This document shows positions 1-64,000 of a DNA stretch of 64,000 nt, piece by piece. The DNA is taken from the NCBI GenBank assembly GCA_903642265.1, contig CAHJWN010000013.1, forward strand, positions 1 through 64,000. The letters are read 5' to 3'. Under the pieces are notes generated by a model. It made no database searches. It was not told the DNA's origin and saw only the letters and a program-made list of their open reading frames with translations. Each line of letters starts with the position of its first letter. Position 1 is the stretch's first letter. Source of the DNA: Acidobacteriaceae bacterium. Lineage in GTDB: Bacteria; Acidobacteriota; Terriglobia; Terriglobales; Acidobacteriaceae. The position numbers and the translations under genes are program-made.

Positions 1-2
1 TG

Positions 3-95
3 TGGCGGAGAGTGGGGGATTCGAACCCCCGATAGAACTTTTGGTCCTATAACGGTTTAGCAAACCGCCGCCTTCAGCCTCTCGGCCAACTCTCC
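3..95 (-). tRNA. tRNA-Ser (anticodon GCT)
   Basis: Read on the minus strand, this folds as a class II tRNA. The 7-bp acceptor stem is GGAGAGT/ACTCTCC, the D-arm follows, the anticodon loop TTGCTAA gives anticodon GCT, a long variable arm typical of serine tRNAs comes next, and the T-arm contains GTTCGAATC. The 3' CCA is encoded at positions 3-5. It decodes AGC/AGU serine codons. The long variable arm and the anticodon agree, so identity is firm. Confidence 0.96.
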
Positions 96-339
96 ACTTT
101 GTTCCCGGCTGCGGGCGCAGTCGCGGGGCTATGAGCAAATTATAGCGTGGCTTCAGTGATGTGAAACGGGATTTTCCTTCATCCTCAATCAAGAACTCGA
201 TCGGCAGGCTCATGATTCGCAAGCTGGCAACCTAAGGGCACAACGATCTACGCCGTTCGCAATGTTCTAAGATGACCGTTCAGGATCGATCCGTCACATT
301 CCTGAGAACACCAACGATTGCTACATGGAGGTACACGGA

Positions 340-1752
340 GTGCCCTTGGGCGGTGGAAGTCTGGTCGCTCGCACCTCGCGCCGCATGCGGCTTATTCCGC
401 TGATTGCAGCAACCTTCTTCATGGTTTCTGGCGGTCCCTATGGAATCGAGGACATCCTGGGCAACGCCGGCTACGGCCGCGCACTTATCCTGCTCATCGT
501 TATACCAATAATCTGGAGTCTGCCTACCGGCCTTATGGTTGGCGAGCTTGCCAGCGCTTTGCCCAAAGAGGGTGGCTACTACTGGTGGGTCAAACGAGCC
601 CTGGGAGGCTTCTGGGGCTTTCAGGAAGCATGGCTCTCACTTGCAGCCAGCATCTTCGATATGGCCATCTATCCCACGCTCTTTGTTCTCTACTTGGGGC
701 GCTTGGAACCCACCTGGACCGCCGGCTACTACGGAACTCTTTGGGCGCTTGGAGTCATGCTCGTTTGTGCCGCCTGGAATCTTCGTGGCGCGCGTGCGGT
801 AGGCGAAGGCTCGGTCGGCATGTTCTACCTGCTCACCGCTCCGTTCATCGTGCTCTCTGCACTCGGCATCTGGGCGGCATTCACACGCCATATACCCGGC
901 AGCGGACTTGCCGCCCTCTCGCGACCAGTTGCGACCCCTCTCTTCTCGGGTGCAGTTCTCGTAACGCTCTGGAACTATATGGGTTGGGACAATGCGTCCA
1001 CCGTCGCGCAGGAGGTCGAGGATCCGCAGCGAAACTATCCACGCGCGATGATCGCCGCTGCCGCGCTGGTGGCACTCTCCTACATCATTCCACTTACGGC
1101 AGTCGGGCTTAGTGGCATGCCTGCTGACGCCTTCTCGACCGGTTCATGGACAGATGCGGCCCGTCTACTTGGCGGTCCCGGAATGCTCGGAAGAGGCTTG
1201 GCTTTGGCGGTGGTTCTCGGCGGAATGCTGAACGGTATGGGCATGTTCAACGCGCTGGTGATGAGTTACACCCGCGTTCCATATGCGCTTGCACAAGAAG
1301 GTCTGCTGCCTGCGGCTTTTAGACGGACTACCGCCGCAGGTGTCCCCTGGGTGAGTGTTGCCTGCTGCTGCGTTGCCTGGGCATTGGCGTTGCGCCTGCC
1401 TTTCGAGCGGCTCATCTCGATCGACCTTGTTCTGTATGGCGCGGCCCTGCTCTTAGAGTTTGTCGCCCTTGTCGTTCTGCGTATCAGGGAGCCTAGCCTT
1501 GAACGACCTTTCAGGGTTCCAGGCGGAACCGCCGGAGCAGTTGCCGTTGGGGTCGGGCCTGCGATGCTGATCGTCTATGCTCTGTGGGCAGCTCGGGATG
1601 AACACGTAGGCGTTGTTCACCATGTCACCATCCCTGCTCTCCCGTTCGCGGCTGCAGTCGCAATCCTTGGCGCAATCATCTACGGCATCGCAACGCTTAT
1701 ACAAAATACAGGGGCTCTGCGTAGACGCGTGAAAACGCCGCCCGTGGTGTAA
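340..1752 (+). CDS. APC-superfamily amino acid/polyamine permease
   Basis: A 470-residue integral membrane protein with about 12 hydrophobic segments, expected in the inner membrane as a proton- or cation-coupled amino acid or amine importer. The N-terminal third (GGPYGIED, IIWSLPTGLMVGELASALP, EGGYYWWV, ALGGFWGFQ, then a DMAIYP segment) closely follows the signature of the plant polyamine-uptake (PUT/LHR1) branch of the APC superfamily. A polyamine or related substrate is therefore plausible but inferred. An in-frame ATG lies at 325, but its own bases form a GGAGG (327-331) placed 8 nt before the GTG at 340, so GTG 340 is the better start. The stop codon lies inside the loop of a hairpin that probably ends transcription of this gene and of the convergent ppa gene. 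No partner genes are adjacent. Confidence 0.85.
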   Translation: MPLGGGSLVARTSRRMRLIPLIAATFFMVSGGPYGIEDILGNAGYGRALILLIVIPIIWSLPTGLMVGELASALPKEGGYYWWVKRALGGFWGFQEAWLSLAASIFDMAIYPTLFVLYLGRLEPTWTAGYYGTLWALGVMLVCAAWNLRGARAVGEGSVGMFYLLTAPFIVLSALGIWAAFTRHIPGSGLAALSRPVATPLFSGAVLVTLWNYMGWDNASTVAQEVEDPQRNYPRAMIAAAALVALSYIIPLTAVGLSGMPADAFSTGSWTDAARLLGGPGMLGRGLALAVVLGGMLNGMGMFNALVMSYTRVPYALAQEGLLPAAFRRTTAAGVPWVSVACCCVAWALALRLPFERLISIDLVLYGAALLLEFVALVVLRIREPSLERPFRVPGGTAGAVAVGVGPAMLIVYALWAARDEHVGVVHHVTIPALPFAAAVAILGAIIYGIATLIQNTGALRRRVKTPPVV

Positions 1753-1763
1753 TCCGGGCGGCG
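1736..1763. terminator. bidirectional terminator between permease and ppa
   Basis: A perfect 9-bp GC stem (CGCCGCCCG at 1736-1744, CGGGCGGCG at 1755-1763) with a 10-nt loop that carries the permease stop codon. On the minus strand it is followed by TTTTC, and on the plus strand by a T-rich stretch (about 1771-1780). It sits between two convergent genes, where a shared terminator is expected. Confidence 0.65.
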
Positions 1764-1797
1764 GTCTAAGTCTTTCGTCTTCGAGGTAAATCAGCAG

Positions 1798-2355
1798 CTA
1801 CTCGTGCGGGACTGGCTTCGGTTCAGGGTTGAGCTTGTTGTCAATAAATTTCTGTTGCGCCTTAAGCACCGTGTTCCGCGCGAATGCGGCATCGCGCCAA
1901 CCGCGAACTTCGACGCGCTTCCCCTCAAGATCTTTATAGATAGCGAAAAAGTGTGTGATCTCGCGCAGCATGTGCGGATAGATTTCCGAGAAGTTCCACA
2001 CATCCTTGTAGCGCGGATTTCCCTTTCCGACGCATAAAATCTTCTCGTCGCCCAGGCCTTGATCGAGCATCTCGAGCACGCCGATCGGCCGCACTTCCAT
2101 TACGCAGCCCGGAAAGCTCGGTGCATCGACCAGCACCACGCAATCGAGCGGGTCCCCGTCCTCACCCAGCGTTGACGGGATGAATCCATAGTCGCCCGGA
2201 TAATGCACTGGCGAGTAAAGATTCCGGTCCAGCCGGAAGACATGAAGTTCCTTGTCATATTCGTATTTGTTGATCCCCTCACTCGGGATCTCGATGACGG
2301 CATTGATGACCTCAGGACACTTCGGGCCAACCGGAAGCTCTAGGTAATTTGTCAT
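1798..2355 (-). CDS. ppa: inorganic pyrophosphatase (family I)
   Basis: Hydrolyses pyrophosphate to two phosphates in the cytoplasm, pulling biosynthetic reactions forward. The 185-residue length fits soluble family I enzymes. The signature EYDKELHVFRLDRNL followed by YPGDYGFIPSTLGEDGDPLD is intact, with the acidic Mg2+-binding cluster (DGDPLD, about residues 66-71) and a later conserved basic region. It is a single gene, convergent with the upstream permease and sharing a terminator hairpin with it. It is transcribed divergently from purS, about 155 bp away. Confidence 0.95.
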   Translation of the reverse strand: MTNYLELPVGPKCPEVINAVIEIPSEGINKYEYDKELHVFRLDRNLYSPVHYPGDYGFIPSTLGEDGDPLDCVVLVDAPSFPGCVMEVRPIGVLEMLDQGLGDEKILCVGKGNPRYKDVWNFSEIYPHMLREITHFFAIYKDLEGKRVEVRGWRDAAFARNTVLKAQQKFIDNKLNPEPKPVPHE

Positions 2356-2510
2356 TTCTCAGCAATCTCTTCTCGGATAAAGTTTTGTGGGGGAGTTACG
2401 TCGGTTCGGAGACCCAAGGGTTCGAACCCACACACTTACGATACAGCAGTGGAGGTGGAGGCTCACAATGCCCCCTTCGTTGCAGCGTTGCCAATCTATA
2501 ATTGAGGTCT

Positions 2511-2756
2511 ATGAAGGCTCACGTGTATGTAACGTTGAAGCGCACCGTGCTCGACGCACAGGGCAAGACCATCGCGGACGCACTGCGGCGTATGGAGTAT
2601 AAGGGCGTGGCCGATGTCCGCCAGGGAAAGTACTTTCTACTCACTCTGGAAGACGGTCTTGAGTCGAAAGCCGCAGAGGCAGAGGTCGAACGCATCGCCC
2701 GTGATGTGCTGGCAAATCCTGTAATCGAAGAGTTTACTTACCGGGTCGAAGGCTGA
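2511..2756 (+). CDS. purS: phosphoribosylformylglycinamidine synthase subunit PurS
   Basis: A small 81-residue protein. PurS bridges the PurL synthetase and PurQ glutaminase subunits of FGAM synthase in purine biosynthesis. The sequence fits the family well: it opens with KAHVYVTLKRTVLDAQGKTI, has a central YKGVADVRQGKYF block and ends with NPVIEEFTY. The ATG at 2511 is chosen because the family begins right at this point. GAGG at 2504-2507 is close to the start, so a TTG at 2502 cannot be ruled out. purQ and purL are not next to it, which differs from the usual purSQL order. The next gene downstream is hemE, 137 bp away. Confidence 0.92.
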   Translation: MKAHVYVTLKRTVLDAQGKTIADALRRMEYKGVADVRQGKYFLLTLEDGLESKAAEAEVERIARDVLANPVIEEFTYRVEG

Positions 2757-2893
2757 GAAGCGCACGGTTGTTTCTGACAGCGCTAAGTTCCACCGTGCCA
2801 AAGTTTCAGGGGGCCTCACGCCGTCTCTCCCACAGCCAGATGCTAGCCTCTTATTGATAGCGAAAGCTGGACACGACAGGCGGGAGCAGCGTT

Positions 2894-3994
2894 TTGAATC
2901 ACGAAGCAATTGCAGTAGATCCCAAAGATATTCTTTCACCGGGCACTGGTAGCAGCCGGTTCGTCCGTGCCTGTCTCAGGCAGCCTGTAGACCGCACCCC
3001 TGTCTGGTTCCTTCGTCAGGCTGGTCGCTACATGCCGGAGTACATGGCCGTTCGCAAGCACCACACGCTTCTTGAAATTTGCCGCACCCCTGAGATCGCC
3101 GCCGAGGTGACTATCACCGCGGCTGAACGTCTCGGCGTCGATGCCGCCATCATCTTTGCCGACCTTCTATTGCCCTTCACGCCGATGGGCCTCGACTTCG
3201 AATTTGTCGCCGGCGAAGGTCCGGTCGTCCATACCCCCGTCCGCTCTTTCGAGCACATCCAGTCTCTCCGCACCGATCGCGCAGACGAGTTGAACTACGT
3301 CGCCAAGTCGATTGAAGAAGTCGCGAGGCACTTCGCCGCACCGCGCCCGGACGGCGATGTACTCGGCATCATCGGCTTCTGCGGAGCGCCCTTTACCCTT
3401 GCCAGCTATATGATCGAAGGTGGTTCGTCGCGCAACTACATCGAGACCAAGAAGCTGATGTACTCAGACTCTGCCGCTTGGTCCTTGCTCATGGAGAAGC
3501 TGGTATCTGTTCTGATTGCGTTTGCAAAGCAGCAGGTCGAGGCTGGTGCAGATGTCATCCAGATCTTCGATAGCTGGGCCGGTGCGCTGTCAGTCACCGA
3601 CTACCGCCAGTACTGCCTTCCATGGACGAAGCACCTCGTCGAGCAGGTCAAGGCAACGGGCGTCCCGGTCATCTACTTCGGAGTTGATACCGCCTCTCTC
3701 CTCTCGACGATGCGCGAGACCACCGCCGACGTAATTGGTCTCGACTGGCGCGTGCCGCTTGAGGTGGGCTGGAAGTTCGTGGGCGATGGCTGCGGAGTCC
3801 AGGGAAATCTTGATCCCGTCAGCCTCTTCGCTCCCGAAGATGTGCTTGAGCAGCGCGTGCGGGAAGTGCTTCAATCGGCTGCAAACAAGCCCGGTCACAT
3901 CTTCAATCTCGGCCACGGCATCGTACCCGGCACGCCCGTCAATAACGTCATACGCGTCGTCGAACTGGTAAAGGAGTACGGCCGCCATGAGTGA
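2894..3994 (+). CDS. hemE: uroporphyrinogen-III decarboxylase
   Basis: Converts uroporphyrinogen III to coproporphyrinogen III by four decarboxylations in the cytoplasm. The 366-residue protein carries the HemE signatures PVWFLRQAGRYMPEY (substrate-binding Arg) near residue 36, GFCGAPFTLASYMIEGG near residue 158, FDSWAGALS, and a C-terminal LGHGIVPGTPVNNV. The start is TTG at 2894, supported by GGGAG at 2882-2886 with 7-nt spacing. It overlaps hemH by 8 bp and heads the hemE-hemH-hemG operon, so translation is probably coupled. Confidence 0.96.
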   Translation: MNHEAIAVDPKDILSPGTGSSRFVRACLRQPVDRTPVWFLRQAGRYMPEYMAVRKHHTLLEICRTPEIAAEVTITAAERLGVDAAIIFADLLLPFTPMGLDFEFVAGEGPVVHTPVRSFEHIQSLRTDRADELNYVAKSIEEVARHFAAPRPDGDVLGIIGFCGAPFTLASYMIEGGSSRNYIETKKLMYSDSAAWSLLMEKLVSVLIAFAKQQVEAGADVIQIFDSWAGALSVTDYRQYCLPWTKHLVEQVKATGVPVIYFGVDTASLLSTMRETTADVIGLDWRVPLEVGWKFVGDGCGVQGNLDPVSLFAPEDVLEQRVREVLQSAANKPGHIFNLGHGIVPGTPVNNVIRVVELVKEYGRHE

Positions 3995-5027
3995 TGAGAC
4001 CTTAATCCAGTCGCACGATGCCGTGCTTCTCCTTGCGCACGGAACACCTGATGTCCTTGGTGAAATGGCCGAGTATCTTGGCAAAGTGACCGGCGGACGG
4101 CAGCTTCCGCTCGAAGTCGTACAGGAACTACAGCACCGCTACGGCGAGATCGGCCTGCAAGAAACCCCCGGCGAAGAGGCTCCACCGCTTACAAAGTGGA
4201 CGCTCACGCAGGGGTTTCTGCTCGAGCAGGCACTCAACTCCTCCGGCCCAAACACCAAGGTTTACGTCGGTATGCGCAACTGGCATCCGTTCATCTCCGA
4301 TGTTGTAGGACAGATGCGCGCCGACGGCGTGAAGCGCTTCAAGGCGGTCTGCCTCGCGCCACAGAACTCTCGTACCAGCGTTGGCCTCTATCGCAAAGCT
4401 GTCGCCTCCGCAGCCAACGGGATGGAGATGGAGTTCGTTGCTGGCTGGGCCGAGAATCCTACTCTCGCCCGCGCATTTGCCGACCGCCTCTGGCCAGCCT
4501 GGGCTCAGGCGTGCGCGGAATCTGGCAGCCGCGTGCCCGTTCTTTTCACCGCGCACTCGGTCCCATGCCGCACCATCATGACGGGCTCTGCCTCCGTCGC
4601 TGGTGCACGGCCCGGCACCCCCGAACAGGAGTCGCCTGACCCTTACCCGGTTGAGGCGAAACGCACTGCCATCATGGTCGCTGAGATGATGAAAGCCGTC
4701 GGCATGACCGAGAAGGACTGGTACTTCGCTTTCCAGAGCCAGGGCATTAGCGGCGGTCCTTGGATCGGCCCTACCGTAGAAGACACCTTGAAGAGCCTCA
4801 AAGAGCAAGGCGAAACCGGGGTGGTCATGCAGCCGGTCGGTTTTCTTTGCGATCACGTTGAGATCCTCTACGACATCGACATCGCTTTCACGCAGACGGC
4901 CAATGATCTCGGCCTGAAACTCTGGCGCGCCGAAAGCCTTAATGCCTCTCCTATCCTTGTTCAGGCGTTGGAAGAAGTTGTGAGCGGGGAGTACGCCGCC
5001 AACGTCGATGAAAGCGTCACTATCTAG
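3987..5027 (+). CDS. hemH: ferrochelatase
   Basis: Inserts Fe2+ into the porphyrin ring at the end of heme synthesis. The 346-residue protein starts with the typical LLLAHGTPD stretch. It has the catalytic histidine motif TAHSVP (His190) and the metal-site glutamate in CDHVEILYDID (Glu292), preceded by FQSQGISGGPWIGPTVED. The ATG lies inside the end of hemE (8-bp overlap). The substrate is protoporphyrin IX or, if the organism uses the coproporphyrin branch, coproporphyrin III. The sequence alone does not settle this; the neighbouring hemG fits either. No chdC is seen in the window. Confidence 0.94.
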   Translation: MSDETLIQSHDAVLLLAHGTPDVLGEMAEYLGKVTGGRQLPLEVVQELQHRYGEIGLQETPGEEAPPLTKWTLTQGFLLEQALNSSGPNTKVYVGMRNWHPFISDVVGQMRADGVKRFKAVCLAPQNSRTSVGLYRKAVASAANGMEMEFVAGWAENPTLARAFADRLWPAWAQACAESGSRVPVLFTAHSVPCRTIMTGSASVAGARPGTPEQESPDPYPVEAKRTAIMVAEMMKAVGMTEKDWYFAFQSQGISGGPWIGPTVEDTLKSLKEQGETGVVMQPVGFLCDHVEILYDIDIAFTQTANDLGLKLWRAESLNASPILVQALEEVVSGEYAANVDESVTI

Positions 5028-5034
5028 CCCTAAG

Positions 5035-6432
5035 ATGAAGCGAATCGCCATCATCGGCGGCGGCATTGCAGGCGTCACGGCTGCATGGCAGCTCTCTCGC
5101 CTGGCTGCTGAAGGCGCCGACCTGGAAGCAACGCTCTTTGAAGCTTCACCTCGCCTGGGCGGCATCGTCGAGACCGTTCGTGAGGCCGGTTTCATCGTCG
5201 AGTGTGGCCCCGACGCCTGGGTAACTGAGAAGCCCTGGGCACGTGAACTCGCAGAAGAGCTTGGTCTTGGTGACGAAATAATCCCCTCGAACGACTCGAC
5301 CCGCAAGACCTATATCATGCAGCACGGGAAACTGGTCGCCATGCCCGATGGCATGCGAATGATGGTGCCCGCCGATGTCGATGCTCTCGACCGATCAAAT
5401 CTCTTCAGCGAAGTCGCCAAGTCCGCCTTCCGCGCCGAAACAACAATGGCCGTCGAACTCAAAGCGGTCGCGCCAGAGCACGATGAAAGCGTTGCCTCTT
5501 TCGTTCAGCGCCACTTCGGCACTGAGGTCCTCGACAAGATTGGCGCCCCACTTCTAAGCGGCGTCTTCGGTGGCGATGTCACCAGGCTCAGCGTCCGCGC
5601 TGTCATGGCTCCGTTTGTTGCCATGGAGCGGGCCCACGGCAGCCTCATCCTTGCCTTACAGCAGCGACTCAGAGAGTCAGCACCTCAGCCGCAAATCTTT
5701 ACAACTCTCAAGAGCGGCACCAGCAGCCTTATTGAAAAGATGGTCGCCCAGCTACCCTGCAACTGGGTAAAGCTCGAAAACACAGTCAGGGCAATTAAGA
5801 AGTCTTCGACAGGCTGGCAGATTGAGACTGCGTCTGGCTCGAATCGATTCGACGCACTCCTGCTCGCAACGCCGGTCGATGTCGCACGGAATCTTCTCCG
5901 GCCAACAGACCCGACCGCTGCCGATCTGATGCAGATGGAGACCAGCTCCGCTGTCATCGCCGCTTTTGGCTTTCAAGCTCCCCTCGAACTTCCTGCTGGG
6001 TTTGGCTTCCTCGTTCCGCCCGGCTCAAGCGGGAGCCGGCTTCTTGCCGCGACCTTTGCCGACCAGAAGTTCGACGGTCGGGCCCCCGCCGGCTCCCGCC
6101 TTATCCGCGCATTCTTCGGTGGTGCCACCGCCGACAGCCTGCTCAACACGAGCGACGAAGACATCGCGTCGCTCGCAATGGAAGAACTGCAACAGATTCT
6201 TGGACCGCTCCCGGACCCCGTTCTGACGGTTGTTCGCCGCTGGCCGCGCGCGCTTCCGCAGTACGCGGTCGGTCACCTCGAACGCATGGCTGAGTTACAC
6301 CAGCGAGTTCGTTCAGACCAGAATCTTTGGCTGCTCGGCAATGGATATCGCGGCGTCGGTCTCCCCGACCTGATCCGCGAAGCGCGCTCCGCCGCCCGCG
6401 AGGTGGCCGCGCACCCGGCCACCGTTCGGTAA
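5035..6432 (+). CDS. hemG: protoporphyrinogen (or coproporphyrinogen) oxidase, HemY type
   Basis: An FAD enzyme of 465 residues that oxidises the porphyrinogen to the porphyrin just before iron insertion. The dinucleotide-binding motif IIGGGIAGVTAAWQL is at the extreme N terminus. It is followed by a RLGGIVETV / GFIVECGPDAW block typical of HemY-type oxidases and by a C-terminal FAD-binding segment GNGYRGVGLPDLI. The ATG at 5035 puts the FAD motif right at the start and lies 8 nt after the hemH stop. An in-frame ATG at 5008 would overlap hemH. It is the third gene of the heme operon. The name hemY is also used for this oxygen-dependent type. Confidence 0.92.
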   Translation: MKRIAIIGGGIAGVTAAWQLSRLAAEGADLEATLFEASPRLGGIVETVREAGFIVECGPDAWVTEKPWARELAEELGLGDEIIPSNDSTRKTYIMQHGKLVAMPDGMRMMVPADVDALDRSNLFSEVAKSAFRAETTMAVELKAVAPEHDESVASFVQRHFGTEVLDKIGAPLLSGVFGGDVTRLSVRAVMAPFVAMERAHGSLILALQQRLRESAPQPQIFTTLKSGTSSLIEKMVAQLPCNWVKLENTVRAIKKSSTGWQIETASGSNRFDALLLATPVDVARNLLRPTDPTAADLMQMETSSAVIAAFGFQAPLELPAGFGFLVPPGSSGSRLLAATFADQKFDGRAPAGSRLIRAFFGGATADSLLNTSDEDIASLAMEELQQILGPLPDPVLTVVRRWPRALPQYAVGHLERMAELHQRVRSDQNLWLLGNGYRGVGLPDLIREARSAAREVAAHPATVR

Positions 6433-6477
6433 CATCAGGTCGGCGTTTCGGTATCTAATGGGGCAGGAGAAATCAAC

Positions 6478-6678
6478 ATGCCGCAGAGCCCACACGATCG
6501 CGCCGCTGAATACCACAACCTTGCCGCACACGCCCACCAGGCAGCTGCTACTGCCCATGGCAAGGGTGATCATCTCTCCGCACACGAGCTTTCAAAGCAG
6601 GCGCACGAGCATTCGACCCAGGCCCATCAGCACTCTGGAGAGATGCTTGCCGAGTCAGAGACGAAGTTGAAGAAGTAA
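6478..6678 (+). CDS. small histidine/alanine-rich protein behind the heme operon
   Basis: A 66-residue protein with 11 histidines, mostly as AH, HAH or HEH groups spread over residues 6-52, and a lysine-rich tail. There is no signal peptide or membrane segment, so it should be cytoplasmic and is probably largely helical. A clear ribosome-binding site (GGAGA, 6466-6470, 7 nt before ATG) shows it is a real gene. It follows hemG by 45 bp with no visible terminator between them, so it may be co-transcribed with heme synthesis. Similar small His/Ala-rich proteins occur in soil bacteria without an assigned role. Binding of a metal (Fe, Ni, Zn, Cu) or heme is an inference from composition and position only. 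Confidence 0.75.
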   Translation: MPQSPHDRAAEYHNLAAHAHQAAATAHGKGDHLSAHELSKQAHEHSTQAHQHSGEMLAESETKLKK

Positions 6679-6679
6679 G

Positions 6680-7552
6680 TCATCGCCCATGCGATGGATC
6701 AGGTGAAGCCGCCACGTCTAAATCCAGAACGGATCCAGCTAACCCCGCGTCGGGCACGTAGCAGTTGCCATCCGCCGCATAGGTTTTAGCGCAGGCGGCA
6801 GTATTTTCTCTTCGTCGTGGAGATTGCGCGTACTGCCATACCGCGGCACCTTCTGTCCCGCTCTTGGCGAGGGCTGGTGCTTGCAGTGTGCATCCACTCG
6901 ATGGCGGACACGCGTCTTGATACACCCACAACACCACCGGATGCAGACGGCGGATAACCACCTGCTGGTCGATGTCCTGGGCTGTCGAAATCCGGTGCCC
7001 GTGTCCCTCGTCGACCTTTTGTCCGCTCCCATAGACTCCTGGTCTAAAGCCCGCTGCCGCCACCGTCTCGGTCCATCCGAAAAGATAATCCGCTTGTTCG
7101 GGCAGCATCCTGCCACCTTCTTCCTGGTCGAGAAAAATGATTGCTTGTGGCGCAAATCCTTCCCGCAGCGCCGCTGTCACAGCTTCCGCTCCATCCCGTT
7201 TTCCTAATGCCCCAGGGTCTTTTCCTGCAGCCTTGATCTCCGCATCGGTCTTACCGTTTGCCAGCACAAGGAATCCGAATCCATGCGCTCGTAGAACCTC
7301 TCGCTTGCCGGCCCAGGAGTTTTGTTGCTCCCCAGGGGGATTCGTGAGCCAGTACCCAACAAAGTCGAAATGCTGCTTCAACGCAGGCAGCGAATTATCA
7401 CCCGGATAATCGTTACGATCGAAACCGAGGAAAGTGTTTCGCTCGACCCCAGCACCTTTCTGCGCGAATGCAAGTCTCCCACCGGTCGAGGCAACAAATA
7501 CGACCACCATCGTCCAGGCAAGCCACCTCGTTCGCAAAACAAGCTCTATCAT
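6680..7552 (-). CDS. secreted protein with DUF1906 (Rv2525c-like) glycoside-hydrolase-like domain
   Basis: A 290-residue protein with an N-terminal signal peptide (hydrophobic stretch about residues 10-30, ending ...GGRLAFAQ). The body matches the Rv2525c-like/DUF1906 TIM-barrel: it begins FLGFDRNDYPGD, continues with FVGYWLTNPPGEQQNSW, has an acidic strand end IIFLDQEEGG (about residue 147), and a GVYGSG strand further on. The family is thought to act on peptidoglycan or other cell-wall glycans, but activity is unproven for most members. The gene is convergent with the histidine-rich gene; the two stops are 1 nt apart. Export to periplasm or cell surface is likely. Confidence 0.75.
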   Translation of the reverse strand: MIELVLRTRWLAWTMVVVFVASTGGRLAFAQKGAGVERNTFLGFDRNDYPGDNSLPALKQHFDFVGYWLTNPPGEQQNSWAGKREVLRAHGFGFLVLANGKTDAEIKAAGKDPGALGKRDGAEAVTAALREGFAPQAIIFLDQEEGGRMLPEQADYLFGWTETVAAAGFRPGVYGSGQKVDEGHGHRISTAQDIDQQVVIRRLHPVVLWVYQDACPPSSGCTLQAPALAKSGTEGAAVWQYAQSPRRRENTAACAKTYAADGNCYVPDAGLAGSVLDLDVAASPDPSHGR

Positions 7553-7614
7553 CTAACCCGACCTCGCTCCGGTAGAATAGCGCGGCATCCACATACGTCA
7601 GCAAGAAGGAAGAG

Positions 7615-8151
7615 ATGTCCTCAATCAGCGAACTCGACCAACGGTATCCAATCGGCCGGTGCCAGATACCAACCAGCATCTCGGCCGCCGATCTTCATGA
7701 AGCCATCGCGACCATCGCCGGCTTGCCCGCGCTGCTGCGTCAAGCAACCGCAGCTCTTTCTGAAGCCCAGGTAGACACGCCCTATCGGAATGGTGGCTGG
7801 ACCGTCCGCCAGCTCATTCACCACATTGCAGACAGCCACATGAATGCCCTCATCCGTGTCCACCTCGCACTCACTGAAGATTGGCCCACCATCAAGCCCT
7901 ATCGAGAGGCTGCATGGGCTGAACTGGCAGACTCGAAGGCTCCGATCGTTCTATCGCTGAACATTCTCGAAAGCCTGCACGCCCGCTGGGCCATACTGCT
8001 CAGGTCGCTCGACGAATCGCAATGGCAGCGCGGCTTCCTTCATCCCGAACGCGGCCCATCAAACCTCAAAGAGGCTACGCTGCTCTATCATTGGCACTCG
8101 CGGCATCACCTCGCACACATCACTGCATTGAAACGTCGGGAGAACTGGTAG
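7615..8151 (+). CDS. DinB/YfiT-family metal-dependent protein
   Basis: A 178-residue four-helix-bundle protein of the YfiT/DinB superfamily. Opening residues YPIGR match YfiT. The likely metal ligands are in RQLIHHIADSHMN (first site, about residue 80) and in YHWHSRHHLAHI (about residue 160). Members are Zn/Ni-binding hydrolases or thiol S-transferases, and the closest named relatives are bacillithiol transferases (BstA). The thiol used here is unknown. The ATG at 7615 has AGGA just upstream. It is transcribed divergently from the DUF1906-like gene and is not obviously in an operon with the next gene. Confidence 0.82.
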   Translation: MSSISELDQRYPIGRCQIPTSISAADLHEAIATIAGLPALLRQATAALSEAQVDTPYRNGGWTVRQLIHHIADSHMNALIRVHLALTEDWPTIKPYREAAWAELADSKAPIVLSLNILESLHARWAILLRSLDESQWQRGFLHPERGPSNLKEATLLYHWHSRHHLAHITALKRRENW

Positions 8152-8199
8152 CTTCACGAAATACAAACAGGCCCAGCTTTGCGAATGTATGCTCTAGCG

Positions 8200-9804
8200 A
8201 TGAAGCCCGGAATTGAGCATTCTCCCGAGCAAACGCCGCAGCAGATCGTCACCGTCCTCGAAGAGTTCCTCGCCGAGCATCCGCAGGCAGTCCTTCTTGA
8301 AGACGGCAAGGCGCTCTTTGACATGCGCTTCGCCGAATACACCCTTGCTACTGAACATGGCCGCTGCTCACTCCATCTTTGGAGCGATGATCGCAATCTC
8401 GTTCGTCGAGTAGGCGCAGCATCGATCCGCAAGACTGTCCTTCGCCTCAGCACCTACCGGTTCGGTCAAACCAAGCCACAGGTGCTCGAGCTCGTCGCTG
8501 ACAAAGATCGGCGCCCGCCCTCAACCCGTGAAGCCACGCGCACTAAGTATCTCCGTCGTATCGAGCGCATACTCCTTCGCCACTTTCCCGATTGGCAGCC
8601 CGACGCTTTCCGCACCTCCATGGATCTCGAACGCAGCTTCGGTCCCGCATACGCGCGCGGCATCATGTACAAAGGCACGCAAGCCTGGGCCGTGATTGCA
8701 GTCAATCAGGAAGAAACGCAATCGACTGTGGACGGCATCCTGACGCTTGGCATCCTTTGGCTGGCGAACTGTCGCGAGAACGCAGGCGGTCGCCGCCTTT
8801 TCCAGGGCCTGAAGATCATCGCCCCTCGGGGCATGGAGACACTCACCCTTTCGCGCCTTGCATGGCTCAACACCGATGTCGCGAAGTGGGAGCTCTACGC
8901 CTTCAACGAAGGGGCTGACGAGCTTGAGGAACGCGACGCCACTGACCATGGCAACCTGCTCACGCGCCTGCTGCATGCACCAAACCAGGCGGCAGCGAAG
9001 GAACGCTTTGCTGAATCGACCTCCCGCATCCTGTCCGTTGTTCCAGAGCTAATGCGCACTATGGTCGAGCAGCGCATTCGCGGCGGCACCGAGTTGGCCT
9101 TTCTGCTGCATGGACTTGAGTTCGCCCGCGTCCGGACCGGCTACTCCGCGCAAAGCTTCAACCGTCTGCAGGAGATCACCTTCGGCGCAGGAGCCAACGA
9201 GGCGCCCCTTACCCCTGAGAACGAGTCTGAACTCCGAGAGCTAGTCGAACGCCTTTTCGCTCGTCGCTGCTCAGCTGGCAGCCATCGCGATCCGCTCTAC
9301 CGCATGCAGCCCGAGCGCTGGCTGGAAAGTCTGCTCCGCCGCGACCTCATCCCGATCGATGATCGTCTCGATCCTACGCATGTCTACACCCAGGTTCCAG
9401 CTTTCGCCGCATCTGACCGCGGCATGCTCGACCTGCTCGGCGTCACATCCGACGGCCGTCTTGCCGTCATCGAGTTGAAGGCCGATGAGGATCTTCATCT
9501 CGCGCTGCAGGGCCTTGATTATTGGATCCGCGTCCGCGCGCATCATCTCGAAAATCCAGATCGCACCACCGGCCTTGGGGAGTTCCAGCGCAACGGCTAC
9601 TTCAGCAACATCACACTCTCCGAACGCGATCCTCGGCTCTACCTGGTCGCGCCCGCTCTACGCGTCCATCCCGCTACTGAACTGGTCCTGCGGCATCTCT
9701 CACCTAAAGTGGAATGGTCGCTGATCGCGATCGATGAGCGTTGGCGGCAGCAAATCAAGGTCATCTGGCGCAAACGAAGCAGCGATCCTGCGTGGAGCAT
9801 TTAG
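8200..9804 (+). CDS. large protein with C-terminal PD-(D/E)XK nuclease-like core, otherwise unknown
   Basis: A soluble protein of about 534 residues. I do not recognise the first ~370 residues, which have no signal peptide or membrane segment. The C-terminal part contains a restriction-like nuclease core: GMLDLLG with Asp411, then a strand LAVIELKAD with Glu425 and Lys427, and a following helix rich in aromatic and basic residues (QGLDYWIRVRAHH). This is the D-(13)-ExK pattern of PD-(D/E)XK enzymes such as NucS-like/DUF91 endonucleases. The start is uncertain: ATG 8200, ATG 8185 and TTG 8179 are all in frame and none has a strong SD. Its end overlaps the convergent small membrane gene by 4 bp. 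The cellular role (repair, DNA degradation or defence) is open. Confidence 0.7.
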   Translation: MKPGIEHSPEQTPQQIVTVLEEFLAEHPQAVLLEDGKALFDMRFAEYTLATEHGRCSLHLWSDDRNLVRRVGAASIRKTVLRLSTYRFGQTKPQVLELVADKDRRPPSTREATRTKYLRRIERILLRHFPDWQPDAFRTSMDLERSFGPAYARGIMYKGTQAWAVIAVNQEETQSTVDGILTLGILWLANCRENAGGRRLFQGLKIIAPRGMETLTLSRLAWLNTDVAKWELYAFNEGADELEERDATDHGNLLTRLLHAPNQAAAKERFAESTSRILSVVPELMRTMVEQRIRGGTELAFLLHGLEFARVRTGYSAQSFNRLQEITFGAGANEAPLTPENESELRELVERLFARRCSAGSHRDPLYRMQPERWLESLLRRDLIPIDDRLDPTHVYTQVPAFAASDRGMLDLLGVTSDGRLAVIELKADEDLHLALQGLDYWIRVRAHHLENPDRTTGLGEFQRNGYFSNITLSERDPRLYLVAPALRVHPATELVLRHLSPKVEWSLIAIDERWRQQIKVIWRKRSSDPAWSI

Positions 9805-10085
9805 CGGGTGGCAGGTTTCCCGCGGAAGCTGAACAGCAGAAAAAGCGCCATACATCCGAAGAAGCCGATCCCGCCAAGAACGATTCCAGTCACCACCGAA
9901 GCAGTAATCGCTCCAAGAATGTTCTGCGGATCATCCGGGGATACGCCTCGTAGGTGACTCAGGAAGAGAAGGAACGCGATTGGAAAAGAGACGATAAAGA
10001 TGCCCAGTGCTGAGAGCAAGGAAATGGCTGTCCACTTGAACCAGCCTGCCTCTGTCCTGGGGTTCTTTCGCCAGCGAATCTGCAT
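9801..10085 (-). CDS. small two-helix membrane protein
   Basis: A 94-residue protein with a basic N terminus (QIRWRKNPRTE), two hydrophobic helices (about residues 20-45 and 59-86) and a basic end. The ATG lies 2 nt after the dusB stop, so it is probably translated from the dusB message. No family is recognised. The pattern fits a small inner-membrane protein with both ends in the cytoplasm. Confidence 0.65.
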   Translation of the reverse strand: MQIRWRKNPRTEAGWFKWTAISLLSALGIFIVSFPIAFLLFLSHLRGVSPDDPQNILGAITASVVTGIVLGGIGFFGCMALFLLFSFRGKPATR

Positions 10086-10087
10086 AC

Positions 10088-11332
10088 TCAGACGAGTATA
10101 ACTTCCCGTATTTGCTCCACTTCGAGGCGGGTCTCCTGCTCGAAGAAATCCTCTACTGCCCCAAGCACAGCAGGTCCGTTCTTAGCCTCAAAGATGGCCT
10201 TCCGCAGTCCCGACCCACCCGGAACGCCGTGCGTAAACCAACTTGCAAACTGCTTCATCTTGCCCACGCAATCGCGATGCCGCTGGTCCCGCGCTACCTG
10301 GCCCGACGCAACAATCGAAGCTGCGCGCGACGCTTCAGCCTGTTCCTCAAGTTGGATTTCGTGCACCAGCATCTCGAAGTACGTCCGGATCATCCGGTAA
10401 CGATCTGCATCTGTCGGCACATCGTAAGTTCCAACACCGATCGCTTCTTTAGAAGCCGTATATTGTGCGATCTGCCGAAAAATCCATGGATTTGCCGGCG
10501 CCGCCCGGCCGATCATTACTGCGTCGCAGTGTGTCGCGTCGACCATCGCCGCCGCATCTTCCGGAGTGCGCACATCACCATTCCCGATCACAGGAATGCC
10601 TACAGCATCTTTGACTGCGGCGATATATTCCCACCGAGCCTGCCCGGTGTAGCCATCCTCGCGCGTCCGGGCGTGCAACGCGACGGCATTCAACCCGCAG
10701 TCCTCAGCCAGCTTCGCCAACTCGACACAGACAATGTTCTTATCGTTCCAACCCATCCGGAACTTCACTGTAAAGGGAATCGAGACCGCCGAGCGCACTG
10801 CTTTGAATATGACTTTGATCAGCGGCAAATCCCGCAGCAACCCAGACCCCCCATTACAGGCAACAACACGCTTAGCTGGACACCCCAGGTTCAAGTCAAC
10901 GATGTCGAATCCTGACTCCTCGCAGATGCGCGCCGAATCAGCCAGCGTCTCCGGATTCGATCCAAACAGTTGTGCCGAAATCGGATGCTCATCGTCGTAG
11001 TACGTCAGGTACCGTTTGCGTTTGGATTCACGCATCCTCGACAAGCCATCAGCCGACGTGAATTCTGTCATGATCAGCCCGCAACCGGACTGCTCATTGC
11101 TTGTTGTCGTTCCCACGTCGGACGACTCAGAGGCGGCGCTGAACATGCTCGCATTCTTGATGAACCGCCGAAAAACCGTGTCCGTCACGCCTGCCATCGG
11201 TGCCAGCACCGTCGCGGGAGCAATCTTCACGCTGCCGATCGCAAAGCTTGCAGGCACACGCGTATGCTCCGGCATTGCATGCTCGGCCGGGTCATCCCAA
11301 CGCTTCTGTTCCAATGTGTAGCGCTTCTTCAC
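10088..11332 (-). CDS. dusB: tRNA-dihydrouridine synthase
   Basis: An FMN enzyme that reduces specific uridines in the tRNA D-loop to dihydrouridine using NADPH. The 414-residue protein carries LAPMAGVTDTVFRRF, the catalytic cysteine region DLNLGCPAKRV, VKFRMGW, HARTREDGYTG and VIGNGDV, all in family order. It is longer than usual (about 330-350). There is an N-terminal extension of about 35 residues and a Ser/Glu-rich insert of roughly 20 residues between the FMN-binding start and the IMTEFTSADGL strand. The insert lacks stops and looks like a lineage trait. The subtype (DusB rather than DusA/C) is the most likely one but not proven. Confidence 0.9.
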   Translation of the reverse strand: MKKRYTLEQKRWDDPAEHAMPEHTRVPASFAIGSVKIAPATVLAPMAGVTDTVFRRFIKNASMFSAASESSDVGTTTSNEQSGCGLIMTEFTSADGLSRMRESKRKRYLTYYDDEHPISAQLFGSNPETLADSARICEESGFDIVDLNLGCPAKRVVACNGGSGLLRDLPLIKVIFKAVRSAVSIPFTVKFRMGWNDKNIVCVELAKLAEDCGLNAVALHARTREDGYTGQARWEYIAAVKDAVGIPVIGNGDVRTPEDAAAMVDATHCDAVMIGRAAPANPWIFRQIAQYTASKEAIGVGTYDVPTDADRYRMIRTYFEMLVHEIQLEEQAEASRAASIVASGQVARDQRHRDCVGKMKQFASWFTHGVPGGSGLRKAIFEAKNGPAVLGAVEDFFEQETRLEVEQIREVILV

Positions 11333-11370
11333 CAGCTTCAGTATCTCAAGGTTCAGTATCTCTAACTAAG

Positions 11371-11395
11371 AGGCCCCCGCACATCGCGGAGGCCT
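11371..11395 (-). terminator. hairpin downstream of rpmE
   Basis: Arms AGGCCCCCGC (11371-11380) and GCGGAGGCCT (11386-11395) pair with one mismatch around a 5-nt loop. It lies between the rpmE stop and the dusB start, both on the minus strand. The T-run that should follow on the minus strand is weak (CTTAGTT), so it may be a leaky terminator or an RNA-stabilising hairpin. Confidence 0.5.
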
Positions 11396-11421
11396 CCTGG
11401 TTAGTAGGTGTTGTGTTCCGG

Positions 11422-11661
11422 TTACTTCGCGGCTGCCGTCTCTGCCTTGCCCGCATCGGACTTGGCAAACTTGCGGCGGAAGCGTTCGACCCGACCTGCG
11501 GTGTCGATCAACTTTTGCTTACCGGTGAAGAACGGGTGGCACGCGGAACAGATTTCAAGAACGATGTCGCCCTTATGCGTAGAGCGGGTCTGAAAATTAG
11601 AACCGCAGGCGCACTTCACGGTAATTTCGTTATACGACGGGTGAATTCCTTCTTTTGGCAT
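11422..11661 (-). CDS. rpmE: 50S ribosomal protein L31
   Basis: A 79-residue ribosomal protein at the 50S/30S interface. It starts [13 protein letters not shown] and keeps the zinc-type cysteines (CAC near residue 18 and CSAC near residue 39), so it is the Zn-binding form of L31. The C terminus is extended with Lys/Ala residues. A longer in-frame reading reaches 11874, but the L31 family begins at the ATG at 11661, which has AAAGGA upstream. The four cysteines suggest it also acts as a zinc store that could be swapped for a Cys-free paralogue elsewhere in the genome (inference). Confidence 0.96.
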
Positions 11662-11885
11662 GGTAAGGTCCTTTTCTCTTGAATTACGCGATCTGGTGTG
11701 CCCAAGCAGAAGTCGCGGATCGCTTGCAAACGGTTTACGCACGTCACATCGAAGGCCTGTCGCGACATCAATTCCGCTCCTAAACACAGCGTTTAGACAC
11801 TTTACAAGTCTAACTGAAGGAATTTGATTCTCCAACGTGGAATTCGATTCGCCGCGCACCGATTCGCCGCGCACCTAGGACCCGC

Positions 11886-12719
11886 TTGGCCGGCCTTACC
11901 GCGATTCGCACAGGGCACACCTTGCGGGACACTGCGATACTGGAGGTTGTGACGACAGTCTGCTCAATCTGCGAAGGTGCCGGTCTGCGAATCGTCCGGC
12001 GTCCCGATGGCACTCAGTTCGCTGAGTCCTGTGTCTGCCGCCTCGAACAGCGCAGCAGTCGCATGCTTGGCCGCGCTCAAATCCCGAAGCGCTACGAACA
12101 CTGCACCCTAGACAGCTACGAAACCGGCTTTGGCGGCGCCCACCGGACCCTTGGAGCAGCCCATCTCCGCGCTCGCAAGTTTGTCGAGAGTTACCCGCTT
12201 GACTCTGTCGGCACGGGTTTGTTGCTTACCGGGTCTATAGGCGTCGGAAAAACCCACCTCGCCGTCGGGATTCTGCAGGCATTGGTCTCGGAACGTGGCG
12301 CCACCGGCCTCTTCTACGACTATCGCGATCTCCTGAAACAGGTTCAGAACAGCTACAACCGCCAGGTAAACGAGACAGAACTGGAGATCCTTAAGCCGGT
12401 CTTCGAAGCTGAGGTCTTGGTACTCGACGAACTCGGTGCGTCAAAACCTACAGACTGGGTCTGGGACACGGTCGCTCACATCCTGAATACCCGCTATAAC
12501 GACCGCCGCACCACCATCATCACGACGAACTACGCGAACATCGCGCCTTTAGGCGTTGACCTGGGGCAGGGAAGCAATCTACGGGCCGCCGTCCGCGAAG
12601 AGACCCTCGGAGATCGAATTGGAGAGCGTATGCGCTCGCGTCTGCAGGAGATGTGCGTCGTCGTCGAGATGCATGGCGAGGACTTCCGCCAGAAGGTCAA
12701 ACGCGCCAGCTTCGCCTGA
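11886..12719 (+). CDS. DnaC/DnaI-like AAA+ ATPase (helicase loader type)
   Basis: A protein of up to 277 residues. The N-terminal region has a probable zinc-binding cluster (CSIC ... CVC, residues about 26-51) followed by IPKRYEHCTLDSYE. Next comes a AAA+ module with Walker A GSIGVGKT (about residue 116), Walker B VLVLDELGA (about residue 178) and sensor 1 TIITTNY. This layout is that of DnaC/DnaI helicase loaders, and related IstB transposition helpers share the core. No transposase is nearby, which favours a replication role. The start is uncertain: TTG 11886 is used here, and GTG 11949 is an alternative with GGAGG only 2 nt before it. Confidence 0.82.
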   Translation: MAGLTAIRTGHTLRDTAILEVVTTVCSICEGAGLRIVRRPDGTQFAESCVCRLEQRSSRMLGRAQIPKRYEHCTLDSYETGFGGAHRTLGAAHLRARKFVESYPLDSVGTGLLLTGSIGVGKTHLAVGILQALVSERGATGLFYDYRDLLKQVQNSYNRQVNETELEILKPVFEAEVLVLDELGASKPTDWVWDTVAHILNTRYNDRRTTIITTNYANIAPLGVDLGQGSNLRAAVREETLGDRIGERMRSRLQEMCVVVEMHGEDFRQKVKRASFA

Positions 12720-12745
12720 CACCGTCATCATTGCCTGACATCGTT

Positions 12746-12916
12746 TCAGCAAACAGTCGCTGCGAGGAAGAGGGCAGCGCCTACCGCCACGATCCTGTAA
12801 ATGAAGTTTGAACCTGATGTTCGTTGATCGGTCTTGCGCGCAAAGGGCACAAGGTAGATCCCGCGATGGTTAGTTGCTGCACTCTTAGAGATCAAGGGGG
12901 ATGACGAGAGGGACAT
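12746..12916 (-). CDS. small single-helix membrane peptide
   Basis: A 56-residue reading with a Ser-rich N terminus, a basic middle (ARKTDQR) and one C-terminal hydrophobic helix (IYRIVAVGAALFLAATV). The ATG at 12916 has a good ribosome-binding site (GGAGA with 7-nt spacing), which is the main reason to call it. No family is recognised. It would be a tail-anchored inner-membrane peptide. Confidence 0.45.
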   Translation of the reverse strand: MSLSSSPLISKSAATNHRGIYLVPFARKTDQRTSGSNFIYRIVAVGAALFLAATVC

Positions 12917-13082
12917 GCTCAGTTCTCCAGGTTTACTTCGATAAGTGACTCGCAACACAAAGGTCATCGGCTGCTTGCCTGGAAACTTGAGTCAATTCGG
13001 GAATTGGTTTGGTTTGCGTCTGACTCGAGGTTGTCTCGTCGTGCAGAACCCTTATCCTGCGACCGATATAGAATCTCCAACC

Positions 13083-13646
13083 ATGAGCACCCCTGGTCAG
13101 CCTTCTTCGTCCTCATCTGTAGGAACCTCTAAGCCAGTTCTTTTTACCCCTCCAGCGAATGAACCGTCCGGCCGCGGGAAGGTTGTATTTGCCTTGGCGG
13201 CTGTAACCCTACTCGCCTTCATCGCCGGGCTTCTCGCGACGCGTAGCCACAAAGCAAGCACAGCATCGCCGAATGCCATTGTCCCCGTCGATATCTACGC
13301 AAAGAACCTCTCGTTTACACAACTGGCGATGAGTCAATCAACCAGCCTATCCGGCGGCACATCGACCTTCATCGACGGCCATGTCAGCAATGCTGGTCCA
13401 GACACTTTGACGGGCATCACCATGCAGGTTCTCTTCCGCAACGATGTTGCCCTGCCGCCTCAGGTAGAGACGCTGCCGCTGACCCTCATCCGCACACACG
13501 AGCCTTACGTAGACACCGAACCCGTCAGTGCTGCTCCGCTAAAGTCGGGGGATGAGGCAGAGTTCCGCCTTATCTTTGAAACCGTGACAGGTAGCTGGAA
13601 TCAACAGATGCCAGACCTTCACGTTATCCACGTTGCCAAACGCTAA
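13083..13646 (+). CDS. membrane-anchored protein with an extracytoplasmic beta-rich domain
   Basis: A 187-residue protein. A Ser/Pro-rich cytoplasmic tail is followed by one membrane helix (VVFALAAVTLLAFIAGLLA, about residues 34-52) and then a ~130-residue domain with alternating strands (TFIDGHVSNAGPDTLTGITM, VLFRNDVALPPQ, ending in a FRLIFETVTGSW strand). The domain resembles the FxLYD/DUF2393 kind of immunoglobulin-like fold found on envelope proteins. This assignment is by pattern only. The start at 13083 is preferred because the upstream in-frame extension has no recognisable content. It is monocistronic as far as visible. Confidence 0.65.
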   Translation: MSTPGQPSSSSSVGTSKPVLFTPPANEPSGRGKVVFALAAVTLLAFIAGLLATRSHKASTASPNAIVPVDIYAKNLSFTQLAMSQSTSLSGGTSTFIDGHVSNAGPDTLTGITMQVLFRNDVALPPQVETLPLTLIRTHEPYVDTEPVSAAPLKSGDEAEFRLIFETVTGSWNQQMPDLHVIHVAKR

Positions 13647-13916
13647 GCTCGCTAGCAACTTGTGATTCAGAAAATTCTGATGCGGCAATATGCCCTGAAA
13701 GACGGAAGAATTTTCCATCGTGACTTTGGTTGCTTGGAAGCCAAACGGCAAAAAGCTCAAGGAACGAGCAGAATGCAGTGACCTTAGGTTCTTCACGTCG
13801 GATGGCATCACATTTGCTATACCTCAACCGGCACTGCTCGTGGACACGTCAAAAGTAGTTACAAGTCCAGAGGAATAGCCCTGAGTGAAAATCCTCAGCA
13901 GACAAGGAGTTCGATA

Positions 13917-14831
13917 ATGAAATCAAGGTTTCTTCCAGTCCTGGCTTTAGGAAGTGCACTAGCCGTAACAACAGCCTTTGGTCAATCAAATGATGGGACG
14001 GCGCAGCCCTCACCCACGATTCCGCCTGCTCAAGGGCGGTCCGGCAGCATGAATCCCTCAGACAGCTCTACCTATGCCACGGGCAAGCCGCTCGCTGGCC
14101 AATCGAAAGAAGGCTTTTGGGGTCACGTTAATCCATTTGCCCGCAAGAAATGGGTCAATCGGCAGGTGGATCCTATCAAGGATCGTACCAACGAGCTTGA
14201 CCAGTTGCAGTCCAAGAATGCCAATGACATCAAGGACGTCGACAGCCGCTCTCAGGCAGGCGTGAATCGCGCCATGTCTGCCGCAAATACGGCGGACCAG
14301 CACGCCGCAGACGCCCGTAGCCGTGCAGATTCGGCAAACGGCGTCGCGAACGACGCGAGCAACCGCACTACCTCGCTGAATGGAACTGTCAGCAACCTGG
14401 ACCAGTACCAGACAGTCAGCTCCTCGCCGGTAGTCTTTGCAGCGGGTCGCACGACTCTTGGACCGAAAGCAAAAGCGCAGCTCGACGACTTGTCCTCAAA
14501 GCTCGCAGGCGAAAAAGGCTACATCATCGAAGTTCAAGGCTATAGCCGCGGTGGTGTGCAGGCGTCGCAGGCGATGGCGGATTCAGTGGTTCGTTACCTT
14601 GTGACTGAACATCAGGTTCCTATCTATCGCATCTACCGTACCGGCTTAGGTAAGAAGACACAAAAGTCAGCAGATGGTGATCAAGCGCCCACAAACGGCG
14701 TTCTAGTCAGCCTGATGCACAACAGCCTGGCGACAATGTCGTCAAGCAGTGCGTCAGCTAGTTCCAGCTCAAAGCCATCCGTTAGCGCGAATGCAACAAC
14801 CGGCGTGAGCAATCCTGACGCAACGCAATAA
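13917..14831 (+). CDS. OmpA-like outer-membrane/periplasmic protein
   Basis: A 304-residue exported protein. The signal peptide (residues 1-22) ends SALAVTTAFGQ. Then come a low-complexity Ser/Pro/Thr region, an Asn/Asp/Ala-rich region with heptad-like repeats (residues about 100-160, coiled-coil or Lpp-like), and a C-terminal OmpA-like domain (VVFAAGRTTLGPKAKAQLDDL, then a IIEVQGYSRGG strand, about residues 173-270). The usual peptidoglycan-binding TD..G..xxN..LS..RA pattern is only partly kept, so binding to peptidoglycan is uncertain. The tail is Ser-rich. The ribosome-binding site AAGGAG is about 8 nt before the ATG. A strong terminator follows about 140 bp downstream. Confidence 0.78.
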   Translation: MKSRFLPVLALGSALAVTTAFGQSNDGTAQPSPTIPPAQGRSGSMNPSDSSTYATGKPLAGQSKEGFWGHVNPFARKKWVNRQVDPIKDRTNELDQLQSKNANDIKDVDSRSQAGVNRAMSAANTADQHAADARSRADSANGVANDASNRTTSLNGTVSNLDQYQTVSSSPVVFAAGRTTLGPKAKAQLDDLSSKLAGEKGYIIEVQGYSRGGVQASQAMADSVVRYLVTEHQVPIYRIYRTGLGKKTQKSADGDQAPTNGVLVSLMHNSLATMSSSSASASSSSKPSVSANATTGVSNPDATQ

Positions 14832-14971
14832 AGCTTATCTCAACAGGGCGTGATGAGGATGCTACTACTCACTCGCTCCACTTCTTGAGTACACAAGATC
14901 GCCGGACGCGGCCTGGACTATAGAGCGCGCCGGCAACAGACTCTCCTAACCAGAGAGAACCAAGGCAGATT

Positions 14972-14999
14972 GGCCCCTCGCTCGAGGGGCCCTTTTTTT
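14972..14999 (+). terminator. strong rho-independent terminator
   Basis: Perfect arms GGCCCCTCG (14972-14980) and CGAGGGGCC (14983-14991) are followed by CTTTTTTT. The orientation serves the OmpA-like gene, and it also separates it from the convergent GGDEF-EAL gene. Confidence 0.9.
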
Positions 15000-15054
15000 G
15001 CAATCTGTTCGACATGAAGCCTGCATCAATCGTGTTCCCAGGCGACCGTCGTTT

Positions 15055-17529
15055 TCAGCTCAACCGTGCTGGCCTTCGCGGGCCGCCCGTCATGAGGAAA
15101 TCTTTCCCCTGATCGCTGACCATGTGGACCGCGGCGCGTTCGCCCGAGGGGTCACTGATGTTCATTGCTTCAATGACCGGGACTGCCTCTACAAACTTTT
15201 CTGGTGAAAGCGGCCGCGCGAAGAAATAGCCCTGAGCTTGATCGCAACGTCGCCGCAGCAGAAACTTCAGCTGCTCGCGCGTCTCGACCCCTTCTGCAAT
15301 CACCTTGACGCCCAGCCCATGTGACATCGCGATGACTGTACGTACCACCGACGCGGCGTTCGAGTCATTAGCGGCCTGGCGCACGAAACTTTGATCGATC
15401 TTCAACCGGTCGACCTGGTACTGCAGCAGGTAGTTGAAGTTACAGAAGCCCGTTCCAAAGTCATCGATTGAGAGCTTTACCCCCATCTCACGTATCATCT
15501 GCAGCGTTTTCAGATTCGCGGTTGAATTGATCATGAGCGTGTTCTCGATGATTTCGATCTCCAGGTCGCTTGCGACCAGACCACTCTCCAGCAGCGATTC
15601 CTCGATCGTCTTGAGCAGCCTTTTCTGTTCAAACTGGTTTGGCGAAAGATTGACGGAGAGCGTCACCCGGCGGTTGATTTGTACCTGAATCCACTTCGCG
15701 TCCTGGCACGCCTTATGCATTGCCCAGATACCAAATTCGGGCAACAGCCCCATTTTCTCGGCCATTGGGATAAAGTGTGCCGGCGATACCAGACCGAATC
15801 GCGCATGTCGCCACCGTAGCAAAGCCTCCATCCCGATCACCTTGCCGCTTGGCAGCTCGACCTGGGGCTGATATTCCAGGAACAGTTCGTTGTTGTCCAG
15901 GGCCTGACGCAGAGCACCCTCCATCGACAGGCGGGATGAAGCGTCCTCCAGCATCTCGGGTGCAAAAAGAACTGACCTGTTCCGACCCGCCTCTTTGGCC
16001 GCGTACATCGCCGCCTCGCTGCGGCGAAGTATGTGCTCGGTATCTCCCGCAAAATCAGGGTACAGGCAGATTCCAACGCTGGCAGTCACGTTAATCGTGT
16101 GTCCCTGCACGTGGTACGGTGCCGAGATCGCACGCAAGAACATCTCCGCGCAGAACTCTATATCCGAGATCTTCATCTGGTCGGATATCAGCACGATGAA
16201 CTCGTCTCCGCCAACCCGCGCAACTGTATCAGCGCTTCGAACTTTTTCCATCAACCGTGCAGAAGCTACCAGGAGTATTTCGTCTCCAACAGGGTGACCG
16301 AGCGAATCGTTAATGCGTTTGAAGTGATCAAGATCGATGGTGAGCACTGCGAGCTTGGTTGCGACCCGTTTTGAACGCTTAATCGCCTGCGAGATCCTGT
16401 CTTCGAGCAAGCTGAATCCGATTAGCCCTGTGAGCGAATCGTGGTTGGCTACCACTGAGGTGCGATTCAACTCCAGCACGCGGGAGGTTGCATCGGAGAC
16501 AATTCCGATTAGCCCGGTTCGCACTCCGTCTGAGCCGCGCAAAACTTTAATCGCCAGGTTAACTGCAACCCGGGTTCCATCGCGACGAATGAACGTCCAT
16601 TCTTCTTCGCGAATCCCCTCTGCGTCCTTGCTCGCTTCGTGCTTCCAACCCTCTGCCGGTCCCGCGATTACATCGAAACCACTCAGCCGAATGCCGTGCT
16701 CTTCGTGAATGTGCGTTGCTCGTTGCGAGAGTTCTTCTGCATCATGCAGCAGTAGCAGCGATCCAGTCTGGACAAGCTCGCCGCTCCGGTAACCCGTCAG
16801 CTTCTCTGCTTCGATATTCATCGCCGTGATTGTGCCACCAGCGTCCGTCGCGAAGATGCAGAATGGGGCATTATCGAAGATCATCTCGCTGAACTCGGCG
16901 ACTTTTTGATAGCGGTCCTGCACTGCCTTAAAGTCACTTAGATCGGTGCTTGTAACCGCAATAGCGTCGCCTAGTTTAACGACCTGGTGGCGCAGCAACG
17001 TGATCTTTGCTCCCGGTAGATTTACAGGCAATTCGAAGCTGAGAGGAACGCCCGTCTCTACCACCTCACAGTAGCGGCTGAACTGGTGGTCCTCGATGAT
17101 GGCTTCCATCTGCTTACGGTAGCTCGTTCTAGGTCCCTGTCCACCAACGCATTGGAAGCGCTGCTCCGCCTTGGGATTGAGATAGCGGAACTTGAAATCT
17201 TGAATCCGGCCCTGCTCGTCACGAACGCTATCCAGAATGTAAAAGGCGTCCATGGAGACTTCTGCCGCGGTCAGAAAGTGATGATGCTCTTCTTCCAACG
17301 CCTTTAGCTTTGTGCTATTTGCGAGGTCCGTGTTCTTTCTATTTGCGACAAAAACCGCAACTCCGCCAACGAGTGCTCCTCCTGTCGCGGCTAGCAGGCC
17401 GAAGCTTGCTTCGCGACTTGGAACATCAGCGGAGAAAAGTAAAACGCTTCCCATGCGGAACGCAGTCGCACCCGACGTGAATAGGTGCTCCAGAAGCGTC
17501 CATGAAGAAGAATCGACGTATGGCCCCAA
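15055..17529 (-). CDS. membrane-anchored PAS-GGDEF-EAL c-di-GMP enzyme
   Basis: An 824-residue signalling protein. One membrane helix lies near residues 42-62. Two PAS-like sensor domains follow (about 75-200 and 205-350), the second containing GTITAMNIEAEKLTGY. A GGDEF domain (about 365-525) has GGDEF at 440-444, and an EAL domain (about 545-790) has EALLRW at 568, DDFGTG at 689 and EGVET further on. Both catalytic signatures are intact, so it may make and degrade c-di-GMP, with PAS input choosing the direction. The longest start is TTG 17529, with AGGGG upstream. It is monocistronic and divergent from the thioredoxin-like gene. Confidence 0.93.
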   Translation of the reverse strand: MGPYVDSSSWTLLEHLFTSGATAFRMGSVLLFSADVPSREASFGLLAATGGALVGGVAVFVANRKNTDLANSTKLKALEEEHHHFLTAAEVSMDAFYILDSVRDEQGRIQDFKFRYLNPKAEQRFQCVGGQGPRTSYRKQMEAIIEDHQFSRYCEVVETGVPLSFELPVNLPGAKITLLRHQVVKLGDAIAVTSTDLSDFKAVQDRYQKVAEFSEMIFDNAPFCIFATDAGGTITAMNIEAEKLTGYRSGELVQTGSLLLLHDAEELSQRATHIHEEHGIRLSGFDVIAGPAEGWKHEASKDAEGIREEEWTFIRRDGTRVAVNLAIKVLRGSDGVRTGLIGIVSDATSRVLELNRTSVVANHDSLTGLIGFSLLEDRISQAIKRSKRVATKLAVLTIDLDHFKRINDSLGHPVGDEILLVASARLMEKVRSADTVARVGGDEFIVLISDQMKISDIEFCAEMFLRAISAPYHVQGHTINVTASVGICLYPDFAGDTEHILRRSEAAMYAAKEAGRNRSVLFAPEMLEDASSRLSMEGALRQALDNNELFLEYQPQVELPSGKVIGMEALLRWRHARFGLVSPAHFIPMAEKMGLLPEFGIWAMHKACQDAKWIQVQINRRVTLSVNLSPNQFEQKRLLKTIEESLLESGLVASDLEIEIIENTLMINSTANLKTLQMIREMGVKLSIDDFGTGFCNFNYLLQYQVDRLKIDQSFVRQAANDSNAASVVRTVIAMSHGLGVKVIAEGVETREQLKFLLRRRCDQAQGYFFARPLSPEKFVEAVPVIEAMNISDPSGERAAVHMVSDQGKDFLMTGGPRRPARLS

Positions 17530-17833
17530 AGAAAACCCCTAAGAGAATCGCAAATAGTCACACAACGTGTCGTAACACAAGTTACCATCTGCGCTCTAAT
17601 TCTTTAGTTACTTTAGTTGCACCATCTTCTGCATCATCCGTAGCTTCACACAGGGCTCTCGACCGAGCCACTCGTGTTTCGGGCTTTGACAAAATGACGA
17701 TCCTGCATGGCGACTGACCGATTGCCTCTTGGCACACTTCATTTTGCATCGGGGCTCTCGCTGAGGCATCATTTAGAGTATGCCTCTGTCCCGGGGCACT
17801 TCATTGTTAATAAGAAAGAAGATCAAAGTGAAA
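17530..17833. other. divergent intergenic region
   Basis: About 300 bp between the GGDEF-EAL gene (minus) and the thioredoxin-like gene (plus). It must hold both promoters. A TTGACA occurs near 17684 on the plus strand but lacks a convincing -10 at standard spacing. No open reading frame or hairpin stands out. Confidence 0.4.
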
Positions 17834-18349
17834 ATGTCTTCGTTCAAGCGGAATCGTCCTGTGCAGTTTGCTATTTTGTCCCTTGCGCTCGCGGCGGTCG
17901 CCTTCCTCTCGCCCAATGCTTCAGCACAAGACCGGCCCGCCACCCACTACACAACGAAGCATCTCTATTCTGATACTGCAGACCCCAAGGCAGACATCGC
18001 CGCTGCTCTGACTCAGGCCCGTAAGGAGCACAAACACGTCATCCTCGACTTTGGTGGCGACTGGTGTGGCGATTGCCAGGTTCTGGACATTTATCTTCAC
18101 CAGGCCCCAAATGATGAACTTCTCAGCAAGAACTTCATCGTCGTTCACGTCTGGATTGGGCATATCGATCACAACCTGGAGTATCCCGAAAAGTACGGTG
18201 TACCCATCAAGAAGGGCGTGCCCGCGCTCGCTGTTTTGGACGAAAAAGGCAATACCCTCTATTCACAGAGGACCGGTGAATTCGAGGACATGCGCCATAT
18301 GGATGCCTCATCTGTGACCGCTTTCCTCGAGAAGTGGAAGCGTTCTTAG
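17834..18349 (+). CDS. exported thioredoxin-family protein
   Basis: A 171-residue protein with a signal peptide (basic start SSFKRNR, hydrophobic stretch, cleavage after NASA). The mature part is a thioredoxin fold with active site DWCGDCQ (Cys-Gly-Asp-Cys, near residue 79) after the strand HVILDFGG, and a cis-Pro region GVPALAVLDEKG. The WCxxC centre predicts periplasmic thiol-disulfide exchange. The GD dipeptide between the cysteines is seen in thioredoxin_7/DsbD-gamma-like members. ATG 17834 is chosen over 17780 because it puts the signal peptide at the start. It is probably a single-gene unit. Confidence 0.82.
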   Translation: MSSFKRNRPVQFAILSLALAAVAFLSPNASAQDRPATHYTTKHLYSDTADPKADIAAALTQARKEHKHVILDFGGDWCGDCQVLDIYLHQAPNDELLSKNFIVVHVWIGHIDHNLEYPEKYGVPIKKGVPALAVLDEKGNTLYSQRTGEFEDMRHMDASSVTAFLEKWKRS

Positions 18350-18494
18350 CTATCACGAATGCATCGCGCCGCATGCCACTGCATCTTCCGTCTTGCACAA
18401 GCCTGGGTAGGCGAGTACCCATGGAACTGATGTCGCAACAGTCTGAATCGAAGATGCCCTTTTGTTCTTGCTGTAGGGCATGGGAGGTAGCATC

Positions 18495-19556
18495 GTGACT
18501 CCCGCTGATATGCCGACTGACCGTGTGCGTGCTGAATGTGCGGCTGACCCCTCCGGTCGCTCGATTCCTGGAAGGTCCAGCCTGTCGAGCACCAGGCCGG
18601 CACTCTACCGGCTGTTGGAATTGCTGCGCCACACCGCCGCAAGCGTGGTCGACCACGATTGCCTCAATCTCGCGCAGTCTGCGGCCTATTCGGCCATGGT
18701 CTCGCTCTTTCCAGGCCTGATCGTTGTAGCCGCCATCTTTGCGACTCTGCCCGATTCCGCTCCGCTCCGTGCGCAGGCAGCACTCTTCTTTGATCGCATC
18801 CTCCCCGACGATGTGAGTCCTCTCCTTGACAGCTATTTCCAGAACAGCCACCAGACCGTTCACTCGAATCGCGCGCTGGCCATAGCCGGTGTTGTCTCGC
18901 TCATCAGTGCGTCCAGTGTCATCGTCACACTCATGGAAGGTTTTCGCCGGGCCTTCCATCTCCCGCCACTGGAGTGGAACTTCTGGGACCGACGCTGGCG
19001 CTCATTGCTCCTGGTCTTTATTGCGCTGCTGCCGTTGAGCGTTGCAAGCACGCTGGTCGTCTTTGGAAATCTGCTTTCGCAGTGGATCGTCGCCAACATC
19101 GGTGCGTCTGCCGTCACGGTCGTCCTGGTAATAGCCTTTGTCGTTCGGTGGAGTGTTGCCCTAAGCAGCAGTATCGCCATCATCGCTGTGATCTATCACA
19201 TGGGTATCCCCCCTGCCGGCCTTGCAGTTGCTGAGACGGAAGGCCGATCGAAGGACCACCTATGGGAATCGCTCCGCACCGTTCGCGCCATGAGCACCAT
19301 GGAAAAGTCTTGGAAGCGTACCCTCCCTGGTGCGACCCTGGCCACAATCATGTGGTTCGTGACGACACTCATCTTCGGCTGGTACGTCACACGGTTCGCC
19401 AACTATTCGGAGGTCTACGGCCCGCTCGGCGCCGGAGTCGCTTTGCTTTTCTGGCTTTACATCATCTCGCTTAGTGTTCTTGCAGGCGCAGAGTTCAACG
19501 CCCTGCTCTATCCTCTCTATTGCAATCTTCCGGAACGCGAAGGTAGCGAACCCTAA
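18495..19556 (+). CDS. YihY/BrkB-family inner-membrane protein
   Basis: A 353-residue protein with about six membrane helices. It has the family hallmarks LAQSAAYSAMVSLFPGLI at the first helix and GPLGAGVALLFWLYIISL with AGAEFNALL at the end. The family was once called ribonuclease BN by mistake. It is now regarded as a transporter-like envelope protein of unknown substrate. An in-frame ATG at 18480 shares bases with a GGGAGG, which is placed 7 nt before GTG 18495, so GTG is the better start. This is the same arrangement as the permease at 340. Confidence 0.88.
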   Translation: MTPADMPTDRVRAECAADPSGRSIPGRSSLSSTRPALYRLLELLRHTAASVVDHDCLNLAQSAAYSAMVSLFPGLIVVAAIFATLPDSAPLRAQAALFFDRILPDDVSPLLDSYFQNSHQTVHSNRALAIAGVVSLISASSVIVTLMEGFRRAFHLPPLEWNFWDRRWRSLLLVFIALLPLSVASTLVVFGNLLSQWIVANIGASAVTVVLVIAFVVRWSVALSSSIAIIAVIYHMGIPPAGLAVAETEGRSKDHLWESLRTVRAMSTMEKSWKRTLPGATLATIMWFVTTLIFGWYVTRFANYSEVYGPLGAGVALLFWLYIISLSVLAGAEFNALLYPLYCNLPEREGSEP

Positions 19557-19685
19557 ACGATTCAGTCATGCCAAACATCCACATCCCCGGTTAGAATGAC
19601 CTTCGACGGAATCTAATTCGGCATTGACCCGTCAGCATCGCGTCTCCTTCGCGGTCCGGGTAGGAAAGCAAACGGCAACAGCCTG

Positions 19686-21368
19686 ATGAAATTGAAACCC
19701 GCTAGCAAAGCCTCAGACAAGGCTAAGTCGAAATCCAAGCTCAAATCCGCACCGGACGCTTCTTCGCCCGCCGCCGCCCTGAAAGTTCCGCCACCCCAAA
19801 TACCTTCCCACGTCGAAGCGCCTCTTGAGCGCGGCCGCCGCGCCAAGATCGTCGCCACACTGGGTCCGGCCTGCAGCACCGAAGCTGTCTTCCGCGATCT
19901 CGTCCGCGCCGGTCTGGATGTCGCCCGCCTCAACTTTTCGCATGGCTCGCACCAGCAGAAGGCAGAACTCATCCGCATGGTGCGTAAGGTCTCCCGCGAG
20001 GAAGGCAAGCCCATCTGCATTCTTGCTGACCTTCAAGGCCCCAAGATCCGCACCGGCAAGCTGGTCGATCACAAACCCGTTCTTCTCGTTGCCGGAGAAC
20101 GCCTGACGATCACCCCACGCGAAATCGAGGGCACTAAGGAGCTTGTTGGCACCACCTTTACGACCCTCGCCGAAAATCTCGAACCCGGGTCGCGCATCCT
20201 GCTTTCAGACGGATTGATCGAGCTTCGTGTTGAATCCGTCGGACGTGTGAAAGACGGTCAAGGTGATGTCACCTGCGAGATCATCAACGGCGGCATGCTC
20301 GGCGAAAACAAGGGAATCAATCTTCCTGGGATCGCAGTGAATGTACCGTCACTCACCGAGAAAGACGAAGAAGATCTCATCTTTGCCATTGGCCAGGGTG
20401 TCGACACCGTCGCCGTCTCTTTTGTCCGTACCGCTGATGACGTCCGCCATGTCAAGAATCGCCTCAATGCTCTTAAGAGCGACGCGTGGATCATCGCCAA
20501 GCTTGAAAAACCCCAGGCAATCGAACACCTTGACTCCATTCTCGAAGTCGCCGACTGCATCATGGTCGCCCGAGGCGATCTCGGCGTTGAAGTTCCACCC
20601 GAGAAGGTCCCCGCCATCCAAAAACACATCATCCGCCGTGCCGCCGAGTACCGCAAGCCCGTCATCACTGCTACCCAGATGCTTGAGTCGATGATTGACA
20701 ATCCGCGGCCCACTCGCGCTGAAGCCTCTGACGTTGCCAACGCCATCTACGACGGTTCAGACGCCGTCATGCTCTCCGCTGAGACTGCCGCCGGTAAATA
20801 CCCCGTCCACGCCATCGCCATGATGGCCAAGATCGTCACCGAGACCGAGCACCAGATGCGCACCGAGCCGCAACCCCAGCTCGCTCGCACCAAGCCCACG
20901 CATCTCTCCGTCGCGGAGACTATCTGCGAGTGTATGGCTCATGCCGCCGAGGACCTAGACGTCGGCGCAATCGCCATCTTCACCGAGACCGGCGCAACTG
21001 CCCGTCTGCTTTCAAAGTACCGCCCCGACCCGCCCATCTATGCCCTCTCTCCAAACGAAGAAGTGATCAACCGCGCCATGCTCCTATGGGGGACCTATCC
21101 GATCCGTTGTGAGCGTTTCCGCGACACCGACAAACTTGTCGGCATGGCCGAAACTCTTCTGCAAAATCTCGGCTATGTACAACAGCGCCAAGTCGTCGGA
21201 ATCGTTGCCGGGACCCAGACGCTGTCCGGAGCGACCAACTTCATGCGCCTGCACATGGTAGGGGACCACGAAGTGGAGACACGCAAAGGAAAGAAGCCCG
21301 GTAAGACATCCGGAAAGGAACCCAAGGAAAAATCTAGAGAGAAATCCAGCAAAAGGTCGAAGCGTTAG
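19686..21368 (+). CDS. pyk: pyruvate kinase with lysine-rich terminal extensions
   Basis: Last step of glycolysis: phosphoenolpyruvate + ADP to pyruvate + ATP. The core (about residues 53-530) has AKIVATLGPAC, RLNFSHGSH, ILADLQGPKIRTG, the signature around the catalytic Lys (WIIAKLEKPQAIEHLD), the metal site MVARGDLGVEVP and ITATQMLESM. The 560-residue length exceeds the usual 470-480. The first ~50 residues are Lys/Ser/Ala/Pro-rich and the last ~30 are a KS-rich basic tail. Both look disordered and would give strongly positive ends. They are in frame with no stop or frameshift. It is a single-gene unit; 129 bp upstream is available for a promoter. Confidence 0.95.
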   Translation: MKLKPASKASDKAKSKSKLKSAPDASSPAAALKVPPPQIPSHVEAPLERGRRAKIVATLGPACSTEAVFRDLVRAGLDVARLNFSHGSHQQKAELIRMVRKVSREEGKPICILADLQGPKIRTGKLVDHKPVLLVAGERLTITPREIEGTKELVGTTFTTLAENLEPGSRILLSDGLIELRVESVGRVKDGQGDVTCEIINGGMLGENKGINLPGIAVNVPSLTEKDEEDLIFAIGQGVDTVAVSFVRTADDVRHVKNRLNALKSDAWIIAKLEKPQAIEHLDSILEVADCIMVARGDLGVEVPPEKVPAIQKHIIRRAAEYRKPVITATQMLESMIDNPRPTRAEASDVANAIYDGSDAVMLSAETAAGKYPVHAIAMMAKIVTETEHQMRTEPQPQLARTKPTHLSVAETICECMAHAAEDLDVGAIAIFTETGATARLLSKYRPDPPIYALSPNEEVINRAMLLWGTYPIRCERFRDTDKLVGMAETLLQNLGYVQQRQVVGIVAGTQTLSGATNFMRLHMVGDHEVETRKGKKPGKTSGKEPKEKSREKSSKRSKR

Positions 21369-21499
21369 AAAGTTGGCGGTCTCCGTCTGTCTGCTACGAA
21401 ACTCTAGGTCATATACTTCCGTTGTGTGGCCCGCCCTCTGGGGCCGCTGCTACTCTCCATCTCAAATAGGTGTTCGTGTATTGATCCCCACGATCTCTT

Positions 21500-21526
21500 C
21501 GCAGGCGCTCCTTTAAACCGCCTGCG
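21500..21526 (+). promoter_or_regulatory. 5'-leader hairpin before the EAL gene, possibly masking the SD
   Basis: Perfect 8-bp arms CGCAGGCG (21500-21507) and CGCCTGCG (21519-21526) enclose an 11-nt loop. The loop bases CTCC (21508-21511) are complementary to the GGAG ribosome-binding site at 21537-21540, only 10 nt downstream. A loop-SD interaction could therefore hide the start of the c-di-GMP phosphodiesterase gene. The hairpin is seen directly; the regulation is inferred. Confidence 0.45.
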
Positions 21527-21547
21527 ATCGCCTTCCGGAGATGTGAG

Positions 21548-22333
21548 ATGGACATTATCCAGAAACAGCAATCCTCCTGCAGCGCGTGCAGAGATGGTAT
21601 CGACCAACCCTTCCCATTCAGCATGGCGTTTCAACCCATCGTGAATGTAGCAACCGGAACAGTCTGGGCTTACGAAGCTTTGGTTCGTGGAACCGATGGT
21701 TCATCGGCGGCTTCCATTCTGGCTCAGGTAACCGAAGAAAATCGGTACGCCTTCGACCAGAGCTGCCGGATCAAGGCCATTACGCTTGCATCCCAGCTGC
21801 GCATTGAAGATACCGGCGCGATGCTGTCGATCAACTTTATGCCTGGCGCGGTTTATAGCCCCGCCGCATGTATCAAGATCACGTTGAACACCGCCCGAAA
21901 GCTCGACTTTCCGCTCGACAAACTGATCTTTGAGATCGTTGAAGCCGAGAAGGTGATCAGCCATCAACATCTGCGAGAGATCGTTCAGGAGTATCGCAAT
22001 TGTGGCTTCCAGGTTGCGCTTGACGACTTTGGCGCCGGATGGTGCGGCCTCAACCTTCTGGCCGACATGCCCGCGAGTATTGTGAAGCTTGACATGGCAC
22101 TCACAAGGGGACTGCGGGATCGGCCTCGCGCACTGGCCATCGTGCGGTCAATTGTAGAACTGGCTGGTGTCCTGCATACCGAGGTTGTCGCGGAAGGCAT
22201 CGAGACCGTCGAGGAATATGAAGCGCTGCGCAATCTCGGAGTCCGGCTCATGCAGGGGTATTTATTTGCGAGGCCAGCGTTCGAGCAGTTGCCAGAGTTT
22301 TATCTTCCGTTGGAACAGGCACGAGTTGCCTGA
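21548..22333 (+). CDS. stand-alone EAL-domain c-di-GMP phosphodiesterase
   Basis: A 261-residue cytoplasmic protein made of one EAL domain. The catalytic set is present: YEALVRG for EAL, an Asn in LSINF, the glutamate in IFEIVEAE, DDFGAGWCGLNLL, the Lys in IVKLDM, and EGIET. It should hydrolyse c-di-GMP to pGpG. The N terminus has a CSAC pair, which could bind a metal or be redox-sensitive (speculative). There is no sensor domain, so regulation may come from partners or from its leader hairpin. The SD GGAG is 7 nt before the ATG. It complements the GGDEF-EAL protein 4 kb away. Confidence 0.9.
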   Translation: MDIIQKQQSSCSACRDGIDQPFPFSMAFQPIVNVATGTVWAYEALVRGTDGSSAASILAQVTEENRYAFDQSCRIKAITLASQLRIEDTGAMLSINFMPGAVYSPAACIKITLNTARKLDFPLDKLIFEIVEAEKVISHQHLREIVQEYRNCGFQVALDDFGAGWCGLNLLADMPASIVKLDMALTRGLRDRPRALAIVRSIVELAGVLHTEVVAEGIETVEEYEALRNLGVRLMQGYLFARPAFEQLPEFYLPLEQARVA

Positions 22334-22435
22334 ACATGGCAAGCCTGCGCCCGACGCTAGAACTGTTCTCGCGTTGAAATTTCCAAGGAACAAAATATGT
22401 CTTGGATGAGGCGACCTGTCAGGTAAGCTGTCGCC

Positions 22436-24688
22436 ATGATTGGTACGCAGAGATCTCCCGCTCCGAATTTCCGAAGCAAAGCAGCTTTCTCCACCCTTGG
22501 CTTTTTCGGCATCGCTCTTTGCGGACCTCTCTGCGCGCAGATGGTAAAACCACCCGTGGCTCCGGTCCGTAACGTGACGGATACGTACTTCGGCCAAACT
22601 GTAGCAGACCCCTACCGCTGGCTCGAAGACCAGAAGTCGTCCGAGTCGAAGGCCTGGATGCGCGGTCAGGCTGATTACACCCGCACCGTTCTCGACAGCA
22701 TTCCTGGACGTAAGCAGTTCTCGGCTGACATGGAGAAGTATTTGAACGCAGAGGACGCTACCATCACGGACGTACAGCTGGCTGGTGAGTTCATCTTCTA
22801 CCGCAAGCGTCCACGCGGTGTGAACCAGGCCAGCCTCTACGTGCGTAAGGCAGCCGGTGGCCCGGAGCGCCTTCTGCTCGATCTTCCGAAGCTCAGTACG
22901 GCGGAGCATCATATCTCGCTCGACCAGTACACTCCCAGCGAGGATGGCAAACTCGTCGCCGTTGGTCTCTCGCCTGGCGGTTCTGAGGAGCAAACCGCCC
23001 ACTTCTTCGAGACCCTTACCGGGCGAGAATTGCCGGAGCAGTTGGAACGCTATGAAGGCGGCGGCTTCTCACCTGACGGCAAGATTCTCTACTACGAGCA
23101 ACTTGAGAAACTCGGCCCGAATGATCCCGCCGTCGACAAATACAAGCGGCCCCGGCAGTACAGCCACGTGATCGGCACATCCGCTGTAAGCGATAAGGTG
23201 GTCTTCGGGCAGGGCGTTTCGCCCGAGATTGAGGTTGGTGATTACGTTTTCTCGGGGGCCTTCCCCGTTCCTGGTTCGAAGTATGTTGTAGCCTTCCTTG
23301 CTCCCGGCGTTGAGACATTCAGGACTTTGTATGTCGGCGACCAGGCGTCCCTGACCACACATAAGGGTTGGAAGAAGGTGGCGGACCTGAAGGACAAGGT
23401 CACCGACTTCGCAATCGAAGGCAATGATCTTTACCTGGTCAGCTTCGACGGCACACTGAACGGTAAACTCCTGCGCCTGGACGCTGCCAAACCCGATCTC
23501 TCTACAGCCCAGATCATCGTTCCAGCCTCCGATCTCGTCTTCAGCGGCGGCTTCATCGGATCGGACGTGGTGCACCAGGCCTCCGATGCGCTCTATCTGA
23601 ACGTCATTCAGAATGGCTACGGGAAAGTGCTGCGCCTGCCCTATGGCGCGAACGCCAAGGCGACCATGCTCTCCGTTCCCGACGGCCAACAAAATGCGCA
23701 CACGATCACCGATATCGCCCTTCCCGGCGCTGTCTTCGATCTCACATCATGGACCTCGCCTGGCGACTACTACCGCTATGACGAGAAGAAGAACACCACA
23801 ACGGCCATGCTGCTTGAGCCACCAAACCCCACCGATCCCAAAGATCTTGTCTCAGAAGAGGTTAAGGTCAAGGCGCAGGATGGCACGATGGTTCCTCTTT
23901 CAATCATCTATAAGAAGGGGCTTTCCAGGGATGGCTCTGCACCCACCGCTTTGATCGGATATGGAGCCTATGGTGATGCGTTCACTCCCGGCTTTTCGCG
24001 ACGTTATATGGCCTGGCTGGAACGCGGCGGCATCCTTGCAGTGGCTCACGTTCGCGGCGGCGGCGAGCTCGGAGAAGGCTGGCACCTCGCCGGAAAGAAG
24101 CTCACCAAGCCCAACACCTGGCGCGACTTCATCGCCTCCGCTCAATACCTGATTGATAACAAGTACACCACCACCGCGCACCTCGGCATCTGGAGTCAGA
24201 GCGCCGGAGGCATCCTCATCGGCCGGTCCATCACTGAGCGCCCTGACCTCTTCGCCGCCGCAGTGGACGGCGTCCCATGCTCCGATATGCTCCGACAGGA
24301 GACTGGCCCTAACGGTCCAGCCAACATTCCAGAGTTTGGCACCGTCAAGACGGAAGACGGCTTCAAGGGGCTTTTCGAGATGAGTTCCTACTATCACGTC
24401 GTGCCGGGTACGAAATTTCCCGCAACGCTGGTCACCGCCGGTGCGAACGATCCTCGCGTCGACCCATGGCAGGGCGCCAAACTTTCGGCACGCCTCGAAG
24501 CGGCAAACGCCGGCCCACGTCCAATCCTGTTTCGCGTCAACTACGACGCAGGCCATGGCCTCACGGACACCGTCGCCCAGCAGGTCTCCGACTGGAGCGA
24601 CATCTTCACGTTCTTCCTCTGGAACTTCGGCGATCCCGCTTTCCAGCCGACCGTTGGAGTGCCAGCTACCGCACAGGGCAGCAACTAA
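22436..24688 (+). CDS. secreted prolyl oligopeptidase (S9 family)
   Basis: A 750-residue serine peptidase with an N-terminal signal peptide (FGIALCGPLCAQ). A beta-propeller region (about residues 40-440) opens with VADPYRWLED, typical of S9A. The alpha/beta-hydrolase catalytic domain has its nucleophile in SQSAGG (Ser589), Asp in NDPRVD (Asp672) and His in AGHG (His707). It cleaves after proline in short peptides, probably in the periplasm for nutrition. The usual GxSxGG reads W-S-Q-S-A-G-G, a variation that still keeps the serine elbow. It is monocistronic; mutL follows after 51 bp. Confidence 0.93.
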   Translation: MIGTQRSPAPNFRSKAAFSTLGFFGIALCGPLCAQMVKPPVAPVRNVTDTYFGQTVADPYRWLEDQKSSESKAWMRGQADYTRTVLDSIPGRKQFSADMEKYLNAEDATITDVQLAGEFIFYRKRPRGVNQASLYVRKAAGGPERLLLDLPKLSTAEHHISLDQYTPSEDGKLVAVGLSPGGSEEQTAHFFETLTGRELPEQLERYEGGGFSPDGKILYYEQLEKLGPNDPAVDKYKRPRQYSHVIGTSAVSDKVVFGQGVSPEIEVGDYVFSGAFPVPGSKYVVAFLAPGVETFRTLYVGDQASLTTHKGWKKVADLKDKVTDFAIEGNDLYLVSFDGTLNGKLLRLDAAKPDLSTAQIIVPASDLVFSGGFIGSDVVHQASDALYLNVIQNGYGKVLRLPYGANAKATMLSVPDGQQNAHTITDIALPGAVFDLTSWTSPGDYYRYDEKKNTTTAMLLEPPNPTDPKDLVSEEVKVKAQDGTMVPLSIIYKKGLSRDGSAPTALIGYGAYGDAFTPGFSRRYMAWLERGGILAVAHVRGGGELGEGWHLAGKKLTKPNTWRDFIASAQYLIDNKYTTTAHLGIWSQSAGGILIGRSITERPDLFAAAVDGVPCSDMLRQETGPNGPANIPEFGTVKTEDGFKGLFEMSSYYHVVPGTKFPATLVTAGANDPRVDPWQGAKLSARLEAANAGPRPILFRVNYDAGHGLTDTVAQQVSDWSDIFTFFLWNFGDPAFQPTVGVPATAQGSN

Positions 24689-24739
24689 GCCCGCGGCTTC
24701 ACGACCGCGCGCTGCGAGCCTTCGCTCTACAATCACCAC

Positions 24740-26725
24740 ATGGGCCGCATCCGCATACTCTCCGATCAGGTGGCAAACCAGATCGCCGCCGGCGAGGTAG
24801 TCGAGCGCCCTGCTTCGGTTGTGAAGGAACTTCTCGAAAACTCTCTCGACGCCGGTGCTACCCGCATCCGCATCGAGGTCGAAGGCGGCGGCCGTAGACT
24901 CATCCGCATCGTCGACAATGGCCACGGAATGGTCAAGGACGACGCGCTCCTCGCCTTTGAACGCCACGCGACCTCAAAGCTCCGCACATCCGACGACCTG
25001 CTCTCCATCGCCACCCTCGGATTTCGCGGCGAGGCCTTACCTTCCATTGCGTCCGTCTCTCGCCTTATCCTGGAAACCCGTGCGAGCGGTCTAGCCTCGT
25101 CCCATGGAAGCTCTGATGAAGTTGGCACTATCGTAGAAATTGCCGGAGGCAAGATCATCCGGGCCGAAGACGCCGGTCTTCCCATTGGCACTACGATTGA
25201 GATTCGCGACCTCTTCTTCAACACTCCTGCCCGCCGCAAATTCCTCAAGTCCGAACAGACCGAGCTCTCGCATATTGCCGCTCTCGTCACCCACTACGCT
25301 TTGGCCAATCCGACCAAGCACTTTGAACTCCACTCGGCAACACAGGCTCTACTTGTTGCGCCGTCGGTGCGCGATGCTCACGAACGTCTGTTCCAGATCT
25401 TTGGCAACGACACCGCAGCCCTCATGCTTTCAACTGTCGCTGAGATGGACTTTGCCCGCACCGGCCTCCCCGAACCACCACCCTGGAAGCGCGAGATTGG
25501 CTACGAAGCGCCCGCACCCGGCTATCTCCGCGCCACTGGCTTTGTGTCCAAACCCGAGCTACAGAAGCTTAACCGCAACTCCGTTTACGTCTTCGTCAAT
25601 CACCGCCTTATCCGTGACCGCCTTGTCCTCCACGCCCTTGCCGAGGCTTACCGCAACATCATCCCACCCACCTCATTCCCCGTTGTGCTGCTCTTTCTGG
25701 AGATTCCACCTGAGGAAGTTGACGTAAACGTCCACCCTGCCAAGACCGAGGTGCGCTTCCGCCAGCCCAGCTTCGTCCACGACTTCATTCGCGATGCCGT
25801 CCGCACTACCCTGATGGCCGCTCGACCCGCCGCCAGTTTCGCCGCTGCGCTCACCTCCGCCCCGCACGCTTCTTCATCTCTGTTGCTTGACGTAAGCCCG
25901 CTGCCCGGCGGCCCCGCACCACCTGTCTTCCAACCCGGCAATGGCTACGGCTTCGACAACAACGGCAGCCATCCGCAGTCAGAAGCTGACCCTGATGCCG
26001 CAGACGCCGAGCTCTTCACGCTCGCTCCGCCGCTGGTTCCTCAGTCTCCTGGCCGCCTTGCCTTCACCGAGGGCTCGATCGCCGTTGGATATGATGAATC
26101 CCCATCGCCGTCCATCGCAGAAGACGCCCCGCAGGGTCTCAACGCACTCGCCACGCTCAAGCCTCTCGGCCAGCTCCGCGACTCGTTCATCCTTGCCGTA
26201 AACGAAGAAGGTTTGTGGATCGTAGACCAGCACGTCGCCCATGAGCGCGTCCTCTTCGAAAAGATCCTCCGCGACCGCGAAGTGGAGCAGGTCCAGCGCC
26301 AGCGCCTGCTCATGCCGCTGCTCGTCGACCTCCTGCCTGCCCAAATGATTGCCTTCGCCTCCATCGCGGCTGAACTCGACCGAAACGGCTTCGAGGCCGA
26401 GCCCTTCGGCCCCCGCACCCTTGCCATCAAGGCCGCACCCGTAGGCCTCGAAGGCCGCGAACTCGAACGCATGTTGGAAGAAGTCCTCGCCGTTCCCGAG
26501 CGCGAGCAGCAAAGCGAAAATGCTGACACCCGCCGCCGACGCATCGCCGCCTCCATCGCCTGCCACGCCGCCATCAAGGTGAACATGCCGCTTGACCCAG
26601 CCAAGATCGACTGGCTCCTCAAGGAACTAGGTAAAACCGAGCATCCAACCAGCTGCCCTCACGGTCGGCCCATCGCGCTCAAATACACCCACAAAGACAT
26701 TCAGAAAGCTTTTCAGCGAATTTAG
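24740..26725 (+). CDS. mutL: DNA mismatch repair protein MutL (endonuclease type)
   Basis: Couples MutS recognition to strand incision. The 661-residue protein has the GHKL ATPase signatures ENSLDAGAT, IVDNGHGM and GFRGEALPSI in the first 110 residues, then a transducer domain with VDVNVHPAKTEVRF. A Pro/Ala-rich linker (about 350-470) and a C-terminal dimerisation domain follow. The C-terminal metal motif reads DQHVAHERVLFE (residue 496 on), which matches DQHAx2Ex4E except for Ala to Val. CPHGRP near the end supports an intact nuclease site, as expected where MutH is absent. The start ATG matches the family N terminus (GRIRILSDQVANQIAAGEVV). Confidence 0.97.
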   Translation: MGRIRILSDQVANQIAAGEVVERPASVVKELLENSLDAGATRIRIEVEGGGRRLIRIVDNGHGMVKDDALLAFERHATSKLRTSDDLLSIATLGFRGEALPSIASVSRLILETRASGLASSHGSSDEVGTIVEIAGGKIIRAEDAGLPIGTTIEIRDLFFNTPARRKFLKSEQTELSHIAALVTHYALANPTKHFELHSATQALLVAPSVRDAHERLFQIFGNDTAALMLSTVAEMDFARTGLPEPPPWKREIGYEAPAPGYLRATGFVSKPELQKLNRNSVYVFVNHRLIRDRLVLHALAEAYRNIIPPTSFPVVLLFLEIPPEEVDVNVHPAKTEVRFRQPSFVHDFIRDAVRTTLMAARPAASFAAALTSAPHASSSLLLDVSPLPGGPAPPVFQPGNGYGFDNNGSHPQSEADPDAADAELFTLAPPLVPQSPGRLAFTEGSIAVGYDESPSPSIAEDAPQGLNALATLKPLGQLRDSFILAVNEEGLWIVDQHVAHERVLFEKILRDREVEQVQRQRLLMPLLVDLLPAQMIAFASIAAELDRNGFEAEPFGPRTLAIKAAPVGLEGRELERMLEEVLAVPEREQQSENADTRRRRIAASIACHAAIKVNMPLDPAKIDWLLKELGKTEHPTSCPHGRPIALKYTHKDIQKAFQRI

Positions 26726-26850
26726 CGACACCCAGGCCCACCAGATGCATCGCCACAAGTCCGCGTCATCTCAACCGGGAACACGAGCTGGGTGCCCGAT
26801 ATCTCTCTCGAGATGGGGCACCCGCTGCGACGAGCGTCAAACCGGAGCAA

Positions 26851-27357
26851 TCACTTCGCCACGAGCCCTGCAACAACCGCAGCAAATTTACCGAGTATCT
26901 CGTTCCAGCCCTCTACTTGCCCGCTCTCTTTTGCGCTCTCCATCGATTCATTTCCAATCAAGGTGAGCTTCGTCTTGCCGATTCCCAGGTCCTCAAAGAG
27001 CACCACGTCGTGCGCATCAGCTATGGCTTCATGTTTTATTCCATATTGCTCGGGTTCAACCTTGTTGCCCTCCGCGTCGGAAAAATACATAGAGTAGACA
27101 ATCTTCTCGTGCAGAACGATCTCGTGGTATTCACCACCATTCCATAAGTCCTGCCCGTCCGGAGTTCTCATGCAGATGAGAAACTTTCCACCGACGCGAA
27201 AATCCATTTTGCAGACGGGCGTTGTAAAACCCTTCGGCCCCCACCACTGCATTGCGTAACGCGGATCTGTCCAAGCCTTCCAAACCAACTCGCGTGAAGC
27301 ATCAAATATCCGTGTAATAACCATCCGCTCGGTTGCGCTAATCGTGTTTGCTGTCAT
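26851..27357 (-). CDS. SRPBCC/AHSA1-domain protein
   Basis: A 168-residue START-like (AHSA1) domain protein: RMVITRIFDASRELVWKAWT at the start, WWGPKGFTTPVCKMDFRVGG in the middle and a C-terminal amphipathic helix. Such proteins bind hydrophobic ligands in a deep cavity; the ligand here is unknown. Its start lies 20 bp inside the end of the ArsR-type regulator gene, so the two are translationally coupled. The pairing of ArsR regulator plus AHSA1 protein is a recurrent two-gene module in soil bacteria. Confidence 0.88.
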   Translation of the reverse strand: MTANTISATERMVITRIFDASRELVWKAWTDPRYAMQWWGPKGFTTPVCKMDFRVGGKFLICMRTPDGQDLWNGGEYHEIVLHEKIVYSMYFSDAEGNKVEPEQYGIKHEAIADAHDVVLFEDLGIGKTKLTLIGNESMESAKESGQVEGWNEILGKFAAVVAGLVAK

Positions 27358-27691
27358 CTCTCATCTCCGTTTTCTTCATTTCAGTTAGAACCACATCCAA
27401 CTTGTCGAAACGCTCTTCCCAGAATTGGCGATAGTTCATCGCCCATTCGCTGACTGTCTTTATTGCCTCTGGTTTAAGCGTGCACACACTCTCTCGTCCG
27501 CGCTTCGTCTTGGTCACAATCCTTGCCCGCACCAGGTAGGCGACGTGTTTTGAGATCATTTGCTGTGAAACTGCAAATAGTTCCGTCAATCCATGCACGG
27601 AGACCGGACCGTTCGAAAGCCGATCGATCATCGCCCGCCGTGTCGGATCAGCTAAAGCTGCAAAGGTCATATCTAACGTTTCCACAACCAT
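27338..27691 (-). CDS. ArsR-family transcriptional regulator
   Basis: A 117-residue winged-helix repressor. It has DMTFAALADPTRRAMIDRL at the N terminus, the recognition helix in VSQQMISKHVAYLVRARIV and a RGRESVCTL wing. No cysteine-based metal site of the ArsR/SmtB kind is visible, which fits the AHSA1-linked subgroup that senses something other than a metal. It is upstream of and overlapping the AHSA1 gene. A palindrome CAGGAA-TAT-TTCCTG and a TTGACT -35-like hexamer lie just upstream, a plausible autoregulatory operator. Confidence 0.9.
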   Translation of the reverse strand: MVVETLDMTFAALADPTRRAMIDRLSNGPVSVHGLTELFAVSQQMISKHVAYLVRARIVTKTKRGRESVCTLKPEAIKTVSEWAMNYRQFWEERFDKLDVVLTEMKKTEMRDDSKHD

Positions 27692-27726
27692 AGGGTAGTG
27701 GATTATCCTGGGAAGTCAAGAGGCTT

Positions 27727-27741
27727 CAGGAATATTTCCTG
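27727..27741 (-). promoter_or_regulatory. candidate ArsR operator palindrome
   Basis: Perfect 6-bp arms CAGGAA/TTCCTG around TAT, 36-50 bp upstream of the ArsR-family start and immediately upstream of a TTGACT (minus strand, 27714-27719) that could be the -35 element. Its position and symmetry fit a dimeric winged-helix regulator. Function is inferred. Confidence 0.45.
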
Positions 27742-28100
27742 CGATTGGCCTAAATCTGGATCCTGAGACGTGGGTCGGCAGGATGAACGTCTATGCCATA
27801 GGCCTTGACCAGGCGTTGTATCCGGCAGCTCCGGGCTTCTCGAAACATCTTGGTCAAACGCCCGCCAATGCGCTGCAACGCGTGCATGGGCCTATGTGTG
27901 AGTGGCGCTCCGCCTCTGTCACGGATGCGGTATCCTGATAGCAGTGTGCCGCGCGCGTTTTCACCGCAATCCGCGTCCATAATTTCTCTGAGAGAAACGG
28001 CCCCTCATTTGAAAATCTAAGTTGTCCCGAGCGCCGCTTCAGGTCGCGAAGGAATGCTGCAAGCCCGCATAGCGAGTTCATCCAGCAGGAAGGCACTACC
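27742..28100. other. intergenic region with no convincing gene
   Basis: About 360 bp between the divergent ArsR-family gene and the large low-complexity protein gene. A short minus-strand reading (27750-27980, 76 codons, Arg-rich) lacks a ribosome-binding site and resembles nothing I know. The right end holds the SD AGGAAGG (28087-28093) of the next gene. I see no terminator or RNA gene. Confidence 0.4.
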
Positions 28101-30422
28101 TTGAGTTCTCCAGTCAGCCCCATCCCGACGTCAGAGCAGCTATCCGTCGCTCGTCTTGCCCAGTGGCACCAGAACGGCGAAGCCCTTCTCACCTTTGAAA
28201 ATCTTCGCAGCTGGATCAACGTTGCCGGCCTTGTACTCTTCACTCCGCGTTCGGCACAGCTTCCCGCACCCGCACCGTCGTTGGTTGAAGGCGTTCTCGG
28301 CGCGACGGCAACGGAGCCCACACTCGCCGATACAGAACAGGCACGCACACTGCTCGCCCGCCTCATCTCCGAAGGCATCGCCGTTCCACTCAACCTGCTT
28401 GGCACCCCCGGTGAAACGCCCGACTTCGTCGCTACCGCCGCTGTCTTTTCCTACATTTTCACCCTGCGCGGCGACAAGGCATGGAAACAACCTCCGGCCA
28501 CCTCCGGCGCAGTCAAGGTATCTCCGCTCGCTGCTGCGACCCACGAAATCCTTACAAAGCACGCTGCGCTCTCCGCTTACGACCTCGCCACGCAGCTCGG
28601 TAAAGAAGTCACCGAGTCGGCCGTCCTGCGCGCACTCAACGAACTCTGGGCGCACCTTCGCGTTATCCCGGTCAGCCAGCCCGATGGCGCAGCCACCCTA
28701 TGGGAGCTCACCAGCGCGCGATTCACCAAGCACATCAAGGCCGGTGCGAATGCCGGCCAGCCCTCGGCGCTGTCGGCTCTCATCTCCCTCTATCTCGGCT
28801 CGGCGATGCTTGCCAGCGAAGAGGAGATCGAGACCTTTCTCTCACCACTGGCCGCCCGATCGCGCATACGTGACGTCATCCATGCCTTGATGGGTGCCCG
28901 CGAACTCGATACCATGGCCGTCGACGGCAAGACTCTCCTGCACGTCTCGGGCTCCCTGCCAGCATTCGCAACAGCAGATGAGGACGACCTTGCGATCGAT
29001 GTCCACGCCCGGCCCATCGAGAACATCGAAGTCGCCCCGGCGCAACTCGAGGCCACCGACGCCCCCCGCATCAAGAAGTTCGTCGCGAAACCGCGCAAAC
29101 TTGGCACCGGCTTCCCCAGCGACTACGGCCGCAAGTTCAGCGGCGCTCCATTGAATCCCGCCGACCGTGAACGCCGCCCCTTCGCTCGCAGCGGCAAACC
29201 AAGCTTCGGCAAACCTGCCTTCAATAAGCCTGCCTTCAATAAGCCATGGGAGGAAGAGAGATCTGCCCGCCCAGCAGCATCGTCAAGTGAGGAAGCCGCC
29301 CCCACGCAACCTGAAGGGCAGCACATCGAGCGGCCGGCAGGCCCAGCCTTCCCACGCAAGCCTTCATTTGATCGCGGAGCCAGCGAGGGCCGCCCCTCCT
29401 TCGGCAGCAAACCGGCTTTTGGGAGCAAACCAGCCTTTGGCCGCAAGCCCTCCTTCGGTGATCGTCCCAAGTTCGGTGATCGTCCCAGCGGCGGACGTCC
29501 TAGCTTTGGCGCAAAGCCCGCCTTTGGCACCCGGCCATCATTCCGCAGCGACGACTCCCGTCCTCCGCGCCGGGAGTTCACACCGCGCCCGGATGGCGAG
29601 GGCAGTGGCGACGCTCGGCCACCGCGCAAGACCTTCTCCAAACCAGGGACCTTCGGTCGCAAACGGGAAGGCTTCGCTGGCAAGCCAGGCTTTGGCAGCG
29701 ACTCACGTCCGCCTCGCCGCGAATTCAACGATCGCAGCAATTCCGACCGCAGCACTTCCGACCGCAGCAGTTCCGACCGTCCCGCACGCACTTTCGACCG
29801 CAGCGCTCAAGGTTCCGACCGCCCTGCCCGCACCTTCGACCGTTCGGATCGTCCCGCGCGTTCATCGGACGGTCCCGACCGCTCATCGGATCGTCCTGGC
29901 CGCCCCTCCGGAGGCGGATTTGCTCCACGCACACCGGGCTCCTTTAGCGCTCGCCCTCGGACCCAGGGCGGCGGCGGTTTCGGCAGCAAGCCGAGCTTCG
30001 GAGGGAAGCCTTCCTTCGGAAGCAAACCCAGCTACTCCAGAGACCGTGAAAGTGCCGGCGGTTCCAGCGATCGCCCAGCCCGCCCGACCTTTCGTAAGTT
30101 CGACGCGCCGCGCGAGCGCCCGGCAGGCGATCGCCCATCCCGTCCATTTAACAGCGAAGGCAGTTCAGACCGCCCTGCCCGTAAGCCCGGCTTCAGTAGT
30201 GGCGGTGATAAAAAGCCCTTCAGTAAGCCCTCAGGCGGCGGCTTCGGACCTAAGAAGCCGGGCAGCTTCTCCGCCAAGCCCCCAGGCACCTTCGCCAAGT
30301 TTGCTGAAGGAAAAAATCCCTTTCGCAAGCCCGGCAAACCCGGCGGCAAAGGTGGCAGTTTCAAGGGCAAGGCCACCAGCTTCGACAAGCCCACTTACCG
30401 CAAGCGCAAGGATGCCGAGTAG
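28101..30422 (+). CDS. winged-helix-like protein with a long basic FG/RG low-complexity tail
   Basis: A 773-residue protein. The first ~320 residues are ordered and appear to hold two winged-helix-like units (about 150-210 and 225-285; for example AYDLATQLGKEVTESAVLRAL and SRIRDVIHALMGARELDTM). They loosely recall the helical region of AlkZ/YcaQ-type DNA glycosylases, but I cannot assign a family. Residues ~340-773 are disordered: many KPSFG/KPAFG units, DRPAR/SDRSS stretches, GGGFG and RPPRREF motifs, rich in Gly, Ser, Arg, Pro and Phe, with a strongly basic end. Such tails bind RNA and drive phase separation in other proteins. The start is TTG with AGGAAGG 7 nt upstream. It is 3 bp from cmk, probably one operon. 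Confidence 0.75.
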   Translation: MSSPVSPIPTSEQLSVARLAQWHQNGEALLTFENLRSWINVAGLVLFTPRSAQLPAPAPSLVEGVLGATATEPTLADTEQARTLLARLISEGIAVPLNLLGTPGETPDFVATAAVFSYIFTLRGDKAWKQPPATSGAVKVSPLAAATHEILTKHAALSAYDLATQLGKEVTESAVLRALNELWAHLRVIPVSQPDGAATLWELTSARFTKHIKAGANAGQPSALSALISLYLGSAMLASEEEIETFLSPLAARSRIRDVIHALMGARELDTMAVDGKTLLHVSGSLPAFATADEDDLAIDVHARPIENIEVAPAQLEATDAPRIKKFVAKPRKLGTGFPSDYGRKFSGAPLNPADRERRPFARSGKPSFGKPAFNKPAFNKPWEEERSARPAASSSEEAAPTQPEGQHIERPAGPAFPRKPSFDRGASEGRPSFGSKPAFGSKPAFGRKPSFGDRPKFGDRPSGGRPSFGAKPAFGTRPSFRSDDSRPPRREFTPRPDGEGSGDARPPRKTFSKPGTFGRKREGFAGKPGFGSDSRPPRREFNDRSNSDRSTSDRSSSDRPARTFDRSAQGSDRPARTFDRSDRPARSSDGPDRSSDRPGRPSGGGFAPRTPGSFSARPRTQGGGGFGSKPSFGGKPSFGSKPSYSRDRESAGGSSDRPARPTFRKFDAPRERPAGDRPSRPFNSEGSSDRPARKPGFSSGGDKKPFSKPSGGGFGPKKPGSFSAKPPGTFAKFAEGKNPFRKPGKPGGKGGSFKGKATSFDKPTYRKRKDAE

Positions 30423-30425
30423 CCC

Positions 30426-31163
30426 GTGACTGCAACAAACTCCTTTCTGCCCCCCGAACCCGTCGTCGTCCAGCCGCGCCAACGGCCCGTCATCGCAATC
30501 GACGGCCCCGCTGGCGCCGGCAAGAGTACCCTCGCCGCCCATCTCGCGCGAACCTTCGGCTTCCTCAACCTGGAGACTGGAGCAATGTACCGCGCGTTGG
30601 CTTTGAAGGCCATCGAGAACGACTACGGCTTCGACGAGGAAGAATCCCTGCTCGATCTCGCAGCAAAAACGCGCATCAAGCTTGAACCCCAGCACGAGGG
30701 GAACTGCGTCACGTTAGATGGCATGGACGTCTCACGCCGCATTCGCGATAAGGACGTCACCTCCGGCGCCTCGCAGATTTCCGTCCACCCTCGCCTTCGT
30801 GCCTGGATGGTCGACGAGCAGCGCGCTCTCGGCCAGGCGGGCGGCGTCGTCATGGAAGGCCGCGACATTGGTACCGCTGTCTTCCCCGACGCTGAGGTCA
30901 AGATCTTCCTCGACGCTGCACCCGAGGTGCGCGGCAATCGCCGATATCAGCAGAATCCTGGAACTCCCGGGCAGTCTAACGTGACTGAGAGCGCTCTGGT
31001 TGAGGAGATGCGTGAGCGAGACGCACGCGATCGAAATCGCATCGAATCGCCTCTCAAGCCGGCGTCGGATGCTGTGATCCTGGATTCGACGAATCTGAGT
31101 CTTGAACAGGTTCTAGCCGCAGCGGAAGAAATCGTCCGTCAGCATCTACCCACACCAAAGTAA
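30426..31163 (+). CDS. cmk: cytidylate kinase
   Basis: Phosphorylates CMP/dCMP with ATP in the cytoplasm, recycling pyrimidine nucleotides. The 245-residue protein has the P-loop IDGPAGAGKST near residue 26, then LNLETGAMYRALA, the CMP-binding region DVTSGASQISVHPRLR, and EGRDIGTAVFPDAEVKIFLDA. It starts at GTG 30426, 3 nt after the stop of the low-complexity gene, so the two are probably co-transcribed. The length is slightly above the family norm because of an N-terminal Pro-rich lead. Confidence 0.94.
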   Translation: MTATNSFLPPEPVVVQPRQRPVIAIDGPAGAGKSTLAAHLARTFGFLNLETGAMYRALALKAIENDYGFDEEESLLDLAAKTRIKLEPQHEGNCVTLDGMDVSRRIRDKDVTSGASQISVHPRLRAWMVDEQRALGQAGGVVMEGRDIGTAVFPDAEVKIFLDAAPEVRGNRRYQQNPGTPGQSNVTESALVEEMRERDARDRNRIESPLKPASDAVILDSTNLSLEQVLAAAEEIVRQHLPTPK

Positions 31164-31170
31164 CCTTCGA

Positions 31171-31194
31171 CGTTGCACCGAAATCAGTGCAACG
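31171..31194. promoter_or_regulatory. inverted repeat between cmk and the cold-shock gene
   Basis: Perfect 8-bp arms CGTTGCAC (31171-31178) and GTGCAACG (31187-31194) with an 8-nt spacer, 8 bp after the cmk stop and about 155 bp before the cold-shock ATG. No T-run follows, so it is more likely a protein-binding site or RNA hairpin than a terminator. Confidence 0.4.
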
Positions 31195-31348
31195 AAAGAA
31201 TTTAGAGGATTTTCCACACTTTTATTGGCAATGATGCTAACCTTCAGTCATCGTTTGAAACAGATTGGTTTTCTGCAACTGCTGTACGTGTACGAACCCC
31301 GATTTGGATCTTGCGGCAAATTCAACGAGCAATAAGGAAATAACGAAC

Positions 31349-31549
31349 ATGGAACAGGGAACAGTGAAGTGGTTTAACGACGCCAAGGGGTTTGGCTTCA
31401 TCAGCCGTCAGAACGGCGAAGATGTATTCGTACATTATTCGGCGATCAATTCGAACGGATTCAAGAGCCTTCAAGAGGGCCAGGCAGTGCAGTTCAACGT
31501 AGTCAAGGGACCTAAGGGTTGGCAAGCGTCTGACGTTCAGCCTCTCTAG
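31349..31549 (+). CDS. cold-shock protein (CspA family)
   Basis: A 66-residue single-domain OB-fold RNA chaperone. It carries RNP1 (KGFGFI) and RNP2 (VFVHY) and starts [10 protein letters not shown], as the family does. It melts mRNA structure and acts as an anti-terminator. AAGGAA lies 9 nt before the ATG. It has a leader of up to 185 nt after cmk, long enough for the temperature-sensitive folding known for csp mRNAs (inference). A hairpin at 31655-31678 lies downstream. Confidence 0.96.
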
Positions 31550-31654
31550 TCGTTTGCTTGATTCTGGTTCCCGGCTTTCTCTTCATCTGCAAGGGTGTGT
31601 GCATTTGGCTCTGGGCTAGAACAACGGCTGCATTCTGCTTCAAAGGTTTTGCGG

Positions 31655-31678
31655 GAGGGACGGCCTTGGCTGTCCCTC
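31655..31678. terminator. hairpin between convergent csp and a secreted-protein gene
   Basis: A near-perfect palindrome, GAGGGAC-G-GCC then GGC-T-GTCCCTC, with an essentially minimal loop. It lies in the 144-bp gap between two convergent genes and is followed by TCTTCG. The T-run is poor, so termination efficiency is uncertain. Confidence 0.5.
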
Positions 31679-31693
31679 TTCGTCGTTAAGCCA

Positions 31694-32620
31694 TTACTTT
31701 GCGTCGTCCGGCACCGGTGCTTCAATCGGCAGCACAGTCGAACTCGTTTTGAACTTCCTGTAATCCGAGTCTGCCACCGTCAGGCTCCCATTGAATTTGA
31801 AGAAAAGCAGTGCCCTTGCCTCACCATGGCCTTCCACCTGGGCTGGCAGCCATACCTCTCCATTTACACGCTTTTGCTGCAGTTCGAAGTTCGTCCCCTT
31901 CTGGATACTCACAAGCAGCCCTCCGCCAATCCTGAAGTTATCAACGAATCTCCCCTGCAGCTTCGCGATTGCCTTGTCCTGCTCATCCACCCAGATTGTT
32001 CCGGTCATATCGCGGATCACGCCTTCAAAGCTGTTTCGCGTCTTCGCCTTCGGATCGCCGGAGTAGTCCACGACGATCGTGTCCCGGCCCTGCATCACGA
32101 CGCGCCGTGGATTTGTAAAGCTTCCTAGCTCCAGCAGCCTCGATACGGTCACCTCATCATTTCCGCGCGGATCCGTCTGTTTGCCCTTTGCATCTTCCTT
32201 CTCGCGCCGCTCTTTCTCCTTCGTTGCCTCTCTATCTACTCGTTCGGATTCGTTTCTTGCTTCATCCTCAGTTAGGACCCTGCCGTCCTTCTTCACAAGC
32301 TTCCTGACAGGAACACCATCGATCCAGAAGACGTCGTACTCCTTGATCTCGGTCTTCTTGATAGCGCCCTGTGCATCGACCTCTTGCGCAGTCTCGACAG
32401 AGTGGTATATGTAGTCCTTTTGGACCTTCTCTGCCTCTCGCTGCCGCGCCTCGACTTCGTGCATCAGCGATGCAATATCCGGGAGCGGCCTCGTGCTCGT
32501 CTCTGCTTTATCTGGAGCAATGGCAGAAGGTGCAGTGCCTTGCCCCTGGCAGCGAATGCTGACTGCAAGCAGTAGGATCCCCATGCAGACGATCTTCTTG
32601 AAGCCTCTTCCAGCCATCAT
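31694..32620 (-). CDS. exported protein with possible LolA-like fold
   Basis: A 308-residue protein (start at the MMAGRGF position, 32620) with a signal peptide (VCMGILLLAVSIRCQGQG). The mature part has a charged helical segment (about residues 55-190, including ESERVDREATKEKERREKED) and a beta-rich C-terminal half (RRVVMQGRDTIVVDYSG, IRDMTGTIWVDEQDKAIAKL, VNGEVWLPAQVEGHGEA). Alternating long strands with the WVDE..AI pattern recall the outer-membrane lipoprotein-sorting (LolA-like) fold common in this phylum. That is pattern-based. A longer reading to 32773 would place 51 basic residues before the signal peptide and is unlikely. It is divergent from the 2-oxoglutarate dehydrogenase gene. Confidence 0.68.
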   Translation of the reverse strand: MMAGRGFKKIVCMGILLLAVSIRCQGQGTAPSAIAPDKAETSTRPLPDIASLMHEVEARQREAEKVQKDYIYHSVETAQEVDAQGAIKKTEIKEYDVFWIDGVPVRKLVKKDGRVLTEDEARNESERVDREATKEKERREKEDAKGKQTDPRGNDEVTVSRLLELGSFTNPRRVVMQGRDTIVVDYSGDPKAKTRNSFEGVIRDMTGTIWVDEQDKAIAKLQGRFVDNFRIGGGLLVSIQKGTNFELQQKRVNGEVWLPAQVEGHGEARALLFFKFNGSLTVADSDYRKFKTSSTVLPIEAPVPDDAK

Positions 32621-32799
32621 CGTTTCACTATATCGGCTTGATATTCCGCTAAGTTCTCTTGTCGACCTTGGTCCCGTTGTAGCCCATTTCTTGCGCGATA
32701 ATCGAAACCACCGGTAAATCACTCTGCAGAAAGGTCTAGCATTATGACAGGGCCGTCGTGTGTCTCCGTCCACGCCAAACGCCCGCGAGAGAGGAACAA

Positions 32800-35331
32800 A
32801 TGGCCACCAAGACCCAGACCATCGCCGTCGAACCTAACCCTACCGAGTCGAACCAGAACGACCAGCAGCGGGAGGAGGTATTCAACCTCTTCCGCAACTG
32901 GGGTCATCTCCAGGCCACGCTTGATCCCCTCGGCCAGTACCTTCCTCCTGAACCCTTCCCCGTTGCCCCACCCGAAGGCGAACACACCACCGAAGCGCGC
33001 CGCTACTACTGCGGCAACATTGCTGCCGAGTTCATGCACATCGCCAGCAACGAGCGCCGCCAGTGGCTCCAAACGCAGATGGAGCAGACACCCGAGCCGG
33101 GTCGAAACCCAAAAAAACAGGCTCACATCCTCACCCAGCTCATTCGCGCCGATCTCTTCGAGCAGGTCATTCAATCGCGCTATCTCGGCACCAAGCGTTT
33201 TTCGCTCGAAGGCCTCACCGTACTTATCCCGCTCCTGGATGCCGTCTTCGAAACAAGCTCTGCGCTTGGCGTCGAGAAGTCCGTCTTCGCGATGAGTCAC
33301 CGCGGTCGCCTCAACGTCATGACCAACACGGTCGGTCGGTCCGCATCCGAGGTCTTTGCCAAATTCGAAGATGTCGACCCACGCTCGGTCCTTGGCGGTG
33401 GCGACGTGAAGTATCACGTTGGCGCCACCGGCACCTACACCTCACCCGAAGGCCGCACCATTGCGCTGCATCTCGCCTCAAATCCGAGCCATCTCGAAGC
33501 CGTCGATCCCGTAGCTTTGGGCCGCGCCCGCGCCAAGCAGATGCGCCTTGATGTCCGCGCTACCAGCAACACCTTCGGCGTCACCAAGGTCCTGCCGATG
33601 GTTATACATGGCGACGCTGCGTTCGCTGGCCAGGGCATCTTCGCTGAGACCCTCGTGCTTACCGCGCTTCCGGGCTATGAGGTGGGTGGCACCATCCACA
33701 TCATCGTCAACAACCTCCTTGGCTTCACCGCGCTGCCTGAAGAGTCAAACGCTTCGCGCTACTCGTCCGATCTCGCCAAGCGTCTGCCCATCCCCATCTT
33801 TCACGTCAACGCCGAAGACCCCGACGCCGTCATCCGTGTCGCCGCAGTCGCCGCCGAATACCGCGCTCGTTTTCACTCCGACGTTGTCATCGATCTTGTT
33901 GGATACCGTCGCCACGGCCACTCCGAAGTGGATGACCCCACCGTCACCCAGCCTCGTCGCTACGCCATCATCAAGGACCACCCAACGCTTTATCAGCTCT
34001 ACGCCAGGCAGATCGGCGTTGATCCCGCGACCGAAGTAGCCGAGATCCAGAATCACTTCCTTGAAGATCAGAAGCTTGCAAGCCATGCGGATCACAAGCC
34101 CCGTCTTGCGCGCCTGCCCGATTACTGGAGCCCCTTCAGCGGCGGCGATTACGATTCGAAATACGACATCATCACCGGCATCTCGCCCCAGCGCGTCGCC
34201 GAACTCGTCGGCCTCACCACCAACTATCCCGAAGGCTTCCACATTCATGCCAAGGTCAAGAAGCTCTTCGACCAGCGCCTCGAAATGGGTGCGGGTAAGC
34301 GCCTGATCGACTACGGCATGGCAGAACTGATTGCCTACGCATCGCTCCTCACCGAACGCTTCCCCGTCCGCCTCAGTGGGCAGGATTCGCAACGCGGCAC
34401 CTTCAACCAGCGCCACGCCGTCATGGTCGATATAGAGACTGAGCAGCGCTACATTCCGCTTGCCCACATTGCCCCCGACCAGCCCCGCTTCGAGGTCTAC
34501 AACTCCATGCTCTCCGAGGCCGCAGTTCTCGGCTTCGAATACGGCTACTCTCGCGATTACCCGGAAGCCCTCGTGCTCTGGGAGGCCCAGTTTGGCGATT
34601 TCGCCAATGGCGCACAAATCATCATCGACCAGTTCATCGCCGCTGGCGAAGCCAAGTGGGGACTTCTTTCCGGCCTCGTCATGCTTCTCCCCCACGGTTA
34701 CGAAGGTCAGGGACCGGAGCATTCCAGCGCCCGCATCGAGCGCTATCTCCAACTCTCCGCCAACGACAATATCCAGGTTTGCCAGCCCTCGAACGCCGCC
34801 CAGTACTTCCATCTGCTGCGCCGCCAGGCGCTCCGTCTCTGGCGAAAGCCACTTATTGTTTTCACACCGAAATCAATGCTGCGTCATCTTGATGCCTCCT
34901 CCACGCTCGCAGACTTCGCCCTGCCCAGCTTCCAGAATGTCCTTCCCGACAACAACGTGAAAGACCCACGGCGTCTGCTTATCTGCAGTGGAAAGATTGG
35001 CCACAGTCTTCGCATCGAGCGTGAGAAGCGCAAGGACATGTCCGTAGGCATCATCTTTCTTGAGCAGCTCTACCCCTGGCCCGAGAGGGAGATGCAAGCC
35101 GCTCTCGACCAGCACCACGCCACCCAGGAGATCGTCTGGGTACAGGAGGAGCCAGCCAACATGGGCGCTCTCTCTTACGTCATGCCACACCTTAAACGCA
35201 TGGTCGGTGACCGCGCTCTTACTAGCGTAAAGCGCAGCGCGAGCGCCAGCCCTGCAACAGGCTCTGCCAAAGCCCACGACCTCGAAGAACGGACCCTTAT
35301 CGACCTGGCGTTCGGCGCGCTTCACCGCTGA
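32800..35331 (+). CDS. sucA: 2-oxoglutarate dehydrogenase E1 component
   Basis: Thiamine-diphosphate subunit that decarboxylates 2-oxoglutarate in the TCA cycle. The 843-residue protein has MSHRGRLNVM, GGGDVKYHVGATG, NPSHLEAVDPV (ThDP/Mg region), HGDAAFAGQG, and a C-terminal transketolase-like pyrimidine-binding domain (LSGQDSQRGTFNQRHAV, LLPHGYEGQGPEHSSARIER). It is shorter at the N terminus than the ~930-residue E. coli enzyme. It keeps only a short E1-specific lead, so docking to E2 may differ. ATG 32800 with GAGAGG upstream is preferred over 32758. The E2 gene (sucB) is not adjacent. Confidence 0.96.
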   Translation: MATKTQTIAVEPNPTESNQNDQQREEVFNLFRNWGHLQATLDPLGQYLPPEPFPVAPPEGEHTTEARRYYCGNIAAEFMHIASNERRQWLQTQMEQTPEPGRNPKKQAHILTQLIRADLFEQVIQSRYLGTKRFSLEGLTVLIPLLDAVFETSSALGVEKSVFAMSHRGRLNVMTNTVGRSASEVFAKFEDVDPRSVLGGGDVKYHVGATGTYTSPEGRTIALHLASNPSHLEAVDPVALGRARAKQMRLDVRATSNTFGVTKVLPMVIHGDAAFAGQGIFAETLVLTALPGYEVGGTIHIIVNNLLGFTALPEESNASRYSSDLAKRLPIPIFHVNAEDPDAVIRVAAVAAEYRARFHSDVVIDLVGYRRHGHSEVDDPTVTQPRRYAIIKDHPTLYQLYARQIGVDPATEVAEIQNHFLEDQKLASHADHKPRLARLPDYWSPFSGGDYDSKYDIITGISPQRVAELVGLTTNYPEGFHIHAKVKKLFDQRLEMGAGKRLIDYGMAELIAYASLLTERFPVRLSGQDSQRGTFNQRHAVMVDIETEQRYIPLAHIAPDQPRFEVYNSMLSEAAVLGFEYGYSRDYPEALVLWEAQFGDFANGAQIIIDQFIAAGEAKWGLLSGLVMLLPHGYEGQGPEHSSARIERYLQLSANDNIQVCQPSNAAQYFHLLRRQALRLWRKPLIVFTPKSMLRHLDASSTLADFALPSFQNVLPDNNVKDPRRLLICSGKIGHSLRIEREKRKDMSVGIIFLEQLYPWPEREMQAALDQHHATQEIVWVQEEPANMGALSYVMPHLKRMVGDRALTSVKRSASASPATGSAKAHDLEERTLIDLAFGALHR

Positions 35332-35495
35332 CACCTCAGCATCGGCATACCTATCGATCACAGCAGTTGAGTCGCCTCGGCTGCTTGGCCGGTGCTGTCC
35401 GCTTTGGTGCCGGGCAATATGCCAGACTCACCTCATGGCGAGTGCCGCGATAGCCATATCCGCGTCATGGCGCAAACCTGCGTCGTTCGCTCACG

Positions 35496-37193
35496 TCAGT
35501 TCTGTGGGTCAAGCCCATGCCCTGTAGCAATGTCTGGAGCAATCTCTCGCGCATAGATCTGGTGCGACACCCTGGGCCGCTCGTCGCCCTTGTGCATCGC
35601 GTACACCCGGTCGCGTATCGCCGCATCCTCCGCCGTCACCCGCTCACGAGAGCGTAGATAATCGAGCCACGACTCCATTACAAAGGTCTCGTTCAACCGT
35701 TCCGGATCGATTGCATCACGGAAGATTCCCCACCGAATGGCTCCGTCCCTCAGCCTCACCCCGCGAAGCTCATGAATCACCCTGGTGAACGAGGCGTAGT
35801 GCTCTACCGCAACGACATACTCTACGGACACCCTCACCGGTCCGGCCGTCGCCTCCGACTCTCCCGCAAGCTGCGGTGCAGGATTCTTCCACTGGTAAGG
35901 CGTGTGGTCCGGCACCTTTCCCTGCAAGATCTTGAACCGATGCACCAATGGCAGCGTCACCAGCAGCCCTGCTCCGGCAGACAAGAGCGCAACAGGTGTG
36001 GACCTGTGCTCCGCCACAAATCCCCAGGTGATCGAACCCAGCGCCAGCCCACCTTGGAACGTCATCAGGTAGGTGCCCAGCGCCCTCGCCTGAACCCACG
36101 CCGGCACCGCCAGCTGTACCGACGTATTTAGCGTCGCCATGGTGCTCGTCCAGGCGAACCCTGCAAAGATCAGCGTCGGAATGATGATTGCAGGGAAGCG
36201 GACCTTCGCCAGCACCACCAAAGTCACCACCATGTAGACCGTCGCCACTGCGATGATCCGGTCCGCCGCAAATCGTCGCCGCACACGACCCAAAACAGTT
36301 GCCGCCACGACAGCGCCAAGTCCCAGAGATCCATTCAGAATGCCGTAGCCCAGCGCCCCCTGATGTAGATCGCGATTCGCCACCACCGCCAGCAGCGACC
36401 ACACCGCCGACACGAAGAACGTAAACGTAAACGCCCGCACAAGCGACGACTGCAGCGCCGGCGAGTACCGGACATATCGCAGTCCCGACCTAATCGAACC
36501 AGCAATCCGCTCCGACGGCAACACGCTCTTGAACAGCGGCACCCGCTTCCAGTTCACCAGCACCCAGATGACGCCTGCGAACGATACCGCGTTCAGCATA
36601 AAGACTGATCCCGCTCCCGCATCCACGCGCTTGAATGCCGCCACCATCAATCCGCCCAGCGCCGGTCCCACCGCCCGGGCTAGATTGTTGCTGGCAGCAT
36701 TCAGCGAGACGGTATCCGGGATCAAGTCCTTCGGCACCAGCTCTGGCACAATTGCCTGCCAGGCCGGGTTATTCATAGCCGAGCCGGTATTCAGCAGGAA
36801 CGTGAACGCCAGCAATCCCCACGGCGAAACGTGTCCCAGAAACGTCAGCACGGCCAGCACAAATACGCTGACCAGCATCCACACCTGCCAGAAGATCAGC
36901 AATCTGCGTCTGTCGAAGATGTCCGCGGTCGCACCCGCCAGCAGCCCCAGGATCAACACCGGCAGGCTCGCCGCAGCCTGCATCAGCGCAATCAGCAGTG
37001 GCGAGACCGTTAGGGTCGTCATCAGCCACGTCCCGGCTGTGTCCTGCATCCAGGTGCCGACACTCGACACCGTAGATGCGATCCACCGGTCGCGAAACAA
37101 CGCAATCCTGAGCGGCGCGAACCCGTTCTGCGACGTACTTGTTACTTGTAACGGAACCGCATCTGGCGTCGAATCTGGAGTCTCTAGAGGCAT
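35496..37193 (-). CDS. MFS exporter (EntS-like) with C-terminal ABM-like domain
   Basis: A 565-residue protein. About 12 membrane helices (residues ~25-430) are typical of the MFS_3/EntS group: SVGTWMQDTAGTWLMTTLT, then GLLAGATADIFDRRRLL (the loop 2-3 motif), and LVPKDLIPDTVSLNAASNNL. A soluble C-terminal part of ~110 residues (VSVEYVVAVEHYASFTRVIH, GAIRWGIFRDAIDPERLNE, FVMESWLDYLRSRERVT) looks like an antibiotic-biosynthesis-monooxygenase-type dimeric alpha/beta barrel. It likely exports a small molecule (siderophore or drug), substrate unknown. ATG 37193 is chosen; the 27-residue upstream extension is Cys-rich and unlikely. Confidence 0.85.
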   Translation of the reverse strand: MPLETPDSTPDAVPLQVTSTSQNGFAPLRIALFRDRWIASTVSSVGTWMQDTAGTWLMTTLTVSPLLIALMQAAASLPVLILGLLAGATADIFDRRRLLIFWQVWMLVSVFVLAVLTFLGHVSPWGLLAFTFLLNTGSAMNNPAWQAIVPELVPKDLIPDTVSLNAASNNLARAVGPALGGLMVAAFKRVDAGAGSVFMLNAVSFAGVIWVLVNWKRVPLFKSVLPSERIAGSIRSGLRYVRYSPALQSSLVRAFTFTFFVSAVWSLLAVVANRDLHQGALGYGILNGSLGLGAVVAATVLGRVRRRFAADRIIAVATVYMVVTLVVLAKVRFPAIIIPTLIFAGFAWTSTMATLNTSVQLAVPAWVQARALGTYLMTFQGGLALGSITWGFVAEHRSTPVALLSAGAGLLVTLPLVHRFKILQGKVPDHTPYQWKNPAPQLAGESEATAGPVRVSVEYVVAVEHYASFTRVIHELRGVRLRDGAIRWGIFRDAIDPERLNETFVMESWLDYLRSRERVTAEDAAIRDRVYAMHKGDERPRVSHQIYAREIAPDIATGHGLDPQN

Positions 37194-37678
37194 GCCTGCC
37201 CCTAGTCTATCGGCTGGACTAGTTCCTACGGAACAACCGCAAGTAGCTAAAGAACAAGTCGCGTAGCAGGGCACGTCTTCACCTGTGCCCAGGATGCTTC
37301 CTTGGGACAGACGCGTTCGATGCTGAGGTACGCCTCCTGAGCACTACACCCATTACATAAGCAAGCGGTCTCGCAACCCAAATCAGGGACCATAGCTTAA
37401 AGAGGAAACCCACGCAGCGCGGTGGGGGCTGATGCGTGGGTTTGCCTGTTATTGCAACGAAGTGGGTGGACTTCGCTATGACTGACTCAACCCGAAGGGA
37501 GTCTTGCCACTCTCAGAATTTACGTCAAAACTCAAACCAAGTCAATACATTCGTACACCCAAACGAGTGATGCGGCAGAACTTCGGCGCTCTGTCGGGAG
37601 TGCCAGCACTGGTGTCTTAGTATCCCAATGACTGGCGTTCTAGAATCGCAGTGAAGCGATAAAGGAGTTCGGCCCGGC
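37194..37678. other. structured intergenic region, possible small RNA
   Basis: A 485-bp gap between divergent genes with several inverted repeats: GGGCAC/GTGCCC near 37270-37293; GAGG-TACG-CCTC near 37326; a perfect 10-bp stem AAACCCACGC/GCGTGGGTTT near 37405-37443; GAAGT/ACTTC near 37459; and GACTC/GAGTC near 37483. No open reading frame with a ribosome-binding site is present. The 10-bp stem, with an A-run before and TTT after it, could be a terminator acting in either direction, and the other hairpins could belong to a small RNA. It does not match the tmRNA, SRP or RNase P consensus features I know. Confidence 0.4.
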
Positions 37679-39043
37679 ATGAACCTGTTTCACCCTAAGC
37701 CTGCGCTGCTATCACTCCTTCTCTTATGGCAAACTGCACCCCACCCTGCCCGCTCTCTCAACCACTCCAGGTACCAGCGCACCGTGGCCTTATCGTTACC
37801 GTCGACTTCGAACCGCGCTTCAGCTCAAATTTGCGCCGTCCTCGACGCTGCGGTCTTTGCCCATGCCGCACCCACCCTCAAAGACCTCCGCTTATACAGC
37901 GGCCTCACCGAGGTCCCCTACGTCATCACCATCAGCGAACCTCCGCAGCAGGATACCGACAACGCTCGCATCCTGAACCTCCGCACCGTGCCCGGTGGCA
38001 AGTCCCGTCGCCTTCTCTTCGAATTGGAGATGCCGCACCGTACCTACACCAGCATCGTCCTCGATCTCGCTCCTCGTGATTTCATTGGCACTGCAACCCT
38101 CTCGGGCAGCACCACGCCGGACCCAGTCGGTGCCACACCACTCGGCGCATTTACCCTCTTCGATCTCACCAGCCAGCATCTCTCCCACAGCCTCACTATC
38201 GCAATGCCGGAGTCGACCTACTCCTACCTTCATCTGCAACTCGCGCTCACCCCTGCACCTGGCAACCCATCCTCTTCTGCTTCCTTGAACACCGTTTCTG
38301 CCGTTAACTCTGTCACTGTCCCTCCAAGCCGCGAGGCCCAGTCACTCTACGTCAACACGCAACGAAGCACCTACGCGCTTCAACAAGGGCAGAAGAGTGT
38401 CTACAGCTTCAGCCTGCCGGCCCATATCCCCATCGAGCAGGTCACTTTCACGCTTCCACCGGCCGACAAGCAGAATTTCAGCCGCAACGTCAGCATAGAG
38501 GCGCACAGCCTCCCGGGGGACCACTCGGAGAATGCCGGTCAAGCTGCAGACGTTGCAGCAGTCAGGCCTGAAGCGTTCACGGGAAACATCTTTCAGGTCC
38601 ACCAATCAGAAGCCGGTCACGATATATCCGCCGAAAGCCTCGAAGTTCCTGTCGCCATCGGCTCGAACATGCAGCAATCCGCCCTGGTGGAGGTTGCCGT
38701 AGACAATGATGAACAACCACCGTTGCCTCTCACCGTGACACTCCAGATGCGCCAGCGCCGCATCTGCTTCGATGCCGCCCTCGTAACGGGGCCACTTTCG
38801 CTCGAGTATGGAAATCCGTCGCTCGAAGCCCCGTCCTACAAAGACGCATCTCTCGACAGCGCCTCGACCAACCCACGCACAGCTATCCTTGGTCCCGAGA
38901 GCGTGAACGCCAACTTCACCGCTGCACCACTCGCCCGCAAACTTGTTCAGCACCCACCCATACTGCGCTGGATTGCGCTTCTTGGCTGCATCTGCATCTT
39001 TGCCCTGCTTGTCATCCGCCGCAACCACCGAAGGCAGCACTAG
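37679..39043 (+). CDS. DUF3999-like exported/membrane protein
   Basis: A 454-residue protein with an N-terminal signal segment, a long beta-rich extracytoplasmic region and one C-terminal membrane helix (ILRWIALLGCICIFALLVI) followed by basic residues. The start of the mature domain (RYQRTVAL, CAVLDAAVFAHAAPTLKDLR, LYSGLTEVPYVI) follows the DUF3999 pattern, a family of unknown function in which strands alternate with jelly-roll-like repeats. GGAG about 9 nt upstream supports ATG 37679. It ends 1 nt before the convergent ftsK stop. Confidence 0.75.
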   Translation: MNLFHPKPALLSLLLLWQTAPHPARSLNHSRYQRTVALSLPSTSNRASAQICAVLDAAVFAHAAPTLKDLRLYSGLTEVPYVITISEPPQQDTDNARILNLRTVPGGKSRRLLFELEMPHRTYTSIVLDLAPRDFIGTATLSGSTTPDPVGATPLGAFTLFDLTSQHLSHSLTIAMPESTYSYLHLQLALTPAPGNPSSSASLNTVSAVNSVTVPPSREAQSLYVNTQRSTYALQQGQKSVYSFSLPAHIPIEQVTFTLPPADKQNFSRNVSIEAHSLPGDHSENAGQAADVAAVRPEAFTGNIFQVHQSEAGHDISAESLEVPVAIGSNMQQSALVEVAVDNDEQPPLPLTVTLQMRQRRICFDAALVTGPLSLEYGNPSLEAPSYKDASLDSASTNPRTAILGPESVNANFTAAPLARKLVQHPPILRWIALLGCICIFALLVIRRNHRRQH

Positions 39044-39044
39044 G

Positions 39045-41711
39045 CTACCGGATCGCTGCATCCACTTCGCTGATCCAACTCGGCGATTTCAAGATCTCCC
39101 GCGGCTTCGATCCATCTGCCGGCCCCACCAGCCCATCGTTTTCCATCATGTCGATCAGGTGTGCCGCACGCCCATACCCGATCCGCAAGCGACGCTGCAG
39201 CAGGGAAGTGCTTGCCTTGCCAAACTCGAAGACCAGCCGCATCGCATCGTCGTACAAGGGGTCGTTGTCGTCACCATTGCCTTCAACACCTTCTTCTTTG
39301 CCTTTCTCGTCCTTCGGCCCTTCGAGGAACCCGTGCACATACTCCGCCTCGCCCTGGGCCTTCCAGAATGCCGTTACTGCCGCAATCTCCTTCTCAGTCA
39401 CGAATGGCGCATGAACACGTTGGACCCGGCTCGTTCCCGGCGGCAGGTAGAGCATGTCGCCACGCCCCAGCAGACTCTCCGCGCCATTGCTGTCAATGAT
39501 CGTCCGCGAGTCCACCTTCGTCGCCAGCCGGAAACTCATACGCGTCGGTACATTTGCCTTGATCAGCCCCGTAATTACGTCGACACTCGGCCGCTGCGTT
39601 GCCAGAACCAGGTGAATTCCCACTGCACGGGCCATCTGCGCCAGGCGCGTAATCGACTCCTCAACGTTCGCCCGGTCCAGCATCATCAGGTCCGCAAGCT
39701 CGTCGATGATGATGATGATGTACGGCAGCGGCTCCTGGCTCACGTCCTCAAACAGGTACTCGCTGCCATGATCGAAAAGCTTGTTGAACTGGTCGATATT
39801 CCGCACATGGTTTGCCGCCAGCAGCTTCAATCGCCGCTCCATCTCGCGCACCGCGTTCCGCAGCGCATTCGCCGCCAGCTTTGCTTCCGTGATGATCGGC
39901 GTAAACAGATGCGGGATGCCTTCATACATACCCAGCTCAACCCGCTTTGGATCGACCAGGATCATCCGAACCTGCTCCGGTGTGCTCTTGAAGAGCACAC
40001 TCATGATCATCGCGTTGATCGCAACCGACTTGCCCGACCCCGTCGAACCCGCGATCAGCACGTGCGGCATAGCGGCGAGATCAGCCGTCACGATGCGCCC
40101 ATTGATGTCTTTTCCAAGCGCAATCGCCAGCTTGCTCTTGGACTGCGCAAACGACTCGCACTCCACTACATCACGCAGCCAGATCGTCTCGCGCTCGTGG
40201 TTTGGTACCTGTATTCCAACCGTCGACTTGCCCGCCATCCGTTCGATCAGGATCGATTCCGCCGCCATCGCCAGGCATAGGTCGTCCGCCAGCCCCGTCA
40301 CCCTTGCGTACTTCACACCCGCATCCGGCCGGAACTCGAACGTCGTCACTACCGGTCCGGGATTGATCTGCGTCACCTGCCCATCGACGCCGAACTCCGC
40401 GCATTTCTCCACCAGCACCCGTGCCTCATCGCGCAGCGCCTCTTCTCTCACCTCGGCATGGTCTTCGCTTTGGAAAAGCAGCGTCGAAGGCGGCAGCTTG
40501 TATCCGCGCACCGACTTCGGCGCAATCACCACGGCGACCTGGTCCGCATCCGCCCGCTTCCCGAAAGCAATGTGCTCAGGCGCGGCCACAGGCTCAGATA
40601 TCGGGGCCGCCACCGGTTTCGGCATCTCCATCACCTTCGCGCTCCGGACCGGCGCCGCCTCCGGCACCAGCACTTCATCGAGAGCCCACGGTGCCGGTAC
40701 ATGGTCTGGCAAGTCGAACGCTTCATCCGAGAACAACGGTGCAGAAGCGGCCGCCAGCACTTCAGCATAAGGCGCCGCCGCCGCTGTTGCAGTCCCCAAC
40801 GCCGTTGCCGGAGGAGCATCCACATCCGTGCGAGGCATCTTTTCCCACACCGAGCCAGTCATCGGCGTCAAAGACTCTTCGCCATATGGAACGACCGAAA
40901 CATCATTCCCCCGCTTGCGCCGCCCCCACCAGCCAAACAGTCCATCCAGCAGGCTTGTACTTTCCGTGGGCTCGTACCCCTCAGCCGCAAGCGGCTCAAC
41001 CCTGCGAGCCTTCGCCTCAGCCAGCTGTGCTTTTGCTGCCGCTTCCTCCCGCTTGCTCTCGTACCCCAACCCGGTGTCATCACTATCGGGGTTTCGACTC
41101 GCACTTCCTCGTGATGCCCACCAGGCCTGCATCCGCTGCACAAATCCAAATCGCGCCGCCGCCCACTCTCGCGCCGTGTTGAACGTAAATGTCGTCGCCA
41201 GGTACAGCGAGAGCGCCACCATCAACGCCACCACTATGCAAGCACCTGGCAGGTTCAGATACGTCACCAATGCATCTGCAAGGATTCGCCCGGTCACGCC
41301 TTCAATTGGTAGCGAGTGTCGCCAAAGGATTTGTCCGGGCAACAGCGCAACCGCGGCCGGAGCAAACACCACCCACAACCCCAATCCGATCGCCTTCGCG
41401 TATGGGGAGCCAGCCGGCAGTGACCGCATCCACGAAATTCCCAGCCGTACCAGCACCAGCGGCAGCAGGAAAATCGACACCCCAACCACCTGCAGCGTGG
41501 AGTCCGCGACCCACGCCCCGACAATGCCCGTCCAATTATGCGCTGGTCGTCCTGAAGTGTAACCGCCCACTGTATTGAAGGAAGGATCAGACGGAGTGTA
41601 GCTGACCAGCGCCAGCAACAGTAGCGCAGCCAGAACCAGCACCACGAGGCCGATCATCTCGTTCAACCTGCGATGCCGCGTTGGAGCCATTACAAACCGA
41701 AGCGTCCTCAA
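39045..41711 (-). CDS. ftsK: DNA translocase FtsK/SpoIIIE
   Basis: A septum-located ATP-driven DNA pump that clears chromosomes from the division site. It is up to 888 residues long. Four membrane helices (about residues 15-190) come first, then a charged Ala/Pro/Glu linker (about 210-400), and the RecA-like motor with Walker A AGSTGSGKS and Walker B IIIIIDELADL. The C-terminal gamma winged helix that reads KOPS-like sites is LLQRRLRIGYGRAAHLIDMM. The Walker B isoleucines are encoded by a run of ATC codons (a GAT repeat on the plus strand near 39700). TTG 41711 has GGGGA upstream; ATG 41690 is the alternative. Confidence 0.95.
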   Translation of the reverse strand: MRTLRFVMAPTRHRRLNEMIGLVVLVLAALLLLALVSYTPSDPSFNTVGGYTSGRPAHNWTGIVGAWVADSTLQVVGVSIFLLPLVLVRLGISWMRSLPAGSPYAKAIGLGLWVVFAPAAVALLPGQILWRHSLPIEGVTGRILADALVTYLNLPGACIVVALMVALSLYLATTFTFNTAREWAAARFGFVQRMQAWWASRGSASRNPDSDDTGLGYESKREEAAAKAQLAEAKARRVEPLAAEGYEPTESTSLLDGLFGWWGRRKRGNDVSVVPYGEESLTPMTGSVWEKMPRTDVDAPPATALGTATAAAAPYAEVLAAASAPLFSDEAFDLPDHVPAPWALDEVLVPEAAPVRSAKVMEMPKPVAAPISEPVAAPEHIAFGKRADADQVAVVIAPKSVRGYKLPPSTLLFQSEDHAEVREEALRDEARVLVEKCAEFGVDGQVTQINPGPVVTTFEFRPDAGVKYARVTGLADDLCLAMAAESILIERMAGKSTVGIQVPNHERETIWLRDVVECESFAQSKSKLAIALGKDINGRIVTADLAAMPHVLIAGSTGSGKSVAINAMIMSVLFKSTPEQVRMILVDPKRVELGMYEGIPHLFTPIITEAKLAANALRNAVREMERRLKLLAANHVRNIDQFNKLFDHGSEYLFEDVSQEPLPYIIIIIDELADLMMLDRANVEESITRLAQMARAVGIHLVLATQRPSVDVITGLIKANVPTRMSFRLATKVDSRTIIDSNGAESLLGRGDMLYLPPGTSRVQRVHAPFVTEKEIAAVTAFWKAQGEAEYVHGFLEGPKDEKGKEEGVEGNGDDNDPLYDDAMRLVFEFGKASTSLLQRRLRIGYGRAAHLIDMMENDGLVGPADGSKPREILKSPSWISEVDAAIR

Positions 41712-42078
41712 TTGTGTCCCCGTCGTGCCTTGATGTCGCTCTTGGCCGTCCTGAGCAATTGCAGCCAGATAACCGATTATTCCAGACCCCGGCGAGTAAA
41801 GGGCGAAGACCGTTCCCGAGGTATCTGTCTGGATAGCACCCTGGTCCCGACCTGCTCCACATCAATTCACCACGACGGGCAAACTCGCAGGTACCCACCG
41901 CATCTACATCACTACCAACCGCGGCGATATCGATTGCCCGGCGGAGCTTTTCAACGGCTGACTGCAGGCGGATGTGCTTCGTCCGTCAGCCTGCCATGAA
42001 CGATGGAGAATCCCTCTGACGTTCTCTGGCTCGACCTCAGCCACCGCTAAACAAAGACAATTTTGGAAGGAAACGAAT
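41712..42078. other. intergenic region with a possible peptidyl-prolyl isomerase remnant
   Basis: A 367-bp gap. On the plus strand, 41857-41967 reads through to a stop as ...LAGTHRIYITTNRGDIDCPAELF..., which resembles the N-terminal strand pattern of cyclophilin-type isomerases (GT...TxxGxIxCxLF), but the family's following PKTVxNF is missing. It may be a decayed fragment or chance. The right end holds the SD GAAGGAA of the next gene. Confidence 0.3.
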
Positions 42079-42546
42079 ATGGCCGAATCGATCAACAATG
42101 AAGAAGTAATCAAAGTCCTGAAGAGTGTCATCAACTCCCTTGAAGATGGACAGAAGGGTTTTTCAGATCTTGCTGAACATCTGAAGGATGAGCATCTTAG
42201 AGCGTTCTTTCTGGCAGAATCGCTGAAGCGCGCCAGCTTCCGTGGCGATCTGGAAACAGAACTGCACCACGCTGGCATCCATGATGTGAAGGAGACCGGG
42301 ACCGTAGCCGCAGCCCTTCATCGTGCATGGGGCGATCTCAAGCTGAAGGTGACTGAAAGTGACCATGAAGTCCTCGTCACTGCGGAGCAAGGCGAAGATG
42401 TTGCCAAGAAGGCATACAAGGATGCTCTTGAACAGCCGCTCCCGATGAACATTAAGGAGATCCTGACCACGCAGCAGGCCCATATCGTTGCATCGCATAA
42501 CTTCGTTCGCGACCACCGCAACGCGCTGGCTGGCGCCTCAAAGTAG
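42079..42546 (+). CDS. PA2169-family four-helix-bundle protein (DUF2383)
   Basis: A 155-residue ferritin-like helical protein: VLKSVINSLEDGQKGFSDL, then a charged HLKDEHLRAFF segment, GTVAAALHRAWGDLKLKVT, EQGEDVAKKAYKDAL and a C-terminal SHNFVRDHRNAL helix. These match the PA2169/DUF2383 family along its whole length. Its function is not established; members are often stress- or stationary-phase-induced. The family lacks the full di-iron ligand set. GGAAGGAA lies 8 nt before the ATG. A strong terminator follows 25 bp after the stop, so it is monocistronic. Confidence 0.88.
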   Translation: MAESINNEEVIKVLKSVINSLEDGQKGFSDLAEHLKDEHLRAFFLAESLKRASFRGDLETELHHAGIHDVKETGTVAAALHRAWGDLKLKVTESDHEVLVTAEQGEDVAKKAYKDALEQPLPMNIKEILTTQQAHIVASHNFVRDHRNALAGASK

Positions 42547-42570
42547 TTCTTCGGTAGAAGTCTAATATCG

Positions 42571-42604
42571 CGGATAGCAGAGTCAACTCTGCTATCCGTT
42601 TTTT
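42571..42604 (+). terminator. strong rho-independent terminator
   Basis: Perfect 13-bp arms CGGATAGCAGAGT (42571-42583) and ACTCTGCTATCCG (42586-42598) are followed by TTTTTT. It ends the DUF2383 gene. The next gene's ATG is only 20 nt after the T-run. Confidence 0.93.
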
Positions 42605-42623
42605 GCTTTTGGAAGGGGAATTG

Positions 42624-42992
42624 ATGGCCGGCCGTCTTATCCTCGCAATACTCTTCATTGCTGCCGGGACGCTGCACTTCCTCATGCCTGCGTTTTATAC
42701 GAAGATCATGCCCGCGTACCTTCCCGCGCCCCTGCAACTGGTCTATATCAGCGGCTTTTTTGAGGCGGTTGGCGGCCTCGGTCTGCTCGCTCCGGCACGC
42801 GTACAAGTATTTCCTGTGAGGCAAGTCGCGGCCTGGGGTCTCGTCGCTCTCCTTATTGCCGTCATGCCGGCAAACATCTACATGGTTACAGACCACGAGA
42901 AGTTTGCCACGATTCCGCTCTGGGCAGTATGGCTGCGTCTTCCTCTACAGCTCCCACTCATCTGGTGGGCGTGGCTATACACCCGGTCTTAG
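42624..42992 (+). CDS. DoxX-like small membrane protein
   Basis: A 122-residue protein with four hydrophobic helices. The start AGRLILAILFIAAGTLHFLM and the SGFFEAVGGLGLL helix match the DoxX/DUF417-like group of inner-membrane proteins, whose role is unclear (respiration- or redox-linked in some cases). ATG 42624 is preceded by GGAAGGGG; the earlier in-frame TTG/CTG positions fall in the terminator tail. No promoter fits between the terminator and the start, so expression needs read-through or a promoter overlapping the terminator. The 3' end overlaps uppP by 4 bp. Confidence 0.78.
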   Translation: MAGRLILAILFIAAGTLHFLMPAFYTKIMPAYLPAPLQLVYISGFFEAVGGLGLLAPARVQVFPVRQVAAWGLVALLIAVMPANIYMVTDHEKFATIPLWAVWLRLPLQLPLIWWAWLYTRS

Positions 42993-43894
42993 AGATGCAT
43001 CGGCCCAAAATGCAGATATAACACTACGCACGAAGCCAACAGGCAATAGATCCCAAACAAATACCACCGCCCCGACTCCAGCCAGCTACTCAGCCACTTC
43101 AACGCCACAAGCCCAGCCAGAAACGCAAACACCGCCCCCAGTAGAGCGCTCACTAGCGTTCCATGGAGATCGATAGGCGTTCCGGTCGCTGCCGCCACAT
43201 GCGTCGCCTTCATCAACCTGAGTCCCTCGCGCAGCACCACTGGCGGAGTCAGCACTACAGCCAGCGCAAAACTGAACCGCTCTGCCCGTTCCTTCGTTGC
43301 TCCGGCCAGCATACCCGTAGAAATTGTCGCGCCCGAACGTGAAAACCCACGGAAGGGAAGACAAAGCCCCTGCACAGCGCCAATCCAACCGGCCTGCCTC
43401 ATCGTCACCGTCGCCCCGGCTCGAAGATCCGCGGAGTGATCCACAGGAGCCGCCATGCGCCGTTTCTCCAGCAGCCCGGCAATTAAAATCAGTAATCCCG
43501 CCGCCGCTAATGCGGGAGCCACCAGCTCCAGCCGCCCAAAGAGCAGTTCGATTTCCGCCTTCGGTGCGCCCTTGAACGCTGTTTTTTCGATTACCTTGAC
43601 GAGCGCTTCACCGATGACACCGGTCAGCAGCGTCGCCCACACAATCCGTATAAGCACCCGCTTGAAAGCATCCGCCGTAGCAAAATAGCTGCGCTTCCAC
43701 TGCTTCCAGAAGTACGCAATCACCGCAAACATGGTGCCCGTATGCAGCATTACGAGGACCAGCGTCATCTGGGGTGAAGAAGGATCCAGTCCCAGCAGCT
43801 TCTCCGCAACCACTACATGGGCAGAGCTCGAAACGGGCAGAAGTTCAGCGAGACCCTGCACGATGGCAAGGATGATGACCTGAAAGATTGGCAT
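42989..43894 (-). CDS. uppP: undecaprenyl-diphosphatase
   Basis: An integral membrane phosphatase (BacA/UppP) that recycles the C55 lipid carrier for peptidoglycan and other wall polymers. The 301-residue protein has the family motifs QGLAELLPVSSSAHVV near the N terminus and FRGFSRSGATIS near residue 180 (the usual PGxSRSG with Phe-Arg in place of Pro-Gly context). It has about eight helices. GAGGG lies just before the ATG. It is the last gene of the long minus-strand block; about 100 bp separate it from the SH3 protein gene. Confidence 0.94.
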   Translation of the reverse strand: MPIFQVIILAIVQGLAELLPVSSSAHVVVAEKLLGLDPSSPQMTLVLVMLHTGTMFAVIAYFWKQWKRSYFATADAFKRVLIRIVWATLLTGVIGEALVKVIEKTAFKGAPKAEIELLFGRLELVAPALAAAGLLILIAGLLEKRRMAAPVDHSADLRAGATVTMRQAGWIGAVQGLCLPFRGFSRSGATISTGMLAGATKERAERFSFALAVVLTPPVVLREGLRLMKATHVAAATGTPIDLHGTLVSALLGAVFAFLAGLVALKWLSSWLESGRWYLFGIYCLLASCVVLYLHFGPMHL

Positions 43895-43992
43895 CCCTCT
43901 ATTTTATAGCCAGCCTGACAAACGCTGACATAACGCAGGAATCCACCGCAGTCTCTGGTTCACCGGTCGGAATGCTGTGGTCCCTGGTACCT

Positions 43993-45006
43993 TTAGTCTC
44001 TGTCGTTCCCCAGAACCGGAATTCCCTGCTGTACGCGGAAAGCAATACTCGCCGCCCGAGCAGCAAAGTCCGATTTGGGATATTGCGCCTTCACCTCGTC
44101 CGCCAGCGCTTTCGTCCGCTCCACAGCAGCATCGGCTTTCTTCCTGTTTTCATCAACCAGGTACATTCCTGCCAGCACCCCTTGCCGGTACGTTGCGTTG
44201 TAGAGCGCCTCAGCAGACTTAGGCCCATTCGGAAATTGCTTCGCATACTTCTCGTACAGTACCGCTTCCATCTCCGGGCACTTTGGCAGCCCCTGCCAGT
44301 CCCCGCACAGCTTGTTGTCCAGCAGGTCATAGGCCGCCATTGCCGCATACCTGGATCCCGGATACTGCTTCATCAGCTTCTTCATTTCGCCTTCATAGAT
44401 CTGCGGCCGAAGATATGCCTCCTGCTCCTTTGCCGAGGGCAGCGTACTCACATCCCTTCGCTCTACCTGCCACCGAACATCGGCCGAGCGCCAAGCCGCC
44501 TCACCTGCCAGCGGCGAGTCAGGATAGTACTCCGCTACGCGCCGATACAGCAGGTGTGCCTGCACCACTGCATCCTTGGGTGCATGCGGTTGCGCAGCTT
44601 CATCTTCTAAATTTGCCGCCGTCCCAAACAAAATCGCATCGCCTCCAATCGTCCCTGGAGCCACGAGACCTTTGTCGCGAATCCACCCCGATGCCGGAAC
44701 CACGTTGTCCTCTGCGCCGAACTCTGGGTTGTCGCTGTCATCCGTCTTGTCGCCAACATCGATGTTGGCGAACACCCGCACCCACGGCCCATTACGATCT
44801 ACCACAACTACCTCGTGCCCCGGCGTGACCAGAGAAATATGCTGCGCCCCGGCATCTGCGCTCACATAAACCGTCGCATCATGTAGCAGCGTCGCCCGGG
44901 CCGACCGGTCATACCCCGACTTATTGTCCTTATCCTTCTTCTGGGCCGCCACCGTAAGCGGAAGCAGCAGACCAAAAGCGCACACCCTCACCGAAAATAA
45001 ACTCAT
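43993..45006 (-). CDS. exported SH3-like/TPR-like envelope protein
   Basis: A 337-residue protein with a signal peptide (FSVRVCAFGLLLPLTVAAQ). An SH3-like beta domain (about residues 35-120: ATLLHDATVYVSADAGAQ ... GHEVVVVDRNGPWVRVF ... GWIRDKGLV) is followed by helical repeats resembling TPR/BamD units (LLYRRVAEYYPDSPLAGEA, YPGSRYAAMAAYDLL, KQFPNGPKSAEAL). SH3 domains of this kind often bind peptidoglycan, and the repeats suggest a scaffold. Function unknown. The alternative GTG at 45033 would add nine residues before the signal peptide. Confidence 0.72.
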   Translation of the reverse strand: MSLFSVRVCAFGLLLPLTVAAQKKDKDNKSGYDRSARATLLHDATVYVSADAGAQHISLVTPGHEVVVVDRNGPWVRVFANIDVGDKTDDSDNPEFGAEDNVVPASGWIRDKGLVAPGTIGGDAILFGTAANLEDEAAQPHAPKDAVVQAHLLYRRVAEYYPDSPLAGEAAWRSADVRWQVERRDVSTLPSAKEQEAYLRPQIYEGEMKKLMKQYPGSRYAAMAAYDLLDNKLCGDWQGLPKCPEMEAVLYEKYAKQFPNGPKSAEALYNATYRQGVLAGMYLVDENRKKADAAVERTKALADEVKAQYPKSDFAARAASIAFRVQQGIPVLGNDRD

Positions 45007-45103
45007 ATGCTCATTAGACGCCACGCTCCACAACCACGAAAGCCGGGTGCCCCATCTTCGCGACAGCCGTATCGTCGCTAAGGTGGGAAGGGCCGCCAGG
45101 GTC

Positions 45104-46123
45104 TTAGAACCCCGCCATCAACCGCGCCTTCAACTCCGCCTCAATATTCCCACCGCTCAGGATCACCACCACCCGCTTTACCTTCGGCAACTCCTCCGCG
45201 TGGAACAACGCGGCCGCGAGCGTCACCGCCCCGCTCGGCTCCGGCACCAGGTCTGTCGCCGTGAGCAGGAACCGCGTCGCCGCGAAGATCTCCTCTTCTG
45301 TCACCGTCAAGATCCCGTCGACATACTTCAGCACGTGTTCAAAATTCAGCTTGCCCAGCGACTGCGTTCGTAGTCCATCGCCAATCGTGCGCGTCGTCTT
45401 TGCCGCCGGCCACTCCACCAGCGTCTTCGTCTCAAAGGATTCCTTCGCATCGCCTGCCAACTCGGGTTCCGCGCCCCAGACCTGCACCCGCGGATCACTC
45501 AGCTTGATCGCCGTCGCGACTCCACTCAGCAGCCCGCCACCACTCACCGGCGACAGTACGAGCACCTTACCCGCGCCACCGGCTTCCTCCAACTGCTCCA
45601 GAATCTCCAACCCGCACGTTCCTTGCCCCGCAACGATTGCCGCATCGTCATACGGCGGGATGATCGCAAAGCCAAACTCGGCTGCAAGTTCCTCCGCCTT
45701 TCGCCTCCTGTCCGAACTCGCATTCCCAACAATCACGATCTCCGCTCCAAGCGCAGCCGTTGCTTCTTTCTTCACCGCGGGAGCATTCTCCGGCATCACG
45801 ATCACTGCCTTCGCCCCCACCGCACGTGCCGCATACGCCACTCCCTGCGCATGGTTCCCACTTGAATACGTGATGAACCCGCGCTCCACCGCGCTTGGAT
45901 CCTGCTCCACTATCGACGCGATCATGTTGTACGCCCCGCGCAGCTTGAAGCTGCCAATCGGCTGTTCGCTCTCCGCCTTCACGTAGAGATCAAACGCCGG
46001 AGCCGCCATCCTCGCACCTGCAAACTGCTCTGCCGAGATTTGGTGCAATCCCGTCCGCACCACGACGCCCGCGGTCCGCCGTCGCGCCGCCTCAAGCTCA
46101 TCAACCCCAACCAAATCGCTCAT
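45104..46123 (-). CDS. threonine ammonia-lyase / serine-threonine dehydratase
   Basis: A PLP fold-type II enzyme of 339 residues. The Schiff-base lysine is Lys60 in GSFKLRGAYN. SSGNHAQGVAYAA and the phosphate-binding SGGGLLSG are in place. Threonine gives 2-oxobutyrate for isoleucine synthesis. The C-terminal regulatory ACT domain of biosynthetic IlvA is absent, so it is the short TdcB-like form and may also act on serine (racemase/dehydratase). It starts 10 bp after the alpha/beta hydrolase gene's stop in the same direction, so co-transcription is likely. Confidence 0.9.
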   Translation of the reverse strand: MSDLVGVDELEAARRRTAGVVVRTGLHQISAEQFAGARMAAPAFDLYVKAESEQPIGSFKLRGAYNMIASIVEQDPSAVERGFITYSSGNHAQGVAYAARAVGAKAVIVMPENAPAVKKEATAALGAEIVIVGNASSDRRRKAEELAAEFGFAIIPPYDDAAIVAGQGTCGLEILEQLEEAGGAGKVLVLSPVSGGGLLSGVATAIKLSDPRVQVWGAEPELAGDAKESFETKTLVEWPAAKTTRTIGDGLRTQSLGKLNFEHVLKYVDGILTVTEEEIFAATRFLLTATDLVPEPSGAVTLAAALFHAEELPKVKRVVVILSGGNIEAELKARLMAGF

Positions 46124-46132
46124 GCAACCAGC

Positions 46133-47413
46133 TTAGCGCCTCACCTCAGCCGCCTGCATCACCTGCGCGAAGAAGTGGATCAGCCGCCACTCATCCAGCA
46201 GCGTAGGCTCGCTGCTCTCAAAATCAATATGCGACATCACCGGGCTGACCAGCACCGCCTTGAGTGACGAGTGCGGCAGCTCCTTCGCCATCCAAAGCGT
46301 CTCTGCCGATGGAATAATGTTGTCCGCCTCGCCATGCAACAGGTAGACCGGTACCGTCAGCGTCTCCAGTCGTCCATGCGGAGAGAGCGCCGCGAGCTCA
46401 CTCCAATGTTTACCGTTCGAAGCCGCCAGCGATGCCTGCGTCTTGGCCGAGTCGGTATCCATCAACTCTGTCGCCTCCGCGCGCTGCGTGGGAGTCAGCG
46501 CCTGCATCGTCAGCTTTTCGGCACCCACATCTTCGTACAAATGCGCTCGCAGTACCGTCCGGATTGCCGCAACATCTTTGGCCGGTACAAAGTCTTCGAC
46601 ATACTCATACTCCAGTACTAGCGGCCCATACTCATGCGGCCTAAGCTGCTCTACAGAGCCATTCGGCCTTGTATCGCGCCCGGTCCGATAGTAATTGGCA
46701 ACCCTGCTCATCGAGTCCTGCGACCCTACTGCAAGTACGAATCTGAATGCATCGACATACTCTGGTCTTCCCGCCGCAACCAGCGCCAGGCCACCCGAGA
46801 AACTCAGCCCTGCAACACCCACCGGCCCACCGGTGCGCCCCGCAAACCACCTCGCAGACTCGCCAATCGTCCGCACAGAACTCGCATCGACGTGGTAGTC
46901 CTTGATGTCCGGCAGCTCAGGCGTGAGCACCCGGATCCCGCAGCTTGCAATCGAAGTCGCAAACGCTTCCAGCCGCGGCTCATCGATCCCCAGGTGATGC
47001 ACGCCATGCAGCACAATCAGCGCCGGAGCATTCGTCATGCCAACCGGCACATACTCGCGCGCCCGCACCACCTGCGCCGCTCCGCCTCCCGTCGAAATCG
47101 AGAAGCTTATGTCTTTCGTTGTAAGAGGCGCACCCATCGTCGGTGCCACGATTGCCGGTACTGGCTGCCCGCCAAGTATCTTCAGGATCGCTACTGCCTG
47201 CAGATGCGACCGCATCGCAGGCCAGCAAGCCAGCTCAAACACCGTCATGCCCGCCAGCAACAAGGCCAGGCATACTACCCGCATTCGCGCTCGGTATATG
47301 TGTGTCCGCCCAGCTGGCAGGCCCCGCAGTGTATGCCTGGAACGTCGCAGCGCTCTGCCCAGCTGCTCGAGCGGAGTGCGACGAGATTTATGAGAGATTG
47401 GCAAACGGCGCAT
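46133..47413 (-). CDS. membrane-anchored alpha/beta hydrolase
   Basis: A protein of about 426 residues. A basic N-terminal stretch is followed by one membrane helix (VVCLALLLAGMTVFELACW). The hydrolase domain has IVLHGVHHLG (oxyanion region), nucleophile GLSFSGG, and the acid/histidine region VYLLHGEADNIIP ... SHIDF. It faces the periplasm if the helix is a signal anchor. The substrate is unknown; esterase-like activity is likely. The start is uncertain: ATG 47413 or ATG 47284, the latter placing the helix at the N terminus. It lies directly upstream of the threonine dehydratase gene. Confidence 0.78.
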   Translation of the reverse strand: MRRLPISHKSRRTPLEQLGRALRRSRHTLRGLPAGRTHIYRARMRVVCLALLLAGMTVFELACWPAMRSHLQAVAILKILGGQPVPAIVAPTMGAPLTTKDISFSISTGGGAAQVVRAREYVPVGMTNAPALIVLHGVHHLGIDEPRLEAFATSIASCGIRVLTPELPDIKDYHVDASSVRTIGESARWFAGRTGGPVGVAGLSFSGGLALVAAGRPEYVDAFRFVLAVGSQDSMSRVANYYRTGRDTRPNGSVEQLRPHEYGPLVLEYEYVEDFVPAKDVAAIRTVLRAHLYEDVGAEKLTMQALTPTQRAEATELMDTDSAKTQASLAASNGKHWSELAALSPHGRLETLTVPVYLLHGEADNIIPSAETLWMAKELPHSSLKAVLVSPVMSHIDFESSEPTLLDEWRLIHFFAQVMQAAEVRR

Positions 47414-47495
47414 GGGTTGTGATGAGCATATAGCCTCGTCACAACCCATGTGCGGATCGAAAAACTAAGAGCGCGCCGGGATCAGATCTCCGGGA

Positions 47496-49157
47496 TCAGA
47501 TCTCCAGGATCACCGGCATGATCAGCGGCCGTCGGCTGGTGCTCTTCTGAATGAACCGCTTCAGATCGTTCCGCACCTTTTCCTTCATCACACCGTAATC
47601 CTGCTTTTCTTCCGTGCTCGAACTGTTCAGCGTCTTCTGCACGATGCTTCGTGCTTCGTTGATAACCTGCTCATCATCGACCGCAAAACCGCGCATCACC
47701 AACTCCGGAAGCCCTTCAACCTGCCCCGTGCTCTTGTTGATCGCAATAATCGGCAGCAGAATTCCATCTTCAGAAAGATGCTGGCGGTCGCGGATCACAA
47801 CATCCTCCACCACCTCGATCGAACCACCGGAATCGATACACACGCGGCCGGTTGTCACCTTGCCGTTCTTCACGGCCGTGTTCTTATCCAGCTCGAGAAC
47901 GTCGCCATCCTCCAGCAGGATCACCTTCTCGACCACGCCCATCGAACCCGCAAGCTCCGCGTGACGCTTCAGGTGACGATAGTCGCCGTGCACCGGGATA
48001 AAGAACTTCGGCCTGACCAGGTTGATCATTAGCCGCAGCTCTTCCTGGCTTCCGTGGCCACTCACATGGATCAGCCCAGCCGTACCATCGTCGTGAATCA
48101 CCTTCGCATCGCGGCGCTCCAGATGGTCGATCATCCGGTAGATCCCTTTTTCATTGCCTGGAATCACCCTGGAACTCAGCAACACCGTGTCGCCCGCATC
48201 GATCTTTGCGAACTTATGGTTGTTGACCGCCGCTCGGCTCAGCGCAGACATCGGCTCGCCCTGTGTCCCCGAAATCATGATGCAGACTTTATCCGGAGCC
48301 ATTTCCTTGATCTGCCCCGGATTGATAATCAATCCCTTCGGTAGATCCAGATATCCCAGGTCCTGCGCAATCTCGGTGGAGTTATCGAGCGACCGCCCGA
48401 TGATCGCTACCTTGCGGCCATGCGTGTGCGCCAGTTCCATCGCCACGCGAATCCGGTGAATCGACGACGAAAAGCAGCTGAAAAACAGCTTCTTCTTGGT
48501 GCTCGCAAAGATCTCATCCAACCGCGGCCTTACCGCTCGCTCGCTTGGCGTGTACCCTGGCCGATCGACGTTGGTTGAGTCCTGCAGCAGCGCCAGGATG
48601 CCCGTCTTGCCCAGCTCCGCAAAGGCCTGCAGATCGAACGGCTTGTTGTCTGGCGGCGAAAGATCAATCTTGAAGTCGCCCGTATGCAGCACCACTCCAA
48701 CCGGCGTATGGATCGCCAGTGCCACGCAGTCCACCAGTGAGTGCGTCACCCGGATCGGCATGATCGAGAACGGCCCCAGCGTAAACCTTCCGCCGGGAAT
48801 CATCTCGATCAGGTCTGCGTCGTCGAGCAACCGATGCTCTTCGAGCTTGCCCTCGACATACGCCAGCGTGAACTCCGTGCCATAAACCGGAACGTTCAAT
48901 TCCGACAAGATCCACGGCAGACCACCGATGTGGTCTTCATGCCCATGCGTCAGGATGATCGCTTTCACCTTCGACCGGTTCTCGGTCAGGTAGCTGATGT
49001 CCGGAACGACGATGTCGACGCCAAGCAGTTCTTCTTCAGGAAACATCAGGCCAGCGTCGATGACAATGATGTCATCCTGCCAGCGGAGGGCCATGCAGTT
49101 CATCCCGAACTCACCAAGGCCCCCAAGGGGAATCATGCGTAATTTATCTTGAGCCAT
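47496..49157 (-). CDS. rnj: ribonuclease J
   Basis: A metallo-beta-lactamase-fold RNase (endo- and 5'-exonuclease) that replaces RNase E functions in mRNA decay and rRNA/tRNA processing. The 553-residue protein has the zinc motif HGHEDHIGG (His71-His76) and an N terminus MIPLGGLGEFGMNCM. The beta-CASP domain (PGYTPSERAVRP, GRKVAIIGRSL, TQGEPMSALSR) and the FIPVHGDYRHLKRH motif C region are present. Its ATG overlaps the stop of the TMEM175-like gene (TGATG), giving translational coupling. A tandem 14-bp duplication sits just after the stop. Confidence 0.96.
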   Translation of the reverse strand: MAQDKLRMIPLGGLGEFGMNCMALRWQDDIIVIDAGLMFPEEELLGVDIVVPDISYLTENRSKVKAIILTHGHEDHIGGLPWILSELNVPVYGTEFTLAYVEGKLEEHRLLDDADLIEMIPGGRFTLGPFSIMPIRVTHSLVDCVALAIHTPVGVVLHTGDFKIDLSPPDNKPFDLQAFAELGKTGILALLQDSTNVDRPGYTPSERAVRPRLDEIFASTKKKLFFSCFSSSIHRIRVAMELAHTHGRKVAIIGRSLDNSTEIAQDLGYLDLPKGLIINPGQIKEMAPDKVCIMISGTQGEPMSALSRAAVNNHKFAKIDAGDTVLLSSRVIPGNEKGIYRMIDHLERRDAKVIHDDGTAGLIHVSGHGSQEELRLMINLVRPKFFIPVHGDYRHLKRHAELAGSMGVVEKVILLEDGDVLELDKNTAVKNGKVTTGRVCIDSGGSIEVVEDVVIRDRQHLSEDGILLPIIAINKSTGQVEGLPELVMRGFAVDDEQVINEARSIVQKTLNSSSTEEKQDYGVMKEKVRNDLKRFIQKSTSRRPLIMPVILEI

Positions 49158-49903
49158 CAACTCTTGAGTTTAGCAGGTAGACCGGCTCCGCCCTCGCTCA
49201 CATGCCGCATCTTCCGCTCCGCCCGTCCCGCTCTCACTCCAATTACGGTCTTCGTCACGCCAATCAGCATGTAAGCGAACCCGGCCCAGCCGGAAAGGCT
49301 TGTTGGCAGCACCATGGCCAGCAGGCAGGACAGTAGCCCGATCCCCGCCGACGCCAGATGATCCAGCATGTAAATCTTCGTCAACTCTCTCTCCAGAGGA
49401 GTCAACTCCAGTTCATCTCGCTGTCTCCACCCATTCCAGTAAAGCGCGGTAAACAGCAGGTAGATGGTCGTAAATCCCAACCCGTAGACGACCAGCAACT
49501 CCACGCTCTGCCGCCCCGTAAGCTGGTTTGGCGAGACGACACCCGTTAGCTGCCCGATAAACAGGCGAAACAGAAACTTCAGCGGATAGACATAGAACAA
49601 CACGACGAACAGCAGCGCCGCATTGATCAGAATCGTTCTAGTGTCGGTCAGTCCGAATCGCTCGAAGAAGAAATAATGCGCGTACCAGATCGTCATCAGC
49701 AGGACGAAGCTGATTGCAAACGGCAGAAAACCCCGCATCAGGTCATGCAATTCATCGTAGGTCTTCGGCACTTCCAGCGACACCACCAGCAGCGTCAGCG
49801 CAAATCCGAACACCACGTCGCTAAAGCCATCGATGCGCGACATCGCGGACCCACGCAAACGAAATCCGTCCCTGCCTGTATGTACGTGAGAATCAACCGC
49901 CAT
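49157..49903 (-). CDS. TMEM175-family (DUF1211) potassium-channel-like protein
   Basis: A 248-residue membrane protein with about six helices. The family signature RxxxFSD is present as RIDGFSD near residue 23, followed by VVFGFALTLLVVSLEV. Bacterial TMEM175 proteins form tetrameric K+-permeable channels with one such six-helix unit per subunit. It is the gene directly upstream of rnj and shares bases with it (TGATG). It is 13 bp after the dapD stop, so it belongs to the lysine/diaminopimelate transcript. Confidence 0.86.
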   Translation of the reverse strand: MAVDSHVHTGRDGFRLRGSAMSRIDGFSDVVFGFALTLLVVSLEVPKTYDELHDLMRGFLPFAISFVLLMTIWYAHYFFFERFGLTDTRTILINAALLFVVLFYVYPLKFLFRLFIGQLTGVVSPNQLTGRQSVELLVVYGLGFTTIYLLFTALYWNGWRQRDELELTPLERELTKIYMLDHLASAGIGLLSCLLAMVLPTSLSGWAGFAYMLIGVTKTVIGVRAGRAERKMRHVSEGGAGLPAKLKS

Positions 49904-49915
49904 CGTTGAGCCAGC

Positions 49916-50770
49916 CTATCGCAGCAAATCTTCTAATGCCAGAGACAACTCCGTCTTCTCGTCGCGATACTTTACAATTACCGGCGTATACACGTTCAGC
50001 CCCCACTCCGCGCCCTTCCCCTTTGTAATCGCACGCGACCCAGCCACCACCACCGCATTCTCCGGGATGATCAGCGGCATCTCCGCCGTCGCCTTCAGAA
50101 CTGTTCCGTTCACTAAGTCATAAACCGGCGTCCCGCGAGTCAGCACTGTTCCAGCAGCCAGCACCGCCTTTCTGCGCACGATCGTGCCTTCATACACACC
50201 GGTATTCCCGCCCACGAGCACGTCGTCCTCGATGATCACCGGGCTCGCGCCCACCGGCTCCAGCACGCCGCCAATCTGGGCTGCTGCTGAAAGATGAACC
50301 CGTTTCCCAATCTGAGCGCAACTTCCCACCAGCGCATGCGAATCAATCATGGTCCCCTCATCCACAAATGCCCCGACATTCACATACGCCGGCGGCATCA
50401 CCACCACACCCTTCGCGAGATAGGCACCAGCGCGGACACTCGAACCACCGGGGACGATGCGAACGCCATTCGCAGCTGCAAACCGCCGCGCCGGGTACGT
50501 TCCCTTATCGACAAACGAAAGCCCACCCTCAGACCCCATCGCCACCATCTGCCCAAGCCGGAATCCCAGCAGAATCCCACGCTTCACCCACGCATTAACC
50601 CGCCACCCGGTCAGGCTCGACTCGTCAGGCTCAGCCGCCCGCAGCGTTCCCGCTTCAAGCGCCGTGCGCAAATCAAGAAATGCCGCCATTGCGTCGTCAT
50701 CGCCAACTGCATCCGTGCCCATCGCAAAGTACTTCTCGATCGTCGCTTCAAGTGACAAAATTCTCTCCAA
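49916..50770 (-). CDS. dapD: 2,3,4,5-tetrahydropyridine-2,6-dicarboxylate N-succinyltransferase
   Basis: Adds succinyl from succinyl-CoA to tetrahydrodipicolinate in the succinylase branch of the diaminopimelate pathway. The 284-residue trimeric left-handed beta-helix enzyme has hexapeptide repeats in about residues 115-225 ([52 protein letters not shown]). The N-terminal helical domain ([20 protein letters not shown]) is present. It shows that this organism uses the succinylase route rather than dehydrogenase or aminotransferase routes. It is separated from dapA by 144 bp holding two palindromes. Confidence 0.95.
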
Positions 50771-50846
50771 TAATCATAAGACTGCTATGTCGATATCTCG
50801 GCGTCTAAGTCAATTTTTCGATGAAGCCTGGATGTTTTGCCTAAGG

Positions 50847-50898
50847 GCACGGCTTTAGCCGTGCAACGAGATTAACTGGGGAGCGCGGCTTCAGCCGC
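50847..50898. repeat. pair of REP-like GC palindromes in the dapA-dapD gap
   Basis: Two short palindromes lie 20 nt apart: GCACGGCT-TT-AGCCGTGC (50847-50864) and GCGGCT-TC-AGCCGC (50885-50898). The shared core CGGCTTYAGCCG is typical of dispersed REP-type elements in Terriglobia-like genomes. In the RNA they would form two tight hairpins between dapA and dapD, and could modulate the relative output of the two genes. Confidence 0.6.
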
Positions 50899-50914
50899 TG
50901 AGATACGGTTCCCC

Positions 50915-51835
50915 CTAAAACATTCGCAAATCTTCACCCGTCGGCGGAGCTCCCACCAGCAATCCCAACTCCCCCGCCATTCGCTCCAGCACCCGGTGCG
51001 TAGCCGGCGAAACCGGCACCATCGGCAGCCGCAGCGTATCGTCGATCTTTCCCATAAGCGCCAGCACCCGCTTCACCGGGGCCGGACTGGGCTCCAAAAA
51101 ATTCGCAGCCATCAGCCTCGCATAGTGCCGGTTGATCCTCCGCGCCGACGGCCAATCATTTTCCATCGCTGCCCCGACCAGCGCCGCCATCTGGCCTGGA
51201 ATCTCATTCGACGCCACCGAAATCAGCCCGCATCCGCCCAGCGCTATCACCGGCAAAGCCATGTAATCATCGCCGGCAAACACGGCAAAACTCCGCGGCA
51301 GGATATTCACCAGCTCCGTAATCTGCGCGATGTTTCCGCTCGATTCCTTGATGCCGATGATGTTCTTTTCTTCACTCAGCCGCAGCACCGTCGCCGGTTC
51401 AAGATTTGTCGCTGTTCGTGACGGAATGTTGTAGAGCAGGACCGGCAGGTCCACTGCCCGCGCAATTGCCCGGAAGTGCTGATACTGTCCTTCCTGCGCC
51501 GGCCGATTGTAATAAGGATTGGCCGTCAGAATGCCGTCCAGTCCTCGCACCCCTGCCAACCGCTGCGCCCGAGTCACTGCCTCCGCGGTCGAGTTATGCG
51601 TGCAGCCCGCAAATACCGGTACCCGTCCAGCCGCCGCCCCGACCACAACTTCCACCACCCGCAGCCACTCATGCTCGCTCAGTGCGGACGCCTCGCCTGT
51701 CGTCCCGCACGGCACCAGAAAGCCAATGCCTTCTTCAATCTGCCAGTTCACCAGTGCGCTTAGAGCAGATTCGTCGACACTCCCATCCTTTCGAAAAGGA
51801 GTTACGAGAGCAGTGCCACAACCCATCAAATTCAT
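50915..51835 (-). CDS. dapA: 4-hydroxy-tetrahydrodipicolinate synthase
   Basis: Condenses pyruvate with aspartate semialdehyde, the first step unique to lysine/diaminopimelate synthesis. The 306-residue TIM barrel has GTALVTPFRKDGSVD at the N terminus, the pyruvate-binding CGTTGEASALS, Tyr135 in LLYNIPSRT and the Schiff-base Lys163 in GIKESSGN. It is in the asd-lysC-dapB-...-dapA-dapD block, all read on the minus strand. The upstream 121-bp gap contains a 24-bp tandem repeat. Confidence 0.96.
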   Translation of the reverse strand: MNLMGCGTALVTPFRKDGSVDESALSALVNWQIEEGIGFLVPCGTTGEASALSEHEWLRVVEVVVGAAAGRVPVFAGCTHNSTAEAVTRAQRLAGVRGLDGILTANPYYNRPAQEGQYQHFRAIARAVDLPVLLYNIPSRTATNLEPATVLRLSEEKNIIGIKESSGNIAQITELVNILPRSFAVFAGDDYMALPVIALGGCGLISVASNEIPGQMAALVGAAMENDWPSARRINRHYARLMAANFLEPSPAPVKRVLALMGKIDDTLRLPMVPVSPATHRVLERMAGELGLLVGAPPTGEDLRMF

Positions 51836-51864
51836 AATCTTCGCAGTCTATCCCTTTTGTATGT

Positions 51865-51912
51865 GAAGCGAAGCGGTATACCCGTCAGGAAGCGAAGCGG
51901 TATACCCGTTAG
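51865..51912. repeat. 24-bp tandem repeat, two copies
   Basis: A 24-bp unit beginning GAAGCGAAGCGGTATACCCG is present at 51865-51888 and again at 51889-51912, differing at one base (CAG versus TAG near the end). Each contains the palindromic core GGTATACC. It lies between the dapA start and the aminopeptidase stop. Confidence 0.8.
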
Positions 51913-51956
51913 GAAGACCGCCGCACGAGCAGGGCGCCCGTCCCGCAGGGCAGTGT

Positions 51957-53258
51957 CTAAACCCACTCTCCGCTTCGCATCAACGGCTCAGCTGTTCCGT
52001 TCTTCGCGATTCCATCCACATCCATCGTTCCCGACCCAATCATCCAGTCCACATGGATCAAGCTCGAGTTCGCTCCCAGCGCCGTCAACTCATCTGAACT
52101 CATCTTCTCGCCGCCAATCAGGCATGTCGCATAAGCCTGTCCAAGCGCAATATGGCTCGCTGCATTCTCGTCAAACAGCGTGTTCCAGAACAACACTCCG
52201 CTTTGCGAAATGGGAGAGGAATGCGGCACCAGGGCCACCTCGCCAAGCCTTCTCGCGCCATCATCTGTCGAAATCAACCGGTTCAGCACATCTTCACCGG
52301 CCGTTGCTGTCGCCGAAGTGATCCTGCCACCTTCGAATCTGCAGGTAATGTTCTCGATCAATGTTCCCTGGTGCGACAAGGGCTTCGACGCCCGCACAAA
52401 CCCATCCACCCGATCTTTATGCGGCGTGGTAAAGCACTCCTCGGTCGGAATGTTTGGATTGCAGAAGACTCCATTCCCCGCTTCGCCACCACCGCCTGCC
52501 CAAAGATGATCGTCCGCGAGTCCGACAGTCAAGTCCGTGGTCACTGAGCCGGCCCCATCCTTTGCCTTGAACCGCAATGCGTAAAACCGCTTTTCATTCA
52601 ACAGGTCAACCCGCTTCTTCAAACTTTGCCCATGCCGCTTCCACTCTGCAACCGGATCGCCCCCCGTCACCCGCGAAGCCAGGAAGATTGCATCCCACAA
52701 CCTGGCAACCGCGACATCAACATCCTCGCCAGGGAAGACCAGCTTCGCCCACTCCGGTGTAGCCGCCGCAACAATCGACCAGTTGATCGCATGCTTCGTA
52801 ATCAACTCCATCGCCGGCTTGCCTGCCTTCGAAGCCGCAATGTTCGCCCTTGAAATTTTTGCCGGATCTTCCTTTGCCAGCAGCGCAGGATTTGCTCCAG
52901 CAATTGCCAGCCTCGCCGCACCACTGCGGAACGCCGCCGCCATGGCATCGGCCATCCACTGCGCCGCGTGGTCGAAGCTCGCATCGTCCGCATACTTATA
53001 ACGCGCCAGCACTGACGGATCGTCACCATAGAAGCTCGTCACCAGCAGCGCTCCAGCTTTATACGCATGTTCCGTAATGCGCCGCACCAGCGGCAGCGCT
53101 TCCAACGGGGCCGAGATTAGCAACTCCTGCCCAGCCCGCAGGTTCAACCCCACTCGCACCGCGACTTCGGCAAAACGGTCAAGTTTTTCTTCAAACGAGA
53201 GGGATGCAAACTCAGTTGAGGCGGGGGAGGAAATTGGAAGAACTGCAGAAGCGCTCAT
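51957..53258 (-). CDS. M29-family aminopeptidase
   Basis: A 433-residue metalloexopeptidase of the M29 (AmpS/PepS) family that removes N-terminal residues from peptides in the cytoplasm. Typical features are FEEKLDRFAEVAVRVGLNL at the start and the metal-ligand region GGEAGNGVFCNPNIPTEECF. A C-terminal region follows with ASHIALGQAY and SLIHVDWMIGSGTMDVDG. Two divalent metal ions are expected. Its place between dapB and dapA is unusual for a peptidase and suggests shared regulation with wall-precursor synthesis, or simple gene clustering. Confidence 0.92.
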   Translation of the reverse strand: MSASAVLPISSPASTEFASLSFEEKLDRFAEVAVRVGLNLRAGQELLISAPLEALPLVRRITEHAYKAGALLVTSFYGDDPSVLARYKYADDASFDHAAQWMADAMAAAFRSGAARLAIAGANPALLAKEDPAKISRANIAASKAGKPAMELITKHAINWSIVAAATPEWAKLVFPGEDVDVAVARLWDAIFLASRVTGGDPVAEWKRHGQSLKKRVDLLNEKRFYALRFKAKDGAGSVTTDLTVGLADDHLWAGGGGEAGNGVFCNPNIPTEECFTTPHKDRVDGFVRASKPLSHQGTLIENITCRFEGGRITSATATAGEDVLNRLISTDDGARRLGEVALVPHSSPISQSGVLFWNTLFDENAASHIALGQAYATCLIGGEKMSSDELTALGANSSLIHVDWMIGSGTMDVDGIAKNGTAEPLMRSGEWV

Positions 53259-53312
53259 GCCTTAAAACTAGGCGGCACCGCACCGAAACGCAAGTTCACC
53301 CAATGTGCCGAC

Positions 53313-53999
53313 CTAAAGCTCCGTATAGACCGCATGGAAGTCGAAGCAGCCGGTCCGCGTCGACAACCACTCTGCCGCCCGTACCGCGCCCTCTGCAAAC
53401 CCGCGCCGCGAAAACGATTCATGTGTGATCGTCAGCGTATCCGCCTCGCTTCGCGCTACCAGAACATGCATCCCTGCCGCATCGCCCTCGCGTTTCGACT
53501 CAATCGCAATCTCTTCAAGGTCCGCTGCCTCTTCAACAACCTCACCCAGCGTGATCGCCGTTCCCGAAGGTGCATCGAGCTTGCCTGTGTGGTGCGTCTC
53601 GCTGATTGAAAACGTATAGCCCGCATTCTTCAGCGCGCCACCCATCTTTTCCGCCAGTTCCAACATCACCTGTACGCCGATCGAGTAATTCGTCCCATAC
53701 ATCAGCCCTGCATTCTTGCGATCAGCCAGACCACGCATGTCGTTAAGCTTCGCGTACCAGCCTGTTGTGCCAATCACCATCTTTGCGCCCGTCGCCAGGC
53801 ACGCCCGCATGTTCTGGACCACCGCCTCTGGTGTCGTAAAGTCGATTACCACGTCGAATCCCGCTACAAACGGCGGCGTCAACGCCATTGCGTTGCGGTT
53901 CTCCCTTGCATCAAGCACATGCACACCGTGTCCGCGTTCATGCGCGATCTCCGCAACCAGTTTGCCCGTCTTCCCATGTCCTAAAATCAGAATCCGCAT
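53313..53999 (-). CDS. dapB: 4-hydroxy-tetrahydrodipicolinate reductase
   Basis: NAD(P)H-dependent reductase, second step of the diaminopimelate branch. The 228-residue protein has a nucleotide-binding N terminus (ILILGHGKTGKLVAEIA), VIGTTGW, and the substrate/catalytic motif SETHHTGKLDAPSGTA. It is shorter than the usual ~270 residues, mainly in the N-terminal domain; all motifs are still present. It starts 24 bp after the lysC stop, in the same direction. Confidence 0.94.
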   Translation of the reverse strand: MRILILGHGKTGKLVAEIAHERGHGVHVLDARENRNAMALTPPFVAGFDVVIDFTTPEAVVQNMRACLATGAKMVIGTTGWYAKLNDMRGLADRKNAGLMYGTNYSIGVQVMLELAEKMGGALKNAGYTFSISETHHTGKLDAPSGTAITLGEVVEEAADLEEIAIESKREGDAAGMHVLVARSEADTLTITHESFSRRGFAEGAVRAAEWLSTRTGCFDFHAVYTEL

Positions 54000-54023
54000 C
54001 GAGCTACCTCTCCCAACTGCAAC

Positions 54024-55454
54024 CTACAGCGAAACCACCGCGCGCCGCGCCGTCACGTCAAAGACCGTCTCATCCACATCCGTAAAAAAAACCCGATGCA
54101 GCGAGCGGATTGCCTCTTCGACATCTTCCTCATCGATCATGAAGCTCATATTGATCTCGCTTGCACCCTGCGAGATCATCCGTACGTTCACATGGCTGAT
54201 CGCCGAAAAAACCCGCCCTGCGATGCCGTTATGGCCGCGGATGTCTTCGCCGACCATGCACACCAGCGCCTTGTTTCCCTCAAGCTTCACGTCCGCAATC
54301 TTTGCCAGCTCCGCGCAAATCTCCGGCAGCCGCTGGTTTGAATCGACAGTCAGCGAGATACTTACCTCGCTGGTTGAAACCATATCGATCGCGCACTGAT
54401 ACTTATCGAAGACATCGAACACTGCCTTCAGATATCCGTGCGACATCAGCATCCGGCTGGCCACCACATCGATGATCGTCAACCGCTTTTTCGCCGCGAT
54501 GCTCTTGAACGGACTCGCGCAGGGCGGCGCCATCGCTGTAATCTTCGTGCCTTCGTTCTCTGCATTGCGCGAGTTCAACACCCACACCGGAATGCTCTTC
54601 TGCACCGCCGGCAGAATCGTAGCTGGATGCAGCACCTTTGCTCCGAAGTAGGCAAGCTCCGCCGCCTCCTCAAAGCTGATCGTCCTCACTCGCAACGCAT
54701 CTGCGCAGATCCTCGGATCGGTCGTCATGATGCCATTCACGTCAGTCCAGATCTCGATCGCGCCAGCATGCAATCCACCACCCACCAGTGCCGCCGTATA
54801 GTCGCTTCCGCCGCGCCCCAGGGTCGTAGTGATCCCCTTCTCGTTCGATCCAATAAACCCGCCCATCACCGGCGTCTGTCCAGCCAGCACCAGCGGCAAT
54901 ACCAGCTCTGCCAGCTTCGCCTCGATCGCCGCTTCCTGCGGAACACCCTTGCCATACGTGCTGTCCGTAATGATGCAGCTCCGCGCATCCACATGCACAC
55001 CAGCGATTCCATGCTGATCGAACGCTTCGGCAACAATCCTGCTCGAGAGCCGTTCGCCAAAACTCACCACCAGGTCAGCGGTTCGTGGCGTCAACTCACC
55101 CACCGCAGCAATCCCGCGCAGCAAATCATCCAGGGCATCGAACTCCGAATCAATCGTTGGCCGGAGTCTCAAGAACCGCTCGCTCTCCAATAGCTTGATC
55201 GCCGTGTCGATATGCCGTGTCCGCAGCCGTTCGCTGATCGCCAGGGCGCCAATGCGATCACCCCGCCCCGCAGCCGAGCCGCTCGCAATCATCAGGTCGG
55301 TCACCTTCGCCATCGCCGACACCACTACGACCGCATTGAGCCCCTTGTTCCGTCGCCCCGCAACGATCGCCGCTGTTCGCTGCATTGCGACAGCGTCTTC
55401 AACCGACGTCCCGCCGAACTTCATTACCACTAGGCTTTCGCGCGCGCTGCTCAT
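54024..55454 (-). CDS. lysC: aspartate kinase
   Basis: Phosphorylates aspartate, the entry to lysine, threonine, methionine and diaminopimelate synthesis. The 476-residue protein has VMKFGGTSVEDAVAM, the GRGGSDYTAALVG phosphate/substrate loop and ITTDPRICADA. Two C-terminal ACT domains (about residues 330-470, for example TIIDVVASRMLMSHGYLKAV and NVRMISQGASEINMSFMI) imply feedback control by lysine and/or threonine. It is monofunctional (no homoserine dehydrogenase part). It overlaps asd by 4 bp (ATGA type). Confidence 0.96.
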   Translation of the reverse strand: MSSARESLVVMKFGGTSVEDAVAMQRTAAIVAGRRNKGLNAVVVVSAMAKVTDLMIASGSAAGRGDRIGALAISERLRTRHIDTAIKLLESERFLRLRPTIDSEFDALDDLLRGIAAVGELTPRTADLVVSFGERLSSRIVAEAFDQHGIAGVHVDARSCIITDSTYGKGVPQEAAIEAKLAELVLPLVLAGQTPVMGGFIGSNEKGITTTLGRGGSDYTAALVGGGLHAGAIEIWTDVNGIMTTDPRICADALRVRTISFEEAAELAYFGAKVLHPATILPAVQKSIPVWVLNSRNAENEGTKITAMAPPCASPFKSIAAKKRLTIIDVVASRMLMSHGYLKAVFDVFDKYQCAIDMVSTSEVSISLTVDSNQRLPEICAELAKIADVKLEGNKALVCMVGEDIRGHNGIAGRVFSAISHVNVRMISQGASEINMSFMIDEEDVEEAIRSLHRVFFTDVDETVFDVTARRAVVSL

Positions 55455-56548
55455 GCCCGCACCGCCGGAGCTGAGACGCCACTCCTTACCGGCTTCAACT
55501 TACCCAGCCGCGCCAGTACCTCCGCGTTCAGCACCGCTGCACCCGCAGCTCCTCGAATGGTGTTGTGCGATAAAACCACGAACTTCCAATCTAGTAGAGG
55601 ACACTCACGCAGCCTTCCGACCGTCGCCGACATCCCATTTCCGCGCATCCGGTCCAGACGGGGCTGCGGCCGGTCCGCCGCATCCTCATACTGCACTGGC
55701 TCGTCCGGTGCAGTCGGCAGATGCTGCCCATGCAGCGGGTTGAACTCACGCCACGCCGCAAGAATTTCCTCGCGCGTCGCCTTCTTCTCGAACTTGATGC
55801 TGACGCACTCAGTATGTCCGTCTTCAACCGCCACTCTATTGCAATGCGCACTCACCTTCGCATCCAGCATCTCTACAGCGTTGCCGCGCAACCTCCCCAG
55901 CAGCTTTGCGACCTCCTCCTGCAGCTTCTCTTCTTCGTTCTTGATAAACGGAATCACATTGCCCAGAATGTCCAGCGAGGGCACACCGGGGTATCCGGCA
56001 CCACTCACTGCCTGCATCGTGCTCACGAAGATGCTGTCAATCCCGAATCGCTCTTCAAGCGGCTTCAGCGCCAGCACCAGCCCGATCGCCGAGCAGTTTG
56101 GATTCGTCACGATGTACCCGCCTGACTGTCTGCGCCAGCTCTGCTGCTCAATCATGTCGAGATGATCGCCATTCACCTCCGGCACGACCAGGGGCACATC
56201 GGCAGTCATCCGGAACGCACTCGAGTTCGAGATCACGGCGCAGCCCGCAGCCGCAAACTTCGGTTCCAGTTCCTTTGCAATGTCCGAATCCAGCGCCGCA
56301 AAGATAATGTGTGGCAACTCGCCCGTTGCGCCTTCGGGCACATTCGGTTGCACCATCATCGCGGCTATGTCCTTCGGCAAAGGTGTGTCGAGCTTCCACT
56401 TACATGCTTCGCCATACGTCTTGCCCGCGCTGCGATCGCTCGCCGCAAGCCACGTGATGTTGAACCAGGGGTGATTCGTCAGCAGTTGGATGAATCTCTG
56501 GCCAACCATTCCGGTCGCGCCCAGTATGCCCACATTCCTACGTTCCAT
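55451..56548 (-). CDS. asd: aspartate-semialdehyde dehydrogenase
   Basis: Reduces aspartyl phosphate to the semialdehyde using NADPH. The 365-residue protein has GATGMVGQRF at the N terminus, the catalytic Cys152 in TNPNCSAIG, and SGAGYPGVPSLDI and EDGHTECVSI. Its length and sequence resemble the archaeal/fungal-type Asd rather than the E. coli type. It is first in the lysine/diaminopimelate block; its stop overlaps the lysC start by 4 bp, so the two are coupled. Confidence 0.95.
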   Translation of the reverse strand: MERRNVGILGATGMVGQRFIQLLTNHPWFNITWLAASDRSAGKTYGEACKWKLDTPLPKDIAAMMVQPNVPEGATGELPHIIFAALDSDIAKELEPKFAAAGCAVISNSSAFRMTADVPLVVPEVNGDHLDMIEQQSWRRQSGGYIVTNPNCSAIGLVLALKPLEERFGIDSIFVSTMQAVSGAGYPGVPSLDILGNVIPFIKNEEEKLQEEVAKLLGRLRGNAVEMLDAKVSAHCNRVAVEDGHTECVSIKFEKKATREEILAAWREFNPLHGQHLPTAPDEPVQYEDAADRPQPRLDRMRGNGMSATVGRLRECPLLDWKFVVLSHNTIRGAAGAAVLNAEVLARLGKLKPVRSGVSAPAVRA

Positions 56549-56618
56549 GATGCTATCAAGGATAGCGCGCCCCGCCCCGGCACGCCATCCTTGGGCTTAC
56601 GCGAAAGTGCCATTTCAG

Positions 56619-56936
56619 CTATACATCATTGCGTCGCCGGCCACGCCGCACGTAAGTCCGGCCACCTGTTCCGCCCCACACGCAAAGTGCAACGATGAGA
56701 TGAATCAAAAACCATAGGCTAAGCCCTTGGTCGCGATAGATCAGAACCAAGATCAGCACTCGAGGTAGAACCAACGCTACGATCGGCGCGATGATGTTGT
56801 CCAGTTGAAACCGCGCCAGATCATGCTGAAACCATGCAATGAGCAGCGAAATACGCGGGAGAAAAAGTGAGAACACCAGGAACCACAATGGAAGCGCGTG
56901 GATCGCAAGAGACTGAAGCGTAAGCCGATCAGACAT
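56619..56936 (-). CDS. small membrane protein, unknown
   Basis: A 105-residue protein with three hydrophobic helices (LPLWFLVFSLFLPRISLLIA, IIAPIVALVLPRVLILVLIY, LWFLIHLIVALCVWGG) and a very basic C terminus (RTYVRRGRRR). The first helix is followed by AWFQHDLARFQ. The hydrophobic pattern and good length argue for a real gene, but no family is recognised. It lies 70 bp upstream of asd in the same direction, and a promoter for asd could lie in between. Confidence 0.6.
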   Translation of the reverse strand: MSDRLTLQSLAIHALPLWFLVFSLFLPRISLLIAWFQHDLARFQLDNIIAPIVALVLPRVLILVLIYRDQGLSLWFLIHLIVALCVWGGTGGRTYVRRGRRRNDV

Positions 56937-57157
56937 AGGCGTGCAGACCTTTCACTATCTAAGAGCGAAACGAAATCTTTGTCATGCAAGGGAAACTGCG
57001 TTCAAGCTTTCTGCAGAATCTCATGTTCTGTCAAACCATATAGCCGGCATCAGGGATGATCGCCGTCTATCTACATTCTTTGCTCAACACTCACCGCAGC
57101 AGCAATGCTCCCGTTTATCGCAGCATCGATGTCGAACGGGTCGCCACCACTTCGCCT

Positions 57158-57952
57158 CTACTTCGCCACAAACGTAAATTTAGCTTCCGTCGTTCCCAGG
57201 GCTTTTACCGACACCTTCATCGTCTGCTCGCCCAGCTTCTCATGCACCGCCGCCAACGTGTAATCCCCCTCGGGCAGTCCTTTTAGCGAGAACGTTCCAT
57301 CCTCGCCGGTTACTGCGAAGAACGGCGTCTCGCTGACATTGATAAACGCGTTCATCCATGGATGGTTGTTACACCGCACTGGAATCATTGTCTCCGCCTG
57401 GTTGAACTGCTTCGTTTGCGGTGCTCCCTTTGGCGACTGCGAAATATCAATCGATTCGCTCCCCACTGCCGTCGGCATGGTGTGGATGTTATGCATCGTG
57501 ATATCAGAATTGCGAAATTCCACGGATTGTCCCTTCATCAGCGCAATCACATGGGGTGTGTACCGGCAGCCTTTCTGGTCCATCACAACAGCCGGCCCCA
57601 CGACCGCCGGCACCGAAAAGGCTGCCTTCGGCCCGTCCTTTACATACACGAACACGTTTGCCAGATCGCCGCCATGCACCGCAAACTGCTCTGACATATT
57701 GTTATCGCCACCCGCGCTCATCCCACACGCCGGGTCCATCGTCATATCGATCTTGACCGGCGCTGGTGGCTTGCCGTTGAACTTCACTGTCCCCGAAGCC
57801 GCTCCAAGGGAGTTCGCCGGCAACGGAGTTGCTGCCGGCTGTGCAACCGAGGCCGCGGCAGGGCTCGCACTCTCTTCCGCCGGCTTTGCCTTACATCCCG
57901 CAACTCCCAAAACCACAACCATCGCCGCAACAAAAACTTTGCCCTGCTTCAT
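57158..57952 (-). CDS. blue-copper-like lipoprotein with a carboxypeptidase-regulatory-like C terminus
   Basis: A 264-residue lipoprotein. The signal ends in a lipobox-like GVAGC (Cys near residue 20). The N-terminal half of the mature protein has a cupredoxin-like pattern: SVEFRNSDITMHNIHTMP supplies a His, and PVRCNNHPWMNAF supplies Cys, His and Met in C-x2-H-x2-M spacing, the ligand set of type 1 copper. A C-terminal domain (FAVTGEDGTFSLKGLPEGDYTL) is a carboxypeptidase-regulatory-like beta sandwich. It is probably an envelope electron carrier or copper protein. GGAG is 8 nt before ATG 57952, so this start is preferred over 57985. Confidence 0.78.
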   Translation of the reverse strand: MKQGKVFVAAMVVVLGVAGCKAKPAEESASPAAASVAQPAATPLPANSLGAASGTVKFNGKPPAPVKIDMTMDPACGMSAGGDNNMSEQFAVHGGDLANVFVYVKDGPKAAFSVPAVVGPAVVMDQKGCRYTPHVIALMKGQSVEFRNSDITMHNIHTMPTAVGSESIDISQSPKGAPQTKQFNQAETMIPVRCNNHPWMNAFINVSETPFFAVTGEDGTFSLKGLPEGDYTLAAVHEKLGEQTMKVSVKALGTTEAKFTFVAK

Positions 57953-58090
57953 TATTTTCTCCACGTCCCTAAGAAACCCCGTCATCCTGAGCGGAGTCCG
58001 TTGCGCTTTGCGGTGGATGCAGTTGAAGGATCCCGACGCTGCTCACATCGATACAACCGCTAGGACCTTTCAGCCATCGTCCTCGCATTT

Positions 58091-59122
58091 CTAAAGAGCC
58101 GCCACAACAGCCTCCGCAAACGCCTTTGTTCCACTCGTCCCGCCAACGTCCTTCGTCAGCGTCTTGCCTTCCGTGTAGACAGTCTCAAGCGCCTTCTGCA
58201 CCAGGTCAGCCGTAGCCGCCTCATCGATATGCCGCAACATCAGCACGGCAGACTGCAGCAGCGCCGTCGGGTTCGCCATGTCCTTGCCCGCAATATCTGG
58301 AGCCGATCCATGCACCGCCTCGAAGATCGCGCAATCCAATCCAAGGTTCGCCCCGGGTACCAGCCCCAGCCCGCCTACAAAGGCCGAGCACAGGTCGGAC
58401 AGAATATCCCCATACAGGTTCTCCGTAAGAATCACATCGTACTGGTAAGGATTCAGCACCAACTGCATGCACGTGTTGTCGACGATATGCTCCGCATACG
58501 TCACTTCCGGAAAACCTTCGGCGACCTTCCGCGCACAATCCAGGAACAAACCATCCGTAAGCTTCATGATGTTCGCTTTGTGGATCGCGTGGACCTTCTT
58601 CCGGCCAAACTTCCGCGCATACTCAAACGCAAACTTCGAGATCCGTGTTGAACCCTTCTCCGTAATGATCTTCAATGACTGCGCCACTCCCGGCACAATC
58701 ATCAGCTCGAGCCCAGCGTACAGATCTTCAGTATTCTCGCGGACAATGATCAAGTCCACACCGGGATAATTCGTCTTCAAGCCCGGCAGATTCTTGATCG
58801 GCCTGAAGTTGGTAAACAAGTCAAATTTCTTGCGCAGCGTCACGTTGATCGACGAAAATCCGCCCCCGATGGGTGTCGTCACCGGCCCCTTCAGCGCAAC
58901 CTTGTTCTGCTCGATCGATTCATACAGCGCCTTCGGAATGTACTCGCCGGTCTGCGCAAACGCATCCGCGCCGGCTGCAAACTTATGCCAGTCGAAGCTC
59001 ACACCCGTCGCAGATCCTGCAGCCTCAAGAATCTTTACTGCCGCTCCGGCAACCTCCGGCCCAATACCATCGCCCGGAATCAAAGTAATCTTGTGCTTCC
59101 GCTTCGCTTCACTCGCCATCAT
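58091..59122 (-). CDS. isocitrate dehydrogenase, NAD-type (IDH/IPMDH family)
   Basis: Oxidative decarboxylation of isocitrate in the TCA cycle. The 343-residue protein has ITLIPGDGIGPEV, TPIGGGFSSINVTLRK (the Ser/Asn that recognises isocitrate), IIVRENTEDLYAGLE, KANIMKLTDGLFLD, NLYGDILSDL and FEAVHGSAPDIAGK. The RENTEDLY and GGxxSxNVTLRK features favour NAD-isocitrate dehydrogenase over isopropylmalate or homoisocitrate dehydrogenase. GGAGACGAG lies just before ATG 59122. Longer starts run into a short direct repeat and are unlikely. It pairs functionally with the sucA gene of this window. Confidence 0.9.
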   Translation of the reverse strand: MMASEAKRKHKITLIPGDGIGPEVAGAAVKILEAAGSATGVSFDWHKFAAGADAFAQTGEYIPKALYESIEQNKVALKGPVTTPIGGGFSSINVTLRKKFDLFTNFRPIKNLPGLKTNYPGVDLIIVRENTEDLYAGLELMIVPGVAQSLKIITEKGSTRISKFAFEYARKFGRKKVHAIHKANIMKLTDGLFLDCARKVAEGFPEVTYAEHIVDNTCMQLVLNPYQYDVILTENLYGDILSDLCSAFVGGLGLVPGANLGLDCAIFEAVHGSAPDIAGKDMANPTALLQSAVLMLRHIDEAATADLVQKALETVYTEGKTLTKDVGGTSGTKAFAEAVVAAL

Positions 59123-59240
59123 CTCGTCTCCTGAACGCGCATGCTCATTCCTGAACGCGCATGAATCATTGTTTGTCATTCCCAAAGGAATCTGCGGTTA
59201 CCTCTTGCCGTTGCCTGTCCTTCCTACAAAGCAACGACCA

Positions 59241-59711
59241 CTACTTCCGCTTCGACTCTTTCCCACCCAGCAACTCTTCCAGCTCCGCCTTGAACTCCCT
59301 GACGTCCTTGAAGTCCCGATACACACTGGCGAACCGAATATACGCAACCGTATCGATCTCCTTCAATCGCGTCATAATCAACTCACCCACTTCACTCGTC
59401 GATCGCTCGCGCTCTGGCGAATCCACCACAAACGCCTCGGTCAGATCGACGATCTCCTCGAGACTTACACCCGCAATCGGACGCTTCTCGCACGCATGCA
59501 GAAGTCCGCTCAGCACCTTCTGCCGGTCAAACTTCTCCCGGCGGCCGTCCTTCTTCACCACCATGTAGGGGATCTCGTCGATGCGCTCGTACGTCGTAAA
59601 GCGCTTGTTGCATCCTTCACATTCGCGCCGCCGGCGAATCGAATCCGCCTCTTTACTCTCGCGCGAATCTACAACTCGGTCCTGGGCAAATCCACAATAG
59701 GGGCATCTCAT
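59241..59711 (-). CDS. nrdR: transcriptional repressor NrdR
   Basis: A nucleotide-sensing repressor of ribonucleotide reductase genes. The 156-residue protein has the N-terminal zinc ribbon MRCPYCGFAQDRVVDSRESK ... CEGCNKRFTTYERI and an ATP-cone domain (VVKKDGRREKFDRQKVLSGL). It binds NrdR boxes when dATP levels are high. No nrd genes are adjacent. The family starts exactly at ATG 59711, so the upstream in-frame TTG at 59738 is rejected. Confidence 0.96.
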   Translation of the reverse strand: MRCPYCGFAQDRVVDSRESKEADSIRRRRECEGCNKRFTTYERIDEIPYMVVKKDGRREKFDRQKVLSGLLHACEKRPIAGVSLEEIVDLTEAFVVDSPERERSTSEVGELIMTRLKEIDTVAYIRFASVYRDFKDVREFKAELEELLGGKESKRK

Positions 59712-59749
59712 CGAATCTCTTGATTCTAGCAGCGCCATCGCGTACCGAC

Positions 59750-60805
59750 TCAGTGTGAGACTGATCCCGAAGTCTCCGCCTCAGCGGCCGCGCCGCTCTC
59801 TTCCGCCACCTTCTTCAAACTCACCCGCTCGATCTGCGAGAACAAGAACCCCGCTGGCAGAATGCTCAACGACAACACCCCAAGCAGCAGCGCCCCGCAC
59901 GCCGTCGATGACTCCACCGGCGCTCCATAGAACGTCCGCATCGCCGTCGCCGTCACACCGATCTGCGTAAACCATCCCACGATCGGCAGCTGCAGCAGGG
60001 AACCGCCAATGCTCGCACCCATCAACAGCATTGTCTGCGAATAGCTGATCGTCGCCAGCTCCGGCGTATCTACAAATCCATGTAGCGTCTCCATGTACGC
60101 CATGCCGATCCCTGCCCACATCACCAGTGAAATTACCAGCACGATCGCAAACTCTTTGAAGGACGAGAGTGCATTCAGCCCATCGCGAAAATCCACGATC
60201 TTCTGGCTGATGCTCTCCGCCGCGCCCTTCGAAACATGTCCTAAAACGCTTCTGCAGAACGCGGCCACTGCCCCGCCCGAGGCCCTTACCACCAGCGCAA
60301 ACACCGCGAGGAACAGCGTCCCGGCCAGGCTGTACATGCCCGCCTTCACAAAGATCTCATGGTGCGGCAGACCCTTCGGCGTAAACGCCAGAGCACTCGA
60401 GAAGATGATCGCTGCCGAACCCAGGTCGAACATCCGTTCGATCGTATAGACCGCAATCTGCGAGCTCAGCGAAAGCTCGACCCTCTTGGCAATCAGGTAA
60501 GGCCGTGTCAGGTCAGCGAGCCGCCCAAACAATCCTACCGCGGTGAATCCGATGAATTGCGATCCCACGGTCGAAAACATACCAATCTTTTTCGAAGGCG
60601 CAACCAGGACCGCCCACCGGGCCGCTCGCATCCAGTACGTCGCATATACCAGCGCTACCGCAAGCGCAACGGGCTTCCAGTTCACATGCTTCAATTGCGA
60701 CCAGAAGATTGACCAGTCAAAGTGGATCCGGTCACGAAAGATCAGCACTACCAGCACCAGGATGATCAGCGCAGCCAACCATCCGATCCCACCTCGCTTC
60801 TTCAT
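59750..60805 (-). CDS. flippase-like membrane protein (LPG-synthase TM family)
   Basis: A 351-residue integral membrane protein with about eight helices. The hallmarks of the UPF0104/lysylphosphatidylglycerol-synthase transmembrane (aglD/MprF-like) family are visible: LVYATYWMRAARWAVLV, AVGLFGRLADLTRPYLIAKR, and VGWFTQIGVTATAMRTFYGAP with a conserved G near residue 270. These proteins may flip lipids or lipid-linked sugars. The usual catalytic synthase half is absent, so the name refers to the membrane part only. It lies just upstream of nrdR's promoter region in the reverse direction of transcription. Confidence 0.84.
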   Translation of the reverse strand: MKKRGGIGWLAALIILVLVVLIFRDRIHFDWSIFWSQLKHVNWKPVALAVALVYATYWMRAARWAVLVAPSKKIGMFSTVGSQFIGFTAVGLFGRLADLTRPYLIAKRVELSLSSQIAVYTIERMFDLGSAAIIFSSALAFTPKGLPHHEIFVKAGMYSLAGTLFLAVFALVVRASGGAVAAFCRSVLGHVSKGAAESISQKIVDFRDGLNALSSFKEFAIVLVISLVMWAGIGMAYMETLHGFVDTPELATISYSQTMLLMGASIGGSLLQLPIVGWFTQIGVTATAMRTFYGAPVESSTACGALLLGVLSLSILPAGFLFSQIERVSLKKVAEESGAAAEAETSGSVSH

Positions 60806-60898
60806 GATTCCTTTTCCCTTTGTGTGCCGATATTCTGATCGCGAAAAGCGCGGATTGTTTTCTGGACTGTCTCAAACCAGCAGTTCTGGAGGTTGTTC

Positions 60899-61648
60899 CT
60901 AGCGAAGTCCCGCAATCTGGTTCTTGTTCAGCGCCGCTGCCTGCACCTTCCGCTGGTTGAACTCGCGAATCACCCGCGCCACGTACGCCCGCGTCTCCCG
61001 ATACGGAGGTACACCGTGGTACTTGTCCACCGCACCCGGCCCGGCGTTGTACGCCGCCAGCGCAAACGCCGCATTGTCGTGGTAACGCACCAGTAGTTGA
61101 TCGAGATACGCCGTGCCGCCCGCAATGTTCTGCTCTGGCCGGAACGCATCGCTTACACCCATGTCGCTTGCCGTACCTGGCATCAACTGCATCAATCCCT
61201 GCGCGCCCGTCCTTGAGACCGCACGCACGTTGCCGCCACTTTCAGCTTTCACCACCGAAGCCAGCAGATCTTCATCGATATGGTGCTGCGTCCCTGCCTT
61301 TGCCAGCATTGTGTGCATCTCTGCACTTGTTAGAGCTGTCGAGCCTTTCTGCTCCACACTTACCCGCTTCAACTCAGTGATGGGATCCGGAAATGCTTCC
61401 ACCCCAATCACCGCATCTGAAGCCACATCGATATAGCTCGCTTCCACACCCGGCTCGCCAGCGCCGCCAGCAGTAGGCAGCATAAACAATCTCACCTTGC
61501 CGCCGTCAATCGCCTCCTGCCGCGCGCAGTCAATCTCGAAACCGTTGCGCAGTGTCACATGCTGCGCCGAATACGCCGCGCAGGGGAGTGCAATGGTCGC
61601 CAGCAGAATGGCCAGCTTGCGTTTTGTTGCCGGAAACTTCACGTTCAC
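60899..61648 (-). CDS. lytic transglycosylase (SLT domain)
   Basis: A secreted peptidoglycan lytic enzyme of 249 residues. The signal peptide (LAILLATIALPCAAYSA) is followed by a ~90-residue N-terminal region. The SLT lysozyme-like domain has the catalytic glutamate Glu136 in VVKAESGGN, then GAQGLMQLMP, QNIAGGTAYLDQLL and AAYNAGPGAV. It makes 1,6-anhydro-MurNAc ends during wall turnover. Its start overlaps the end of the HAD gene by 4 bp (ATGA), so it is translationally coupled. Confidence 0.93.
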   Translation of the reverse strand: MNVKFPATKRKLAILLATIALPCAAYSAQHVTLRNGFEIDCARQEAIDGGKVRLFMLPTAGGAGEPGVEASYIDVASDAVIGVEAFPDPITELKRVSVEQKGSTALTSAEMHTMLAKAGTQHHIDEDLLASVVKAESGGNVRAVSRTGAQGLMQLMPGTASDMGVSDAFRPEQNIAGGTAYLDQLLVRYHDNAAFALAAYNAGPGAVDKYHGVPPYRETRAYVARVIREFNQRKVQAAALNKNQIAGLR

Positions 61649-62646
61649 AGGCTACCACTCAGGACCTGCGCTTCGTACTCATCTTCCGTCCGCTGCAACG
61701 AAAGTACCGCCTCAATCGCCTCCGCAACGCCATCCCGAAGATGGTGACCGCCGATGGTCCATCCCTTTGCCACGGCTATCTCTTTCAGGTCCACGGGAGC
61801 GTTCTCCATGACCACCGGCCGCCCCGCAATCTCGAGCATCGAGAGATCGTTCCAGTTGTCCCCGATCGCCATCAGCCCGCCAATCGGGTCGCCCACATCG
61901 ATCCCGATCGACTCCGCCAGCCTCACCAGCGCCGAACCCTTCGAGCAGCCCGCCGGCAAAATATCCAGGAGGCTCAGGTCTCGCTCCGGATACTCGGTAC
62001 GACTCAGCGTTACCTCCGCGCCTTCCATCTGCTCCACCGCCGTTACGCCAACCACGAACACCTTTGCATGCTCCGCCAGCCGAGCCTGCGCTCGCCGCAT
62101 CCGCTCAATATTGCCGCAAAGCATCATCTGGATGGGCGCCACCTCGCCCTCCTGCAGCGCCTTCTCAATCGGCACCACGCGCGCGATATAGGCCGCGTTC
62201 GCCTCCATCCACTTGCCGATGCTGCTGTGCAGGTCTTCCAGCTCTTCAACCACCAACGCCCCGCGCGCATCCTCGCCATCCGGCTGCACCATGTCGAACG
62301 TGATCACCATCGCGTTGCGAAACTCGTCCAGATGGTGGCACAACCACATCGCCGTTGCACGCGGCAGATAGCTTCGGTCGATCAGCCGCGAACCCACCGT
62401 CCGCGTCACCGTTCCGTTTGAGCTCACCAGCACGCACTCATCCGCCAGCCCCAGCCCCCGCAGCACACGCATTGCATACGAGTGCCGTCTGCCCGTGGCG
62501 ATCACCACTTCAATTCCAGCCGCGATTGCCGCCTGTACCGCCGCAACGTTTCGCGCGCTCACCTTGCCTTCAGCCCCGATCAACGTGCCATCCATATCGA
62601 TCGCAATCATCTTCGGAAGACCGTCTTCTGATTCAGTAGTGTTCAC
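61645..62646 (-). CDS. Cof-type HAD-superfamily phosphatase
   Basis: A 333-residue phosphatase. Motif I DMDGTLIG (Asp nucleophile) is near residue 17, motif II VIATGRR near residue 50, motif III a Lys in GCSKGSALV, and motif IV GDNWNDLSML. The large C2B cap domain (about residues 90-215) is typical of Cof-like enzymes acting on sugar phosphates or nucleotide cofactors. The substrate is unknown. It is the first gene of a HAD-transglycosylase pair. Confidence 0.9.
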   Translation of the reverse strand: MNTTESEDGLPKMIAIDMDGTLIGAEGKVSARNVAAVQAAIAAGIEVVIATGRRHSYAMRVLRGLGLADECVLVSSNGTVTRTVGSRLIDRSYLPRATAMWLCHHLDEFRNAMVITFDMVQPDGEDARGALVVEELEDLHSSIGKWMEANAAYIARVVPIEKALQEGEVAPIQMMLCGNIERMRRAQARLAEHAKVFVVGVTAVEQMEGAEVTLSRTEYPERDLSLLDILPAGCSKGSALVRLAESIGIDVGDPIGGLMAIGDNWNDLSMLEIAGRPVVMENAPVDLKEIAVAKGWTIGGHHLRDGVAEAIEAVLSLQRTEDEYEAQVLSGSL

Positions 62647-62774
62647 CTGTAAATTCTCTCACCCGTCTTCCACAAAGGTTGTAAGCGCAGCATAATGATG
62701 CATTTACGGGAAATTCACTCGACATTCACAGCTTATCGCGAGACCATCTAGCTAGGCTTCACAAAGGCTGACTT

Positions 62775-63146
62775 ATGTTTCACAAAAATGTTGCAGACTC
62801 CCTCCGGAGTCTTTCCACCGCTACCGTAATCGGTCCCCAACCGTCCTCTGAGTTCGTAATACCCACCGGCCCACGTCTTGTCCTGCTTCCCGCGGGCGGA
62901 GACGGAAGCCCTCAGCAGACCTCTTCCGCGCTCATCGAATTCATCACCATCTCTTCGCATCGCTGCTCGGGCTTCTTTGCCGAGGCGGCCGTGCTCGTCC
63001 TCGTGCTGGCCCTGCTCGACAGGTTCATGCTCAAGGGCCGTATGGAGATCGGCTGGGTCCTCAGCGCCTTCACCATCAGCCTTATCCTTCTCTCCGCCAG
63101 CATCGCGACCGAGTTCACCGCCCGCCGCTGGCTCAAAGCCCATTAG
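62775..63146 (+). CDS. small two-helix membrane protein
   Basis: A 123-residue protein with two hydrophobic helices (FFAEAAVLVLVLALLDRFML and GWVLSAFTISLILLSASIAT) after a ~65-residue Ser/Pro-rich N terminus. AAGG is about 8 nt before the ATG. An antisense reading at the same place (62748-63155) is acidic and featureless, so the plus strand is the coding one. No family is recognised. It is divergent from the HAD gene. Confidence 0.65.
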   Translation: MFHKNVADSLRSLSTATVIGPQPSSEFVIPTGPRLVLLPAGGDGSPQQTSSALIEFITISSHRCSGFFAEAAVLVLVLALLDRFMLKGRMEIGWVLSAFTISLILLSASIATEFTARRWLKAH

Positions 63147-63309
63147 CAGGTGCAATCGTGAACCATAAGCAACGGCCTTCGCGACCGTGGGCAGTTCCGC
63201 GCCTGAATCACAAATTCAAGGGTCTCGAACTACAGGCCACTGCATCTGTTGATGACGCCAGGTAAGTTACGCTTGGAATCCGACATCCCAGAACGAATCA
63301 GAAGAGGAA

Positions 63310-64000
63310 CTAGGGTGCATCCTCTACCGGGTTGATCGTGAATCCGTTCTGTCCCGGGCTGAAGTAGCGTCTCCGCATCCAGAAGGCAACGTTGACCAAT
63401 CCAATCAGGGCCGGCACCTCGATCAAAGGTCCGACGACGCCGACGAACGCCTCACCCGAGTTCAGGCCAAACACCGCCACGGCTACCGCAATTGCCAGCT
63501 CAAAGTTGTTCCCTGCTGCCGTAAAGGAGAGGGTTGCCGATTGTGCGTAGTCGGCACCGAGTTTCTTGCCCATCCAGAAGCTCACCAGGAACATGACGAG
63601 GAAGTACACCACCAGCGGGACCGCGATGCGCACCACGTCCAGTGGAAGCCTCACGATCAGGTCCCCCTTGAGTGAGAACATGACCAGGATTGTGAACAGC
63701 AAAGCGATTAGCGTGAACGGGCTGATGCGCGGCACGAACTCAGTGCGGTACCACTGCTCTCCCTTGGTGCGCACCAGGGTGAAGCGGGTCAGGAACCCAG
63801 CCACGAAGGGAACACCCAGGTAGAGTCCGACGCTCTTCGCGATACTGGCGATTCCAATTGGGACGACGCTTCCCTGAAGGCCAAACCACTTCGGCAACAC
63901 GGTGAGGAACACCCATGCGTAAAGGCTGTAGAACAAAACCTGAAAGACACTGTTGATGGCGACCAGACCGGCAACGTAGTCCGTGTCCCCTTCGGCCAGC
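63310..64000 (-). CDS. arsenite efflux transporter ACR3 (partial, cut by window end)
   Basis: An inner-membrane As(III) exporter of the ACR3/BASS superfamily. The window holds the C-terminal ~230 residues; the reading stays open to position 64000 and begins outside the window. Recognisable segments are [61 protein letters not shown] and [20 protein letters not shown], the classic ACR3 C terminus. The intergenic space before the divergent-looking plus-strand gene (63147-63309) contains nothing I can identify. Ars genes expected beside it (arsR, arsC) would be to the right. Confidence 0.9.

Follow-up and report, generated by a model that had tools for sequence, protein, structure and literature searches.

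The closest described systems are the DNA glycosylases AlkX/YcaQ and AlkZ (HTH_42, PF06224). The protein reported here shares with them a fold of three winged helices and a PF06224 score above the Pfam cut-off. However, its QxD/QxQ motif appears to be replaced, no beta-barrel was seen, the domain is slightly negative and a long basic tail is present. The catalytic motif of AlkX is Q56-x-D58 in the available part of PMC13303869, and it served as the reference for the site. In the portion of PMC9040887 at hand, the C-terminal domain of Lhr is an AlkZ-like winged-helix array that also lacks the catalytic motif, and catalytic-motif variants are known in Streptomyces. Condensates with nucleic acid are treated in the accessible text of the review PMC11326607, covering Bacteroides Rho, RNase E bodies, SSB and HU. 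These have a folded nucleic-acid-binding part and, in some, a long disordered region, an arrangement that the protein described here would share; the folds differ. Titles and abstract openings contained no description of this protein. A search by family name for AlkZ-related PF24741 found only work on AlkZ-type glycosylases, and none was found on intrinsically disordered proteins together with Granulicella.

The window, the whole stretch analysed here, comprised positions 1 to 64,000 of the forward strand of contig CAHJWN010000013.1 (Acidobacteriaceae bacterium, GCA_903642265.1). The open reading frame proposed in the initial annotation was confirmed as a real gene (Table 1). The aligned start position was TTG in 33 of the 41 same-genus loci, and AGGAAGG or AGGAAAGG was found in the equivalent short stretch upstream in 38 of 41. 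A DNA motif about 50 nt ahead of the start, AAGGAATGCTG, was present in only 16/41 loci by the pattern used. The Rfam scan of 26700-31700 gave no match, and no sigma-70-like promoter was found across 27650-31600.

Table 1. Coordinates of the gene, its parts and its neighbours in the window.
Feature	Position	Strand	Basis or remark
mutL	24740..26725	+	Pfam MutL_C, DNA_mis_repair
Shine-Dalgarno-like AGGAAGG	28087..28093	+	7 nt between its end and TTG
Gene for AlkZ-type domain and basic disordered tail	28101..30422	+	773 aa, TTG start, TAG stop
Domain of three tandem winged helices, residues 7-285	28119..28955	+	AF2 model, VIA match to AlkX, Pfam PF06224
L46-F47-T48, in the place of AlkX Q56-x-D58	28236..28244	+	global hhalign alignment
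Tail start RIKKFVAKPRK, residues 323-333	29067..29099	+	I324, K326, F327 invariant in 39 same-genus sequences
Basic, aromatic-spaced disordered tail, residues 326-773	29076..30419	+	composition, charge, dN/dS
ERRPF motif, residues 357-361	29169..29183	+	R358, R359, P360, F361 invariant in alignment A3 (39 sequences)
Trp motif FNKPWEEER, residues 379-387	29235..29261	+	PW in 41/41 same-genus tails
FRKFDAPR motif, residues 664-671	30090..30113	+	F667 invariant; most neighbours at least 70%
C-terminal motif TFAKFAEGKNPF (many relatives TFDKFKGNKKPF)	30288..30323	+	FxKF...P[FW] in 39/40 intact same-genus tails
cmk, cytidylate kinase	30426..31163	+	PF02224 E 3.4e-68; starts 3 nt past the gene stop

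The ordered half was modelled well as residues 1-330 (AF2, pLDDT 87.4, pTM 0.82). A VIA comparison of the model gave Z 15.2 to AlkX (9zd6_A) over 234 residues, with residues 7-285 aligned to AlkX 14-288. The C-terminal domain of Lhr (Z 13.2) and AlkZ (Z 12.0) followed, and each of the three matches covered 234-235 residues. Foldseek returned AlkZ 5uuj (E 1.3e-6) and AlkX 9zd6 (E 1.8e-6). Pfam placed PF06224 (AlkZ-like) on residues 132-289 with E 8.6e-10. The alignment spanned profile positions 77-233 of 329, and the scores of 39.2 bits for the domain and 36.5 for the whole protein exceeded the curated cut-off of 25.9. Since the sequence search of solved structures was empty (E up to 5 for the single protein and up to 10 for the profile), the fold assignment rested on structure comparison and Pfam. 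No NCBIfam family matched the protein or six relatives. Residues 291-330 had a mean pLDDT below 60 and no secondary structure, and no C-terminal beta-barrel was seen there; none was predicted further on in the weak full-length model. The winged-helix fold proposed in the initial annotation was thus right, but three units aligned instead of two, and its view that the protein belonged to no recognised family did not hold.

PF06224 was the only family found in the 773 residues (Pfam, E up to 1). The remainder being tail, the protein differs from Lhr in having no superfamily-2 helicase core, and a crude hhalign profile against Lhr pieces from the genus gave 0.2%, no match. A separate 1449-aa frame with PF06224 in the same genome is probably Lhr. 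In hhalign, alignment A1 matched eight tail-less proteins of other families (f4, f5, f7 and f12) at 98.9% with E 3.5e-17. Four of these eight were scanned, and all four matched PF24741 at E 1.4e-27 or better. By profile, the ordered half is closest to tail-less AlkZ-related (PF24741) proteins. It differs from them in that PF24741 gave no direct match, a tail is added, and the mutL-cmk order is absent from the eight other-family loci. Three f2 relatives were also scanned; one was above the PF24741 cut-off and two were below. The net charge of the domain was slightly acidic, with a mean of -4 in the genus. In the tail-less relatives of the family and f2, it was near neutral (-6 to +4), so these relatives seem to work without a strong positive charge.

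The catalytic site was placed by comparison with 12 AlkX-type proteins of the phylum. Because the local hhalign alignment was weak (8.7%, E 0.0038), the placing rested on the global alignment (53%, E 2e-5), an ungapped pattern of L35, R36 and G43, and the agreement in fold. None of the 48 aligned relatives had Q or H at position 46, and none had D at 48. The same-genus rows of A1, which leaves out L069, had L, F or P at 46 and T, S or A at 48 in 40/40. Among the f2 rows, 4/8 were gapped at the site, and L040 combined P at 46 with Q at 48. The best reading is that the glycosylase QxD motif has been replaced and that the protein is a non-catalytic AlkZ or AlkZ-related member. The initial annotation would have been overturned by a match of the N-terminal half to an enzyme of unrelated role. 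Enzymes were indeed matched; however, they are DNA glycosylases whose role is DNA binding, and their catalytic motif is absent here.

The tail was as initially described, basic, aromatic-spaced and of low complexity. Its 448 residues in the window included P 65, G 63, S 61, R 60, F 42 and K 39. The named units were present, with 11 [KR]PxFG, 9 DRP and 14 FG in addition to SDRSS and GGGFG. F/Y/W were spaced more evenly than in shuffles, only 8/1000 of which were as even. By composition, this is a long disordered stretch with many charged and aromatic residues. Full-length structure prediction had a mean pLDDT of 42.9, was poor even in the domain and gave no ordered tail, and this weak model predicted no helix or strand of note there. 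When other proteins with such a tail were sought in the same genome (E up to 10), only this gene matched; as the method may suppress low-complexity matches, this lends weak support to the tail being unique within its genome.

In the 40 unbroken same-genus loci, the tail was always present and was 329-466 aa long. L053 was dropped from these counts, its tail being interrupted by a run of N. The pooled composition was K/R 25%, D/E 12% and F/Y/W 10%. Net charge was +45 to +62 (mean 51.4, SD 3.3). The mean shared residues among 14 spread tails were only 44%. When tails were rebuilt from blocks of 20, the charge SD was 5.96 or more in 300/300 draws. A charge pair test gave a modest P of 0.02 from 7 hand-picked pairs that may not be independent on the tree. 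Part of the charge constancy reflects shared ancestry. The tail dN/dS was 0.10-0.20 against 0.07-0.13 for the domain in 10/10 pairs, some of which share a sequence and some of which have dS >1. The tail evolves under coding selection.

Loss of the tail in close relatives had been named as a result that would speak against the initial reading. It was not seen within the genus, and 14/32 loci in the family's other genera had no tail, mostly retaining the mutL-gene-cmk order. The 18 tailed loci of other genera were always positive, from +17 to +77. Three forms were carried by one ortholog: no tail, a basic tail of 118-271 aa nearly free of FG, and a tail of 330-540 aa that was mostly FG- or RP-rich. 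The tree suggests that the tail-less sister genera never had a tail. The tail marks one clade and, on this tree, apparently had a separate origin in a further genus (AU p 0.007); the tested clade was named after the tree was seen and rests on one g31 genome (the genus being one genome here), and L118 is a long branch in that tree.

Both cmk and the cold-shock gene csp lay downstream in 41/41 same-genus loci, and in the window csp starts at 31349. The tight linkage to cmk and the cold-shock gene after it were thus as the initial annotation had stated. On the upstream side, mutL was found on the same strand in 36/41 same-genus loci and in 30/32 loci from genera elsewhere in the family; two opposite-strand genes lie between mutL and this gene in the window. 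Among 15 f2 loci of the same taxonomic order, mutL was nearby in 8 and cmk in none. The remaining 7/15 had no mutL within the stretch fetched, and one f2 locus had csp on the other strand. At some loci, the ends of mutL and the gene adjoin or overlap. An apparent mutL fusion in g43 (L131 and L144, one long shared frame) was ruled out. The frame upstream of the domain had no real MutL similarity, and the MutL matches, although on that strand, fell in a different frame, so the two genes simply adjoin or overlap.

Based on these results, we tentatively favour an AlkZ-related protein of soil acidobacteria that lacks catalysis and would be clustered or tethered on nucleic acid, probably DNA, by its cationic tail, in repair or in the nucleoid. 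The winged-helix part may recognise a DNA structure or a partner. The multivalent K/R/F-rich tail would give strong, sequence-independent affinity for nucleic acid, and the protein would therefore coat, bridge or cluster on DNA. Its most likely role would be that of a repair or nucleoid accessory beside MutL, and the conserved Trp and FxKF motifs may be docking sites for fixed partners. The DNA reading draws on a fold like that of DNA-bound AlkX, the mutL order, the charge constancy and the second, apparently independent gain of such a tail on the same gene. Gene order alone is no proof of joint work with MutL, and the mild acidity of the domain argues against its binding DNA strongly on its own. 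Tails of such composition also occur on RNA-binding proteins. A further proposal is that the protein is a bacterial counterpart of linker histones reached by another route. A DNA-repair glycosylase fold that has lost its net positive charge and has no active site would carry a tail of almost constant charge, about +50, gained apparently twice, which would compact or bridge the chromosome or concentrate repair factors such as MutL. We regard this as rather unlikely.

An RNA-binding, possibly condensate-forming factor is possible but doubtful. The tail would bind RNA, and the winged helices would bind structured RNA or a partner in the ribosome or RNA decay. The K/R and F/Y/W content of the tail, its richness in G and P and the invariable downstream linkage to cmk and csp in the genus are consistent with this. 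A bacterial precedent is the long disordered region of Rho, which showed RNA-dependent phase separation in vitro in the available text of PMC11326607. However, the three whole-domain structural matches were DNA glycosylases and a helicase domain, and the f2 link was to mutL, not to cmk. In addition, csp lies about 185 bp past cmk, and g34 was the only case beyond the genus with csp downstream on the same strand.

The short motifs raised a further explanation, in which the tail is a docking scaffold. RIxKF, ERRPF, PWEEE, FRKFDAPR and FxKF...PF would bind fixed protein partners, and the basic spacer would be a flexible tether with general affinity for polyanions such as nucleic acid or polyphosphate. 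These motifs were invariant or nearly so in the genus while the spacer turned over; A3 left out L053 and L069. Two of them were each searched in 61 genomes, and matches below E 0.03 fell within the frame of this gene, bar two in short frames. The two stray matches (G009 and G026), both from the C-terminal motif query, lay near contig starts in fragmented assemblies and are probably cut copies. The C-terminal motif query missed diverged copies in its own genome and in G003, G005, G030 and G036, so that absence elsewhere is weak evidence. However, the motifs were kept only partly beyond the genus, and the positive charge was kept in 18/18 tailed loci there. The [FY]x[KR]PW type was found outside the genus in g34, 1/2 g36 loci and g41 and was missing in most other tailed genera. 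This scaffold reading is quite unlikely.

Retained activity as a DNA glycosylase through an altered motif agrees with the AlkZ/AlkX fold, the Pfam family and the Streptomyces variants described in the available portion of PMC9040887, but the replaced residues in 40/40 same-genus rows and the absence of Q or H at 46 and of D at 48 in all 48 relatives make it very improbable. The view that the tail is a dispensable C-terminus shaped by neutral drift of repeats agrees with the tail-less sister genera and with the short repeats and frequent indels of the tail DNA, but it is scarcely credible given the low tail dN/dS, the length and charge kept in 40/40 tails, the invariant motifs and the second gain.

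The family offers a natural evolutionary experiment on a disordered tail, in which one ortholog occurs with and without the tail in mostly the same gene order. The function of such a tail in DNA or RNA binding, clustering or docking can be approached using the tails of real orthologs. If the tail makes a motif-less glycosylase fold bind the chromosome or cluster in repair, this would suggest a role for PF24741.

The initial annotation had placed the protein in no recognised family. This was incorrect: Pfam PF06224, the AlkZ-like DNA glycosylase family, matched residues 132-289 with an E value of 8.6e-10 and 39.2 bits (cut-off 25.9 bits), and it was the single Pfam family found. Residues 1-330 were modelled by AlphaFold2 from 48 sequences with pLDDT of 87.4 and pTM of 0.82, and confidence was low from about residue 291. 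Foldseek against the PDB at E values up to 0.001 returned only three matches, namely AlkZ (5uuj, E 1.3e-6) and two chains of DNA-bound AlkX (9zd6). In VIA-align, AlkX gave Z = 15.2 over 234 residues (model positions 7-285 aligned to 14-288 of the chain), followed by the C-terminal domain of the helicase Lhr (Z = 13.2, 235 residues) and AlkZ (Z = 12.0, 234 residues). All lower rows had Z of 11.1 or less, and ranks 4 to 17 spanned just 61-98 residues each. The AlkX chain beyond residue 288 had no counterpart in the model. These alignments over 234-235 residues therefore indicated that the winged helices proposed earlier were present, and that they numbered three rather than two.

Outside the order, comparison by sequence profile placed eight proteins nearest (hhalign 98.9%, E 3.5e-17); they came from other families of the class and lacked a tail. 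All four that were scanned matched the AlkZ-related family PF24741. The Pfam scan gave no PF24741 match in the window protein; among three scanned relatives from the second family of the order (f2), one scored above the cut-off and two below. A second PF06224 match in the same genome was located on contig 74 (L174), in a 1449-aa frame that we take to be Lhr, and relatives had similar frames.

In excerpts of two reports (PMC13303869, PMC9040887), the catalytic pair of AlkX is Q56-x-D58 and the catalytic motif of AlkZ is QxQ. In a global profile alignment with 12 AlkX-type proteins of the phylum, GLVLFT of the window protein aligned on GLLQID, which put L46 and T48 on the catalytic Q and D. Because the sequence match to AlkX-type proteins was weak, the fold and the ungapped L35/R36/G43 pattern were also used to support this mapping. 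Among the 48 aligned relatives, Q or H never occurred at position 46, nor D at 48; four of eight f2 rows were gapped at this site. From sequence and model, the protein has an AlkZ-type fold without the glycosylase catalytic motif.

The open reading frame of the initial annotation was confirmed (table). The TTG start was well supported, because a strong Shine-Dalgarno AGGAAGG stood 7 nt 5' of it (both within 28087-28103), AGGAAGG or AGGAAAGG preceded the gene in 38 of 41 same-genus loci (the window and L046-L085), and the aligned start was TTG in 33 of the 41. This weak start codon, long kept in much of the genus, may point to translational control. AAGGAATGCTG at 28049-28059, about 50 nt 5' of the start, could be an element of the promoter or leader; its loose pattern recurred in 16 of 41 loci.

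Coordinates of the gene under study and its neighbours in the window
Feature	Position	Strand	Remarks
mutL	24740-26725		upstream of gene under study
AHSA1-like and ArsR-like genes	26851-27691	minus	between mutL and gene under study
Gene under study	28101-30422	+	ORF, 773 aa, TTG start
cmk	starts 3 nt past stop of gene under study		Pfam Cytidylate_kin, E 3.4e-68
Cold-shock gene	31349		downstream of cmk

Gene matches were found in 71 of 100 genomes: its own, 56 of 59 from the same genus, all 14 from f2 and none of 26 others. Two of the three same-genus misses retained traces, a PF06224 frame of 723 aa in G004 and the C-terminal tail motif in G026. When a profile was used on 299 genomes of the class, 90 matched. 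Relatives at 29 loci included Granulicella and Edaphobacter strains and further Acidobacteriaceae, and the best was Granulicella aggregans (90%). Downstream of the gene, cmk followed in 41/41 same-genus loci and in 30/32 loci of other genera of the family, tailed or tail-less, where the mismatch-repair gene mutL was also upstream in 30/32. Within the genus, mutL was upstream on the same strand in 36/41 loci and was not found in the fetched stretch of the remaining five. In many relatives it lay just 100-600 bp upstream of the gene, compared with two intervening minus-strand genes in the window. The gene-order link common to both families of the order is to mutL, because the f2 loci, whose proteins are tail-less, had mutL in 8/15 and cmk in 0/15, in stretches of 5-9 kb that sometimes stopped at a contig end. 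Some f2 loci showed the order aspS-mutL-gene with adjoining or overlapping ends, aspS being named from its sequence. Neither mutL, cmk nor other such neighbours were found in the eight loci of other families.

On the loss of the tail in close relatives, raised in the initial annotation, tail-less loci were seen outside the genus and not within it. The tail was intact in 40 of 41 same-genus loci (in L053 it was interrupted by a run of N). Among 32 loci of other genera of the family, 13 had tails of 349-538 aa, five had tails of 118-271 aa and 14 had at most 38 aa past the domain. In a domain tree of 62 rows made by a quick method, 31 tailed rows formed a clade (SH-aLRT 100), and 14 of the 15 rows of its sister clade (SH-aLRT 99) were tail-less. 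The exception was L118 (genome G101, genus g31), with a 456-aa tail of net charge +60 containing FG units. Forcing all 32 tailed rows together was rejected (AU p 0.007; one g31 genome, on a long branch, with the group named after the tree was seen). This rejection, and the resemblance by eye of the L118 domain to the tail-less clade, suggested a second, convergent gain.

The 40 same-genus tails measured 329-466 aa, and Leu, Ile, Val, Met and Cys together made up no more than 3% of each. Positive and negative residue counts covaried (r 0.95), and therefore net charge was nearly constant (+45 to +62, mean 51.4, SD 3.3). Tails rebuilt from random blocks of pooled tails (five block sizes, 300 draws each) gave an average SD of 8.3-12.6 and a minimum of 5.96. 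Seven distant pairs, picked by hand, differed in charge by less than their counts of changed residues predict (P 0.02); shared ancestry weakened both tests. dN/dS was 0.10-0.20 for the tail and 0.07-0.13 for the domain in 10/10 pairs, some with a sequence in common, which clearly pointed to coding selection on the tail. The tails of g30 and g42 were basic (+17 to +38), yet almost without aromatic residues, so positive charge rather than the FG pattern is common to tailed members. The tails of L117, L156, L130 and L137 (g30, g42), of 219-271 aa, were rich in Ser, Ala and Arg, a different flavour of basic tail.

The tail was more than composition, because it contained conserved motifs that the initial annotation had not noted. 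The residues that did not vary across an alignment of 39 same-genus proteins included I324, K326, F327, R358, R359, P360, F361, P382, W383, F667, F734, P740 and P747. PW was present in 41/41 same-genus tails, and 39/40 also carried FxKF...P[FW] as a C-terminal motif. Outside the genus, [FY]x[KR]PW was found among tailed genera in g34 (3/3 loci), g36 (1/2) and g41. When 61 genomes were queried with each of the PW and C-terminal motifs, matches under E 0.03 fell in the gene's own frame, apart from two that lay in short frames where the assembly was fragmented (G009, G026). The C-terminal query did not recover the diverged copies of four relatives or of the own genome.

The net charge of the domain averaged -4.3 in the genus, and eight AlkZ-related rows of other families had +2 to +15. 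Relatives without a tail, both in f2 and in the family of the window protein, also had near-neutral domains (-6 to +4), so the fold already carried less positive charge before the tail arose. That the tail compensated for this would be a guess. The AlkZ-type fold would make shape-specific contacts with DNA or protein, and the tail would provide strength of binding. The nucleic-acid binding proposed in the initial annotation was plausible, and the analysis sharpened it. An RNA role, which that annotation had linked to the FG/RG-type tail, seems less likely. A DNA role was favoured over it because the solved relatives of the fold act on DNA and mutL is a common neighbour. We tentatively suggest that the protein may be a DNA accessory factor in repair or the nucleoid.
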